Source of the DNA: Pseudomonadota bacterium
Lineage (GTDB): Bacteria; Pseudomonadota; Gammaproteobacteria; Burkholderiales; JABEVD01
Assembly (NCBI GenBank): GCA_021848825.1
Contig: JAJZTQ010000004.1
Span: 1-45,936 of the forward strand
Direction: 5' to 3'
Length of the DNA: 45,936 nt
Below, one piece after another: positions 1-45,936 of this stretch. The notes under the pieces are model-generated. The model had not been told where the DNA came from, searched no databases, and saw only the letters and a list, made by a program, of their open reading frames with translations. The translations under genes were made by a program, and so were the position numbers. Each line of letters opens with the position of its first letter. Position 1 is the first letter of the stretch.

Positions 1-123
1 GGCAGCCTGATCGCAAAGGGCGTCGACCCCAGGAGCGCATGCCTCGTGGCCCTGGTCCGCCCGATCACCGACGATCCGGACATGCGGGACGCGCTCGATG
101 CTGCGGTGACCACTTTCTTCTGA
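1..123 (+). CDS. cbbQ: CbbQ-type AAA+ RuBisCO activase, C-terminal 40 residues (gene enters from the left)
   Basis: The reading frame is open from base 1 to a TGA at 121-123. It encodes a tail (GSLIAKGVDPRSACLVAL, then VRPITDDPDMRDAL) that aligns closely with the end of the complete CbbQ at 5504-6307 (LIENGIAPNEACEMAL, then VNPITDDADIRDTL). CbbQ is the hexameric AAA+ motor of the CbbQO RuBisCO activase. The cbbO at 135 starts 11 nt downstream, so the two form a Q-O pair. Only the C-terminal helical part is visible; the Walker motifs lie outside the window. Because cbbM has its own QO pair further on, this pair probably belongs to a form I (cbbLS) operon upstream. That is an inference, since cbbLS is not in view. 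Confidence 0.85.
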   Translation, partial: GSLIAKGVDPRSACLVALVRPITDDPDMRDALDAAVTTFF

Positions 124-134
124 GCCGAACAATC

Positions 135-2474
135 GTGAGCGTCAATCTGGACGATTACGCGGAGCTCGTCGACGAGTTGAGCCCCGAGTCGCAGGAAGTC
201 TTGCGATCGAGCTGGCTTGATGCGACAAAAATCTATTCCCCCCGCGGGCTGGACAACTACATCAAGGGTGCCGCCGCGTTGAGAGGACTGGGCCGCGGCT
301 GCAACCTGGTCGTCGCCTGGCTGGAGAATGCCCCGCAGGTTGCCAAGGAAGTCGGGGAAGATGTCGTCGGCGACCTCGCCACCACTGCCCTGAAGCTCGC
401 ATCGAAAACTTCGGGCGCAGTGATCGAAATGATGCTCGCCACGGCCCCCACTGCCGCCAACAGGCTGGGGGATGCGGCGCTTTTCCAGAAATACCTGCAG
501 TTCCTGAACACGCTCCTTGCCCAGGCCCCCAGAGGGGTGAGGCCGATGCTGGAGAAGCTCGATGTGCTCTTCTCGCAGCTCACATTAGGGGGGCTGAGGC
601 GCTGGGCAACATGGGGAGCGCATGCCCACAGGACGAATTACGAGGAACAGATCAGGTATTTCGGGCTCGAATCCAAGGAATCCCTGGCTGTATTGCAGAA
701 GGAAAGGAAGGGAACCCTTTTCATCGACGTCCAGCGCAGGATCAACATGTATCTGAGGGCGCTCTGGGCGCGGGACTTCTTCATGAAGCCCACCTCGGGA
801 GACTTCGAAAGCCGCGAAGGCTACAAGCCATACGTCGAGGATTACTTCATCAATCTTCCCGATGCCTATGACGATTTCGAGGGAATGCCCGGGCTTGAAG
901 TGTACCGCGCAGCAGCGGCGCATGCAGCGGCCCATATCGTCTATACCAGAGAGCCTATTTCAGCCGAAGCCCTGAACAGCTGGCAGATGGCGGTGATCTC
1001 GGTGATAGAGGATGCAAGGGTGGAGACGCTTGCAATCAGGAAATTTCCGGGACTCCGACAGCTCTGGGCGAAGATGCATCTTGCAAGCCCCGATCTCTGC
1101 ACCAGTGCAGGAGACTATCTCAACCGGCTGGCGCGCGCCCTGCTGGATGAGGACTACCGGGATGATGATCCCTGGATAGGGCAGGCGCGGGCCTTGTTCA
1201 AATCGGCTGAAAATTTCGAAAGGAACGAGATCTCCTGGGACATAGGGGTAACGCTCGCCCATTCCTTCCTGGATAAGAAAATTCCATTCAATCTTCGCAC
1301 GGACGTGCTCTCCGCGCCATACCGCGACGACAACCGCTATTTCTGGGCTTTCGAGGAATTCGATTTCGACAAGGCCGCTGCTGCAGGGTATGAATCCGTC
1401 AAGCAGGTCAGGAAGTACGTCAACGTCATGGAAATGGCGAATGAAATCGATGTCGAGACGGCCGGGGATGATGCCGAAGAGATCTGGGTACTTTCCACCG
1501 AGCTTTATCCTTACGAGAACATAGGGGAAGAGAGCGGGGGAAAATCCTTCAACGAGACGGAAGGAAAGGAGCCTGTTTCCGAACCTTATCATTATTCGGA
1601 GTGGGATTACCAGATCCAGCTCGAGCGGCCGTCCTGGGCGACTGTTCTGGAGAAGCGCGCGAAATCGGGGGATCTTCAAGTCATCGAGGACATTGCCTCC
1701 CGCAACAGGCGCATCATTTCGAAAATGAAATTCATCCTCGATGCGATGCAGCCTCAGGGCGTCCAGCGGATCAGGAAGCTCGAGGATGGGGATGAAATCG
1801 ACATAAATGCCGCGATCCGCGCCCAGATAGACATCAGGATGGGATTGCAGCCCGATCCCAGGATCATGATGCGATCCGTGAGAAAGACGAGGGATATCTC
1901 CGTTCTCGTGCTGCTAGACCTTTCCGAATCGACCAATGACAAGGTTCACGGGCAGGAGAAGACCGTCCTCGAGCTCACCCGCGAAGCCTGCGTATTGCTT
2001 TCCGATGCGATTTCGAAGGTTGGCGATCCTTTCGCCATTCACGGCTTCTGCTCGGATGGGCGGCACAATGTCGAATACTTCAGATTCAAGGATTTCGGAG
2101 AGGCTTACGACGAGAAGCCGAAGGCGAAGATTGCAGGAATGACGGGAAAGCTCTCGACGAGAATGGGGGCTGCAATCCGTCATGCATCCCATCACCTGAA
2201 GCTGCAGAGATCTTCCAAGAAGCTCTTGATGGTGATCACGGACGGCGAGCCCGCCGATGTCGATGTCAGGGATCCCCAGTACCTGCGCTATGACACGAAA
2301 AAGGCAGTGGAAGAAGCGGGAAGAGACGGCATCGTCACCTACTGCATGAGCCTCGATCCCAGGGCCGACCAGTATGTCTCCAGGATATTCGGGGCGAGAA
2401 ACTACATGGTCGTCGACCAGGTCGAGCGCCTCCCTGAAAAACTCCCGCTATTGTATGCAGGATTGACGCGATGA
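135..2474 (+). CDS. cbbO: CbbO RuBisCO activation protein with C-terminal VWA domain (first copy)
   Basis: CbbO is the adaptor of the CbbQO activase. Its VWA domain contacts RuBisCO while CbbQ hexamers supply ATP-driven remodelling that releases inhibitory sugar phosphates. The protein has about 779 residues from GTG 135. The frame continues upstream to an ATG at 39, but that stretch overlaps cbbQ out of frame and is arginine/proline-rich nonsense, so I reject it. The C-terminal VWA domain carries a complete MIDAS: DLSES at 595-599, Thr675 in LSTRMGAAIRHA, and Asp703 in ITDGEPAD. The large N-terminal region matches the second CbbO (6307-8523) along its length, for example ALWARDFF versus GMWEREAS and VSVIEDARVETLA versus AEIFEDSRVEYLA. 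It follows cbbQ by 11 nt. The last 12 codons are duplicated downstream (see the repeat). Confidence 0.9.
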   Translation: MSVNLDDYAELVDELSPESQEVLRSSWLDATKIYSPRGLDNYIKGAAALRGLGRGCNLVVAWLENAPQVAKEVGEDVVGDLATTALKLASKTSGAVIEMMLATAPTAANRLGDAALFQKYLQFLNTLLAQAPRGVRPMLEKLDVLFSQLTLGGLRRWATWGAHAHRTNYEEQIRYFGLESKESLAVLQKERKGTLFIDVQRRINMYLRALWARDFFMKPTSGDFESREGYKPYVEDYFINLPDAYDDFEGMPGLEVYRAAAAHAAAHIVYTREPISAEALNSWQMAVISVIEDARVETLAIRKFPGLRQLWAKMHLASPDLCTSAGDYLNRLARALLDEDYRDDDPWIGQARALFKSAENFERNEISWDIGVTLAHSFLDKKIPFNLRTDVLSAPYRDDNRYFWAFEEFDFDKAAAAGYESVKQVRKYVNVMEMANEIDVETAGDDAEEIWVLSTELYPYENIGEESGGKSFNETEGKEPVSEPYHYSEWDYQIQLERPSWATVLEKRAKSGDLQVIEDIASRNRRIISKMKFILDAMQPQGVQRIRKLEDGDEIDINAAIRAQIDIRMGLQPDPRIMMRSVRKTRDISVLVLLDLSESTNDKVHGQEKTVLELTREACVLLSDAISKVGDPFAIHGFCSDGRHNVEYFRFKDFGEAYDEKPKAKIAGMTGKLSTRMGAAIRHASHHLKLQRSSKKLLMVITDGEPADVDVRDPQYLRYDTKKAVEEAGRDGIVTYCMSLDPRADQYVSRIFGARNYMVVDQVERLPEKLPLLYAGLTR

Positions 2475-2664
2475 GACTTCGGATGGCTACCCCTTGGGCC
2501 ACCAGCCCTCAAATGGGAGTTTTCGGCGCAGGGTAACTTCGCTACGCGAAGTTGAGCGAAGCGGCCGGAACCAAAAACTCCCGTTGCTTTATGCCGGTTT
2601 GACGCGATGAGACTTCGGATGGCTACCCCTTGCGCCACCGGCCCTCAATTGGGAGTTTTCGGCG
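2439..2664 (+). repeat. Two diverged 90-bp direct copies of the cbbO 3' end and trailer
   Basis: Copy 1 (2439-2528) holds the last 11 sense codons and stop of cbbO plus 54 bp of trailer. Copy 2 (2575-2664) repeats all of it 136 bp further on. Both encode KLPLLYAGLTR and then TGA. Four of the eleven codons differ between copies, and every difference is synonymous (CTA/TTG, TTG/CTT, GCA/GCC, GGA/GGT). The trailers are nearly identical. Each copy begins with AAAACTCCC or a close variant and ends with GGGAGTTTT, so it is bounded by a 9-bp inverted repeat. Copy 2 has no start codon and cannot be translated as a gene. I read it as the 3' end of a diverged cbbO allele left by recombination, but an assembly artefact is possible. 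Confidence 0.85.
2535..2553. repeat. Perfect 8-bp stem hairpin between the two cbbO-end copies
   Basis: AACTTCGC (2535-2542), loop TAC, GCGAAGTT (2546-2553). It sits in the 46-bp spacer separating the two 90-bp direct copies. No T-tract follows on either strand, so a simple intrinsic terminator is unlikely. It could be a REP-like palindrome or mark the join between the two copies. Confidence 0.6.
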
Positions 2665-2749
2665 GAGGCCGATATCGCATTGAACGCAAGGAAACGTTAT
2701 ACTCGTCCTGCCGAGGATAGCTGGAGCAGAGATTACAGGATGGATCAGA

Positions 2750-3046
2750 ATGACTAACGTTTATTGCGGTTATCATCAGGACAAGCATGGACTGACCCAG
2801 CTTGGCAAAATCGTGCTCGATGGCTGGCTTTTCGGCTTCATTCCCGAGTCGGAAGACTGTGCCGGCTGGGACCTGGGCCGCATGCAGCTCCTCATGGATC
2901 GGTGCGAAAAGGAATGGGACAAGTACGGCAATCTTCCCAGCCGACTTCCGCCTGAACTGCAGGAGCGCCATATCGAGATTTACAGAAACGCGATGGCCCA
3001 GGCGAAAACAAGAGGCTGGGATCCCGAGCTGAATGATGACGATTAA
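2750..3046 (+). CDS. Small unknown protein in the cbb locus (98 aa)
   Basis: I do not recognise this family. The protein is soluble and acidic, with aromatic-rich blocks (NVYCGYHQDKHG, LDGWLFGFIPE, CAGWDLGRMQLLMDRCEKEW) and two cysteines in the middle. No signal peptide or membrane segment is seen. ATG 2750 is preceded by a weak AGGA-type site in ACAGGATGGATCAGA. Normal amino-acid composition, a defined end and its placement between cbbO and cbbR make it a credible gene rather than a shadow. Its stop shares the palindrome TTAA (3043-3046) with the convergent stop of cbbR, so the coding regions overlap by 4 nt. A role tied to RuBisCO expression or assembly is suggested only by position. Confidence 0.7.
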   Translation: MTNVYCGYHQDKHGLTQLGKIVLDGWLFGFIPESEDCAGWDLGRMQLLMDRCEKEWDKYGNLPSRLPPELQERHIEIYRNAMAQAKTRGWDPELNDDD

Positions 3047-3948
3047 ATCACCTCGACGCGCGCGATGCGCGCCGCTTCGTTCAGCACGAAAAGGGCAAAT
3101 GCCTGAGCCGCAGCGCTGAGCCGCTTGCCCTGCCGCTGAACCAGATACCACTGGCGCAAAAGCGGAAAGCCCTGCACGTCCAGGATCCGCAGATCCCTTT
3201 TTGCGAGCTCTCCATGGAGCGATACGACGCCCACCCCGAGACCCGCCTCCACGGCCTGCTTGATCGCCTCGTTCTTGTTCATCTCCATGGCGACTTCGAG
3301 CGTCAGGTCATTTTCTTCGAAATATTTCTGCACCGCGGTTCGGGTTCCTGAGCCCGGTTCGCGCCCGACGAACGGTTCCTCTGCCAGACGCTGCAGCGGT
3401 ATGTCTTTCATGCCCGCCAAAGGATGGGACAATGCGGCGATCACCACAAGAGGGTTTTCCAGGAAGGCGCGCGCCTGAAGGTCATGACCATCGGGCGGCC
3501 GACCCATCAGCGCCAGGTCTATGCTGTTTTCGGCGAGATGCCGCAACAGCGTCTCCCTGTTCACCGCATTCAGGCTCACGCGCACATCCGGGTGGATCTG
3601 CCTGAATGCAGCGATCAGTCTCGCCCCAAGGTAGCTTGCCGAGCTCACGACAGAAACCGTCAGCGTTCCGCCCTTCAAGCCCTGCAGCTCGCCCAGGGCA
3701 TGTTCCAGGTTAGCCAGTTCACGGTTCACGGCGCGGCTCGTCTCGAGCGCCTCTCTTCCCGCCTCCGTGAGGTGGATTTTCTTTCCGATCTGCTCGAAAA
3801 GAGGCAAGCCGAGAGATTCTTCCAGCTGCTTGATCTGCATGGATACGGCAGGTTGGGTGAGATGAAGCGCTTCGCTTGCACGCGAAAAGCTCCCGCAGCG
3901 GGCAACGGCTTCAAGGATGTCGAGTTGTCTGAGCGTCAGTCTTGGCAT
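3043..3948 (-). CDS. cbbR: CbbR, LysR-type regulator of the RuBisCO operon
   Basis: The product has 301 residues, the usual LysR length. The N-terminal winged HTH occupies about residues 1-60 (LTLRQLDILEAVARCGSFSRASEALHLTQPAVSMQIKQLEE, shown in part), followed by a LysR substrate-binding domain with typical segments such as GREPGSGTR and AVEAGLGVGVVS. It is transcribed divergently from cbbM across a 114-bp AT-rich gap, the classic CbbR arrangement. CbbR activates Calvin-cycle operons in response to metabolites such as RuBP, phosphoenolpyruvate or NADPH. No Shine-Dalgarno is evident before the start. The convergent small gene ends in the same TTAA. Confidence 0.93.
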   Translation of the reverse strand: MPRLTLRQLDILEAVARCGSFSRASEALHLTQPAVSMQIKQLEESLGLPLFEQIGKKIHLTEAGREALETSRAVNRELANLEHALGELQGLKGGTLTVSVVSSASYLGARLIAAFRQIHPDVRVSLNAVNRETLLRHLAENSIDLALMGRPPDGHDLQARAFLENPLVVIAALSHPLAGMKDIPLQRLAEEPFVGREPGSGTRTAVQKYFEENDLTLEVAMEMNKNEAIKQAVEAGLGVGVVSLHGELAKRDLRILDVQGFPLLRQWYLVQRQGKRLSAAAQAFALFVLNEAARIARVEVI

Positions 3949-4062
3949 AAATATTTGTTTGGTATTTTATCAGAAAATGTGAATATTATTTATGATATTG
4001 CTGGCGTATAGTCCACCTCCTAGCAGGGTTATTTATCCACATTGACATCAAGGAGAAGGGAT
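3949..4062. promoter_or_regulatory. cbbR-cbbM divergent control region
   Basis: The gap is strikingly AT-rich compared with its flanks. A -10-like TATAGT at 4007-4012 has no good -35, as expected for a LysR-activated promoter. TATCA at 3968-3972 and TGATA at 3993-3997 form a short interrupted palindrome upstream of it, and there are several T-N11-A matches. A strong ribosome site, AAGGAG, ends at 4055 ahead of cbbM. Assignment as the CbbR operator rests mainly on the divergent layout; exact operator bases are not resolved. Confidence 0.5.
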
Positions 4063-5442
4063 ATGGACCAATCCAGTCGTTACGCCAACCTGGATCTCGA
4101 GGAAGAAGATCTCATCAAGGGCGGCAGGCACATTCTCGTTGCCTACACAATGAAGCCCAAGGCCGGCCACGGCTATCTCGAAGCAGCCGCGCATTTCGCA
4201 GCGGAATCTTCGACCGGAACGAACGTCGAAGTCTCCACCACCGACGAATTCACCAAAGGCGTCGACGCGCTCGTCTATCACATCGACGAAGCGACCGAAG
4301 ACATGCGGATTGCCTACCCTATCGAGCTTTTCGACAGAAACATCACGGACGGCCGCATGATGCTGGTTTCCTTCCTGACCCTTACCATCGGCAACAATCA
4401 GGGAATGGGCGATATCGAGCATGCCAAGATGATCGATTTCTATATGCCCGAGCGGGCCATCCAGCTCTTCGACGGGCCCGCCAAGGACATCTCCGACCTC
4501 TGGAGAATTCTCGGCCGCCCTGTTAATGACGGCGGCTATATCGCCGGGACCATCATCAAGCCGAAGCTCGGTCTGCGTCCCGAACCTTTTGCCCATGCTG
4601 CCTACCAGTTCTGGCTGGGCGGGGATTTCATCAAGAATGACGAGCCCCAGGGCAACCAGGTTTTCGCGCCGATGAAAAAGGTCATTCCCCTTGTCGCCGA
4701 CGCGATGAAGCGCGCTCAGGACGAAACGGGAGAGGCCAAGCTCTTTTCGGCAAACATAACGGCAGACGACCATTTCGAAATGTGCGCCAGGGCGGATTTC
4801 ATTCTCGAAACCTTCGGATCCGATGCGGACAAGGTCGCGTTCCTCGTCGACGGCTATGTCGGCGGCCCCGGCATGGTCACCACGGCAAGGCGCCAGTATC
4901 CCAACCAGTATCTGCATTACCATCGCGCAGGTCACGGCGCAGTGACCTCGCCTTCGGCAAAACGGGGCTATACCGCATTCGTTCTGGCGAAGATGTCTCG
5001 TCTGCAGGGCGCATCGGGCATCCATGTCGGCACCATGGGTTACGGCAAGATGGAAGGCGATGCCGATGACAAGATCATCGCCTACATGATCGAGCGCGAC
5101 GAGTGCCAGGGCCCGGTCTACTTCCAGAAATGGTACGGCATGAAGCCGACCACCCCTATCATTTCCGGCGGCATGAACGCACTCAGGCTCCCCGGATTCT
5201 TCGAGAACCTCGGCCACGGCAATGTCATCAATACGGCAGGGGGCGGCTCCTACGGCCACATCGACAGCCCGGCTGCAGGGGCGAAGTCCCTCAGGCAATC
5301 CTACGAATGCTGGAAGGCCGGCGTCGACCCGATCGAGTGGGCGAAGGAGCACAGGGAATTCGCCAGAGCATTCGAGTCTTTCCCGAACGACGCGGACAAG
5401 CTTTATCCCGGCTGGCGCCAGAAACTCGGCGTTCACAAGTAA
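4063..5442 (+). CDS. cbbM: Form II RuBisCO large subunit, CbbM
   Basis: The enzyme carboxylates ribulose-1,5-bisphosphate to give two 3-phosphoglycerates; form II works as a dimer or oligomer of large subunits without a small subunit. At 459 residues, its numbering falls exactly on the Rhodospirillum rubrum enzyme. Glu48, Asn111, catalytic Lys166 (TIIKPKLG), carbamylated Lys191 with Asp193 and Glu194 ([10 protein letters not shown]), His287 (HYHRAGHG), His321, loop-6 Lys329 ([11 protein letters not shown]) and Ser368 (ISGGMNALR) are all present. I chose ATG 4063 over the upstream in-frame ATG 4042 because AAGGAG lies 8-13 nt ahead of it and the family begins [10 protein letters not shown]. 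It is followed by a terminator hairpin and then cbbQO. Confidence 0.98.
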
Positions 5443-5462
5443 GATCGGCAACGGAAAATCCG

Positions 5463-5490
5463 AGCCCCTGCTTGCAGGGGCTTTTTGTTT
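5463..5490 (+). terminator. Rho-independent terminator/attenuator between cbbM and cbbQ
   Basis: AGCCCCTG (5463-5470), loop CTTG, CAGGGGCT (5475-5482), then TTTTTGTTT: a perfect 8-bp GC-rich stem with a T-tract. It lies 21 nt past the cbbM stop and 14 nt ahead of cbbQ. Because cbbQO has little room for a separate promoter, this probably lets through a fraction of transcripts, so that RuBisCO is made in excess over its activase. The attenuation role is an inference. Confidence 0.88.
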
Positions 5491-5503
5491 GAAGGGAAGT
5501 GAA

Positions 5504-6307
5504 ATGGTCGACGTCGATCAGTACAGGATAAAAGAGGAACCTTATTATCAGCCGCAGAAAAGGGAAATCGCCCTTTTCGAGGCGGCCTACGAATCGAGGA
5601 TGCCCGTCATGCTCAAAGGGCCCACAGGGTGCGGTAAATCCAGGTTCGTCGAGCACATGGCATGGAAGGTCGGAAAACCGCTCGTCACGGTGGCCTGCAA
5701 CGAGGACATGACCGCATCCGATCTCGTCGGCCGCTTCCTGCTCGATGCCGGGGGAACGAGGTGGCAGGATGGCCCATTGACGCTCGCGGCCAGGATGGGC
5801 GCGATATGCTATCTAGACGAGATCGTGGAGGCCCGGCAGGATACCACCGTCGTCATCCATCCCCTCACCGACTACAGGAGGACACTACCGCTGGACAAGA
5901 AAGGGGAACTCATCCATGCCCATCCCGACTTCCAGCTGGTGATTTCATATAATCCGGGCTACCAGTCCCTGTTGAAGGATCTGAAGCAGTCCACGAAGCA
6001 GCGCTTCTCCGCGATGGAATTCGACTATGCCGAACCGATGGTCGAAGCCGGAATCGTCGCGAAGGAAACAGGAACGGATAGGGACATCGCCGAAAAGCTG
6101 GTCAAGGTTGCGCATGTTTCTCGGAACCTCAAGGGGCACGGCCTGGAAGAAGGCATATCGACGCGGCTTCTGGTGCATGCCGCGACGCTGATCGAGAACG
6201 GGATAGCGCCAAATGAGGCCTGCGAAATGGCGCTCGTGAATCCCATCACGGACGATGCCGACATCAGGGACACGCTCAATCACGCCATCGCTTCCGTTTT
6301 CGGCTGA
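5504..6307 (+). CDS. cbbQ: CbbQ AAA+ RuBisCO activase motor (form II-associated)
   Basis: This is a MoxR-family AAA+ ATPase of 267 residues. It has Walker A GPTGCGKS at 39-46, Walker B ICYLDE at 101-106, a sensor Asn150 (SYNPGYQS), a likely arginine finger Arg167 (STKQRF), and a C-terminal helical domain ending in NPITDDADIRD. Together with CbbO it forms the ring that removes tight-binding inhibitors from RuBisCO at the cost of ATP. ATG 5504 is preferred to the upstream in-frame region, which only reads through the cbbM end and the terminator. The gene lies 61 nt after cbbM and its stop overlaps the cbbO start (TGATG). Confidence 0.95.
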   Translation: MVDVDQYRIKEEPYYQPQKREIALFEAAYESRMPVMLKGPTGCGKSRFVEHMAWKVGKPLVTVACNEDMTASDLVGRFLLDAGGTRWQDGPLTLAARMGAICYLDEIVEARQDTTVVIHPLTDYRRTLPLDKKGELIHAHPDFQLVISYNPGYQSLLKDLKQSTKQRFSAMEFDYAEPMVEAGIVAKETGTDRDIAEKLVKVAHVSRNLKGHGLEEGISTRLLVHAATLIENGIAPNEACEMALVNPITDDADIRDTLNHAIASVFG

Positions 6308-8523
6308 TGAACGAGATCAAGTGCGGCTTCCCGCGCGTCATCCAGGTTTTCGGGGATTGCCTGGAAAGGGCATCGAGCCTGCTTTCCGCTTCGGGCGTGA
6401 AAGCCTATGTCGAAGGCGCGCAGACGATCTGCAAAATGGGGCGGGGGGAGGAGCCAGTGCTCGCTTACCTGGAGGAAATGCCCCTGACTGCGTCGATTCT
6501 CGGGGAGGAGATCATACCCAAGATCGTGGAATTCGTCAGGAGTCTCTCCAGGACCCCGAATGGCCGCGCAATCGCCCCATTTCTTGAGAGCATGATATCG
6601 GTTGCGAAAGCGCTAGAATCTCGCGGGCTTTTCCTCGAATACATGGCGCTCGTGAAGGAAACCATGAAGAGGACGACGCCCAGGGTCCACGGCATCGATG
6701 CGATGTATCCGAGCGCATGCCTTGCAGAATTCCTCTCCAGCGTCCCCAGGCTTTTTCGGGAGCTCTCCCTGGCCGGGGTCAGGAACTGGGTGGAATCCGG
6801 CATCGCGGGTCACGCCCATGACCCCGATTCGCAGAAAAGCTACTTCCTGCTCCAGTCTGCGGACAGCCTCGCGATACTGCAGCGGGAGCGCCACGGCACC
6901 CTTTTTTTCGACAACGAGAAAAAGCTCGATCATTATCTCAGGGGAATGTGGGAGCGGGAGGCATCATTCATTCCCTATTCGAAAGCCTATGACATATTGA
7001 GAAAACCCGTTCCCTATCATGACGATCTGGGCATCCATCTTCCCGATGTCTACGACGATCTTCCGGAAGTCAGGGGAATAGACCGGTACAGGGCGCTGCT
7101 CGCCCATCTTTGCGCCCATCTGAAATGGACAAGCCCGGTCATCGCCGACAACCTGAGCCCTTTTCAGCGCATCGCTGCTGAAATATTCGAGGATTCCCGC
7201 GTGGAATATCTCGCGATGAAACAATATCCGGGTCTCTCGAAGATCTGGAAGAAGCTCCATCCCGTTCCGAAGGAGGGGGCCTGCCCCGAAGGCTGGTCGG
7301 AAATACGCCACAGGCTTTTCACGCTGTCCCGCGCCATGCTCGACCCTGATCATGGCTACAGGAATCAGGCGATACTGAAGCATTCCGCGAAGTTTCTGGA
7401 AGTCATGAAGAATGGCCCTTCGTCCACGGAAGAGATGGTGAATCTGGGGGTGCAATTCATCGCTGAAACCCGGGTCAGGAGCGACCTTTCTGCAAAAATA
7501 TTTTTCGACGACACGGAGGTCGAGTATCGCGACGACAACAGGCTGATGTGGCGCTTCATCGAGGAAGGGGACGAGGAGGAATACGACCGGAAACCCGACC
7601 GCCGTCATGAATCGGGCGAAATGGAAAGGCTTCCTCCCAGGCTTTACCCGGAATGGGACAATTCCCGCGGGCACTACCTTCCGGACTGGGTGAGCGTTTA
7701 CGAACATCTCCACCCGAAAGGAAGTCCATCGAAAATAGACAATCTCCTTTCAAGGCACAGGGCGCTCGCAAAAAGGCTGGAAAAGCTCATAGATCTGCTG
7801 AAGCCGCAGAACAGGGTGAGAATCCGCTACCAGGAAGAAGGCGCCGAGCTCGACATCGATGTGGCGATAAGATCGCTGATCGATCTCAGGAGCGGGGCAT
7901 GGCCTGATTCCCGGATCAACATGAATCACAGGCACGACGGCCGGAGCATCGCGGTTTCCCTGCTTCTGGATCTCTCGGCTTCCCTTGCGGATATCCCCGC
8001 AGGCGGAACGAGGACGAAGCTCGAAATCAGTCAGGAGGCGGTTTCGCTTCTGGCCTGGGCAGTCGAAAAAATAGGCGATCCCCTGGCGATAGGCGGATTC
8101 CATTCGGACACGCGGCATGAAGTGCGCTATTTCCATTTCAAGGGCTACGGGGAGCATTGGGGAGAGCAGGTGAAGGGCCGCCTTGCCGCCATGGAAGCGG
8201 GTTTTTCGACAAGGATGGGTGCGGCATTGCGCCATGCCGGCCATTATCTTTCCCATCAGCAGGCCGACAAGAAGCTTCTCCTCGTCCTGACGGACGGCGA
8301 ACCATCCGACGTCGACGTACAGGACCCGAAATTTCTTACGGCCGATGCCAGGATGGCCGTCAGGGAGCTCGGCGCGAAAGGAATTTACGCCTATTGCATC
8401 AGCCTGGACAAAAAGGCTGACGAATATGTTTCGGACATATTCGGAAGCCATTACGCGGTCATCGACAATGTGGAAAGCCTCCCGGACAGGCTGCCCAGCC
8501 TCTTCATGACCCTGACGAAGTGA
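6307..8523 (+). CDS. cbbO: CbbO RuBisCO activation protein with VWA domain (form II-associated)
   Basis: The product has 738 residues and is a paralogue of the CbbO at 135-2474. The MIDAS is intact in the C-terminal VWA domain: DLSAS at 555-559, Thr635 (FSTRMGAALRHAG) and Asp663 (LTDGEPSD). The N-terminal helical region contains conserved stretches such as LPDVYDDLPEVRGIDRYRA and EIFEDSRVEYLAMKQYPGL (parts shown). Its ATG overlaps the cbbQ stop by 1 nt, implying translational coupling and a fixed Q:O ratio. Established work on chemoautotrophs distinguishes Q1O1 pairs (acting on form I) from Q2O2 pairs (acting on form II); position next to cbbM places this one in the second group. Confidence 0.95.
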   Translation: MNEIKCGFPRVIQVFGDCLERASSLLSASGVKAYVEGAQTICKMGRGEEPVLAYLEEMPLTASILGEEIIPKIVEFVRSLSRTPNGRAIAPFLESMISVAKALESRGLFLEYMALVKETMKRTTPRVHGIDAMYPSACLAEFLSSVPRLFRELSLAGVRNWVESGIAGHAHDPDSQKSYFLLQSADSLAILQRERHGTLFFDNEKKLDHYLRGMWEREASFIPYSKAYDILRKPVPYHDDLGIHLPDVYDDLPEVRGIDRYRALLAHLCAHLKWTSPVIADNLSPFQRIAAEIFEDSRVEYLAMKQYPGLSKIWKKLHPVPKEGACPEGWSEIRHRLFTLSRAMLDPDHGYRNQAILKHSAKFLEVMKNGPSSTEEMVNLGVQFIAETRVRSDLSAKIFFDDTEVEYRDDNRLMWRFIEEGDEEEYDRKPDRRHESGEMERLPPRLYPEWDNSRGHYLPDWVSVYEHLHPKGSPSKIDNLLSRHRALAKRLEKLIDLLKPQNRVRIRYQEEGAELDIDVAIRSLIDLRSGAWPDSRINMNHRHDGRSIAVSLLLDLSASLADIPAGGTRTKLEISQEAVSLLAWAVEKIGDPLAIGGFHSDTRHEVRYFHFKGYGEHWGEQVKGRLAAMEAGFSTRMGAALRHAGHYLSHQQADKKLLLVLTDGEPSDVDVQDPKFLTADARMAVRELGAKGIYAYCISLDKKADEYVSDIFGSHYAVIDNVESLPDRLPSLFMTLTK

Positions 8524-8584
8524 TGGAGGCGCGCGCGGAAAACCTGTAAAATTGCTCGACTAAAGAAAACAAACAGGAGAAGCA

Positions 8585-9586
8585 ATGAGCAAGAGTCTTT
8601 TGCAATTCATCATTGAAGAGCAAAGAAGCATTCCGGAGGCCACGGGGGATTTCACCGGTCTTCTCAACGACATCGTGTCTGCCTGCAAGCAGATCGCCCA
8701 TGACGTCAACAAGGGCGCGCTGATCGGCGTGCTTGGCAGCGCGGGAAGCGAAAATGTCCAGGGAGAGACGCAGAAGAAGCTGGATGTCATCACCAACGAA
8801 GTATTCATCAAGGCGAACGAATGGAGCGGCCATCTCGCCGCAATGGCTTCCGAAGAAATGGATGACATCTACCCCATTCCTTCCAGGTATCCGAAGGGAA
8901 AATACCTGGTCACTTTCGATCCTCTCGACGGATCCTCCAACATCGACGTGAACATTTCGGTAGGCACCATCTTTTCCATCCTGCGCTGCCCGGAAGAAGT
9001 GACCGATCCCGCTGCTGCGGACTTCATGCAGCCCGGAACGAAGCAGGTCTGCGCAGGCTATGCGCTTTACGGTCCTGCGACGATGATCGTGCTCACCACG
9101 GGAAACGGCGTGAACGGCTTCACCCTAGACCGCGATGTGGGCGACTTCTTCCTGACCCATCCCAATATGACCATTCCTGCCGATACTTCGGAATTCGCGA
9201 TCAACATGTCCAACCAGCGTTTCTGGGAAGAGCCCGTGCAGCGCTATGTCGAGGAATGCATCAAGGGAAAGGATGGCGGGAGGGAGAAGAACTTCAACAT
9301 GAGATGGGTTGCATCCATGGTTGCGGAAGTCCACAGGATATTGACCCGCGGCGGCATATTCATGTATCCGAAGGATACGAAGGATCCTTCCAAGGCCGGG
9401 AAATTGAGGCTGATGTACGAAGCCAATCCGATGTCCTTCATCGTCGAGCAGGCGGGCGGCATGAGCTCCACGGGGCGCGAAAGGATCATGGAAATCCAGC
9501 CGTCGGGGCTTCATCAGCGCGTGCCCGTGATACTGGGTTCGAAGAACGAGGTGGAGCGCGTCGTCTCGTACCATAAAGGACTTTGA
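8585..9586 (+). CDS. fbp: Class I fructose-1,6-bisphosphatase
   Basis: The enzyme hydrolyses fructose-1,6-bisphosphate to fructose-6-phosphate in the regenerative arm of the Calvin cycle and in gluconeogenesis. It has 333 residues, the normal class I length. The signature metal/phosphate segment [13 protein letters not shown] lies at 111-123, with Glu90/Glu91 upstream (ASEEMDD). The substrate-binding block [19 protein letters not shown] is present near the C-terminus. An AGGAGA site lies just upstream of ATG 8585. It heads a four-gene run with purE one nt downstream. The 61-nt gap after cbbO contains a -10-like TAAAAT (8547-8552) but no clear -35, so readthrough from cbbO is possible. Confidence 0.96.
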
Positions 9587-9587
9587 C

Positions 9588-10073
9588 ATGGCGAAAGTCG
9601 GCATACTCATGGGCAGCCAGAGCGACTGGGAAGTGATGCAGAATGCCGCCAGGCAGCTCAAGGAATTCGGAATCGAATACGAGGCGAAGGTGATCTCGGC
9701 TCACCGTGCGCCTGATCTGCTTGTCCAGTACATCAAGGATGCAGAAGCGAGAGGCGTAGAATGCTTCATAGCGGGCGCGGGCGCTGCCGCCCATCTCGCA
9801 GGGGTGGTCGCATCCAAGACCACCCTTCCCGTGCTCGGGGTTCCGATGCCTTCGAAATACCTGCAGGGAATGGATTCGCTGCTCTCGACCGTGCAGATGC
9901 CGAAGGGTATTCCCGTTGCAACATTCGCGATAGGGGAGGCCGGAGCAGCCAATGCAGGTCTTTTCGCAGTTTCAATGTTAGCTGCGAACGACATCAGGCT
10001 GGCGGACGCTCTCAGGGCCTTCCGCAAGAAACAGGCCGATGCGATTGCGGCCACCGTCCTGCCGGCGATCTGA
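9588..10073 (+). CDS. purE: PurE, N5-carboxyaminoimidazole ribonucleotide mutase (class I)
   Basis: The product has 161 residues with the class I PurE landmarks: MGSQSDW at 8-14, SAHRAP with catalytic His39, and the glycine/alanine-rich active-site loop [13 protein letters not shown]. It rearranges N5-CAIR to CAIR in purine synthesis, working after the bicarbonate-using PurK. No purK is seen in the window. The start lies 1 nt after the fbp stop and purC follows after 1 nt, so it is clearly co-transcribed. Overall confidence is high; class I rather than class II is judged from the motif pattern. Confidence 0.96.
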
Positions 10074-10074
10074 C

Positions 10075-10947
10075 ATGCTGAGATCAGAAATCGAGAGCCT
10101 TCCCCTGCTTCATCGCGGCAAGGTCAGAGACATCTACGACGCGGGCAGCGACAAGCTCCTCATCATCCAGACCGACAGGATTTCCGCATTCGACGTCATC
10201 CTGTCCGAACCCATCCCCGAAAAGGGGAAGGTGCTGACGGCGCTTTCCTCGTTCTGGTTCGAAAAACTCGGCCATGTCATTCCCAACCACCTCACAGGGG
10301 TTGCGCCTGAATCCATCGTTGAGCCGCGCGAAAAAGATCAGGTGCAAGGACGCTCTTTCGTCGTCAGGAAGCTCAAACCCCTCCCCATCGAGGCGATCGT
10401 CAGGGGCTACATAGTCGGTTCGGGATGGAAGGAATACCGCAAATCGGGCACGGTATGCGGCATGCTGCTTCCTTCAGGGCTGCAGGAAGCGCAGAAACTG
10501 GATGAGCCCATATTCACGCCTTCCACAAAAGCCGAGATCGGAGAGCACGATGTCAACATCAGCTTCGAGGAGATGGTCAGCCTTGTCGGAAAGGAAACTG
10601 CCGAAAGGGTGAAAAAGGCCGCGATCGCGCTCTATTCGGAAGCTGCGGAATTTGCGCTCACTAAGGGAATCATCATAGCGGACACGAAATTCGAGTTCGG
10701 GCAGGACGAGGCCGGGAATCTCTATCTGATAGACGAAATCCTGACGCCTGATTCTTCCAGGTTCTGGCCGGTTGATCAGTATGCGGTCGGAAAGAACCCG
10801 CCGAGCTTCGACAAGCAATTTGTCAGGGACTGGCTGGAGACCCAGGATTGGGACAAGAAGGCGCCCGCGCCCAAGCTTCCTCCCGAAGTCATCGAAAAGA
10901 CCACGGAAAAATACAAGGAAGCGCTTTTCAGGCTGACCGAGGGATGA
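10075..10947 (+). CDS. purC: PurC, SAICAR synthetase
   Basis: The product has 290 residues. It joins CAIR and aspartate with ATP to make SAICAR, the step immediately after PurE. Recognisable elements are [12 protein letters not shown] near the N-terminus (nucleotide loop), [24 protein letters not shown] and [17 protein letters not shown] 10075 is chosen over the open frame from 10039 because that extension overlaps purE, and only 1 nt separates 10075 from the purE stop. The stop overlaps the next gene as ATGA. Confidence 0.96.
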
Positions 10948-11582
10948 AGGATCTCGCTTCCCTGATCGAGGGTTTCGGGAGATTCAAAAAGAGTCATTTC
11001 GAATCCGATCTTTTCAGGCGTCTTTCGGAAAAGGGTCAGAAGCCCAAGGTACTCGTTCTCGGATGCTGCGACTCGAGGGTCGACCCTGCGATCATCCTCG
11101 ACTGCGATCCGGGGGACCTTTTCGTCATCAGGAACGTCGCGAACCTCGTTCCCCCCTTCGAGCGCGCAGGCCATTACCATGGCACTTCCGCAGCGCTGGA
11201 ATTCGGGATCTGCAATCTTGGAATCGAGCACATCATCGTTCTGGGTCATGCCCAGTGCGGCGGGATCAGCGCGCTGATGGAAGGATCGGAAAGCTGCGAG
11301 GGGGATTCCTTCGTGAAGAGCTGGATGGCGCTTGCCCAGCCTGCCAGGAAAAGGGTGCTGGAAAAGCATCCGGGCGCATCCGGGGCCGAGCTGTCAAAGG
11401 CCTGCGAAAAGGAGGCGATCCTTTCCTCCATGGAGAATCTGATGACTTTTCCGTGGGTGAAATCGAAGGTGGAATCCGGGAAGCTTTTCCTTCACGGCTG
11501 GTATTTCGACATAGAAAGCGGTGAGCTCCTGGCCAGCACCAAGGGCCGCTTCGAACCTCTCAGCGGAGAAGATTGCTCTTGA
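10944..11582 (+). CDS. can: Beta-class carbonic anhydrase
   Basis: The enzyme interconverts CO2 and bicarbonate. It has 212 residues with the beta-class zinc site: Cys41, Asp43 and Arg45 (CCDSR), then His102 and Cys105 (GHAQCGG). No signal peptide is found, so it is cytoplasmic. It starts inside the purC stop (ATGA) and closes the fbp-purE-purC run. The last 23 nt overlap the convergent EVE-domain gene. In an autotroph it could supply CO2 to RuBisCO, or bicarbonate to PurK and carboxylases; operon membership supports either role. The longer open frame from 10848 overlaps purC out of frame and is rejected. Confidence 0.94.
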
Positions 11583-12012
11583 TGTAATCCCACTCCAGAG
11601 GGTCTACAGGCGTGATGGAAAGCCGGTTCCCCTTCTGCAGTATTCTCATGTTGGAGAGCTCGGGATGGCGCCTCAGCTCGGAAATCGAGATCAGCGGGAT
11701 TTTCCTGGAAAATTTCACGTCGACGTTGTACCAGCGCGGATTCTCCCTCGTCGCCTTCGGATCGAAGTATTTTCCTTCCTCGAACTGGGTCTCGTCGGGA
11801 TAGGCAAGCTTGCAGACTTCAGCGAGCCCGGCTATTCCAGGCTCGGCGCAGCTCGAGTGGTAGAAGAAAACCATGTCCCCCACCCTCATCTGGTCGCGCA
11901 TGAAGTTCCGGGCCTGATAATTCCTGACGCCGTACCAGGGCACCGTTTTCATCGATTCGAGGTCGTCTATGCTGACCTCGGAAGGTTCGGATTTCATCAG
12001 CCAGTAGCGCAT
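11560..12012 (-). CDS. EVE-domain protein (thymocyte nuclear protein 1-like)
   Basis: The product has 150 residues and is a single EVE domain, a PUA-like fold that binds modified bases in RNA or DNA. It has the typical opening MRYWLMKSEP, then PWYGVRNYQARNFMRDQM and the buried aromatic strand GDMVFFYHSSC. The frame extends upstream to 12063, but the family starts at MRYWLMKSEP. A good sigma-70 promoter (12045-12073) would also initiate at about 12038, downstream of the longer start. Its 3' end overlaps carbonic anhydrase by 23 nt. The physiological role of bacterial stand-alone EVE proteins is not settled. Confidence 0.92.
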   Translation of the reverse strand: MRYWLMKSEPSEVSIDDLESMKTVPWYGVRNYQARNFMRDQMRVGDMVFFYHSSCAEPGIAGLAEVCKLAYPDETQFEEGKYFDPKATRENPRWYNVDVKFSRKIPLISISELRRHPELSNMRILQKGNRLSITPVDPLEWDYIKSNLLR

Positions 12013-12044
12013 CGGATTTGCCGCCTGAAAAAGGAAATGGGGAA

Positions 12045-12073
12045 ATTCTAACCCGGTTCCCATGATTGGACAA
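12045..12073 (-). promoter_or_regulatory. Sigma-70 promoter of the EVE-domain gene
   Basis: Read on the minus strand: TTGTCC (12073-12068), 17-nt spacer, TAGAAT (12050-12045). This predicts a start near 12038 and a leader of about 26 nt to ATG 12012. Confidence 0.6.
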
Positions 12074-12082
12074 AATCGAGTA

Positions 12083-12182
12083 AGGGGTCCGCGAAGACTT
12101 CATACCGCAAAGTCCAGAGCAGGGCGCCTTCCTTCAATCCGTTCCGCTGGCCCCTCTTTCCCCCGCTTTTAGGCAGAAGCGG
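12083..12182 (+). other. Intergenic segment able to form two hairpins, function unknown
   Basis: AGGGGTC (12083-12089) can pair with GGCCCCT (12149-12155), using one G-U if read as plus-strand RNA, closing a loop of about 59 nt. CCGCTT (12163-12168) pairs with AAGCGG (12177-12182). The stretch lies between the EVE promoter and the chemoreceptor promoter and is explained by neither. A 6S-like or other small RNA was considered because 6S genes often neighbour EVE genes in betaproteobacteria (from memory), but no family consensus could be matched. Strand is uncertain. Confidence 0.2.
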
Positions 12183-12203
12183 TCTCCTGGTTTTGTTCCC
12201 GCA

Positions 12204-12231
12204 TAAAGAATATATTTAAATATGCCGTAAT
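12204..12231 (+). promoter_or_regulatory. Sigma-28 (FliA)-like promoter of the chemoreceptor gene
   Basis: TAAAGAAT (12204-12211), 12-nt spacer, GCCGTAAT (12224-12231). The consensus for the flagellar/chemotaxis sigma factor is TAAAGTTT-N11-GCCGATAA. The match to the TAAAG and GCCG cores, and location about 28 nt before a methyl-accepting chemotaxis gene, support it. Spacing is one base long and the 3' half is imperfect. Confidence 0.45.
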
Positions 12232-12259
12232 ACAGAATATTCAGGAAGAAGGGGCGTCG

Positions 12260-13435
12260 ATGAGTTCGATACTGAAGCAGATCAAATATTCTTTTCTCGG
12301 CTTTGGCCTCGCAATGGGGCTGGTTTTCCCTGTCTATGCAAGCTTCTTCGTCGAATGGAAAAAAGGGATGCTGCTCTGGTTCTGCCTGGGCTGCGTCGTT
12401 GCCGGCATCACCATAGGCATCGTCAATCACCGCCTGCTCGAATGGCTGCTGATCAAGAAGCTCAAGAAAGTTGCGCTCGCAGCGGAAGGCATCAGGAAGG
12501 GCGATCTTCGGCAAAACTGCGGAATCAGAAGCGACGACACGATCGGCGAAATCACCGAGGGCTTCGACGCCATGGCCGCGAGTCTCAGGGAAATGCTGGG
12601 TGAAATAGCCGATTCTGCCGATTCGGTGGACTCGACTGCGACGGAGATCAGTTCTTCGATGCGCACGCTGGGGGGAAACATGGACGAATACCGGAAGAAT
12701 TCGCACGAGATCACCAGCGTCATAGAAGGGATGTCCGATGCGGCAAACAGCATACTCGAACTTTCGGATACGGCCGGGATCAGCGCAGCTTCAGCCGACG
12801 AGCTGGTCAAAACCGGGGTTTCACAGGTCAATGCGACGGAAAAGGCGATTTCTCTCTTGAGCGAAGCGGGGGAAAAGATTACCGCCAATGCGGCAAGTCT
12901 TGAAAAGAGCGCAAGGGAAGTGGAGTCGGCGGTCTCCGCAATAAGGGACATTTCCGACCAGACCAATCTGCTTGCGCTCAATGCAGCCATAGAGGCCGCC
13001 AGGGCTGGCGAGCAGGGGCGCGGGTTTGCCGTTGTGGCCGACGAAGTCAGAAAACTCTCTGAACAGGCATCCAATGCCACGAAAAAGATAGATGAGGTGC
13101 TGAAGCTGGTCAGCGAAGACGTTTCATCGACGGTCACCATCTCGATGGAGAATGCCGAGGCGGTCAGGGAGGGCCTGGAGGCGTCCAGAGCCTCTTCCCA
13201 GATCTTTTCCAGAATAGAATTGGCGACGACCGAAATGAAACGTTCGGTCGAGGCGGTGCGGGAAGCGGCAGACGATCAGCAGATGCTGGTCGGGATCGTG
13301 CAGACGAGGATAGATGAAAATCAGGAAAGAACCGAAAATGTGGCCGAACTGACTGCGCTCGCAGTCAGGGGCACCGAAAGGATGGCCGAGTCCTCACGCA
13401 GGCTGAAAGAAATCAAGGGGAAATTCCTGCTCTAG
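12260..13435 (+). CDS. Methyl-accepting chemotaxis protein with minimal periplasmic part
   Basis: The receptor has 391 residues. Two membrane segments (about 10-29 and 38-56) are separated by only about eight residues (FFVEWKKG), so there is no periplasmic ligand domain. A HAMP-like linker follows ([19 protein letters not shown] onward), then the cytoplasmic signalling domain with the conserved hairpin tip [20 protein letters not shown] and [15 protein letters not shown]. Such receptors sense intracellular or membrane energy state, or light or redox, rather than external ligands (family inference). AGAAGGGG serves as ribosome site. No other che or flagellar genes are nearby. It ends within the hairpin shared with the convergent kinase gene. 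Confidence 0.93.
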
Positions 13436-13451
13436 GGCGTTAACACGCCCT
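13434..13451. terminator. Palindrome at the convergent ends of the chemoreceptor and kinase genes
   Basis: AGGGCGTTAACACGCCCT forms a 7-bp perfect stem with loop TAAC. It contains the last bases of the chemoreceptor TAG stop (13433-13435) and the TAA stop of the minus-strand kinase (13442-13440). An 18-bp palindrome differing by one base lies at the convergent zwf/glucoamylase junction (32749-32766). It is probably a bidirectional terminator, although T-tracts are poor. Confidence 0.6.
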
Positions 13452-14804
13452 GGCCCCGGGGTTGGCAGGAAAGCGGACTTCGAAAGCCTTTCCTTCCGGT
13501 CCTTCCACCAGGAAAACTTCGCCATTGTGGCCATGGGCGATCTCCCTTACGATGGATAGCCCGAGACCGCAGCCGTCCTCCTGGCTCCCCAGAATCCGGT
13601 GGAAGCGCTCGAATATCGCGTCCTTTTCCTGCTCCGGTATGGACGGGCCGTTGTCCTCGACGGAAATGCCCGTCCTGGAGACCTTCACCGTGACCTTTCC
13701 GCCTTCCTGGGTGTAACGGATCGCATTGTCGACGAGATTGCCCAGCATTTCCTGCAAAAGAAAAGCCGATCCCGAGATCATCACCGGGTTTTCGGATCCC
13801 TCGAATCCCAAATCGATGTCCTTCTTCAAGGCCTGGGGGACCCATCTTGCCGCGACTTCGCTGGCGAGAAGATTGAGGTCGACGCGCTCCAGCGCAACCG
13901 ATTTTTCTTCCGTTCTTGCGAGAGAAAGAAGCTGGTTGACGAGATGGATGGTCTTTTCGCTGCTCGCTGCGAGCTGAGTGAGCGAGTGCCTGATTTCTTC
14001 CGGCTCGCTCTGGCGAAGCGCGTATTCCGTTTGGGTTTTGAGGCCCGCCAGCGGGGTTCTCAATTGATGGGCGGCCTCTGCGACGAATCGCCTCTGGACT
14101 GCAAGCGCGCGTCCCAGCCTCTCGAGCAGGCTGTTGATCGCATGGATCAGGGAGCCGACTTCCCTCGGCACGTTTTCTTCCGAGAGCGGGCTCAAGTCCT
14201 TGTCCGATCGGCTCTGGACGTCGTTCTGGAGCCGCGCCAGGGAAGAAAGCCCCTTTGTCACGCCGAGCCAGATGACGGCCGCCGCGAGCCCTGTCAGAAG
14301 CATCTGCGGCAATATCACGCCGGCAAGGATTTCGTTCGCGAGCACCCTTCTCTTGATCAGCGTCTCTGCCACCTGCACGAGCACCCAGTCTTCCCTGTTA
14401 CCCTTCACGCCCAGATAAAGCGAAGCGATCCTGACGCGATGCCCTCCGGCCATTCCGTCATGGTAATAGGGCCTGTTGTAGGCAAAACGTGAAAGGCGAG
14501 GGGGAGGAAGGCTGGCCGAGCCTGCAACGAGTCCCTGGAGACGGGTGCTGACTCTGAAAAAGACCTTGTCATAGGGGTCGAACTCAAGCATTTTGAGCGC
14601 CGGTTCCGGGAGATCCAGATAGACTTTTCCCTCTTTCGACCTCACCTGTTCCGCGAGCGTCAGGGTGGAATCGAAAAGAGAGCGGTCATGCGCAAGATCG
14701 GCGAACCTGACTGCGATGTTGTAAGCGATCACTCCGCCCAGGATCCATAAAAGAAGCACGGGAATCAGGAGCCAGAGCATGAGCTGGCGGTGAAGGGAAT
14801 TCAT
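13440..14804 (-). CDS. Sensor histidine kinase, TctE/QseC type
   Basis: The kinase has 454 residues. A first membrane helix (about 7-28) is followed by a TctE-like periplasmic sensor domain (about 30-155), a second helix (about 160-182), a HAMP region, a dimerisation domain with phospho-accepting His246 (AEAAHQLRTPLAGL), and an HATPase with N box NLVDNAIRYT and G boxes (VEDNGPSIP, GCGLGLSI). It shares an ATGA overlap with the regulator at 14801-15469. The pair is divergent to the metal-type RND operon, so it most likely controls that operon in response to periplasmic metal or toxicant. The signal is not determinable from sequence alone. Confidence 0.93.
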   Translation of the reverse strand: MNSLHRQLMLWLLIPVLLLWILGGVIAYNIAVRFADLAHDRSLFDSTLTLAEQVRSKEGKVYLDLPEPALKMLEFDPYDKVFFRVSTRLQGLVAGSASLPPPRLSRFAYNRPYYHDGMAGGHRVRIASLYLGVKGNREDWVLVQVAETLIKRRVLANEILAGVILPQMLLTGLAAAVIWLGVTKGLSSLARLQNDVQSRSDKDLSPLSEENVPREVGSLIHAINSLLERLGRALAVQRRFVAEAAHQLRTPLAGLKTQTEYALRQSEPEEIRHSLTQLAASSEKTIHLVNQLLSLARTEEKSVALERVDLNLLASEVAARWVPQALKKDIDLGFEGSENPVMISGSAFLLQEMLGNLVDNAIRYTQEGGKVTVKVSRTGISVEDNGPSIPEQEKDAIFERFHRILGSQEDGCGLGLSIVREIAHGHNGEVFLVEGPEGKAFEVRFPANPGARAC

Positions 14805-15469
14805 TGCGCCTTCTCGAGCAGGTAGCCAAGCCCTCTGATGGTCCTGATCTGGATGCCGGCAGGTTCGAGCTTCTTCCGCAGCCTGTGTACATAGACCTCG
14901 ATCGCGTTCTGACCGATTTCCTCGTCCCAGCTGCAGAGCTTTTCGGCAAGCTGCTCCTTGCCGACCACCTGCCCCGCCTTGAGCAACAGGATTTCGAGCA
15001 CGCCCAGTTCCCTCGCTGAGAGATCGAGCGGTACGTCGTCAAGATAGACCCGCCTTCCGGCGATATTGAAAAGGATTCTGCCATGCTTCAAGAGATTGCT
15101 GTGCGCGCCCTGGCCCCGCCTCACCAGCGCCCTGACCCTCGCCTCCAGTTCCGCCAGATCGAAAGGCTTGGTGAGATAGTCGTCTGCACCCAGGTCCAGC
15201 CCCGCAACCCTGTCGTCGACAGCATCCCTTGCCGTCAGGATGAGGACGGGAAGGGTCTGGTTGTGGGATCTCAGTCTTTTCAGCACTTCGAGCCCATCCA
15301 TCTTGGGCAGACCCAGGTCGAGGATAAGCAGATCGTAATTCTGGAAAGCCAGGGCGTGATCGGCATCGCTTCCGTTCCTGGCGTTGTCGACTGCATAGCC
15401 GGCCTGCTGTAGCGTGCGGGTCAGGCCGTCCCTCAATACCGTGTCGTCTTCGGCAAGCAGCAGTCTCAT
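14801..15469 (-). CDS. OmpR/QseB-family response regulator
   Basis: The regulator has 222 residues. Its receiver domain has acidic pocket EDD (7-9), phospho-acceptor Asp51 (LILDLGLPKMDG) and the conserved Thr/Lys switch (LTARDAV, LTKPFD). The C-terminal winged helix ends IRTIRGLGYLLEKAQ. It is first in its operon and overlaps the kinase gene by ATGA. It starts 124 bp from the divergent RND adaptor gene. An 11-bp-period repeat of TTAC in that gap is a candidate autoregulatory box. Confidence 0.94.
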   Translation of the reverse strand: MRLLLAEDDTVLRDGLTRTLQQAGYAVDNARNGSDADHALAFQNYDLLILDLGLPKMDGLEVLKRLRSHNQTLPVLILTARDAVDDRVAGLDLGADDYLTKPFDLAELEARVRALVRRGQGAHSNLLKHGRILFNIAGRRVYLDDVPLDLSARELGVLEILLLKAGQVVGKEQLAEKLCSWDEEIGQNAIEVYVHRLRKKLEPAGIQIRTIRGLGYLLEKAQ

Positions 15470-15513
15470 GAAGTATCCTCATTCGATCCGCGGATTCTAG
15501 CATTTGTTCTGCT

Positions 15514-15529
15514 GTAAGGTACGCGTAAT
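15514..15529 (-). promoter_or_regulatory. Candidate OmpR/PmrA-type direct-repeat box
   Basis: On the minus strand it reads ATTAC-N6-CTTAC, an 11-bp repeat resembling the CTTAA-N6-CTTAA sites used by QseB/PmrA-family regulators. It lies between the divergent regulator gene and the RND adaptor gene, where such a site would be expected. No convincing -35/-10 pair could be assigned for the adaptor gene. Confidence 0.35.
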
Positions 15530-15593
15530 TTGCCCCGTGCTATCCTGCGCAGCCTGACAGAAGACGGCTCGAAGATGCCGAATTGGAGAAGCG

Positions 15594-16751
15594 ATGGGGG
15601 ATAGGCGTTTATTGTGGCTGATTCCGGCAGCAATGCTGGCTGCAGCTGGCATTTTTCTCGGTTCGCGCCATGCCGAACCTTTGCCTGCTGCTGCCAAACT
15701 TTCGGACTCCGGAAGCTTTCGGCCGACGAAAGAGCAATGGGCGAATCTTTCCGTTCTGACCGTGAAGGCGATGGCCTTCCGCACCGAGATCCTCACCGAA
15801 GGCAATCTCGGCTACGACGACGATGAACAAACCCAGGTGTTTTCTCCCTATACAGGGCGTGTCACGCGCATCTTTGCGAAATTGGGCGATGCCGTGAAGA
15901 AAGGCCAGCCATTGGCGGCCGTGGCCGCGAGCGAAGTGGTGCAGGCAAAGAGCGATCTTTCCAATGCAAGAACGCAGCTCGACCTGGCCGCAACGACGGA
16001 AAAGCGCCAGCATGCGCTTTATCTAGCGAAATCCGGCGCTCTGAAGGACTGGCTTCAAAGCAGGGCAGACCTTGCCAATGCCAGGAACAATCTCGATGCG
16101 GCAAGGGAAAGATTGCGCATCCTCGGCCAGCCTGAAAGCGGGAATTCCGGTCAGGAAGCGCTTCTGCTTGCACCGATATCGGGAACCGTGATCCAGCGCC
16201 AGCTGGGTCTGGGCCAGTACATCAACAGCGCCGCGGGAGGGGCAACCAGCCCCGTCTATACCATAGGCAAGCTGTCTAAGCTCTGGCTCATTGCAAACGT
16301 CAGGGAGTCGGACGCCGCCAAGGTTCATGTCGGGGAGCCCGTAACGGTCAGCATATCGGCCTATCCAGATCGAACTTATCAGGCCAGAATCTCGTGGGTC
16401 GCGCCTTCGATAGACCCCGTGAGCAGAAGGCTGCCTGTCAGGGCTGAAATCGAAAACAGGGACGGGGCGCTCAAGGCGATGATGTTCGCGAGCTTCGACA
16501 TTTCGGTCGGCAGGGAAAGCACTGCGCCTGCCGTGCCGCAGAGCGCAATCGTCTACGAAGGTGAGGAAGCGAGGGTCTACGCGGTGCTCGACGACGGTTC
16601 CGTAGAAGTCCGCAAGGTCAGGCTCGGGCGCACCCGGCATGACGGCATGGTAGAGGTCCTTTCAGGCATTTCGCCTGGAGAGAGGATCATCGCCGCAGGA
16701 ACATTGTTCATAGACCGTGCCGCGACCATGAGGATGAAAGCGTCGTCATGA
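15594..16751 (+). CDS. RND efflux periplasmic adaptor (CzcB/CusB-like)
   Basis: The membrane-fusion protein has 385 residues. The N-terminal hydrophobic segment (about 5-22, LLWLIPAAMLAAAGIFLG) anchors it. Biotinyl-lipoyl-like halves (VFSPYTGRVTRIFAKLGD and LLAPISGTVIQRQLGLGQY, in part) flank an alpha-helical hairpin of about residues 95-180. Beta-barrel and membrane-proximal domains follow (LWLIANVRESDAAKVHVGEPV, in part). GGAGAAG precedes ATG 15594. The stop overlaps the pump start (ATGA). It would bridge the inner-membrane pump and the outer-membrane factor encoded next. No metal-binding histidine-rich tail is seen. Confidence 0.92.
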   Translation: MGDRRLLWLIPAAMLAAAGIFLGSRHAEPLPAAAKLSDSGSFRPTKEQWANLSVLTVKAMAFRTEILTEGNLGYDDDEQTQVFSPYTGRVTRIFAKLGDAVKKGQPLAAVAASEVVQAKSDLSNARTQLDLAATTEKRQHALYLAKSGALKDWLQSRADLANARNNLDAARERLRILGQPESGNSGQEALLLAPISGTVIQRQLGLGQYINSAAGGATSPVYTIGKLSKLWLIANVRESDAAKVHVGEPVTVSISAYPDRTYQARISWVAPSIDPVSRRLPVRAEIENRDGALKAMMFASFDISVGRESTAPAVPQSAIVYEGEEARVYAVLDDGSVEVRKVRLGRTRHDGMVEVLSGISPGERIIAAGTLFIDRAATMRMKASS

Positions 16752-19700
16752 ATGCGATCGTGAAGTTTGCGCTTACCCAGCGCATCCTGGTTGCAGCATT
16801 GCTGGTGTTGATGATCGCAGCAGGGGTTGCGAGCTTCATGAAGCTCAACATCGAAGCCTATCCCGACCCGGTTCCGCCCTGCGTCGACATCATCACCCAG
16901 AGCAGCGGGCAATCTGCGGAAGAGATAGAGCGCTACATCACCATCCCGATAGAAATCCAGATGGCGGGCATCCCCAACGTCACCAGCGTCAGGACGATTT
17001 CGCTTTTCGGGCTGTCCGATGTGAAGATCAATTTCACCTACGCATATACCTACGAACAGGCGGAGCAATGGGTGATCAACAGGCTTTCCCAGCTTCCGCC
17101 CCTGCCCAACGGCGTTGAGCCCCAGATCTCCCCGACCAGCCCGATAGGGGAGATTTACCGCTATCGCGTAGCGGGCCCTGCCGGCTATTCGGTCACGGAT
17201 CTCAAGACCATCCAGGACTGGATACTCGAACGGCGCTTCAAGGCCATACCCGGCGTGATAGACGTCAACGGATGGGGGGGAAAGACAAAGACATATGACG
17301 TTTCGGTGGATCAGCAAAAGCTAGTCGATTACGGGCTGACTCTGCCCCAGGTGCTTCAGGTCATCAACAACAGCAACATCAATGTCGGCGGCCAGACGGT
17401 GAATTTCGGACCGCAGGCCGCGGTCGTGCGCGGGATAGGGCTGATCCATTCCGTGGATGCCCTGAAGCGGACCATGATCGCATCGCGCAAGGGAGTCCCG
17501 GTATTGCTGAGCGATGTCGCAACCGTTACCGCAGGTCATCTTCCCAGGCTTGGCATTGCAGGACTGGACAACGACAGCGACATCGTCCAGGGCATCGTGC
17601 TGATGAGAAGGGGCGCCCAGAGCATGCCGACAATCGAGCGCGTCGAAGCCGAAGTCCGGAAAATCAATCGATCGAACATCCTTCCGCCCGGCGTGCACAT
17701 CGAGCGGATATACGATCGCAAGGACCTGATCAGCGTCACCACGCATACCGTGATGCACAACATGCTGACGGGAATATTGCTGATCTTCCTGCTGCAATGG
17801 GTATTCCTCGGGAATCTCAGGAGCGCGATCATCGTCGCCGTCACCATTCCCTTCGCGCTTGCATTCGCCGTGACGCTGATGGTGCTGAAAGGTGAATCCG
17901 CAAACCTGCTTTCGATGGGGGCAGTCGACTTCGGGCTCGTCGTCGATGCCTCGGTGATCATGGTCGAAAACATTTACAGGCACCTCGCGGAGAGCTGGGC
18001 TTCCCGCCATGTCGGCGAGTCGCTTCTGCATCGCGCCAGGGTGAGCACCGGCCTTCGCGGAAAGTTCGGCGTGATCGCGAATTCCGCGACAGAGGTGAAC
18101 AAGGCCATCCTCTTTTCGGCTGCCATCATCATTGCGGGTTTTCTGCCTCTTTTCACGCTTTCCGGAATAGAGGGACACATATTCGGCCCGATGGCCGAGA
18201 CTTATGCCTATGCCATTGCAGGCGGGCTCATCGCGACCTTCACAGTTTCTCCCGCGCTATCCTCCTTCATGCTGCCAAAGCAGATCGAGGAGGTTGAAAC
18301 ATTCATCGTGGGGTTCATCAGGAAGCGCTACACGCCATTCGTGGAATGGGTGCTGAACAACAGGTACCCGACGCTGGGGGGATTCGTTGTGCTTCTCGTT
18401 CTCGCAGTGCTCGCTGCAAAGAGCCTCGGACTTGAATTCCTGCCCAAGCTGGAAGAAGGCAATCTGTGGATAAGAGCGACCATGCCGCCCTCCATTTCCC
18501 TCGAAGCAGGCGACGATTATGTCAACAAGATGCGAAGGCTGATCAAGCGTTATCCGGAAGTGGAAAGGGTCGTTTCTCAGCATGGGCGGCCGGACGACGG
18601 AACGGACGCCACAGGATTCTTCAATGCGGAATTTTTCGTGCCGCTGAAGCCGATGGGCTCCTGGCCGGAAGGCATGGACAAGGAAAAGCTCACCGCGCAG
18701 ATGACGGACGCGCTCCAGGACAGTTTTCCTGGCGTGGAATTCAATTTCTCGCAGTATATCGAGGACAATGTCGAGGAAGCGGCATCGGGCGTCAAGGGAG
18801 AAAACTCGGTGAAGCTTTTCGGAAACGATCTTGAGACGCTTGAAAAAACCGCATCAAGGATAGAGGCCGCAATGAAGAAAGTGCCGGGCATCACGGATCT
18901 CGCCGTCTTCAATTCGCTCGGCCAGCCTACGGTGAGAATCGACATAGACAGGGAGAAGGCTGCGCGCTACGGCCTTGCCCCGGGCGACATCAATGCGGCG
19001 GTTCAGGCTTCGATCGGCGGTCAGGCTGCCGGCGACATTTACGAGGAGGGGAGCGACAGGCATTTTCCCATCATGGTTCGCCTTGCTCGGCAATACCGTC
19101 AGAATCTCGACGCGATCAGGCGCATCACGATAGGCGCGGCCGATCCTTCCGGAGCGGTCGTGCAGGTCCCGCTGAGCGACCTGGCAAAGATCAGGCTTGT
19201 TTCTGGAGCCGCCTTCATTTACCGGGAGCAGCAGGAGCGCTACATTCCCATCAAGTTTAGCGTCAGGGGGCGGGATCTCGGCACGGCAGTGCTGGAAGCG
19301 CAGAAGGAAGTCGCAGAGCAGGTGAAGCTGCCCGGCGGGTATCACATGGAATGGGTGGGTGAATTCGGCAATCTAGAGGAAGCCATGCAGAGGCTGGCCG
19401 TCGTCGTCCCGCTCGCGATCCTCCTGATAGGCGTCCTGCTCTACATCAATTTCGGCTCGTTCATAGACGTCCTGCTGGCCGCAAGCGTGATCCCGATGGC
19501 GCTTACCGGAGGGATCTTCGCCCTTTACCTGACAGGCACGCCATTCAGCGTCTCCGCAGCGATCGGCTTCGTCGCGCTTTTCGGCATCTCGGCAATGGAC
19601 GGCATCATCGTGCTTTCCTATTTCAACAACCAGATCGAAATCGGGCTGGATAGAAAGAACGCGATGCTGAGGACATGCCAGATCCAGTTGAGACCCGTGC

Positions 19701-19924
19701 TGATGACCTGCATCGTGGCGAGCATAGGGCTCGTGCCGGCAGCGATTTCCTCGGGAATAGGGTCGCAGGTGCAGAAGCCCCTTGCGCTCGTGGTGGTCGG
19801 CGGGATGCTGCTCGCGCCATTCCTGATCCTTGCGGTATTGCCGGCGCTGATCCTGACGTTCTCCGCTCGCGCGCCGATGCCTGTGGACGGAAAGGCGGGT
19901 GAAAGCCATGAAGAAGGGCTCTGA
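16748..19924 (+). CDS. RND efflux pump, heavy-metal (CzcA/CusA) type
   Basis: The inner-membrane proton antiporter has 1058 residues with the usual twelve-helix, two-large-loop RND layout. The TM4 segment GAVDFGLVVDASVIMVEN carries Asp394, Asp400 and Glu407, whose spacing matches the proton-relay residues known in CzcA (Asp402, Asp408, Glu415). This, with IYRYRVAG-type motifs, places it in the metal-exporting HME subfamily rather than the drug-exporting HAE group. The metal (Zn/Co/Cd versus Cu/Ag) is not resolved. It is coupled to the adaptor upstream and is followed after 4 nt by the outer-membrane lipoprotein gene. Confidence 0.93.
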   Translation: MNAIVKFALTQRILVAALLVLMIAAGVASFMKLNIEAYPDPVPPCVDIITQSSGQSAEEIERYITIPIEIQMAGIPNVTSVRTISLFGLSDVKINFTYAYTYEQAEQWVINRLSQLPPLPNGVEPQISPTSPIGEIYRYRVAGPAGYSVTDLKTIQDWILERRFKAIPGVIDVNGWGGKTKTYDVSVDQQKLVDYGLTLPQVLQVINNSNINVGGQTVNFGPQAAVVRGIGLIHSVDALKRTMIASRKGVPVLLSDVATVTAGHLPRLGIAGLDNDSDIVQGIVLMRRGAQSMPTIERVEAEVRKINRSNILPPGVHIERIYDRKDLISVTTHTVMHNMLTGILLIFLLQWVFLGNLRSAIIVAVTIPFALAFAVTLMVLKGESANLLSMGAVDFGLVVDASVIMVENIYRHLAESWASRHVGESLLHRARVSTGLRGKFGVIANSATEVNKAILFSAAIIIAGFLPLFTLSGIEGHIFGPMAETYAYAIAGGLIATFTVSPALSSFMLPKQIEEVETFIVGFIRKRYTPFVEWVLNNRYPTLGGFVVLLVLAVLAAKSLGLEFLPKLEEGNLWIRATMPPSISLEAGDDYVNKMRRLIKRYPEVERVVSQHGRPDDGTDATGFFNAEFFVPLKPMGSWPEGMDKEKLTAQMTDALQDSFPGVEFNFSQYIEDNVEEAASGVKGENSVKLFGNDLETLEKTASRIEAAMKKVPGITDLAVFNSLGQPTVRIDIDREKAARYGLAPGDINAAVQASIGGQAAGDIYEEGSDRHFPIMVRLARQYRQNLDAIRRITIGAADPSGAVVQVPLSDLAKIRLVSGAAFIYREQQERYIPIKFSVRGRDLGTAVLEAQKEVAEQVKLPGGYHMEWVGEFGNLEEAMQRLAVVVPLAILLIGVLLYINFGSFIDVLLAASVIPMALTGGIFALYLTGTPFSVSAAIGFVALFGISAMDGIIVLSYFNNQIEIGLDRKNAMLRTCQIQLRPVLMTCIVASIGLVPAAISSGIGSQVQKPLALVVVGGMLLAPFLILAVLPALILTFSARAPMPVDGKAGESHEEGL

Positions 19925-19928
19925 AACC

Positions 19929-21440
19929 ATGAAGCATCTTCTGCGCATTTCGATGATGGCCTGTTTTCTTTCAGGCTGCGCGGTCGGGCCCGATTTCAAG
20001 CGTCCTGCGCCGCCCCTTTCAAAAAGCTATTCCCCTTCCGGGAAATTGCCGGAAAAGGCCGATTCGGCAGCAGCATCGGGGGGAGAGGCGCAATATTTCG
20101 ATGCCAGGGCGAAAATCCCCTCGGACTGGTGGACGGTCTTCAAATCCCCCGGCATCGATGCGCTGATCAGGCAGGCCTTCAGGGCCAATCCTGACATAGA
20201 AGCGGCGAGAGCGGCATTGCGGCAGGCGCAGCAAAACGTCCTCGCCCAGCAAGGCTTCTTCTATCCGACTGTCGGGGCAAGCTATTCCCCGTCGAGAAAC
20301 AAGCTTGCCGGAAACATGGGAGGAAACTCCCCCGGGGTGCAGGGAAACGGATCGATCATACAGACCTATTCGAATCCTTCCGGTCCGCCGCCATTCAATG
20401 CGCCTGTCTATTACGATTTTCATGTCGCGCAGCTGACTGTCGGCTATGTTCCGGACGTATTCGGCCTGAACAGGAGAATGGTCGAGTCTGCAAAGGCTCA
20501 GGAAGCCCAGCAGAAGCTTCAGCTCGAAGCGACTTACCTGACGCTTGCATCCAACGTCGTCGCAGCGGCATTGCAGGAAGCATCGCTCAGGGCGCAGATA
20601 GCGGCCATGGAGCGCATCGTCGAAATCAACGACGAATTGCTGGGGATTTACAGGAATCGCCTCGCGCTTGGCGATGTTTCGGCAGTCGATGTGGCGGCGC
20701 AGGAATCCACCCTTGCTTCCATGAAGCAGCAGCTCTATCCGATGAAAAAGCAGCTCGAACAGACGCGTGACCTGATCAGGGCGCTTGCAGGAAATTTCCA
20801 GGATGAAGACGTGAAGGAGAAATTCAGCTTCTCCGAGATCCGTCTGCCTGCAAGGCTTCCGCTCAGCCTGCCTTCCCGGATTGTCGAGCAGCGTCCGGAT
20901 GTCAGGGAGGCGGAGGAAGCGCTTCATTATGCCAGCGCCCAGGAAGGGGTCGCGATCGCCAACACGCTTCCCCAGTTTGCAGTGACAGGCGCGATAGGCG
21001 GCATGGCTTCCACGCCGGGCTGGATGTTCAGGAGCGGGGGGGGATTCTTCGATCTGACTGCAAATGTAGCCTATACCATTTTCGACGGCGGCACGCTGCG
21101 CGCGAAATCGCGGGCTGCCCGCGAGGCGCTGGTCCAGGCGGGCGCGCAGTACAGGAGCATCGTGATCGCGGCGCTTCAGAACGTCGCGGACGTGCTCCAT
21201 GCGATACAGGACGACGCCAAGGCCTTCAGGCATGCCGCAGAGCAGGAAAGGGCTGCGAAGGAAGGCTTCGATCTGGCCGCAAGCCAGTACGAACTGGGCG
21301 CGGCGGACTACCAGACGCGGCTTCTTGCAGAGCAGAATTACCAGCTTTCCGTCATCAACCTGACAGAGGCCAGGGCGAACCGCTTCGGCGACACGATCGC
21401 GCTATACCAGGCCCTGGGCGGAGGATGGTGGAACCGCTGA
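19929..21440 (+). CDS. Outer-membrane efflux lipoprotein, NodT/TolC family
   Basis: The product has 503 residues from ATG 19929. That start gives a clean lipoprotein signal (MKHLLRISMMACFLSGC, lipobox LSGC) followed by AVGPDFKRPAPP, the classic NodT-family opening. The earlier in-frame starts (GTG 19899, ATG 19908) overlap the pump gene and lengthen the signal unnaturally. Two OEP repeats with long coiled coils follow, for example ALRQAQQNVLAQQG and the second-half VEQRPDVREAEEAL. It completes the adaptor-pump-channel set. The final 39 nt overlap the end of the convergent second RND pump gene on the other strand. Confidence 0.93.
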   Translation: MKHLLRISMMACFLSGCAVGPDFKRPAPPLSKSYSPSGKLPEKADSAAASGGEAQYFDARAKIPSDWWTVFKSPGIDALIRQAFRANPDIEAARAALRQAQQNVLAQQGFFYPTVGASYSPSRNKLAGNMGGNSPGVQGNGSIIQTYSNPSGPPPFNAPVYYDFHVAQLTVGYVPDVFGLNRRMVESAKAQEAQQKLQLEATYLTLASNVVAAALQEASLRAQIAAMERIVEINDELLGIYRNRLALGDVSAVDVAAQESTLASMKQQLYPMKKQLEQTRDLIRALAGNFQDEDVKEKFSFSEIRLPARLPLSLPSRIVEQRPDVREAEEALHYASAQEGVAIANTLPQFAVTGAIGGMASTPGWMFRSGGGFFDLTANVAYTIFDGGTLRAKSRAAREALVQAGAQYRSIVIAALQNVADVLHAIQDDAKAFRHAAEQERAAKEGFDLAASQYELGAADYQTRLLAEQNYQLSVINLTEARANRFGDTIALYQALGGGWWNR

Positions 21441-24400
21441 AGCGCGGCTCATGATGCTGTAAAGAACGGGCATGACGAGCAGCACGAGCGGCAATTGCAC
21501 GATCAGGCCTGAAATGATCGCTACGGCCAAAGGCTGCTGCATCTGCGAACCCTGTCCGAGCGCAAGGGCGAGGGGAAGGAGCGTGAGGATCGCCGCGAGC
21601 GTGGTCATCGCGATCGGCCTCATCCTGTTTTTCCCCGCCAGGACAAGCGCGTCTTCCCTTTCCAGCCCGTTTTCCAGGGAACGGTATTCGGAAAAATAGA
21701 ATATCGCCGCTTCCGTCACGATGCCGACGATCATGGTCATGCCCATCATGGCTGAAATGTTGAGCTCGATTCCTGCAGCCCACAGCCCGATAAATATCGC
21801 TGAAATCGACATCAGCGGGATAGCCAACACCGAAAGGGCGATCAGGAAGCGCTCGTAGAGAAAGAGAAGAAGAAGAAAGACGAGGGCAACCGCGGCGGAA
21901 AATACCAGCATCATTCCCCTGAAGGCGATTTGCTGCTGTCTGTAGAGCCCGCCCAGTTGGTAATAGGCGTCATGAGGCAGGCTGTTCATGGCCTGCCTGA
22001 CGTCTTCCATCACCGAACCCATGTCCCGCCCGCTGATGCGCGCAGTCACGGCGATCATGCGCTTGAGGTTTTCCCTGCCTATCTCAGGCTGCCCGTTGAC
22101 TGCGCTGATTTGCGCGATCCTCTCGAGCGGGAAAAGATGCCCGTCAGGTGCGCGCAGGATCAATCTGCCGATATCCTGGCCGGTCTTTCTCATCGACTCT
22201 GGAATCCAGATCCTTGCCCCTATCATTTTCACCTTGGCCTGAATCCGGGTTGCGACAATGCCTGACAGGTAATCCTGCAGCATCGTCGTCACGGATGCAG
22301 GATCCAGCCCTTCGAGCGCAGCCTTTTCCCGATCGATACGGATATCGAGCGCATCTCCCGCAGGGTTGATTCCGTTTTTCACGTCGACCACGCCCGGAAT
22401 CCGCGCGATCGATGCAGCCGTTTTTTTCGCCAAAGCTTCCAGCTCGCCCTGATCGTCGCCGAAGATCTTGATTTCGACCGGCTCAGGCACGGAGGTCAGA
22501 TCGCCTATCATGTCTTCCATGAGCTGGGCGAATTCGACATCGAGGCCTGGCACCTTCGTTTCGACTTCCTTCCTGATTTCGTCCATCACATCCTCTATGG
22601 GCGCTCTCGGCATGGGTTTGAGCTTGACGAAAAAGTCCCCCTGATTCGCCTCGGTGATCCCGCCTCCGAGCTGCGCGCCTGTCCTTCTCGAATAGGTTTC
22701 GACATTCGGGTTCGACTTGATGATCGCCTCGACTTGCCTGAGCAGCCTGTCCGTCTCGGTGAGGGAAGTGCCAGGCTCCGAACGGTAATCGAAGGTAAAA
22801 CCGCCTTCGTCCATCGAGGGCATGAATCCCGTTCCGGTATTCGTGTAGGCGAACCAGCCCAGCCCGAGCAAAGGCACGATGATGAAAAGGATCAGGGCAG
22901 GTTTGCGGAGGCATTTCCTGAGCATTTTTTCGTACCTTTCGTGCAGCCGGGACGCGAGTCTCCCGCCTTCTTCCTTCTCTGCATCCCTTTCATCGAGAAG
23001 ATGGTCTGCAAGGATGGGCACCGCAAGCCATGTGATCAGGAATGAAATCGCGAGGCTCGCAGCCATGGTCAGCGAGAGCGCCTTGAAGAAGGCTCCCGTC
23101 ACGCCGCTCAGGAAAGCCAGAGGAACGAATATCACGATCGTGGCTGCAGAAGAGCCGGCGAGCGGCCCGGTGAATTCGATTGCCGCAGACATGACCCGCC
23201 TGTGATGATCTTCACGAGATCTTCTCAGCCGTCTCGCAATATGCTCGAGCATCACGATGGCGTCGTCGATGATCAACCCAACCGCAGCGGCCATTCCGCC
23301 CAGAGTCATGATGTTGAAGCTCATCCCGGATGCATAGAGGATGATTACCGTCGAAGTCAGGACGGCCGGAACAATGATCACCGCGATCAGGGTGATCCTG
23401 ATGCTTCTCAGGAAAAGAAGAAGCACTGCTGCAGCGAGCCCGGCCCCGATCAGGATCGCATCCCTGACGCTTGCTGCCGAATCCACGACCAGCATGCTCT
23501 GGTCGTACCATTTTGCGATTTTCACCCCTTTCGGAAGCCTGTATTTCTTCAGCTTGGCATCGATTTCACTGGCGATGCGCACGCTGTTCCCGCCCGGCTG
23601 CTCGTAGACATTGAGCAGGACGGCATCCTTTCCGTCGGCATTCACCTTTATCCACTGCGGAACCGTTTCGTCGGACACCCGGGCGACATCCTTGAGCTGC
23701 ACGATACCGTCGGAACCCGATCGCAGGACAATGTTCCGGATATCGTCCATCGTCCTGATGCGGTTGTCCGAAATCCCCAGATAAAGCTTGTAATGGTCTT
23801 CCATCCTCCCGACGGCTTTCAGCATGTTCGCCGAACGCAATGCCTTGGCGGCGTCTTCCATCGTCATGCCATAGGCCTGCAGCCTGTCCGGGTCGACTGT
23901 GACCCGGTATTCCTCCTCCCCGCCCCCTACGGGCTGAATTCTTGCAACCCCTTCGACGGAGGAAAGAAGCGGGGCAAGCTGGTATTGAGCCAGATCCCTG
24001 AGAGAGGTCAACGATGCGCTTTCGGATGTCAGGCTGTAGGCGATGATGGGAAACACGGTCGGATCCATCCGCCGGGTGCGCATCCCGGTTCCTGGAGGAA
24101 GGGAGATCTGCGCAATGGCCGCATTTACCTGCAGCGTCGCGGTCGCCATGTCGGTTCCCCAGGGAAAATAGACGGATATCTCGGCAGATCCCCTGCTCGT
24201 CGTCGAGCGCACATCCGTTACGCCGGGCACCCTTCTGACGGCTTCTTCCACGGGAATCGAAACCTGCAGCGTCATCTGCTCGGCAGGCCGGTCGCCCGCA
24301 TCGAGCGTCACTTCCACGCGGGGAAAATCGACGTCGGGAAAAAGCGTGACCGGCAGCCTGAATGAGGAAATTGCGCCTGCCAACGAGAGAGAGAAAAGGA

Positions 24401-24449
24401 AAAAAAGGATAGATCGCTTGTGCAACTGCATCCAGGAGCCGAATTTCAT
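21402..24449 (-). CDS. RND efflux pump, second system (HAE-like)
   Basis: The permease has 1015 residues. The N-terminal TM and porter start (LFPDVDFPRVEVTLDAGDRP, in part) and TM4 segment GLIIDDAIVMLEHIARRL show the Asp-Asp pair of HAE-type RND proteins, unlike the DFG-x3-D pattern of the metal pump at 16748-19924. The two pumps are therefore distinct and not recent duplicates. The substrate is unknown. Its ATG overlaps the adaptor stop (ATGA), and it is the last gene of the minus-strand operon. Its C-terminal 13 codons are encoded antisense to the end of the NodT gene. Confidence 0.92.
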   Translation of the reverse strand: MKFGSWMQLHKRSILFFLFSLSLAGAISSFRLPVTLFPDVDFPRVEVTLDAGDRPAEQMTLQVSIPVEEAVRRVPGVTDVRSTTSRGSAEISVYFPWGTDMATATLQVNAAIAQISLPPGTGMRTRRMDPTVFPIIAYSLTSESASLTSLRDLAQYQLAPLLSSVEGVARIQPVGGGEEEYRVTVDPDRLQAYGMTMEDAAKALRSANMLKAVGRMEDHYKLYLGISDNRIRTMDDIRNIVLRSGSDGIVQLKDVARVSDETVPQWIKVNADGKDAVLLNVYEQPGGNSVRIASEIDAKLKKYRLPKGVKIAKWYDQSMLVVDSAASVRDAILIGAGLAAAVLLLFLRSIRITLIAVIIVPAVLTSTVIILYASGMSFNIMTLGGMAAAVGLIIDDAIVMLEHIARRLRRSREDHHRRVMSAAIEFTGPLAGSSAATIVIFVPLAFLSGVTGAFFKALSLTMAASLAISFLITWLAVPILADHLLDERDAEKEEGGRLASRLHERYEKMLRKCLRKPALILFIIVPLLGLGWFAYTNTGTGFMPSMDEGGFTFDYRSEPGTSLTETDRLLRQVEAIIKSNPNVETYSRRTGAQLGGGITEANQGDFFVKLKPMPRAPIEDVMDEIRKEVETKVPGLDVEFAQLMEDMIGDLTSVPEPVEIKIFGDDQGELEALAKKTAASIARIPGVVDVKNGINPAGDALDIRIDREKAALEGLDPASVTTMLQDYLSGIVATRIQAKVKMIGARIWIPESMRKTGQDIGRLILRAPDGHLFPLERIAQISAVNGQPEIGRENLKRMIAVTARISGRDMGSVMEDVRQAMNSLPHDAYYQLGGLYRQQQIAFRGMMLVFSAAVALVFLLLLFLYERFLIALSVLAIPLMSISAIFIGLWAAGIELNISAMMGMTMIVGIVTEAAIFYFSEYRSLENGLEREDALVLAGKNRMRPIAMTTLAAILTLLPLALALGQGSQMQQPLAVAIISGLIVQLPLVLLVMPVLYSIMSRASAVPPSSAQGLV

Positions 24450-25462
24450 CTGGCTCCCTCGCGCAATTTCATGCCGTCCTTCAATTCGTAATTGCCGAGC
24501 AGGACGACAGGCAGACGAGGATCGAATTTTCCCTGAATTGCCTCAATTTCTCCGTATTCCGTCGCGACGACGCCGATGCGCCTGGCGTGCCCGTTTTCGA
24601 CCTGGAAGATATAGGCGCCCTTTTCATCCTGCAGTACGGCGGATCTCGGGACCACCCAGTTCTGCCCTGCAGGAATCACGATTTCCCCCTTCAGCTTCAT
24701 GCCCGGGATGAGATTCTTAGGCTCGCCGATCCTCACGAGCACATCGACAAGACGGGTTTGGGGATCGATCCCGCCGCCAATTTCGCTGATGGTGCCTTCG
24801 AGTTTCGCGGATTTGGCGAAAACGGGGAAAAGACGGACTTCCATCCCCGGCTTGATTCTGGATGCGTCTTCGGGTTCTATCCCGATCACCACGCGCAAGG
24901 CGTCGAGCCTGGACAACTGGAGGACGGTTTTTCCTGCCTGAATTCTATCCCCCGGCGAAAAAAACAGGCCGGTGACCACGCCGTCGAATGGCGCCCTGAT
25001 CGTTTCGCGGTTTGATCCGGTACCGAGCTTCTTCTGGGCGTCGAACGCGCTTTCGGCATCCTTGAAACCCTGCTCCGCAGCCGCAAGCTGGGCATTTGTC
25101 GCAAGCTGCTCGCCATGGAGCCGTTTCATGCTTTCGAAACTGCTTCTTGCCATTTCGAGCGACGTTTCTGCCTGGACATAGCCATGACTCGCATTCGGGT
25201 CAGTCGCGAATTCGAAGAGCGAGGCGCCTTTCCTGACCTTCTTTCCCGCGGTGACATCCAGGCGGGCGATCTGCCCCGGTCTCGCCAGGCTGACCGAGAC
25301 CGTGCTTTTCGGATCGGAAATCGCGGTGCCATATGCGGCAAGGGTGGAATGCAGGTATGCCAGATGCATCTGTCCGGTCTCGACGAGTGCTTCGGGTTGA
25401 TCTTCGGCACAGGCAAACGCGGAAAAAATCAGCAGAAGGAAAAAAGTCCATTTCATTCTCAT
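24446..25462 (-). CDS. RND efflux periplasmic adaptor, second system
   Basis: The product is a 338-residue HlyD/AcrA-type adaptor. The signal peptide is about residues 1-19 (MRMKWTFFLLLIFSAFACA), with a Cys at its end that could form a lipobox (SAFACA is a weak match). A lipoyl half (SLARPGQIARLDVTAGKKV, in part), a helical hairpin (about 92-150), the second lipoyl half (IRAPFDGVVTGLFFSPGD) and a beta-barrel (LRVVIGIEPEDASRIKPG) follow. The start overlaps the end of the outer-membrane factor gene and the stop overlaps the pump gene, so the three are translationally coupled. Confidence 0.9.
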   Translation of the reverse strand: MRMKWTFFLLLIFSAFACAEDQPEALVETGQMHLAYLHSTLAAYGTAISDPKSTVSVSLARPGQIARLDVTAGKKVRKGASLFEFATDPNASHGYVQAETSLEMARSSFESMKRLHGEQLATNAQLAAAEQGFKDAESAFDAQKKLGTGSNRETIRAPFDGVVTGLFFSPGDRIQAGKTVLQLSRLDALRVVIGIEPEDASRIKPGMEVRLFPVFAKSAKLEGTISEIGGGIDPQTRLVDVLVRIGEPKNLIPGMKLKGEIVIPAGQNWVVPRSAVLQDEKGAYIFQVENGHARRIGVVATEYGEIEAIQGKFDPRLPVVLLGNYELKDGMKLREGAR

Positions 25463-26799
25463 TTCGACTCCTTCTCAGGGCCCAGGAGCGTCAGCAGGGC
25501 GATATGCTCTTCCAGGATGGATTCTTCGACGGCATTCTTCTCGGCTTTCTTGGCAAAGAATTCGTTTTCCAGGCCCGAATAGGCTGCCAGATCGATGTCG
25601 CCCGAACGGAATGCGGCTTCCGCCTTCCTCGAAAGAAGCGACAGGGAGGAGAGCGTCTCATCGATACGGGCAAGTTCGGACTGGAGCAGCATGTGGTCGG
25701 AGAGAATCTGCTCGACTTCGCCGTAAGCAGCATTGAGCCTTGCCTGGAATTCGTCGTGCAGGCGCTTTCTTGTCGCCTCGGCAATCGCGATGTTGCCCCT
25801 GTTTCTGTTGAATATCGGCAGAGTCAGGCTGAGCGAGAAGCCCTCGTAGTTGATGCCGGTGTTGTCCCTCGAACGGGTGATCCCCGCTTCGATTGCCGGA
25901 AACTGTGAAAGAATGGCCTGCCTCAGGCGCAAATCCTGGGCCTCGTAGCCCGCCTGAAGCGCCAGGAGATCAGGCCGTATCATCGCAAGCTTGCGGAGCT
26001 TCCCCGCTATTTCCCTGCTGTCTGGCAAAGCGATTTCAGCTTGGCCGACGAGCTTCAGACGGGAGTCCGGCGGCAGTCCGAGCAAGGCATTGAGGGCATG
26101 GCGGTCCTTTTCCAGCAGGCGGCGATTCTCGCTCAATTGCTTTTCGATCTGCTGCAGCGCGTTTTCTTCCGCTGCGGCGCGACTCAGGGTCAGGTCTTTC
26201 CTGTCGAATACGGATTTTTCGCCCGCATAAAGCCTTGCGGCAAGCGCCCTTCTTTTATCGAGAATCTCGGACAGATTTTGCCTCGAGCGGATGCGCGCAA
26301 AAAGAAGCCGGGATTCTCCTGCAACCTGCCATTCCTGCCACAGCAGGGCGAGATCGGCCTTTTGCCGATCCGATCCGGCGGCCGCCATGCGCAGCGATCT
26401 GGTCATGACGGCGCCGAGGTTGTAGCTCAGTCCCAGGTCGAAAGCGGTGATGTTCTCCCCCGGAATGCCGTTCTGCGGAAACTGGGGCGAAAAGCCGAAC
26501 GCCGGATCCGGAAGCAGCCTGGCGGCGAAGGCCTGGGCGCTCATGACGCCTGCATCGTCCCTGGAGAGCTTCAGGTCGGGATTGTTCGCTACCGCGATCA
26601 TTGCGACTTCGGTCATGTCGAGTCCGTCTCGAGGGTCGAATCTTCTCGAAGAGAGCTCAGGCAGGGGCAGCTTCGAAGGGTCGATTTCGAGCCGCGACAG
26701 CGTCTTGGGCCATCCGGCTTTCAGGTCGAGCGGCTCCTTCCGGTATGCGGCGCAGCCGCCGAGTATCGATGCGGCTAGAATCAGGGCGACGAATTTCAT
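25459..26799 (-). CDS. Outer-membrane efflux factor (TolC/CzcC family), second system
   Basis: The product has 446 residues. A lipoprotein signal (MKFVALILAASILGGC, lipobox LGGC) is followed by the helical OEP fold. The family hallmark AVANNPDLKLSRDD near residues 70-85 and a second-half equivalent AMIRPDLLALQAGYEAQDL are present. It is first in the operon, ahead of adaptor and pump, an order common in czcCBA-type loci. A GGAGAAG site lies 13 nt before the ATG. Its start is 60 bp from the end of the GGDEF-EAL gene, which runs in the same direction, so readthrough from that gene is possible. Confidence 0.9.
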   Translation of the reverse strand: MKFVALILAASILGGCAAYRKEPLDLKAGWPKTLSRLEIDPSKLPLPELSSRRFDPRDGLDMTEVAMIAVANNPDLKLSRDDAGVMSAQAFAARLLPDPAFGFSPQFPQNGIPGENITAFDLGLSYNLGAVMTRSLRMAAAGSDRQKADLALLWQEWQVAGESRLLFARIRSRQNLSEILDKRRALAARLYAGEKSVFDRKDLTLSRAAAEENALQQIEKQLSENRRLLEKDRHALNALLGLPPDSRLKLVGQAEIALPDSREIAGKLRKLAMIRPDLLALQAGYEAQDLRLRQAILSQFPAIEAGITRSRDNTGINYEGFSLSLTLPIFNRNRGNIAIAEATRKRLHDEFQARLNAAYGEVEQILSDHMLLQSELARIDETLSSLSLLSRKAEAAFRSGDIDLAAYSGLENEFFAKKAEKNAVEESILEEHIALLTLLGPEKESK

Positions 26800-26859
26800 G
26801 GCAGTTTTTCTTCTCCGCCGGAAAGTGTATCTCTGGACAATTAGATGAGAATTAGGAGG

Positions 26860-29800
26860 TCAGGCGGATTCGAGCAATTTCTCGAATTCGGAAGGAGGAA
26901 GCGGCCTCGAGAAGAGGTAACCCTGGGCGTAATCGCACCGGATTTCAGGCAGGATCTCCTTTTGCGTTTCGGTTTCCACGCCTTCGGCGATGACTTCCAT
27001 CGCGAGGCTGTGCGCCATTGCGACGATCGCCCTGGAAAGAGCGAAGTCATCCTGGCTTTCGTCGATTTCGCTGATGAAGGACTTGTCTATCTTGAGATAG
27101 TCGATGTCGAATTTCTTCAGATAGGCGAGCGCTGAATAGCCTGTTCCGAAATCGTCTATGGCGACATGGATCCCTGCATCCCGGAAATGCATCAGCTTGT
27201 CGGCAACGCTTTCGGAGGCATTGAGCAGCACCCCTTCCGTGATCTCGACAACGATATGCTCTCCTGACAATCCGATCTCCTCCAGATGAGTCGGCCAGGA
27301 ATGGCATGCCGACTGGGCCATGAGCTGGACAGGCGAGACATTGATGCTGATCTGGAAATTCTTGCGATAGGCCTGCCAGCGCTTGGCCCATTGAGCCGCT
27401 TCCATGAAAACCCAGTCTCCGATCTCGTGGATGATCCCCGTCTCCTCTGCAAGCGGAATGAATTCAACGGGGCTCACCATGCCCCGCCTTTGGTTGTTCC
27501 ATCTGAGCAGCGCTTCTGCCTTGGTGATGGAGCCTGAAGAAAGGGAAACGATGGGCTGGAAAACGAGCGAGAACTCCCCGTTGGAGAGCGCCTTCCTGAG
27601 CTCCCCAATGAGCTTCATTCTTTCGACTGCCGCTTCCTGGAGTTCGGGGGTGAAATAGGCGAAGCGGTTCTTGCCGAGGCTCTTGGCGACATACATTGCC
27701 TGATCGGCGTGCTTCAACAGTTCGGAAGATTCCTTGCCATCATTCGGGTAGAGCGTGATGCCGATGGAGCCCGAGACATAGGCATGTTCCCCGCCGAGGT
27801 TGAAAGGCTGGGCGAGTTTCTGGATGATGGAGTTCGCGATCTGCTCGACATGGACGTTCTCCTCCAGGTCGGAAAGGATGACGGTGAATTCGTCCCCCCC
27901 CAGTCTGGCCACGGTATCGCTTTCCCTGACTGACGAAGCGATTCGGCCTGCCGCTTCCATCAGCAGCCTGTCGCCCGTTTCATGGCCCAGGGTATCGTTC
28001 ACTTCCTTGAATCGGTCGAGGTCGATGAAAAGAAGGGCGAAGGCATGGCGGCTTCTCGATGATTTCCTGATTTCGAACTCTAGCCTGTCCCTGAACATGT
28101 TGCGGTTCGGCAGCCCGGTGAGCTCGTCGAAGTTGGCCTGGCGCCAGACCTGAGTCTCCGCCGCTTTCCTCTTCGTGATGTCGGAGAACAGCGCGACGCG
28201 TTCCCTGACATCGCCATTCTTGTCGTAAATGGTATTGATGGTGAGCCATTCGGGAAAAACTTCCCCGTTCTTGCGCTTGTCCCATATTTCTCCCTGCCAG
28301 TGGCCATAGATTTCCAGCGACCGCCACATTTCCTTGTAAAAGGCGTCGTCGTGCCTTCCGGAACCCAGCAAATTGGGATCCTTTCCCTTCACCTCATCCA
28401 GCGCATAGCCGGTTATTTCGGTGAAGGCAGGGTTGACTGTCTTGATCCGGTTTTCCTTGTCCACCACCATCACGGCTTCCGAACTCGCCTCGTAGATGGA
28501 GGTGAAGAGCCGCAGCGATTCTTCGGTTTGCTTGCGGTCGGTGATGTCGTGGACGATGGAATAGAGCACTTTTTTTCCGTCCAGGTCGACCGGCCCCGAA
28601 TACACTTCGACGTCCCGCACTTCCCCGGATGCGATGCGATGCCTGCAGTCGAACAGATGACGCCCGGTCTTGGCCAGGGCCGCTTCCGAGAGGAGCGCGC
28701 TGACCGGCAGGACGTTGATGTCGTCGATTCCCATGGAGATCAGCTGATTCTTCGGATAGCCGTAGAATTCGGCTGCGGCCTGGTTCGCATCGATGATTTT
28801 TCCGTCTTCCGGGTCGATGACGAGTTTTATCGCGGCATTGGTTTCGAACATCTGGTGATAGAGGAATTCGCTTTGCCTCACTTCATCCGTGCGTTCCTTC
28901 ACTTCCCTTTCTATTCTGTCGGTGTAGCCCGTGCTCAGGAGCAGGAAGGCGCCCAGCATGGCGCTTCCGAATATGCCGATTGCCAGCACCGCCCAGCTCT
29001 GCCAGGCCCTGTGGCTGGAGAGATAGGCGGCTGTCGGAACGGACTCGAAGGCGTATTGCCTGCCGCCGAAATCGAAAACATGGGTCGAAAGGGCTTCGCT
29101 CCCCGGGGGGAAATCGTCGTAAAGGCTCACGCCGCTCGAGAGGTCCGTGAATCTCGCATGGATCGATGATCCTGCTGCATCGCGAATGATCTGCCTTACC
29201 CCGAGCATGGCGACGATGATGCCCCGTCCGTCGACCTTCAGCGCGGCAAGCAGTCTGCCTTTGTCGAAAGGCGCGCTCGATACGACGCGGGAACCAGCCC
29301 CTGCCAGAATCAGGGTCGATTTCCATCGCGGGTTTTCAGGATTGAAATCAGGCTCTCCTGCCAAATAGAGAACAGGGTATCCGCTTTTCGTTGAGACGAA
29401 TCCGAGACCCCGGATCATCGGGTTGCGATGCAGCATGTCCTGGCTCAGGCTGCCCAATTCCTCTCCGCCCATCTTTTCCCTTGTCGCCATCACCGCCCCG
29501 ATCGCTTCAAGCAAGGAGGCCTTGGCTTGCAGATTATTGTCTATGGATTCGCCTGCCTTTTGCGATTCATGGCGGAATGCGGCGAGCGACTCCCCTTTTT
29601 CCCATCTGCTGGTCTGCAGGAATACCAGGATGAACATCGTAAAAGCCAGCATCATCGGAATGGCGACAGTGAAGGCGCGCTTTCTCCATATCGGCCTGGG
29701 CTCGCCGAAGAGCACCATGATCAGCGGCAGGAATGTGACGACCCCGAGCGTGTCTCCCAGCCACCATGCGCTCCAGCCCGTCATGACTTCGGCTGAAGGA

Positions 29801-30249
29801 ATCGCGCCCAGCCAGTGAAGCGACAGCGTCGAAAAGGAGGAACTGACCAGACAGGCGACAGGGGAGATCAGGAGAAATCTGGCGAGATCGCGGATGCTGT
29901 CGAGCGGCGCGGGATAGCCGATCAGCCGCCTCAGAATGGTGCCGCCGATGGCGGCCTGAAGCGTGGAAGCTGCAGCGAGAAGGAGGCCTGCGGCGACCTC
30001 TATAGTTCCAATATGGAAGGTTTTCGAAAAGCCTATCCAGAAATTGAGCAGGAATGCGGCGACGAATACTGCGGGGAGGATTTCGAAGCCAATGATGAAG
30101 CAGAACGCGATGGCGATCCCCGCGGGGGGGAAAAAGGGCGTTGCATATCCGGAAGATTTTGCCAGCATGAGCGCCGGCTCGCCTGTCGCCAGATAGGCGG
30201 CGATGATGAAAAGGGAAACGCTCCAGCGGTTGCGAAGCAAGCCGTTCAT
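26860..30249 (-). CDS. Membrane c-di-GMP enzyme: MASE1-CHASE-PAS-PAS-GGDEF-EAL
   Basis: The protein has 1129 residues. MASE1-like multi-helix membrane region at about 8-215; CHASE-like extracytoplasmic domain at about 225-415, closed by a helix at about 418-440; PAS at about 455-570 and 580-695; GGDEF at 700-870; EAL at 875-1125. The cyclase site GGDEF (784-788) is intact, with an inhibitory I-site RESD at 775-778. The phosphodiesterase residues are also intact: EAL 912-914, Asn970, ITEG near 1003, DDFGTGYS 1032-1039, LKID and AEGVE. Both making and degrading c-di-GMP are thus possible; which dominates cannot be read from sequence. The gene stands alone. Confidence 0.93.
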   Translation of the reverse strand: MNGLLRNRWSVSLFIIAAYLATGEPALMLAKSSGYATPFFPPAGIAIAFCFIIGFEILPAVFVAAFLLNFWIGFSKTFHIGTIEVAAGLLLAAASTLQAAIGGTILRRLIGYPAPLDSIRDLARFLLISPVACLVSSSFSTLSLHWLGAIPSAEVMTGWSAWWLGDTLGVVTFLPLIMVLFGEPRPIWRKRAFTVAIPMMLAFTMFILVFLQTSRWEKGESLAAFRHESQKAGESIDNNLQAKASLLEAIGAVMATREKMGGEELGSLSQDMLHRNPMIRGLGFVSTKSGYPVLYLAGEPDFNPENPRWKSTLILAGAGSRVVSSAPFDKGRLLAALKVDGRGIIVAMLGVRQIIRDAAGSSIHARFTDLSSGVSLYDDFPPGSEALSTHVFDFGGRQYAFESVPTAAYLSSHRAWQSWAVLAIGIFGSAMLGAFLLLSTGYTDRIEREVKERTDEVRQSEFLYHQMFETNAAIKLVIDPEDGKIIDANQAAAEFYGYPKNQLISMGIDDINVLPVSALLSEAALAKTGRHLFDCRHRIASGEVRDVEVYSGPVDLDGKKVLYSIVHDITDRKQTEESLRLFTSIYEASSEAVMVVDKENRIKTVNPAFTEITGYALDEVKGKDPNLLGSGRHDDAFYKEMWRSLEIYGHWQGEIWDKRKNGEVFPEWLTINTIYDKNGDVRERVALFSDITKRKAAETQVWRQANFDELTGLPNRNMFRDRLEFEIRKSSRSRHAFALLFIDLDRFKEVNDTLGHETGDRLLMEAAGRIASSVRESDTVARLGGDEFTVILSDLEENVHVEQIANSIIQKLAQPFNLGGEHAYVSGSIGITLYPNDGKESSELLKHADQAMYVAKSLGKNRFAYFTPELQEAAVERMKLIGELRKALSNGEFSLVFQPIVSLSSGSITKAEALLRWNNQRRGMVSPVEFIPLAEETGIIHEIGDWVFMEAAQWAKRWQAYRKNFQISINVSPVQLMAQSACHSWPTHLEEIGLSGEHIVVEITEGVLLNASESVADKLMHFRDAGIHVAIDDFGTGYSALAYLKKFDIDYLKIDKSFISEIDESQDDFALSRAIVAMAHSLAMEVIAEGVETETQKEILPEIRCDYAQGYLFSRPLPPSEFEKLLESA

Positions 30250-30395
30250 GGCAAAGCGGAAAAGAATCGGCCTGTCGCACCCATGGAGCGAATCTTACTA
30301 TCGTACGGCGGGATAGACAAGATCGGCCGACGGCAAGGCCTCGCCCGCGCTATTTTCAGATTTTTCTGATCCGATCGGTCAAATCATGCCGCTGC

Positions 30396-30773
30396 TCAAT
30401 AGTGACTCAGATGCCAGCGGTTTTCTCTCGATTTTTCCCTGAGGCGGGTGACGATAGCCTCGATCGATGCGTGCCTTTCCTGGGTGAATATGTTGCTGAT
30501 TTCGGTTGAATTGAGGGCGGTCGCATAGCATATTGCCTTGACGGCTTTATTGAGCGCCTTGTTGAATTTCGAGAGGTTGAAGGATCTTTCTGATGAAGAT
30601 TTCCCTTCCCTGAGATCTGATACGCTGTGTTGCACAAGGATCGCCAGCGTCTCTTCGCTCGTCAGACCGGTTGCGGCGGCAATCGACCCGATCGCCTCGA
30701 CGACGATGGCATTGAGCTTTGCGATATCGTTTTCTTCGGTTTGTTGGGCTGCGGCGTAAGGTAGCATGGCCAT
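30396..30773 (-). CDS. Unknown helical protein (125 aa)
   Basis: I do not recognise it. The protein looks soluble and mostly alpha-helical, with serine- and alanine-rich segments (VVEAIGSIAAATGLTSEETL, in part) and a C-terminus ending in WHLSHY. There is a strong AAGGAGAAGA ribosome site directly before ATG 30773, which argues for real translation. The 140-bp upstream gap holds a 13-bp palindrome. The neighbouring 84-aa gene reads in the same direction and could share regulation. Confidence 0.6.
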   Translation of the reverse strand: MAMLPYAAAQQTEENDIAKLNAIVVEAIGSIAAATGLTSEETLAILVQHSVSDLREGKSSSERSFNLSKFNKALNKAVKAICYATALNSTEISNIFTQERHASIEAIVTRLREKSRENRWHLSHY

Positions 30774-30795
30774 TCTTCTCCTTTGTCAATAAAAC

Positions 30796-30808
30796 ATCAC
30801 ATTGTGAT
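30796..30808. promoter_or_regulatory. 13-bp palindrome upstream of the 125-aa gene
   Basis: ATCACA-T-TGTGAT, a perfect palindrome around a central base, about 23 bp before the start of the minus-strand gene in an AT-rich patch. It resembles an operator for a small dimeric regulator. The half-sites are in the opposite order to a CRP site. Confidence 0.4.
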
Positions 30809-30887
30809 ATATTGGCGCGCAATAAGCGCGGGCTTTCACTGCAAAGGAGTTGACAGGAACTACAGCGGTAAGTTCACGACAGGGACG

Positions 30888-30904
30888 CCGGGTCGACGAC
30901 CCGG
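30888..30904. terminator. GC-rich hairpin between the two small genes
   Basis: CCGGGTC-GAC-GACCCGG, a perfect 7-bp stem 9 bp beyond the stop of the minus-strand 84-aa gene. No T-tract follows on either strand, so it may act as a 3' stabilising or Rho-assisted end rather than a full intrinsic terminator. Confidence 0.4.
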
Positions 30905-30913
30905 ATCAAGGCA

Positions 30914-31168
30914 TCAGGCATTTTCGTAGCCTGGAATGTCCTTTTCATGGCCAGTAAGGGCTTTCTGGTATCCCATGATCCTGACCATTTCCCTTTCCCA
31001 CGACCCCGGGCGCTTCACCCCTTCTGCGAAATGAACCGCGATCTGCTCGATGATCCCCTCTAGCGTATCGGGCATCTCGCTGTCCTTCGGCCTTCCCTCT
31101 ACCAGGACATTGAGCCATGTCACCGTTTCGGGCGACAGCTCTATTTCTAATTTAACCTTCTGCTTCAT
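30914..31168 (-). CDS. Unknown small protein, possibly ribbon-helix-helix-like (84 aa)
   Basis: The N-terminus KVKLEIELSPETVTWLN looks like a beta-strand followed by a helix, and a second helix (TLEGIIEQIAVHFAEGV) follows, a layout seen in short RHH DNA-binding proteins. The match is structural impression only. AGAGGAGT lies 8 nt before ATG 31168. It is divergent from zwf across 79 bp. No partner toxin gene is seen next to it. The function is unassigned. Confidence 0.6.
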   Translation of the reverse strand: MKQKVKLEIELSPETVTWLNVLVEGRPKDSEMPDTLEGIIEQIAVHFAEGVKRPGSWEREMVRIMGYQKALTGHEKDIPGYENA

Positions 31169-31247
31169 TACGACTCCTCTGAACTATCTCTATAACGTGG
31201 CATCCAATATTTTTTCCGGCAGCATATCAGAATGACAGGAGAATATC

Positions 31248-32768
31248 ATGCAGATGGAAATGAGAAAGGACGTATTGTTCACCCTTTTCGGTGCTGAAGG
31301 CGACCTTTCCGCCAGGCTCATCCTGCCGGCTCTTTTCAATCTTCATCTCGACGGGCTGCTGCCTCAGCATTTTCTGCTTTATGCCGTGGACAGGACGGTG
31401 CCGGACCTCGAAAGCCTGGCGGCGCATTACAGGCAGAGCATTGCCAGATATTCCAGAAGGGGAAAGCCGAAGGAAAAAGAATGGCAGCGATTCTCGTCCC
31501 TGATCAGGTTCATCAGGGCTGATCTGTCCGAGGAGGCGGGCTACCATGAACTTGCCTCAGCCCTGAGCGAACAGGAAAAGGCATGGGGCGGCAATGCCGA
31601 CCAGATCTTCTATCTCGCCATCCCGCCTTTTCTTTTCGAGCCCGTCACGCGCGGGCTGGGAAATTCGGATCTCGCGAAGAATCGGGAAAGGGCGAGAATC
31701 GTCGTTGAAAAGCCGCTGGGGCACGATCTCGAATCATCACGCGCGATCAACCAGGCGCTCCTGAAGTATTTCGAGGAAAGACAGATCTTCAGGATAGATC
31801 ACTTCCTGGGCAAGGAAACCGTACAGAACATCCTGGCCATGCGATTTGCCAATCCGATGTTCGAGCCAGTATGGAATCGAAGGTACATCGATCACGTCGC
31901 CATCACGGTAGCGGAAACGCTGGGTGTGGAGCACAGAGGGGGCTACTACGAAAAGGCCGGCGCGCTGAGGGACATGGTGCAGAACCATCTCATGCAATTG
32001 CTCTGCCTGGTCGCGATGGAAGCGCCTGTCGCCTACGATGCGGATGACATCCGGAGCAAGAAAATGGATGTGCTTCGGGCGATACGCCCGATCGCATTCG
32101 ACGAAGTCGGGGAATTTGCGGCGAGGGGCCAGTACGGGCCCGGATGGATAGGAGGACGCGAATTGAAGGGTTACCGGCAGGAGCCTCTGGTCCACGCGTC
32201 CTCGAACGTCGAAACCTATGCGGCCTTGAAGCTCCATGTCGACAACTGGCGCTGGCAGGATGTGCCGTTCTACCTGAGAACGGGAAAGCGTCTTGCCGCC
32301 AGCGTCTCGGAGATTTCGATCCGGTTTCAGGATGTGCCGCACAAGGCTTTTCCGGCTTCGGTCGGCCTCGACGCACAGCCTGCGAGGCTCGTCATCCTGA
32401 TCCAGCCTGAGCAGGGCATCGTGCTCAAATTCATCGCGAAGGAACCGGGCTCGCCTCTCAGGCTGCGGCCTGTCGACATGCGTTTCAGCTACAAGGAAGC
32501 CTTCAGGGTGGCGGCGCCTGAAGCCTATGAAACGCTGCTGAGAGACATCATGGCGGGAGATGCGACGCTTTTCATGCGGGCAGATCAGGTAGAGGCTGCG
32601 TGGCAGATCATCATGCCTGTTCTGGAAGTATGGCAGGACAATCCTGCGCCTGACTTCCCGAATTATCCCTGCGGCGCATGGGGACCGGAATCGGCGGAAT
32701 TGCTGGTGGCGAGGGACGGAAGAAGCTGGCTCACGCCCACCCATACCCAGGGCGTTAGCACGCCCTAG
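31248..32768 (+). CDS. zwf: Glucose-6-phosphate 1-dehydrogenase
   Basis: The enzyme oxidises glucose-6-phosphate to 6-phosphogluconolactone, feeding the oxidative pentose phosphate or Entner-Doudoroff routes. It has 506 residues with the substrate motif RIDHFLGKE at 182-190, EKPLGHD at 154-160 and catalytic His247. The N-terminal dinucleotide loop reads GAEGDLSARLILPAL where most family members have GASGDLxxRKLxPAL, so the Ser is Glu and the basic pair is lost. Cofactor preference may be unusual. CAGGAGA precedes ATG 31248. No pgl, gnd or edd is adjacent. It converges on the glucoamylase gene at a shared palindrome. Confidence 0.94.
   Translation: MQMEMRKDVLFTLFGAEGDLSARLILPALFNLHLDGLLPQHFLLYAVDRTVPDLESLAAHYRQSIARYSRRGKPKEKEWQRFSSLIRFIRADLSEEAGYHELASALSEQEKAWGGNADQIFYLAIPPFLFEPVTRGLGNSDLAKNRERARIVVEKPLGHDLESSRAINQALLKYFEERQIFRIDHFLGKETVQNILAMRFANPMFEPVWNRRYIDHVAITVAETLGVEHRGGYYEKAGALRDMVQNHLMQLLCLVAMEAPVAYDADDIRSKKMDVLRAIRPIAFDEVGEFAARGQYGPGWIGGRELKGYRQEPLVHASSNVETYAALKLHVDNWRWQDVPFYLRTGKRLAASVSEISIRFQDVPHKAFPASVGLDAQPARLVILIQPEQGIVLKFIAKEPGSPLRLRPVDMRFSYKEAFRVAAPEAYETLLRDIMAGDATLFMRADQVEAAWQIIMPVLEVWQDNPAPDFPNYPCGAWGPESAELLVARDGRSWLTPTHTQGVSTP
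32749..32766. terminator. Palindrome at the convergent ends of zwf and the glucoamylase gene
   Basis: AGGGCGTTAGCACGCCCT: 7-bp stem, loop TAGC. It overlaps the zwf TAG (32766-32768) and the minus-strand glucoamylase TAG (32767-32765). It differs by one loop base from the palindrome at 13434-13451, also at a convergent gene junction. A bidirectional terminator or a dispersed repeat is the likely explanation. Confidence 0.6.
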
Positions 32769-35101
32769 GTGATGGAAACGGAATAGTCGATTCCCGCCCA
32801 TGCTCCGGTATCGTCGTTCCTGTAGGTGAAGTCTATGCGCTGACCAGACGCCAGCCCTTTTGTATCGATCTCAAGGCGGTGAAGTCCCAGACCGGGTGCG
32901 CCGGTCTTTTCCCTGACCGTGTTTTTCCATCCATCCGTCCCCCATGAGATGGTCGAACCGAAGGGCAGCGCGATGACGAGCTTCATTCCGGACTCGATCC
33001 TGGTAATAGGGGCCTGCTTGAGCCAGAAAGCCTTCTTGCAGGTCGGGCGTATTCCGCGGTAGCGTTCCCAGACCGCGTTGGGCCTGTCCACCGGATAACC
33101 GAGGTCTCTCGAATACGCGAGTTTGACGAATTCGGCATGTGCCCAGGCAAGCGGCATGGCCGAGCCGGTGGGATGGCCGAGATAAAGTCTGCGCTCCGGA
33201 ATGGCGGCGTCATCCCAGATCTGTTCGGGGAGCATGCCGCTCGCGCCTGCCATCGCGGCCATGGCCTCCAGAAACGGCAGGGGATCGCGTCCCGCGCAAA
33301 GCTCATAATGCCCTCTCTCTCCCGTGAGAAGCGGCCATGCTCTTCCCTTCCCGGAGCCGTTGTAGGCGCTGCCATCTTCGTGTTCTCCGTAACCGTCGCC
33401 GTTGTAGCGGCGCCAGCATGGACCGTTCGGCGTCTCGATCTTGAGCAGGGCATCGACAACCTTGAGGCTGTCGACGATGAGCGGATCGTCGGCAAGACGG
33501 AGACCGAATCTGACGAGCTGCAGAAAATCCGTCCCGATCAGCTCGTCTGCATGGTATTCGGTGCCGAGAACCTGGTTCTTGATGCTGACCACGCGCTTCA
33601 GCATGTCGTTGTCCTCTATCACGAGTCCCGGGGCAACCCTGATATAGTAACCGCTTACATTCATGCTTTTCTGGAGGTCGGAGTCGGTGACGACGTTCCA
33701 GTCTTCGATATGGGCGTTCCAGAAATCGGCAAGATCGAGCGCAACTTTGCCGCTTTCCTCGTCGACAAAAGGAGCGCCTGCGACGAGCGCGGCGATGCAT
33801 GCCGCGAGCGTAAAGGCATTCACACCGGCGCTTTCTTCCCATCGATCCTGGTCGCTCGCGGGCCCTGTCCTGGCAATGAAGCCGAGCGAGCGTTCGACCA
33901 TGTCCCCTATCCTGATGCCGTCTATGAGATTCCTGTCGACGAGCGATGCGGCGAGCAGGACAGGGAAGGCCGCCTCATCGAGCTGGATGCCCTGCCAGTA
34001 GGGTTTCCCTCCCAGCCACTGGTTCTGGTACCAGTGGCCATCTTCATGCTGGGTGGCGATAAGGTAGCGGAGGATGTCGTGCGCATCCTCTTCGGCGCCG
34101 AGCGCCATCAAGGCGCCTGCGCATTCGACCAGATCCCTGGGCCAGACGAGATGGTATCCGCCCACCTCGTCCCTTGTATTTCCCCATGGAATGCTGAGGC
34201 TTGCGACCATTGCACCGGGAAAGCTCTTGTCCTGATGGGATTTCAGCACCATCGCGGAAATCGCGCGCGCCTGCTCGATATGGGGCGGCAGATCGCTGCA
34301 GGGCAAATGGCATTTCTGCCAGCTCTTCCATCTCGAGACATGCTTGTCCCAGACCTCGTCGAATGGCTGCAGCAGAGCGGAGATGGCGAGCGTCGCAGCA
34401 GATTGCTTGGAGCTGCCGAAACCGAGCGCAAGCACAGCCTGTCTCGGCAATTCTCCGGTGAGTGCGACATTGCCCGGGCCGGCTTTTCTGTATTGCCATT
34501 GCATGGCGCCGTTGTGGGCGAAATCCTGCCAGCCGTCGCTTGCGCCTACATATCCGGCGCTGGTCTTTCCAAGCGCATCCTTCTGTCCGTCCCCCGCTGC
34601 GGCCAGTGCCAATCCGAAAGGCCCCTGTTCCGCCCACAGCACCGATCTGCCGCGGTAACGCGCAGTTTCGGCGATATTGTCGTGACCGGTGCCGCCCAGG
34701 CGGGGGGAAAGCAGCACATGGGGTCTGAGATCGGGGTCCCCCTCCAGTTGCATTTCGAGCAGCAGGACATCCCTTTCAGGATCCGGCGCGATGCGCAGTT
34801 TCAGCTTGAATCTGCCATGGTGATGAACGATTTCGGCAGCGGGTACGCCTGCTTCGACGAGCCTGAAGGCATGGCTTCCGAGCGTCTTGACCTCGACCCA
34901 GAAACCTCGTTCGCCAGCCACCACAAAGCCGAGATCCCTGATCTGAGGGACATCTATGCGCGGGTAATAGACTTCGTTCACGATGCCGCGGCTCAAGGTG
35001 TACCAGAGGCGGGAAGGACCCAGTCCGCACCCCACCATTTCCTTTGCGCTGTTAGACCAGTTCGGTTTCATTCCCGGATGCCCGGGTGCCGTCTCTTCCA
35101 T
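32765..35101 (-). CDS. GH15 glucoamylase (glucan 1,4-alpha-glucosidase)
   Basis: The enzyme releases glucose from the non-reducing ends of alpha-1,4 glucans. It has 778 residues: an N-terminal beta-sandwich (about 1-265) and a GH15 (alpha/alpha)6 barrel (about 275-690). HLVWPRDLVECAGAL and QLDEAAFP carry the likely general acid Glu376; LPEQIWDDA further on carries the likely general base. No signal peptide is found, so it probably acts on intracellular glycogen. Its glucose product would need phosphorylation before the zwf-encoded dehydrogenase could use it; the convergent pairing hints at a shared storage-polymer role. Confidence 0.9.
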   Translation of the reverse strand: MEETAPGHPGMKPNWSNSAKEMVGCGLGPSRLWYTLSRGIVNEVYYPRIDVPQIRDLGFVVAGERGFWVEVKTLGSHAFRLVEAGVPAAEIVHHHGRFKLKLRIAPDPERDVLLLEMQLEGDPDLRPHVLLSPRLGGTGHDNIAETARYRGRSVLWAEQGPFGLALAAAGDGQKDALGKTSAGYVGASDGWQDFAHNGAMQWQYRKAGPGNVALTGELPRQAVLALGFGSSKQSAATLAISALLQPFDEVWDKHVSRWKSWQKCHLPCSDLPPHIEQARAISAMVLKSHQDKSFPGAMVASLSIPWGNTRDEVGGYHLVWPRDLVECAGALMALGAEEDAHDILRYLIATQHEDGHWYQNQWLGGKPYWQGIQLDEAAFPVLLAASLVDRNLIDGIRIGDMVERSLGFIARTGPASDQDRWEESAGVNAFTLAACIAALVAGAPFVDEESGKVALDLADFWNAHIEDWNVVTDSDLQKSMNVSGYYIRVAPGLVIEDNDMLKRVVSIKNQVLGTEYHADELIGTDFLQLVRFGLRLADDPLIVDSLKVVDALLKIETPNGPCWRRYNGDGYGEHEDGSAYNGSGKGRAWPLLTGERGHYELCAGRDPLPFLEAMAAMAGASGMLPEQIWDDAAIPERRLYLGHPTGSAMPLAWAHAEFVKLAYSRDLGYPVDRPNAVWERYRGIRPTCKKAFWLKQAPITRIESGMKLVIALPFGSTISWGTDGWKNTVREKTGAPGLGLHRLEIDTKGLASGQRIDFTYRNDDTGAWAGIDYSVSIT

Positions 35102-35228
35102 TCTTCCCTCCTCGTTTTGCCATTCGACATCGCGGCAATGGTCGAGTTCTTGAGATACATTCGGTTACGAGTCGGTCAAACTGGATCTACATTGCTCGTG
35201 TATAAACAGAAAAAACGGGGAGAATCGA

Positions 35229-36095
35229 ATGCGGACAGACCTTTGCGGGCGCAGCATCCTGCTGACAGGAGCAGGAAGCGGGATAGGCCGGAGCCTTGCG
35301 GTCAGGCTTGCCGACAAGGGCGCGACGCTCGCCCTTGTCGGAAGAAACGAGGGGAAGCTTGTCGATCTCGCCATGGCGATCAGGGCTGAAGGCGGATCAG
35401 CTCATGCTTTCGTCTTCGACCTTGCCAGGCCTTCAGGGCATGAAAAGCTGGTGAATGACGTCGTGAATCATCTGGGGGAAATCGACATACTGGTCAACAA
35501 TGCGGGTATTTCCGGTTTCTGCGAATTTTCAAGGCAGGGACGCGAAGAAATCGGTCATCTCGTCGAAACCAACATCGCGGGCCCGATTTATCTGACCCAT
35601 GCCATTCTCCCTCATTTCATCCGCAGGAATTCAGGTCACATCGTCAATGTCGGCTCGACTTTCGGTTCAGTCGGTTTCGGCTGCTTCTCGGTTTATTCTG
35701 CGACGAAGTTCGCACTCAGGGGTTTTTCGGAGGCGCTGAGGCGTGAACTGGATCATACTGCAATCAGGGTGACCTATGTCGCGCCCAGGGCGACCAGGAC
35801 TTCGCTCAATTCGGATGCGGTGATGCAGTTGAACGAAAGGACTGGGGCTGCGATGGATGAAGCGGATGAAGTGGCCAAGCTGATCGCGAAGGCGATGGAA
35901 GAGCGAGTCGGAGATTTCTATATCGGCATGCCGGAGAGAATACTGGTCGGCATCAACGGGCTCTTTCCGAGGGTGATCGATGCCGTTCTCAGGAAAAACA
36001 ACCGAATAGCGAGAGATCTTGCAGGTATCCCTGCGAAAGCTTGGAAATCGGGTAATGTGCGCTATTATGCTGATTTCCAGAAGAAGGCAAAATGA
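35229..36095 (+). CDS. Short-chain dehydrogenase/reductase
   Basis: The classical SDR has 288 residues: cofactor loop TGAGSGIG at 14-21, NNAG, catalytic Ser in VGSTFGSVGF and YSATK. The C-terminal part resembles SDRs that act on lipids or long-chain substrates, but the substrate cannot be named. A -10-like TATAAA (35201-35206) lies in the 127-bp gap shared with the divergent glucoamylase gene; a clear -35 is lacking. It overlaps the response regulator start by ATGA, so the enzyme, regulator and kinase form one operon. Confidence 0.9.
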   Translation: MRTDLCGRSILLTGAGSGIGRSLAVRLADKGATLALVGRNEGKLVDLAMAIRAEGGSAHAFVFDLARPSGHEKLVNDVVNHLGEIDILVNNAGISGFCEFSRQGREEIGHLVETNIAGPIYLTHAILPHFIRRNSGHIVNVGSTFGSVGFGCFSVYSATKFALRGFSEALRRELDHTAIRVTYVAPRATRTSLNSDAVMQLNERTGAAMDEADEVAKLIAKAMEERVGDFYIGMPERILVGINGLFPRVIDAVLRKNNRIARDLAGIPAKAWKSGNVRYYADFQKKAK

Positions 36096-36817
36096 TGGAT
36101 ACGGCAGACCATATTCTGATCGTTGACGATGACAGGGAAATCCGCGGCCTGCTGGGGGATTATCTTCAGAAAAACGGATTCAGGGTGACGGCGGTTGCAG
36201 ATGGGCGCGCCATGCAGGCGGCGCTCGATGCAGACAATGTTTCCCTCATCGTGCTCGACCTGATGCTGCCCGGCGAAGATGGCCTGGTGATCTGCCGGAA
36301 CATCCGGGCGAAATCGGAGATCCCGGTTCTGATGCTCACGGCGAAAGGGGACGACATGGACAGGATAGTCGGGCTCGAGATGGGCGCAGACGACTATCTC
36401 TCGAAACCCTTCAATCCGAGGGAGCTTCTCGCCAGGATCAAGAGCATACTGCGCAGGGCAAAATCCTTGCCCGATTCGGTGAAACCTGAGGAAGCGAGCA
36501 TCGTCAGGTTTTCGGGCTGGAGACTCGACACCCTTTCAAGGCAGTTGACCTCGCCCGAAGGCGTGGCCGTTCCATTGAGCGGCGCGGAATACAGGCTGCT
36601 CAGGGTCTTCGTCGATCACGGCAACAGGGTATTGAGCCGGGACCAGCTGATGGACATGTGCAGGGGAAGGGAAATGTTTCCTTTCGACAGGAGCATCGAT
36701 GTCCAGGTGAGCCGCCTGAGGCAGCGGCTTCATGACGACGCGAAGGAGCCTCTTCTGATCAAGACGATAAGGGGGGAGGGCTACATGCTCGCCGCCAAGG
36801 TGGAATTCGAGAAATGA
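36092..36817 (+). CDS. OmpR-family response regulator
   Basis: The regulator has 241 residues. Its receiver domain has the acidic cluster DDD (12-14), phospho-acceptor Asp56 (IVLDLMLPGEDG), LTAKGDD and the KPF switch. The OmpR winged helix ends LIKTIRGEGYMLAAKV. It resembles true OmpR (segments such as GLEMGADDYLSKPFNPREL, in part) more than the QseB type found elsewhere in this window. It is coupled to the SDR upstream and to the kinase downstream, both by 4-nt overlaps. ATG 36095 is an alternative start. Confidence 0.94.
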   Translation: MMDTADHILIVDDDREIRGLLGDYLQKNGFRVTAVADGRAMQAALDADNVSLIVLDLMLPGEDGLVICRNIRAKSEIPVLMLTAKGDDMDRIVGLEMGADDYLSKPFNPRELLARIKSILRRAKSLPDSVKPEEASIVRFSGWRLDTLSRQLTSPEGVAVPLSGAEYRLLRVFVDHGNRVLSRDQLMDMCRGREMFPFDRSIDVQVSRLRQRLHDDAKEPLLIKTIRGEGYMLAAKVEFEK

Positions 36818-38130
36818 TGCCCAAGTCCCTGCTCGGCAGGATGGTCCTGATTCTGGCCGGGGGGCTGATGATAGGGCAGATGCTGAGCGCTGCGATCCAG
36901 GTCACGGAACGCGAAAAATCCCTTTCGATCATCATATGGAATCAGGCCGCGCAGGGCATAGCGGCGTATGTCCGCCTGCTCAATGCGACTGAACCTTCCG
37001 CCAGAAAGAGGGCTGCGGAACTATTGAGCGGCCCGCCGCTTTTCCTGGCGGTAGACGGGAGGCTCGACCAGGCTCCCATGGAAGGGGAGGATGCGGCAAG
37101 ATTGAAGGCCCTGCTTCAGCAATATCTGGGGAAGGACAGGCCCGTCCGGCTCTATCTTTCCGCACAAAAGGCGCCTTTTTACTGGCCCGAACATGCCTCC
37201 TTCGGTCTCGAGACCCGGCTCGACGACGGACAGCGTGTCGCCTTCAGCTACCGCAGGCAGGTAGGCCACCTGCTTCCGCAAAGGCTGCTCATCAATCTGG
37301 TGATCCTATTTCTGGCCATTCTCGTTCTTTCCCTGATCGCCGTGCACTGGGTGACCCATCCCCTCGATCTCCTCGCCAGGGCGGCCGACGAACTCGGCAA
37401 GAACATACACCGCGCTCCTCTCGAGGAAAAGGGGTCGGTGGAAATGAAGCGGGCGGCCCGCGCGTTCAACACGATGCAGAAAAGGCTGCTCGAATATCTC
37501 GAGTCGAGGGCGAGGATCCATGCCGCCATGTCCCACGATCTGAAAACGCCTATCACCAGGATGACGCTGAGAGCCGAACTGCTCGAAGATCCTGAACTCA
37601 AGGTCAAGTTCCTGAAGGATCTGGAAGAGATGGACAACATGGTGACGATGAGCCTGAACCTGATGCGGGGCATGGGCAACGGCGAGCCCACACAGACGGT
37701 GGACATTTCGGCGCTGCTCGAGAGCATCCAGGAGGATCAGATGGAAACGGGCGGCGAAATGGAGATCCGTCAGTCAGGAGAGATCCGTTATTCGGGCAAA
37801 CCCCAGGCATTGAAGCGCGCCATCGTCAATCTCGTCGAAAATGCGATCAAGTACGGACAAAGGGCTGTTGTTTCCGTCGAGGACAGCCCCGAGGAACTCA
37901 GGATAAAGGTAAGGGACGAGGGGGCGGGCGTGCCGGAAGACAAGCTCGCGCTGCTCACGGAACCCTTCTACAGGCTGGAAACTTCGCGCAGCAGGGATAC
38001 CGGCGGCACCGGGCTCGGACTTGCAATTTCCAAGGCGATCGCGGAAATCCACGGCGGAAGCCTTGTGCTTTCGAATCACCCCGACGGCGGCCTGGAAGTC
38101 GCCCTTTCGCTTCCAAGAACCGGCTCCTGA
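36814..38130 (+). CDS. EnvZ-like sensor histidine kinase
   Basis: The kinase has 438 residues. Membrane helices lie at about 9-28 and 158-178, flanking a periplasmic domain of about 130 residues. HAMP comes next, then phospho-accepting His241 in AAMSHDLKTPITRM, an EnvZ-type H box, then HATPase with NLVENAIKYG, DEGAGVPED and GGTGLGLAIS. It forms the cognate pair with the OmpR-type regulator. ATG 36817 is an equally good start. No T-rich terminator follows; a 7-bp inverted repeat (38148-38154/38170-38176) overlaps the next promoter. Confidence 0.93.
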   Translation: MMPKSLLGRMVLILAGGLMIGQMLSAAIQVTEREKSLSIIIWNQAAQGIAAYVRLLNATEPSARKRAAELLSGPPLFLAVDGRLDQAPMEGEDAARLKALLQQYLGKDRPVRLYLSAQKAPFYWPEHASFGLETRLDDGQRVAFSYRRQVGHLLPQRLLINLVILFLAILVLSLIAVHWVTHPLDLLARAADELGKNIHRAPLEEKGSVEMKRAARAFNTMQKRLLEYLESRARIHAAMSHDLKTPITRMTLRAELLEDPELKVKFLKDLEEMDNMVTMSLNLMRGMGNGEPTQTVDISALLESIQEDQMETGGEMEIRQSGEIRYSGKPQALKRAIVNLVENAIKYGQRAVVSVEDSPEELRIKVRDEGAGVPEDKLALLTEPFYRLETSRSRDTGGTGLGLAISKAIAEIHGGSLVLSNHPDGGLEVALSLPRTGS

Positions 38131-38157
38131 AGGCCTGCTTCGCTGTCCTGGCGGGTT

Positions 38158-38186
38158 TTGACTGAGGGTCCGCCAGAAGCTATAAA
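38158..38186 (+). promoter_or_regulatory. Strong sigma-70 promoter of the HD-GYP gene, wrapped by an inverted repeat
   Basis: TTGACT (38158-38163), 17-nt spacer, TATAAA (38181-38186); each hexamer matches five of six consensus bases. The predicted start is about 38193, 21 nt before ATG 38214. CTGGCGG (38148-38154) and CCGCCAG (38170-38176) form a perfect inverted repeat around the -35, so the site may also be an operator or the end hairpin of the upstream operon. Confidence 0.75.
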
Positions 38187-38213
38187 TAAAATTCGGCCTT
38201 CCCGGGAACCCCA

Positions 38214-38813
38214 ATGAACTGGCAGGAGACATACGACGCTTTTCATGAGGCGACAAGGGCGCTTGCCGCGGCCCTCGGCTATCGCGACCTGATGACCCGG
38301 CTGCATTCGGAACGCGTTCGCGGGCTTTGCAGCGAGATCGGCCGCCATTGCGACCTGGAGGAGGAAGAAATGGAGGCGCTTGGCCTCAGCGCCTCCTTTC
38401 ACGACATCGGCAAGATCGGGGTTCCGGACAACATTCTCTTCAAGCCTGCCAGGCTGGAAGAAGACGAAAGGAAGGTGATGCAGCGTCATGCCGAAATCGG
38501 CGAAAAAATCATGCTTGCCACCGAACTCGGCGGCTGCGAACTCGCCGCAACCCTGATCCGCCATCACCATGAACATTATGACGGGACCGGCTACCCGGAC
38601 GGCCTTCTCGGCGAGGCGATTCCGATCTGTTCCAGGATCATATCCATTGCCGACAGCTATGACGCCATGGCGGTCACCCGACCTTACCATCAGGCGAAGA
38701 AGCACGAAGAAATCATGGCCGTACTGACCGAGGAGACGGGGAAAAAACACGATCCGCGGCTCATGAGTGTCTTTCGCGAAATCATGGGAAGAAGCAGGTA
38801 CACGGTGGACTGA
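38214..38813 (+). CDS. Stand-alone HD-GYP c-di-GMP phosphodiesterase
   Basis: The protein has 199 residues and is almost only the HD-GYP domain. It has HSERVRGLC, the metal-binding HDIGKIGVPD, RHAEIGEKIM, HHHEHYDGTGYPDGLLG carrying the GYP triad, and IADSYDAM. All ligand positions expected of an active enzyme are present. It would hydrolyse c-di-GMP to pGpG or GMP. It lacks a receiver or sensor domain, so control is likely at transcription through its strong promoter. It converges on the kinase gene at 38832 with an 18-bp gap. Confidence 0.9.
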   Translation: MNWQETYDAFHEATRALAAALGYRDLMTRLHSERVRGLCSEIGRHCDLEEEEMEALGLSASFHDIGKIGVPDNILFKPARLEEDERKVMQRHAEIGEKIMLATELGGCELAATLIRHHHEHYDGTGYPDGLLGEAIPICSRIISIADSYDAMAVTRPYHQAKKHEEIMAVLTEETGKKHDPRLMSVFREIMGRSRYTVD

Positions 38814-38831
38814 AAAATGCGCCGGTTGCTT

Positions 38832-40073
38832 TCAAAGGCGGTAGCGGAAAATCAGCCCCGATCCCGCCCCGTTTTCCAGGCTGAGGCTTCCTCCCAGCCT
38901 TGCTGCGGCCTCCTTTGCGATGGCAAGCCCGAGCCCGCTTCCCTCCCCTTCGGTCCCCAGCACCCTGTAGAAAGGCATGAAAACCTTTTCCCTTTCCGAT
39001 TCCGGTATGCCTGGGCCGCTGTCGATCACCTCGATGGCATCCTCCCCGAGCCTCAAGGTCACTATTCCGCCTTCAGGCGTGTATTTCAGGGCATTGTCGA
39101 GCGCGTTCCTGATTATCAGCCTGAGGATTCGAGGCGCTCTTTCGAATTTCAGTCCGGAAGATTGTTCGAGCCCGAGATCTATCCGCTTTCCCTCTGCAAC
39201 GGAGAGATATTCTGCGATCAGTTCCCTGCACATTGCAGGGACATCGACAAGGGCGTCGCCGTCAGCCCCGGACCGGGTCCTGGCGAGATTCAGCAGCTGC
39301 TCCGTCAGCCTTTTTGCCCTTTCTATCCCCGCTTCCAGGGGGATGGCCCGTTCCCGCATCGATTCGATCGATTTCGCCTGCCTGAGATTTCCGGCCTGGA
39401 GCGAAAGCGCGGCAAGGGGGCTGCGGAGCTCGTGGGCGGCGTCCGCTATGAAGCGGCGCTGCTGATCCATGAGTTCGCTGACCCTCGTGAAAAGCCGGTT
39501 GATGGCCTGGACGAATGGCACGATTTCTTCCGGGAGATCATGCGTTTCGATCTGGCTCGGACTGTCCCGGCTTTCGAGATTCGCTGCCAGGCGCCTGACG
39601 GGACCCAGTTCCGCCCTGACTATCCGCGTGATGAGCCAGGCGAGCAGGGGAAGCAGGAGGAGCAGGGGGACGAGGGTTCTGAGCGCGCTGTTGAAGGCGA
39701 TTTCGTCTCTCGCATCGGTCAGCTGGGCGACGACTGTTCTCCCGTTCTTCCCTGTCCTGACGTAAAGCCTGAAGCGCCCTTCCCTGGTCTCGACCGTATG
39801 AAATCCGGTCGGGAGATTTTCGGCAAGCCATTGCGGTCTCCTGTCGGAGGGAAAATGGAATACGACGAATCGCGATTCGGGGTCCTTCAGCATCCCGCCA
39901 TCTGCGGAATTGGGCCGCGTCGACACGATCGCCAGTTGCTTCAGCATGTCGTCCTGGAAGTCTCTCGCTTCGGAATAGGAGAGCAGGAAGGAGGCGATCG
40001 CAGCGAAGAAGCCGGTAACCAGGATGGCGATCGAAAGCATCAGCGAAAGATGCCGCTGCAGAGAGCCTCTCAT
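38832..40073 (-). CDS. Sensor histidine kinase, QseC/PmrB type
   Basis: The kinase has 413 residues from ATG 40073. That start overlaps the regulator stop as ATGA; the longer frame to 40094 would overlap it by 25 nt. Helices lie at about 10-32 and 132-150, with a short periplasmic domain between. Phospho-accepting His214 sits in ADAAHELRSPLAAL; N box NALDNALKYT and GEGSGLGLAIAKE form the ATPase. It is last in a PaiB-regulator-kinase operon. Confidence 0.93.
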   Translation of the reverse strand: MRGSLQRHLSLMLSIAILVTGFFAAIASFLLSYSEARDFQDDMLKQLAIVSTRPNSADGGMLKDPESRFVVFHFPSDRRPQWLAENLPTGFHTVETREGRFRLYVRTGKNGRTVVAQLTDARDEIAFNSALRTLVPLLLLLPLLAWLITRIVRAELGPVRRLAANLESRDSPSQIETHDLPEEIVPFVQAINRLFTRVSELMDQQRRFIADAAHELRSPLAALSLQAGNLRQAKSIESMRERAIPLEAGIERAKRLTEQLLNLARTRSGADGDALVDVPAMCRELIAEYLSVAEGKRIDLGLEQSSGLKFERAPRILRLIIRNALDNALKYTPEGGIVTLRLGEDAIEVIDSGPGIPESEREKVFMPFYRVLGTEGEGSGLGLAIAKEAAARLGGSLSLENGAGSGLIFRYRL

Positions 40074-40732
40074 GCCGGTTTTTCCACCATCCATCCCGCG
40101 CCGCGCACGTTCTTCACGACATCCTGCCCGAGTTTCCTGCGGACGCTGTGGATGAGGAAATCGATCGCATTGCTTTCCACTTCCTCGTTCCAGCCATAGA
40201 TGCGCTCCTCGAGTTCGGTCCTGGCGAGGATCACTCCCGGCTTGAGAAGGAAGGCATGGAGCAGGGAGAATTCCCGGGCGCTCAGGATCGCGCTGATTTC
40301 ACCGCACCTCGCCTCCCTCGTGGCGGGATCCAGGCTCACTATCCCGTTGGTGAGGACCGGGGAAGCCTGGCCGCCGTGGCGCCTGATCACTGCGCGAAGT
40401 CTGGCAAGGAGTTCATTGACGTCGAAGGGCTTGACGATATAGTCGTCCGCCCCCAGATCGAGCCCCTTTATCCTTTCGTCGATTTCGTCTCTCGCGGTGA
40501 TGACGATGACGGGCAACCTGCTCTTTCTTCCTCTGAGGCGGCGCAGCACTTCCAGGCCATCCATTTTTGGAAGACCCAGGTCGAGCAGCAGCGCCTGATG
40601 CTCTTCTCCTTCCAGAATGCCGCTCGCCATGGCGCCGTCTCTGACCCAGTCAACGGCATAGGCGGCATCCTTCAGCGCAACCGATACCGCTTCGGCTATC
40701 ATGGCATCGTCTTCGGCGAGAAGGATGCGCAT
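40070..40732 (-). CDS. QseB/PmrA-type response regulator
   Basis: The regulator has 220 residues. The receiver domain starts MRILLAEDD, with Asp51 in LLLDLGLPKMDG and ITARDEI/VKPFD switch residues. The winged helix ends VKNVRGAGWMVEKPA. The frame is open far upstream to 41374, but that part is antisense-like, basic sequence overlapping the PaiB gene. MRILLAEDD is the family start and lies 2 nt after the PaiB stop. Confidence 0.94.
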   Translation of the reverse strand: MRILLAEDDAMIAEAVSVALKDAAYAVDWVRDGAMASGILEGEEHQALLLDLGLPKMDGLEVLRRLRGRKSRLPVIVITARDEIDERIKGLDLGADDYIVKPFDVNELLARLRAVIRRHGGQASPVLTNGIVSLDPATREARCGEISAILSAREFSLLHAFLLKPGVILARTELEERIYGWNEEVESNAIDFLIHSVRRKLGQDVVKNVRGAGWMVEKPA

Positions 40733-40734
40733 CT

Positions 40735-41325
40735 TCAATCCGCGATCATGAGCCTGGATACTTCCGGCGCACGCACGGAAAGCGCTTCCGCCACACGTCG
40801 CCTGTCCTCGATAGAGCGGTTCTGGCTGAGCTTGAATTTTGCCCTGATCTCCGTGATTTCGATCTCGAAGCCCGAGATCATGCCGAAGAGCTTCTTCCGT
40901 CGTTCTTCTTCCAGGACCGGCTGCCATGGATTTTCCATGCCGGATTCGTGCATGCTCGTCATTCGTTCGAGGAGCGCCTCCAGCGCTTCTTCCCCTATCA
41001 GTCTCGCCTTTCCCTTCACGTGGACAACGGCGTAATTCCAGGTCGGCACGCCGGGGGAGCCGTACCAGGATGGGGAGACATAGGCATGAGGTCCCTGGAA
41101 TACGGCAAGCAGTTCCTTTCCGAAATGCTGCAGCTGCGGATTCGCCCTGGCCAGATGGCCGAGCAGTCTTCCCTTTTTTCCTGATTCCTGCTCGAAAAGG
41201 AAAGGGATATGGCTGACGAACGGCTCGCCATCGGCGATGCTGACGAGCATGCCGAAAGGGTGCCCGGTCAATAGGGAGTTGATGCGACCGGGATCGGTTT
41301 CCTCGAACTGTTCTGGAAGATACAT
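40735..41325 (-). CDS. PaiB-family FMN-binding protein
   Basis: The product has 196 residues. It starts MYLPEQFEETD and carries FQGPHAYVSPSWY and PTWNYAVVHVKG, hallmarks of the PaiB/FMN-binding split-barrel family named after a Bacillus sporulation and protease regulator. In proteobacteria the role is unclear; flavin or heme-related binding is plausible. AAGGAGG lies 6 nt before ATG 41325. It leads an operon with the QseB/QseC-like pair only 2 nt downstream, an unusual partnership. Confidence 0.9.
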   Translation of the reverse strand: MYLPEQFEETDPGRINSLLTGHPFGMLVSIADGEPFVSHIPFLFEQESGKKGRLLGHLARANPQLQHFGKELLAVFQGPHAYVSPSWYGSPGVPTWNYAVVHVKGKARLIGEEALEALLERMTSMHESGMENPWQPVLEEERRKKLFGMISGFEIEITEIRAKFKLSQNRSIEDRRRVAEALSVRAPEVSRLMIAD

Positions 41326-41387
41326 TCAGCCTCCTTCTCGTTTTCGGCAATGATATGCCTTGATGCGGCATCATGCCAGACCAGGCG

Positions 41388-41396
41388 TGCTAGAAT
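41388..41396 (+). promoter_or_regulatory. Extended -10 promoter implying a leaderless transcript
   Basis: TGC-TAGAAT, an extended -10 (TGnTATAAT with one mismatch). Initiation 7 nt downstream would fall on A of ATG 41403. No Shine-Dalgarno lies between this element and the start codon. No usable -35 is present at 16-18 nt. Confidence 0.4.
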
Positions 41397-41402
41397 GCGC
41401 GG

Positions 41403-41603
41403 ATGAAGGAAGTCATACTCGAATCCGTCCTGACCTGTCCGCATTGCGGGTTTTCGAAAAAGGAGGTCATGCCCACGGATGCATGCCTTTATTTCTACGA
41501 ATGCACGAATTGCAAGGCCATGCTGAAGCCCGAGCCGGGAGACTGCTGCGTTTTCTGCTCCTACGGCACGGTCAAGTGCCCGCCGATCCAGACCTGCTGC
41601 TGA
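41403..41603 (+). CDS. GDCCVxC-domain zinc-ribbon protein (66 aa)
   Basis: The sequence has cysteine pairs CPHCG and CTNCK, then the family signature GDCCVFCSYGTVKCPPIQ near the C-terminus, ending in CC. The family is annotated as GDCCVxC-domain (seleno)protein; in some members a selenocysteine occupies the motif, while here all positions are Cys codons. The first two pairs look like a zinc ribbon; the second motif may be redox-active or bind metal. The function is unknown. It stands alone between two minus-strand genes and may be translated from a leaderless mRNA. Confidence 0.88.
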   Translation: MKEVILESVLTCPHCGFSKKEVMPTDACLYFYECTNCKAMLKPEPGDCCVFCSYGTVKCPPIQTCC

Positions 41604-41632
41604 AGCCATTCGCCAGATATCGATGAAGACGC

Positions 41633-42478
41633 CTAGAAGGCGATCTTCATCATGGATATCCATTCGCGGCCAAGCGCGGTCGGGCTCGTTCCCTTCGGCT
41701 CCTGGTAGCCTAATCCCAGCGATATCTTTTCCCTTTCCATGATCCTGTAGTCGAATACGACCCCGTAGGTCATGAGAAGCTGGCTTTTTCCGTCGTAAGG
41801 CCCGTGTTTCCAGCGGGTATAGTTCACCTCGAATTCAGGCCAGAAATGACGGAAAATCCGGGCCTGGAGACCGGTGTTCCAGGTAACGGGTATTCCTGTT
41901 CCGGAAACGTTGTGATCGGGAATGCTGAATGAAACGAGGCTCTGGACGGCGATTTCCCGCTGCCTCGTTCCCCATCCTTTTCCTGCGGCGAGTATCGGCG
42001 TATAGATCGTGCTGCGGGAAGTGAATCCGGGGCTTCCGGTCGGGAGGCTCAGTCCCAGCGAGCCGCTGACGACATAGTTGCCGTTTTCCTCGTTTTCGGA
42101 AAAAAACCTGTATTTTCCGAGCACCGCCTCGTCGCCCCATCCGCTCGACGCGGATTTCGGCGTATCCTTCTCGATGTAGGCGGGAACCCCCACCTGAATC
42201 TGGAAATTTTCAGAGAGGATGAGCTCCAGCCCCTTGTTGCTGCCGAAATTCCTGACCTGGGAGCCGTTCCCGAAATATTGCGTGGTGTAATGGTAGCGGA
42301 AACCCTGCGTGAGCCCGGTGGAAGCGACGCCCAGCATGGAGGCCCAATGAGGCTGCTGATCCTGGGTCTGCGAAGCCATTTCCAGCCAGGCCGATTGATC
42401 CGAAGCGAAAAGGCTTTTCGAGGAACACAGCATGGCGGCGAACAAGATCGTTATTCGGCATGTTGAAAGCCTGCCCAT
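41633..42478 (-). CDS. Outer-membrane beta-barrel protein, phenol-degradation MetA/transporter-like
   Basis: The product has 281 residues. A signal peptide ends near residue 25 (SSKSLFA), then alternating amphipathic strands with aromatic girdles follow (FRYHYTTQYFG, YVVSGSLGLSLPTGSPGF), and the C-terminal residue is Phe as in many outer-membrane proteins. It resembles the PF13557-type family found near hydrocarbon and phenol genes, but the family is broadly distributed and no catabolic gene is nearby. An OmpR/PmrA-like box lies about 55-70 bp upstream of its start. Confidence 0.75.
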   Translation of the reverse strand: MGRLSTCRITILFAAMLCSSKSLFASDQSAWLEMASQTQDQQPHWASMLGVASTGLTQGFRYHYTTQYFGNGSQVRNFGSNKGLELILSENFQIQVGVPAYIEKDTPKSASSGWGDEAVLGKYRFFSENEENGNYVVSGSLGLSLPTGSPGFTSRSTIYTPILAAGKGWGTRQREIAVQSLVSFSIPDHNVSGTGIPVTWNTGLQARIFRHFWPEFEVNYTRWKHGPYDGKSQLLMTYGVVFDYRIMEREKISLGLGYQEPKGTSPTALGREWISMMKIAF

Positions 42479-42531
42479 CCGGCCCTTCGCTCTCGTTAAT
42501 TGACTGAATCCGCGAACTATTCCAGAACAGT

Positions 42532-42547
42532 CTTAGGAAAATCTTAA
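42532..42547 (+). promoter_or_regulatory. PmrA/QseB-like direct repeat upstream of the outer-membrane protein gene
   Basis: CTTAG-N6-CTTAA, an 11-bp direct repeat close to the CTTAA-N6-CTTAA sites of PmrA/QseB-family regulators. The gene it faces (start 42478, minus strand) encodes a surface protein. Two such regulators are encoded in this window (14801-15469 and 40070-40732). Confidence 0.4.
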
Positions 42548-42575
42548 ATGGAGCGCTTCCGGGCAGGAAGAAGGG

Positions 42576-43745
42576 TCAGATGCCCGCCAATCGGGAACCG
42601 TTCGTGATGCCTTTGAGCAGGTATTCCAGGAGTTCCCTGACGGGACGGATGGCGGAACCGAATGGAAGGCTTTCGGAACCCCGGAAGAAAAGCCCCTTCC
42701 TGATGTCCCCCTTCAGCGCGGCAGCGAGCTGGGCATCGATGCAGAACTGCCCGGTTTTCCCGTTGCCGTCGCGCAAACCGCAGTGCAGCAGACAGTTGAG
42801 ACCGGAAGCGCATCGCCCTCTGTCCGCCTTGGCGCATTCCTGAAGCTTCGCTTCCCTCTTCAGGTAGTTTCTGAGCCAGGGCGTGATCACGGCTCTCGCG
42901 GGCAATCCGGCCACGCTCATGAAGGTGACGATTTCCTCGGGCTTCGCTTCCGCAAGCACCCTCTTGAAATCCGGATGCGCATCGCCTTCGAGCGTCACGG
43001 CGAAAGGGGTGCCGATCTGGACGGCAGATGCGCCCATGTCGAGCAGCGCCCTGATCTTCTCGTGGCTATTGATGCCCCCTGCCGGGATGAGGGGAATGGG
43101 TCCGATTCCGAGTTCCTCGAAAGATTGCCTTGTTTCGGTTATCGCCCTTTCGAAATCGAAGCGCGGATCGGCGATTTCCTCAGGCTTCGGCGCGCCGAGG
43201 TGCCCCCCCGCATAGCGGGGATGCTCGATCACGATGGCGTCCGGCAGCCTGTTCTTTCTCATCCATTTCCTCAATACGAGATTCACCCCTCTCGAATCGG
43301 AAAGGATGGGGATCAGCGCGACTTCTGGAAATTCTGCCGCGAGATCCGGGAGGTCGAGCGGGAGTCCCGCGCCCATGACGATCGCCTGGGCGCCGCTTTT
43401 GCACGCCTGCCTGACCAGTGCGGCATGCTCGGTGACGGCCTTCATGACGTTCACCGCCACCATTCCCCGCCCCTCCGCCATCTCCAGGGCGGAGCGGATT
43501 TCACGATCGAGCGCGATCAGGTTGGCTTCGTCGAGTTCCGCTTTGGAGGCGCTCTTCTTCGCGAGATCGGGGTGGTGATGGCGAAGATCGATGCTGGCTA
43601 TGGTGCCCATCGCTCCCATCGACGCCACCGAACCTGCCAGGCGATGAGCGGAGACGCCGACGCCCATGCCACCCTGGACGATGGGGAGGAGGCTTCTCCC
43701 CTTGATGAGAAAACGGGGCAGGTCGCTATATATCATGTCGTTCAT
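42576..43745 (-). CDS. Nitronate monooxygenase-like FMN protein
   Basis: This is a TIM-barrel flavoprotein of the nitronate monooxygenase/2-nitropropane dioxygenase family: IVQGGMGVGVSAHRLAG at the start, AGGHLGAP and IPAGGINSHEKI for FMN phosphate binding, and VQIGTPFA. It has about 389 residues from ATG 43745. The frame is open to ATG 43793, but an FNR box and -10 place transcription start near 43758, inside that longer frame. A cysteine cluster near the C-terminus (CAKADRGRCASGLNCLLHC) is extra to the minimal fold and could bind a metal or Fe-S group. Substrate is uncertain; FabK-type enoyl reductases share the fold. Confidence 0.85.
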   Translation of the reverse strand: MNDMIYSDLPRFLIKGRSLLPIVQGGMGVGVSAHRLAGSVASMGAMGTIASIDLRHHHPDLAKKSASKAELDEANLIALDREIRSALEMAEGRGMVAVNVMKAVTEHAALVRQACKSGAQAIVMGAGLPLDLPDLAAEFPEVALIPILSDSRGVNLVLRKWMRKNRLPDAIVIEHPRYAGGHLGAPKPEEIADPRFDFERAITETRQSFEELGIGPIPLIPAGGINSHEKIRALLDMGASAVQIGTPFAVTLEGDAHPDFKRVLAEAKPEEIVTFMSVAGLPARAVITPWLRNYLKREAKLQECAKADRGRCASGLNCLLHCGLRDGNGKTGQFCIDAQLAAALKGDIRKGLFFRGSESLPFGSAIRPVRELLEYLLKGITNGSRLAGI

Positions 43746-43764
43746 CACCATATGCTGATGAAGC

Positions 43765-43806
43765 AGAATAGACCCGTTCGAAGCGCCTTTCATTGATTTA
43801 GATCAA
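43765..43806 (-). promoter_or_regulatory. FNR/ANR-type class II promoter of the nitronate monooxygenase-like gene
   Basis: A perfect FNR box (TTGAT-N4-ATCAA) lies at 43793-43806. On the minus strand a -10-like TATTCT follows at 43770-43765, predicting initiation near 43758. The box centre is then about -41.5, exactly the class II activator position. This indicates anaerobic activation by an FNR/ANR homologue and argues against the ATG at 43793. Confidence 0.65.
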
Positions 43807-43871
43807 GCAGAGAGCTTGTCATCCCGGCTCGCCCCGCGACTAGCGGTCTTGCCTGAAGCGGGCGATGGTGT

Positions 43872-43982
43872 TCAGCGATCGATCGGCATGCCGCCATGCT
43901 GAATCGAATCGAGCGGGCTCTTCACGCCTTTTCCGCCCCGGCTCAAGACATGGGTGTAGATCATGGTGGTCGAGACATCTTT
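43872..43982 (-). pseudogene. C-terminal fragment of an integron-type tyrosine integrase
   Basis: The minus strand reads [19 protein letters not shown], then [12 protein letters not shown] and a TGA at 43874-43872. This is the end of IntI/XerC-like integrases, including the catalytic tyrosine of the MIYTHV motif and the GG-G-V-SPLD tail typical of integron integrases. Only about 36 codons remain. Going upstream in the gene, similarity stops abruptly at about 43982, where a racemase frame begins on the opposite strand. It is clearly a truncated remnant without a start. No other part of an integrase is seen in the window. Confidence 0.75.
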
Positions 43983-44168
43983 GATGGTGCCGAAGCAATC
44001 ATTCTTGGATGTACTGAGATTTCCATGCTTATCGGCCCGCTGGATTCACCCGTTCCGGTGTTCGACACCACCAGTATTCATGCGCGCAGGGCTGCCGAAT
44101 GGGCGCTTTCCGTTACTGCGCCCAATCCTGCGCTGCATGCGGACGTGCCGCTTGCGGCGCGCCGGTGA
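43983..44168 (+). pseudogene. C-terminal fragment of an Asp/Glu racemase-family gene
   Basis: The frame encodes [36 protein letters not shown] and then TGA at 44166-44168. GCTE holds the second catalytic cysteine of the aspartate/glutamate racemase superfamily, and PVFDTT-IHA is the usual C-terminal signature. The frame is open back to an ATG at 43896, but that part is antisense to the integrase fragment and not racemase-like. About two thirds of the expected protein is missing. Its stop lies within an attC-like palindrome, as in integron gene cassettes. Confidence 0.7.
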
Positions 44169-44183
44169 GCTGGCACGTTGGGC
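44120..44183 (+). other. attC-like (59-base-element-like) imperfect palindrome
   Basis: GCCCAAT (44120-44126) and GTTGGGC (44177-44183) bound a 64-bp imperfect inverted repeat. The right end fits the core-site consensus GTTRRRY; the left end matches RYYYAAC in six of seven positions, with the final C replaced by T. The centre is GTGCCGC-TT-GCGGCGC, pairing with one G-U if read as RNA. The racemase stop codon lies inside, and the orientation relative to the integrase fragment is as in a real integron. GC-rich sequence makes chance pairing easier, so this is a candidate only. Confidence 0.38.
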
Positions 44184-44187
44184 GTGA

Positions 44188-44400
44188 TTAAAAGCGGGGA
44201 GGTCGTCCGCGCAGGCGCTCGTACAGCGCGCCTAGCAATCCAAGGTGCTTGAGCATCAAGAGCACTGCCGCGCTGGATATGCCGATGACGGAGCCCGTAA
44301 GGTGTGTCGAGAAGAAGTAAAGGATCGCGCCGTGACCAGCGATGAGCCCAACGATGGCGATAACGATCAGAGAAACCGGTATGGGATGGCGTGTTTTCAT
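44188..44400 (-). CDS. Small membrane protein (70 aa), two predicted helices
   Basis: The product starts MKTRHPIPVSLIVIAIVGLI. Hydrophobic helices at about 8-30 and 36-57 are followed by a basic tail (YERLRGRPPRF). The frame extends to 44475, but that part overlaps the methyltransferase gene; ATG 44400 lies 4 nt after the methyltransferase stop, giving a normal operon junction. I do not recognise the family. Co-transcription with the methyltransferase under TetR control is likely. Confidence 0.65.
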   Translation of the reverse strand: MKTRHPIPVSLIVIAIVGLIAGHGAILYFFSTHLTGSVIGISSAAVLLMLKHLGLLGALYERLRGRPPRF

Positions 44401-44404
44401 CGCA

Positions 44405-45061
44405 TCACGCAGCGGCAGGAGCTTCAGCGAGAACGTACCGAAGGCCCATAAAGCCCACGTTGCCGCTCTCGGCAATCTTCAGGCCCGCGCCTTCCAGGTG
44501 GGCCACGATCTCATCCGGATCGACGCCACCATGGCGATGCAGGTGATCGAGAAAGTCGATTGGTTCCTTTCGTGTTGACTGCGCGAAGTCCACAACCAAG
44601 ACCCGCCCCCCGGGCCGCACAACTCTTCGCATCTCGCGGGCGCACTGTTCGCGCGACAAGCGCGGGAGGTGATGGAACATCAATGTGTTGAGAACTGCGT
44701 CGAAGCAGCCGTCCGCGAATGGCAGCGCTTGCGCCGGCGCGCTTTCATATTCGATCTCGAATCCGCTCTTGCGCGCCTTTTTGGCGGCCCTGGCGATCAT
44801 CTCTGACGATCCGTCTGTGCCGCACACGGTGCCCGCCGATCCGACTTGGCGTTTCGCTTCGATGGCGAGGCTTCCGGTTCCGCAGCCGACGTCGAGCACG
44901 GCTTCGCCCGCTTGCAGCCGTGCGTGGGCGAGGATTTTCCGGCGCATAGCACCCTCGCGGCCGAACGTCAGAATCCAGACGCCGAGGTCGTAGGCCATGG
45001 CTTTGTGAAGGAGCAGGCCCGGCATCTTCGATGCGGTATTTTCGCTTCCGGTGGTGTGCAT
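44405..45061 (-). CDS. Class I SAM-dependent methyltransferase
   Basis: The product has 218 residues. Motif I is VLDVGCGTGSLAIEA, motif II region GTDGSSEMIARA, then FDAVLNTLMFHHLP and RRVVRPGGRVLVVDF: a UbiE/Methyltransf_11-like fold. The substrate is unknown. ATG 45061 has a GGGAGA ribosome site; the in-frame ATG 45079 lies upstream of it and is less likely. It is divergent from a TetR-type regulator, with a small palindrome inside its promoter spacer. It lies in the accessory-looking end of the window, next to integron-like debris. Confidence 0.88.
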   Translation of the reverse strand: MHTTGSENTASKMPGLLLHKAMAYDLGVWILTFGREGAMRRKILAHARLQAGEAVLDVGCGTGSLAIEAKRQVGSAGTVCGTDGSSEMIARAAKKARKSGFEIEYESAPAQALPFADGCFDAVLNTLMFHHLPRLSREQCAREMRRVVRPGGRVLVVDFAQSTRKEPIDFLDHLHRHGGVDPDEIVAHLEGAGLKIAESGNVGFMGLRYVLAEAPAAA

Positions 45062-45083
45062 GTTTGTCTCCCAGAACAAGAGT

Positions 45084-45111
45084 AAAATAATGAACAGGCG
45101 TTCGTTTGTAA
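45084..45111 (-). promoter_or_regulatory. Methyltransferase promoter with palindromic operator in the spacer
   Basis: Minus strand: TTACAA (45111-45106), 16-nt spacer, TATTTT (45089-45084). The palindrome GAAC-AGGC-GTTC (45092-45103) lies within the spacer, a typical place for a TetR-family repressor to block RNA polymerase. The hexamers are weak matches. Confidence 0.4.
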
Positions 45112-45222
45112 TTTAGTTTGAATGGAGTGACGTGTGAAGAACGAATGCGTCGATCTGTAGTGTTAGTGAACAATTTCGGGGGGAGTGTGCGGCATTTCGG
45201 AGCCCAGGCAAGAGCTGGAAAG

Positions 45223-45810
45223 GTGGCGCGTAACAAGCGCGATAAGCGCGTCAAAGACCGCCGCATAGAAAGGACGCAGGCTCTTCTGCGCAACGCGCTC
45301 ACGTCATTGATCCACGAAAAGTCCTACGACGCAATTTCGGTCAAGGAGATTCTGGACCGGGCCAATGTCGGCCGTTCCACCTTTTACACCCACTTCACCG
45401 GCAAGGACGAGCTGCTGGCAAGTGGCCTAAAGGAAATGCTGCACGCCGTTCAGTCCTCGGCGCCGCCCTCGGAGAAGCAACACGAGAAGATCGTCTGGTT
45501 CAGTCTTCGCGTCTTCGAGCACATCCAGCATAATCGGAACATGGGTGAGGGGCCCATGGGCGCAAGAGCCCGGGCGACTCTCCACGAGCATCTTCAAAAG
45601 GCTCTCGCAGCGTTGATTGCCGAGGACGTGCGCAGGGAATTCCCAAAGCGCGGCCAGGAGGCGCTGTCCCCCGACCTCGTGGCACAGTACGTCGCCTCGA
45701 CGTTTATACTCGTATTGAACTGGTGGATGGAGAGCCGCAGCCGGTTGTCGCCGCAGGAGGCGGATGCGTTGTTCCGGGCGCTGGTGTTGCCGACGCTGAA
45801 TGCAGCTTAG
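45223..45810 (+). CDS. TetR/AcrR-family regulator
   Basis: The HTH reads SVKEILDRANVGRSTFYTHF followed by GKDELL, the family signature; the rest is the helical ligand-binding domain. I start it at GTG 45223, giving 195 residues, the usual length, with about ten residues before the first helix. The frame is open to ATG 45118 and ATG 45145, and no start has a good ribosome site, so the 5' end is uncertain. It probably represses the divergent methyltransferase/membrane-protein operon. Confidence 0.85.
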   Translation: MARNKRDKRVKDRRIERTQALLRNALTSLIHEKSYDAISVKEILDRANVGRSTFYTHFTGKDELLASGLKEMLHAVQSSAPPSEKQHEKIVWFSLRVFEHIQHNRNMGEGPMGARARATLHEHLQKALAALIAEDVRREFPKRGQEALSPDLVAQYVASTFILVLNWWMESRSRLSPQEADALFRALVLPTLNAA

Positions 45811-45853
45811 GACGTTCGGGCTTGACCTTCGAAGCGCGGCACCGCGCCATGAG

Positions 45854-45921
45854 CATCGGTGCAGCAGGGTCACATCGGTGCAGCAGGGTCAGGTGCAGCA
45901 GGGTCAGGTGCAGCAGGGTCA
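45854..45921 (+). repeat. Short tandem repeat at the window edge
   Basis: Four direct units of GGTGCAGCAGGGTCA. The first two are preceded by CATC, giving a 19-bp period (45854-45872, 45873-45891), and the next two follow at 15 bp (45892-45906, 45907-45921). The array runs into GGTCTTGACATTGAC, where the window stops. The tail resembles sequences I associate with REP/insertion-element borders, but this is from memory and cannot be tested here. Confidence 0.8.
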
Positions 45922-45936
45922 GGTCTTGACATTGAC

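Follow-up and report, generated by a model that had tools for sequence, protein, structure and literature searches.

Why does a cbbO-like gene near the start of this DNA carry its 3' end twice, and what put the second copy there? The window, by which we mean the whole stretch of 45,936 nucleotides analysed, contains a direct repeat at 2437-2532 and 2573-2668, each copy being 96 nt long and the two 90% identical. An earlier sequence-only reading described two 90-bp copies lying 136 bp apart; the duplication stands, and 136 bp proves to be the start-to-start distance, the gap between the copies being 40 bp. That reading was right that both copies encode KLPLLYAGLTR-stop and that four of the eleven tail codons differ, all silently (CTA/TTG, TTG/CTT, GCA/GCC and GGA/GGT), that inverted arms (AAAACTCCC / GGGAGTTTT) flank both copies, and that a perfect hairpin, AACTTCGC-TAC-GCGAAGTT, lies between them at 2535-2553. 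The copies diverge less after the stop codon (4/58 nt) than in the coding part (6/38 nt). The gene is named by eye and from its context beside RuBisCO-type genes; its product has a Pfam VWA domain at residues 622-783, and an NCBIfam family search of the product matched none. The locus is arranged as follows.

39..2474, + strand: cbbO-like reading frame, ending in the tail LPLLYAGLTR; true start probably at ~135 (by eye), past the end of the upstream gene
2436..2447, + strand: left border G^AAAA (caret marking the border) and arm A (GAAAAACTCCCG), within codons E-K-L-P
2437..2474, + strand: upstream (functional) tail KLPLLYAGLTR-stop, from the sequence
2475..2513, + strand: post-stop part of the first unit, from the sequence and repeat alignment
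2514..2523, + strand: arm A' (TGGGAGTTTT), reverse complement of part of arm A
2520..2576, + strand: conserved core hairpin; covariance-model match of 69.9 bits, E 2.2e-17, this copy itself being in the model's training set
2573..2610, + strand: second tail KLPLLYAGLTR-stop (putative displaced copy), from the sequence and repeat alignment
2611..2648, + strand: post-stop part of the second unit, from the repeat alignment
2649..2659, + strand: arm A' of the second unit (TTGGGAGTTTT), from the sequence and repeat alignment
~2656..2696, + strand: decayed core of the second unit (CGGCGGAGGC...), by eye

Because each tail is followed by an arm A' and then a core or core remnant, both cbbO tails of the window look element-borne; no native third tail was recognisable in the window. 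The counterpart of the decayed second core in a relative (G005, locus L019, 1402-1452) gives a weak model match of 21 bits. A 21-base probe of the block, allowing up to 3 mismatches, finds only its two places in the window (0 in 100 shuffles), and across the whole genome the 96-nt block has two significant places, with four other matches at chance level (E ≥1.5). The suspicion that the block is a dispersed repeat is thus true of the stretch between the copies, which recurs in many other genomes, and false of the gene tail. The fold of the window's own unit is not unusually stable (z -0.5). A known RNA family was also considered and rejected, as an Rfam search of 2300-2800 returned one match only, with an E value of 4.4 and far under its gathering score.

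The dispersed part is a conserved hairpin of ~50 nt ending in GCC, for which 102 of the 300 genomes sampled from the order give a covariance-model match. When genomes were drawn across the whole class and a stricter cut-off applied, two of 274 matched, both from the same order, and these comparisons indicate that the core is limited to one order in the samples searched. Our own genome has seven matches at E≤0.01, located at cbbO, alaC, nrdB, acs and the 5' end of murG; copy numbers per genome are lower bounds, at most 18 candidates having been scored in each. The stem covaries, with 154 cells changed on both sides vs 50 in shuffles, though the alignment used had been fitted to the model and is biased in its favour. 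The head of the core, TTTC or TTGC, goes with the right flank, AA or AC, with an odds ratio of 33 (165/182 rows, including loci found by a pattern demanding TTTC, the cases not being independent). Cores also occur in tandem, with three in the gap array L047 and four in the folE2 array L099, and gap in G037 has a near-identical array (99%) with a 143-bp period.

Many cores have next to them an extra copy of the neighbouring housekeeping gene's end, as at cbbO, alaC, nrdB, acs, gap, serS, glmS, argF, ftsW, trpE, the 5' end of murG and others. Family models were used to check the names of gap, nrdB, acs, alaC, trpE, argF, ftsW, smpB, folE2, murG, nuoD, an acetyl-CoA acetyltransferase, glmS, serS, yggX and nrdA; the name aroE was assigned by eye and context. 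The same arrangement with the same core recurs at more than a dozen gene families, and because it is present in many genomes we reject assembly artefacts as its general explanation. Of the 88 usable matches, 50 have a gene-end copy next to the core; counted by locus, 38 of 66 do (threshold 30, shuffle maximum 27). In a second set of at least 119 stretches from a pattern scan, which shares contigs with the first (e.g. G097:C8, G285:C62 and G054:C17), the figure is 38/119 among the matches listed (shuffle maximum 22). Many cores lack such a copy, 38/88 in the first set and 81/119 among the matches listed in the second, which counts against the mobile-unit reading set out below.

The tails differ mostly in silent ways. 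Pooled over 30 comparisons there are 155.5 synonymous vs 57.5 nonsynonymous differences, a pN/pS of 0.11 (bootstrap 0.08-0.14) that is uncorrected for multiple hits and drawn from cases that are not independent; five of 35 comparisons were left out (L031, L063 and L105, where the gene is on the opposite strand; L079, for which the gene is not certain; and L137, which duplicates the locus of L092). This pooled ratio points clearly to purifying selection on the tails and bears out the proposal, made from cbbO alone, of copies shaped at the protein level. In some cases, namely gap in G037, folE2 and one glmS, the two tails are identical, so recoding is not obligatory.

Genomes with an empty site make it possible to ask which tail is native. 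Relative to the empty site of G001, cbbO of G007 is 93-96% identical in its body, 70% in the upstream tail, 97% in the downstream tail and 93% in the DNA beyond, and the foreign sequence begins within about 12 nt of A. At alaC, three empty sites were seen and two compared; in our own genome and G003 the switch falls at A, as far as ~80% background divergence permits, and in G007 the upstream tail matches the native one over its first half, a pattern compatible both with insertion at A and with a crossover within the tail. From these alignments, at cbbO of G007 and at alaC in three genomes, the body is native, the upstream tail foreign and recoded, and the downstream tail the displaced native end. 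The earlier view of the downstream copy as an old tail therefore holds at these polarisable sites; the window's cbbO is without a close empty relative. The nrdB tails of G007 and G003 are identical at 53/54 positions (98%) and the bodies at 228/270 (84%), an excess in the tail that speaks for a horizontal move. Against its one empty site (G008), nrdB shows no polarisation (upstream 80-83%, downstream 83%). We hold the insertion reading slightly less firmly because nrdB is not polarised and the second set is not independent.

The borders of the duplicated segment are regular. Unit borders read G^A(A/C)AA on the left and mostly GCC^A(A/C)AA at the end of the core. Among the left borders of first units (n=37) we find GAAAA 30 times, GACAA five times, and GATAA and CAAAG once each, so that 35/37 read GA[AC]AA; these were taken by hand from 51 placements, 14 array-internal ones being left out and five (L031, L050, L075, L085 and L093) shifted by a few bases onto the closest GAAAA; as the register is set by the AAAA at the end of the core, only the G is wholly free. 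The distance from arm A to the core clusters at a median of 84 nt, with 36/51 falling at 80-91, in cases that are not independent. Arm A' pairs better with the upstream A in 26 of the 51 placements, with the downstream A in 3 and equally in 22, and the A:A' fit exceeds the 95% shuffle level in 42/51; several placements are units of a single array and others come from orthologous genes, and the cases are not independent. In seven ftsW units the A:A' helix is 98.9% paired and has four pairs changed on both sides, a covariation score reached by 0/500 shuffles, and the number of further pair types is no higher than in shuffles (368/500). Covariation between A and A' could partly come from template switching within the inverted repeat.

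Taken together, we think it probable that the cbbO locus is what remains of serial insertions, at the 3' end of the gene, of a small non-autonomous mobile unit of ~140 bp. The evidence for such a unit is sequence comparison between genomes, with no movement observed directly. It would consist, in order, of arm A, a replacement gene end with its stop codon, arm A', and the ~50-nt core ending in GCC, where A would be ~8-18 nt of the target gene starting with GAAAA or GACAA and A' its reverse complement. The unit would enter a conserved gene end at G^A(A/C)AA, so that the gene is rejoined to the recoded end of the unit and the native end is displaced downstream behind the core. A', together with the TTTC or TTGC that starts the core, may serve as the target-recognition arm by pairing with A in the recipient gene; the unit may recombine as a folded double hairpin with its two ends abutting, and a recombinase or nuclease supplied in trans would do the joining.

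More tentatively, and with rather less than even confidence, we suggest that these units represent a new class of bacterial mobile element, in which the target is written in a pairing arm A' adjoining a universal hairpin. Such an element would home to the same gene end across species while its recoded end keeps an essential gene working; units would stack in layers, and one trans-acting enzyme would serve many interchangeable targets. A phrase search of the open-access literature, with preprints and subscription papers outside its scope, found no description of such an element, and the mobile unit is apparently undescribed. If the interpretation is right, about one third of the sampled genomes in a large bacterial order carry the core, part of the copies as ~140-bp units, and these would exchange essential-gene ends among species while leaving the gene bodies untouched, a hidden route of gene-fragment transfer. 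This would be a gene-end rewriting system occurring in nature, the natural equivalent of recoded homing drives, and its universal hairpin and exchangeable pairing arm could amount to a new programmable insertion chemistry.

In looking for an enzyme we compared 38 core-rich genomes (≥5 core matches) with 38 core-free genomes (absent from the list of core matches), using cut-offs of E≤1e-60 for integron integrase and 1e-5 for other families. Of four enzyme families tested, only integron integrase (TIGR02249) is associated with the core, being present in 27/38 core-rich vs 11/38 core-free genomes (p 0.0005; each group includes one match that falls short of the curated cut-off, and one of these two has stop codons). 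Counted by family, by which alone kinship was handled, it is 17/20 vs 10/30 (p 0.0004). The Y1 transposase shows no association (26/38 vs 21/38, p 0.35; no match in core-rich G028, G155 and G262), nor does the reverse transcriptase RVT_1 (14/38 vs 14/38; none in our own genome) or IscB (RRXRR; 1/38 core-rich vs 2/38 core-free). By eye, the 25 largest protein clusters near 120 loci hold only target-gene neighbourhoods and no protein family travelling with the core, and in the wide regions where the core was recovered (10/15) there was no convincing distant upstream copy of the post-core sequence, such as would be expected if a longer form held cargo between the arm and the core. An integron integrase or a relative is the only candidate with statistical support.

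A stronger version of this idea treats core and arms as an attC-like site whose outer boxes are lengthened and specific to each gene; the units would then be mini-cassettes that integron integrase transfers into gene ends. Beyond the association itself, the integrase gene is intact in G008 and partial at a contig edge in G005, with short matches that are possibly remnants in G000 and G007; off-target action of integron integrase is known elsewhere, as described in part of PMC10127599. The units also resemble cassettes in their folded hairpin, asymmetric internal loop (by eye) and tandem arrangement, and the inner box GGCTAAC..GTTAAGC resembles, by eye, that of one attC candidate in G050. However, the attC outer boxes RYYYAAC and GTTRRRY are absent from the unit borders (G^AAAA and GCC^AAAA), and the units sit at housekeeping genes rather than behind attI, with a gene end as cargo. 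The integrase is missing from 11/38 core-rich genomes (among them G028, G153 and G076, and our own save for a short possible remnant), a core lies at only 1/10 integrase or remnant places scanned (from 11 sources, two being the same place), arguing against a cassette array beside intI and attI, and attC candidates occur in 1/9 regions. We reject a strict attC site on these last two scans, and consider the attC-like version unlikely, if still worth entertaining.

Ordinary homologous recombination, in which donor DNA or an excised circle carrying tail and core enters by a single crossover in the short tail and the core is a passenger hairpin served by no dedicated enzyme, would account for the half-native tail at alaC of G007 and, by unequal crossover, for the gap and folE2 arrays. 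It sits poorly with the switches close to A in cbbO of G007 and at A in the other two alaC genes, with the left border motif in 35/37, and with A' tracking the upstream A; we judge it improbable. Static tandem duplication, by replication slippage at the hairpin and drift of the spare copy, would suit near-identical arrays such as gap in G037, but drift would leave many nonsynonymous changes in the spare copy, which is not what the pooled pN/pS shows; moreover, at cbbO of G007 and at alaC it is the spare copy, rather than the functional one, that more closely resembles the empty site, and the nrdB tail is common to two species beyond the gene body. Slippage is contradicted wherever the tails are recoded, would be tenable for identical arrays only, and is very improbable as the explanation of this locus. 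That the cbbO allele was replaced by recombination with a relative, as first proposed, agrees with the silent differences but is barely credible, since only the last ~11-20 codons and the hairpin are foreign at polarised sites, and the same arrangement and core recur at so many other gene families.

The insertion of a mobile unit, our preferred reading, has partial parallels in known systems. As described in PMC3630166 and PMC7315562, fungal mitochondrial mORFs (of Glomus and, as cited there, of Allomyces) and Tremella introns bearing a partial host-gene copy fuse a foreign, diverged host-gene end to the gene and displace the native end downstream; at atp6 of Glomus one end is 91.2% like that of a relative and the two ends are only 63.5% alike. 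These elements are mitochondrial, about 1-2 kb long, and encode LAGLIDADG or GIY-YIG endonucleases (PMC3630166, in part). So far as these accounts go, the likeness lies in a foreign gene end on a native body with the native end displaced, the arrangement seen in G007 at cbbO and in three genomes at alaC, whereas the unit here is bacterial, ~140 bp long, has no ORF beyond the gene end, and bears an arm complementary to the target gene. There is no room in the unit for a homing endonuclease of its own, and none was recognised by eye in the 25 largest protein clusters. Integrative elements such as SXT in prfC hit the 3' ends of genes and restore them, and are known to encode their own integrase and to have one fixed target. 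The units likewise bring a replacement gene end and leave the old end at the far side, but here one core goes with many gene-specific ends.

Like REPs and REPINs, the units are small, dispersed, non-autonomous hairpins near genes; REPs are not known to carry gene ends, and unlike in REP/RAYT systems the Y1 transposase is unassociated with the core. The core consensus is without the REP tag GTAG or CGTC at its 5' foot, though GTAG does appear close to the 3' end in those copies whose variable position is T (by eye; tags as given in part of PMC3733652). Retroelements (group II introns, DGRs and retrons) and IscB-type RNA-guided elements are set apart by the enzyme comparison above. A phage or plasmid origin was rejected: searches with 2430-2680 gave no match in either the phage or the plasmid collection, and viral contigs hold one exact-pattern core. 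Unlike MITEs of DDE insertion sequences, for which fixed terminal inverted repeats would be expected, the gene-end class has inverted arms that are target-derived and differ per gene. A string test for repeat ends like CAGGCCGTTGAAAAA was positive in 0/119 of the matches listed in the second set. Some cores in G050, G028 and G043 lie, by eye, within longer repeats with ends like CAGGCCGTTGAAAAA, and these may be MITEs.

The 3' end of the first of two cbbO-like genes in the window (39–2474) is present as two 96-bp copies (2437–2532 and 2573–2668) with 90% identity, both encoding KLPLLYAGLTR-stop with four different codons, all synonymous. The sequence-only reading described this duplicated tail and its silent changes correctly; its distance of 136 bp holds from start to start of the copies, but not as the gap between them. 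A search of the genome's own 2.74 Mb gave only two significant matches to the 96-bp block, both in the window. The second, different cbbO-like gene (6307–8523) ends in another tail, and no such repeat is seen there (8300–8700). When 2380–2700 was used to query 100 related genomes there were many matches, restricted to the stretch between the copies, with several per genome, some of them tandemly repeated about every 143 bp; judged by these matches, the stretch is a member of a family.

The conserved part of this stretch is a hairpin core (2520–2576 in the window). An alignment of 14 copies, including the window's own, has 27 invariant columns and was the basis of a covariance model, which finds matches in 102 of the 300 genomes searched from the order (E≤0.01); in a class-wide draw, matches at E≤1e-6 occur in 2 of 274 genomes, both of the same order as the window. 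Among 81 distinct sequences, in an alignment that had been fitted to the model, 95.4% of stem cells are paired and 154 differ on both sides, compared with 50 after shuffling, and the stem is thus supported by covariation. Rfam gave no meaningful match to the core region. Several arrays lie at contig ends (L046, L101, L102 and L019), so it is likely that the units interrupt short-read assemblies and that their numbers are underestimated.

Copied gene ends beside cores are widespread. Direct repeats that span the core with a score of 30 or more (the maximum in 1,760 shuffles was 27) were found at 50 of 88 usable matches and 38 of 66 fetched loci, and what is repeated is the end of the adjacent gene. 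A second set, 120 stretches collected by a pattern search and partly shared with the first, has a gene-end repeat in 38 of 119. Family models identify copied 3' ends of gap, nrdB, nrdA, acs, alaC, trpE, argF, ftsW, smpB, folE2, glmS, serS and yggX, and, for genes that lie on the opposite strand, copied 5' ends of murG, nuoD and an acetyl-CoA acetyltransferase; 5' ends of aroE are also copied, as judged by eye. The window's own genome has further copies at alaC (three tails), nrdB (three tails, with one amino acid different), acs and the murG 5' end. Cores with no gene-end copy are common (38/88 and 81/119 in the two sets). Some lie within longer repeats (L042, L043, L044, L045, L052, L030 and L056), several of which are bounded, by eye, by ends like CAGGCCGTTGAAAAA / TTTTTCAACGGCCTG; a string test found CAGGCCGTTGAAAAA-like ends in 0 of 119 stretches of the second set, so repeats of this type appear to leave many such cores unaccounted for.

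Pooling 30 tail pairs gives 155.5 synonymous differences over 330 sites and 57.5 nonsynonymous over 1,116 sites, a pN/pS of 0.11 (bootstrap 0.08–0.14), and the diverged copies were therefore functional gene ends during their divergence. Silent recoding is general, not universal: six of the 30 pairs have no difference. The polarity of the tails was judged against relatives with empty sites. For cbbO in the related genome G007 compared with G001, the body is 93–96% identical, the upstream tail 70%, the downstream tail 97% and the downstream DNA 93%; for alaC in G007 compared with G006 the values are 96% (body), 83% (upstream) and 96% (downstream), and for alaC in the window's genome and G003 compared with two empty sites they are 79–83%, 61–69% and 80–81%. 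These identities indicate that at cbbO and alaC the downstream copy is native, the upstream copy was brought by the element, and the gene body was retained; the sequence-only reading had proposed replacement of a cbbO allele that left its old tail behind. No polarity is seen at nrdB compared with G008 (upstream 80–83%, downstream 83%), and the first half of the G007 alaC upstream tail is native-like, which speaks against a fully sharp border. Between G007 and G003 the nrdB tails share 98% identity and the bodies 84%, so a tail has passed from one species to another. In the window, A' (an arm complementary to target-gene bases) followed by a core or core remnant stands after each of the two cbbO tails, and we read these as two ends that elements brought in one after the other; no third, native end can be recognised there.

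The left border lies within the gene at G|A(A/C)AA (GAAAA in 30 of 37 cases, GACAA in 5, GATAA and CAAAG in 1 each; GA[AC]AA has a background frequency of 0.2% per position), and at the right border most copies have GCC and then A(A/C)AA. A', directly before the core, is the reverse complement of the gene bases at the left border (arm A), and its better match is the upstream A in 26 cases and the downstream A in 3, while the two match equally well in 22; A mostly stands some 84 nt before the core (36 of 51 within 80–91). In seven ftsW units the A:A' helix, with a structure taken from one of them, shows 98.9% pairing and four pairs with both sides changed. For one ftsW unit the folding energy is −73 kcal/mol (z −8.2); z is −0.5 for the window's own unit and −1.7 for a nrdB unit. 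Whether the core starts with TTTC or TTGC tracks whether A or C comes second in the right flank, with counts of 141, 15, 2 and 7 in a set chosen in part by TTTC. In the predicted single-strand fold, A pairs with A', the core closes on itself and the two ends of the unit abut. The simplest reading is that the folded single strand would recombine at the left-border motif, with A' selecting the target gene.

Two groups of 38 genomes each, core-rich and core-free, were compared for four enzyme families. There was no association for Y1 transposase (26 and 21 genomes), reverse transcriptase (14 and 14) or IscB (1 and 2); integron integrase was associated (27 and 11, p 0.0005; by family 17/20 and 10/30, p 0.0004). 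Within the window's genus the integrase gene is intact in one species and partial at a contig edge in another, and short high-scoring model matches in the window's genome (contig C6, 3213–3362; L275) and G007 (contig C26, 52833–53084; L276) may be remnants of a lost gene. The unit borders do not match attC borders, and of the ten integrase or remnant places only one has a core, so that integron integrase is kept as the leading candidate, not as a demonstrated enzyme.

The unit lacks tested features of REP/RAYT elements, DDE MITEs, retroelements, IscB elements and integron cassettes. In its genetic outcome it matches fungal mitochondrial mORFs, which bring in a C-terminal end of foreign origin and leave the gene's own end downstream (PMC3630166), and also Tremella introns, which duplicate part of their host gene (PMC7315562). 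The Glomus mORFs bear endonuclease genes, whereas the unit has none.

Several downstream copies are scrambled for 4–15 nt after the right-border AAAA and near-identical in the remainder (ftsW L200, L217 and L222; serS L050 and L093), and the scrambling right after the core differs among related species; these bases may be scars of repair or a way to evade renewed targeting. In G003, nrdB (L113) ends in a recoded tail of the element type, almost the same as the G007 tail, yet no core follows it, and imported gene ends may thus outlast the element unnoticed.
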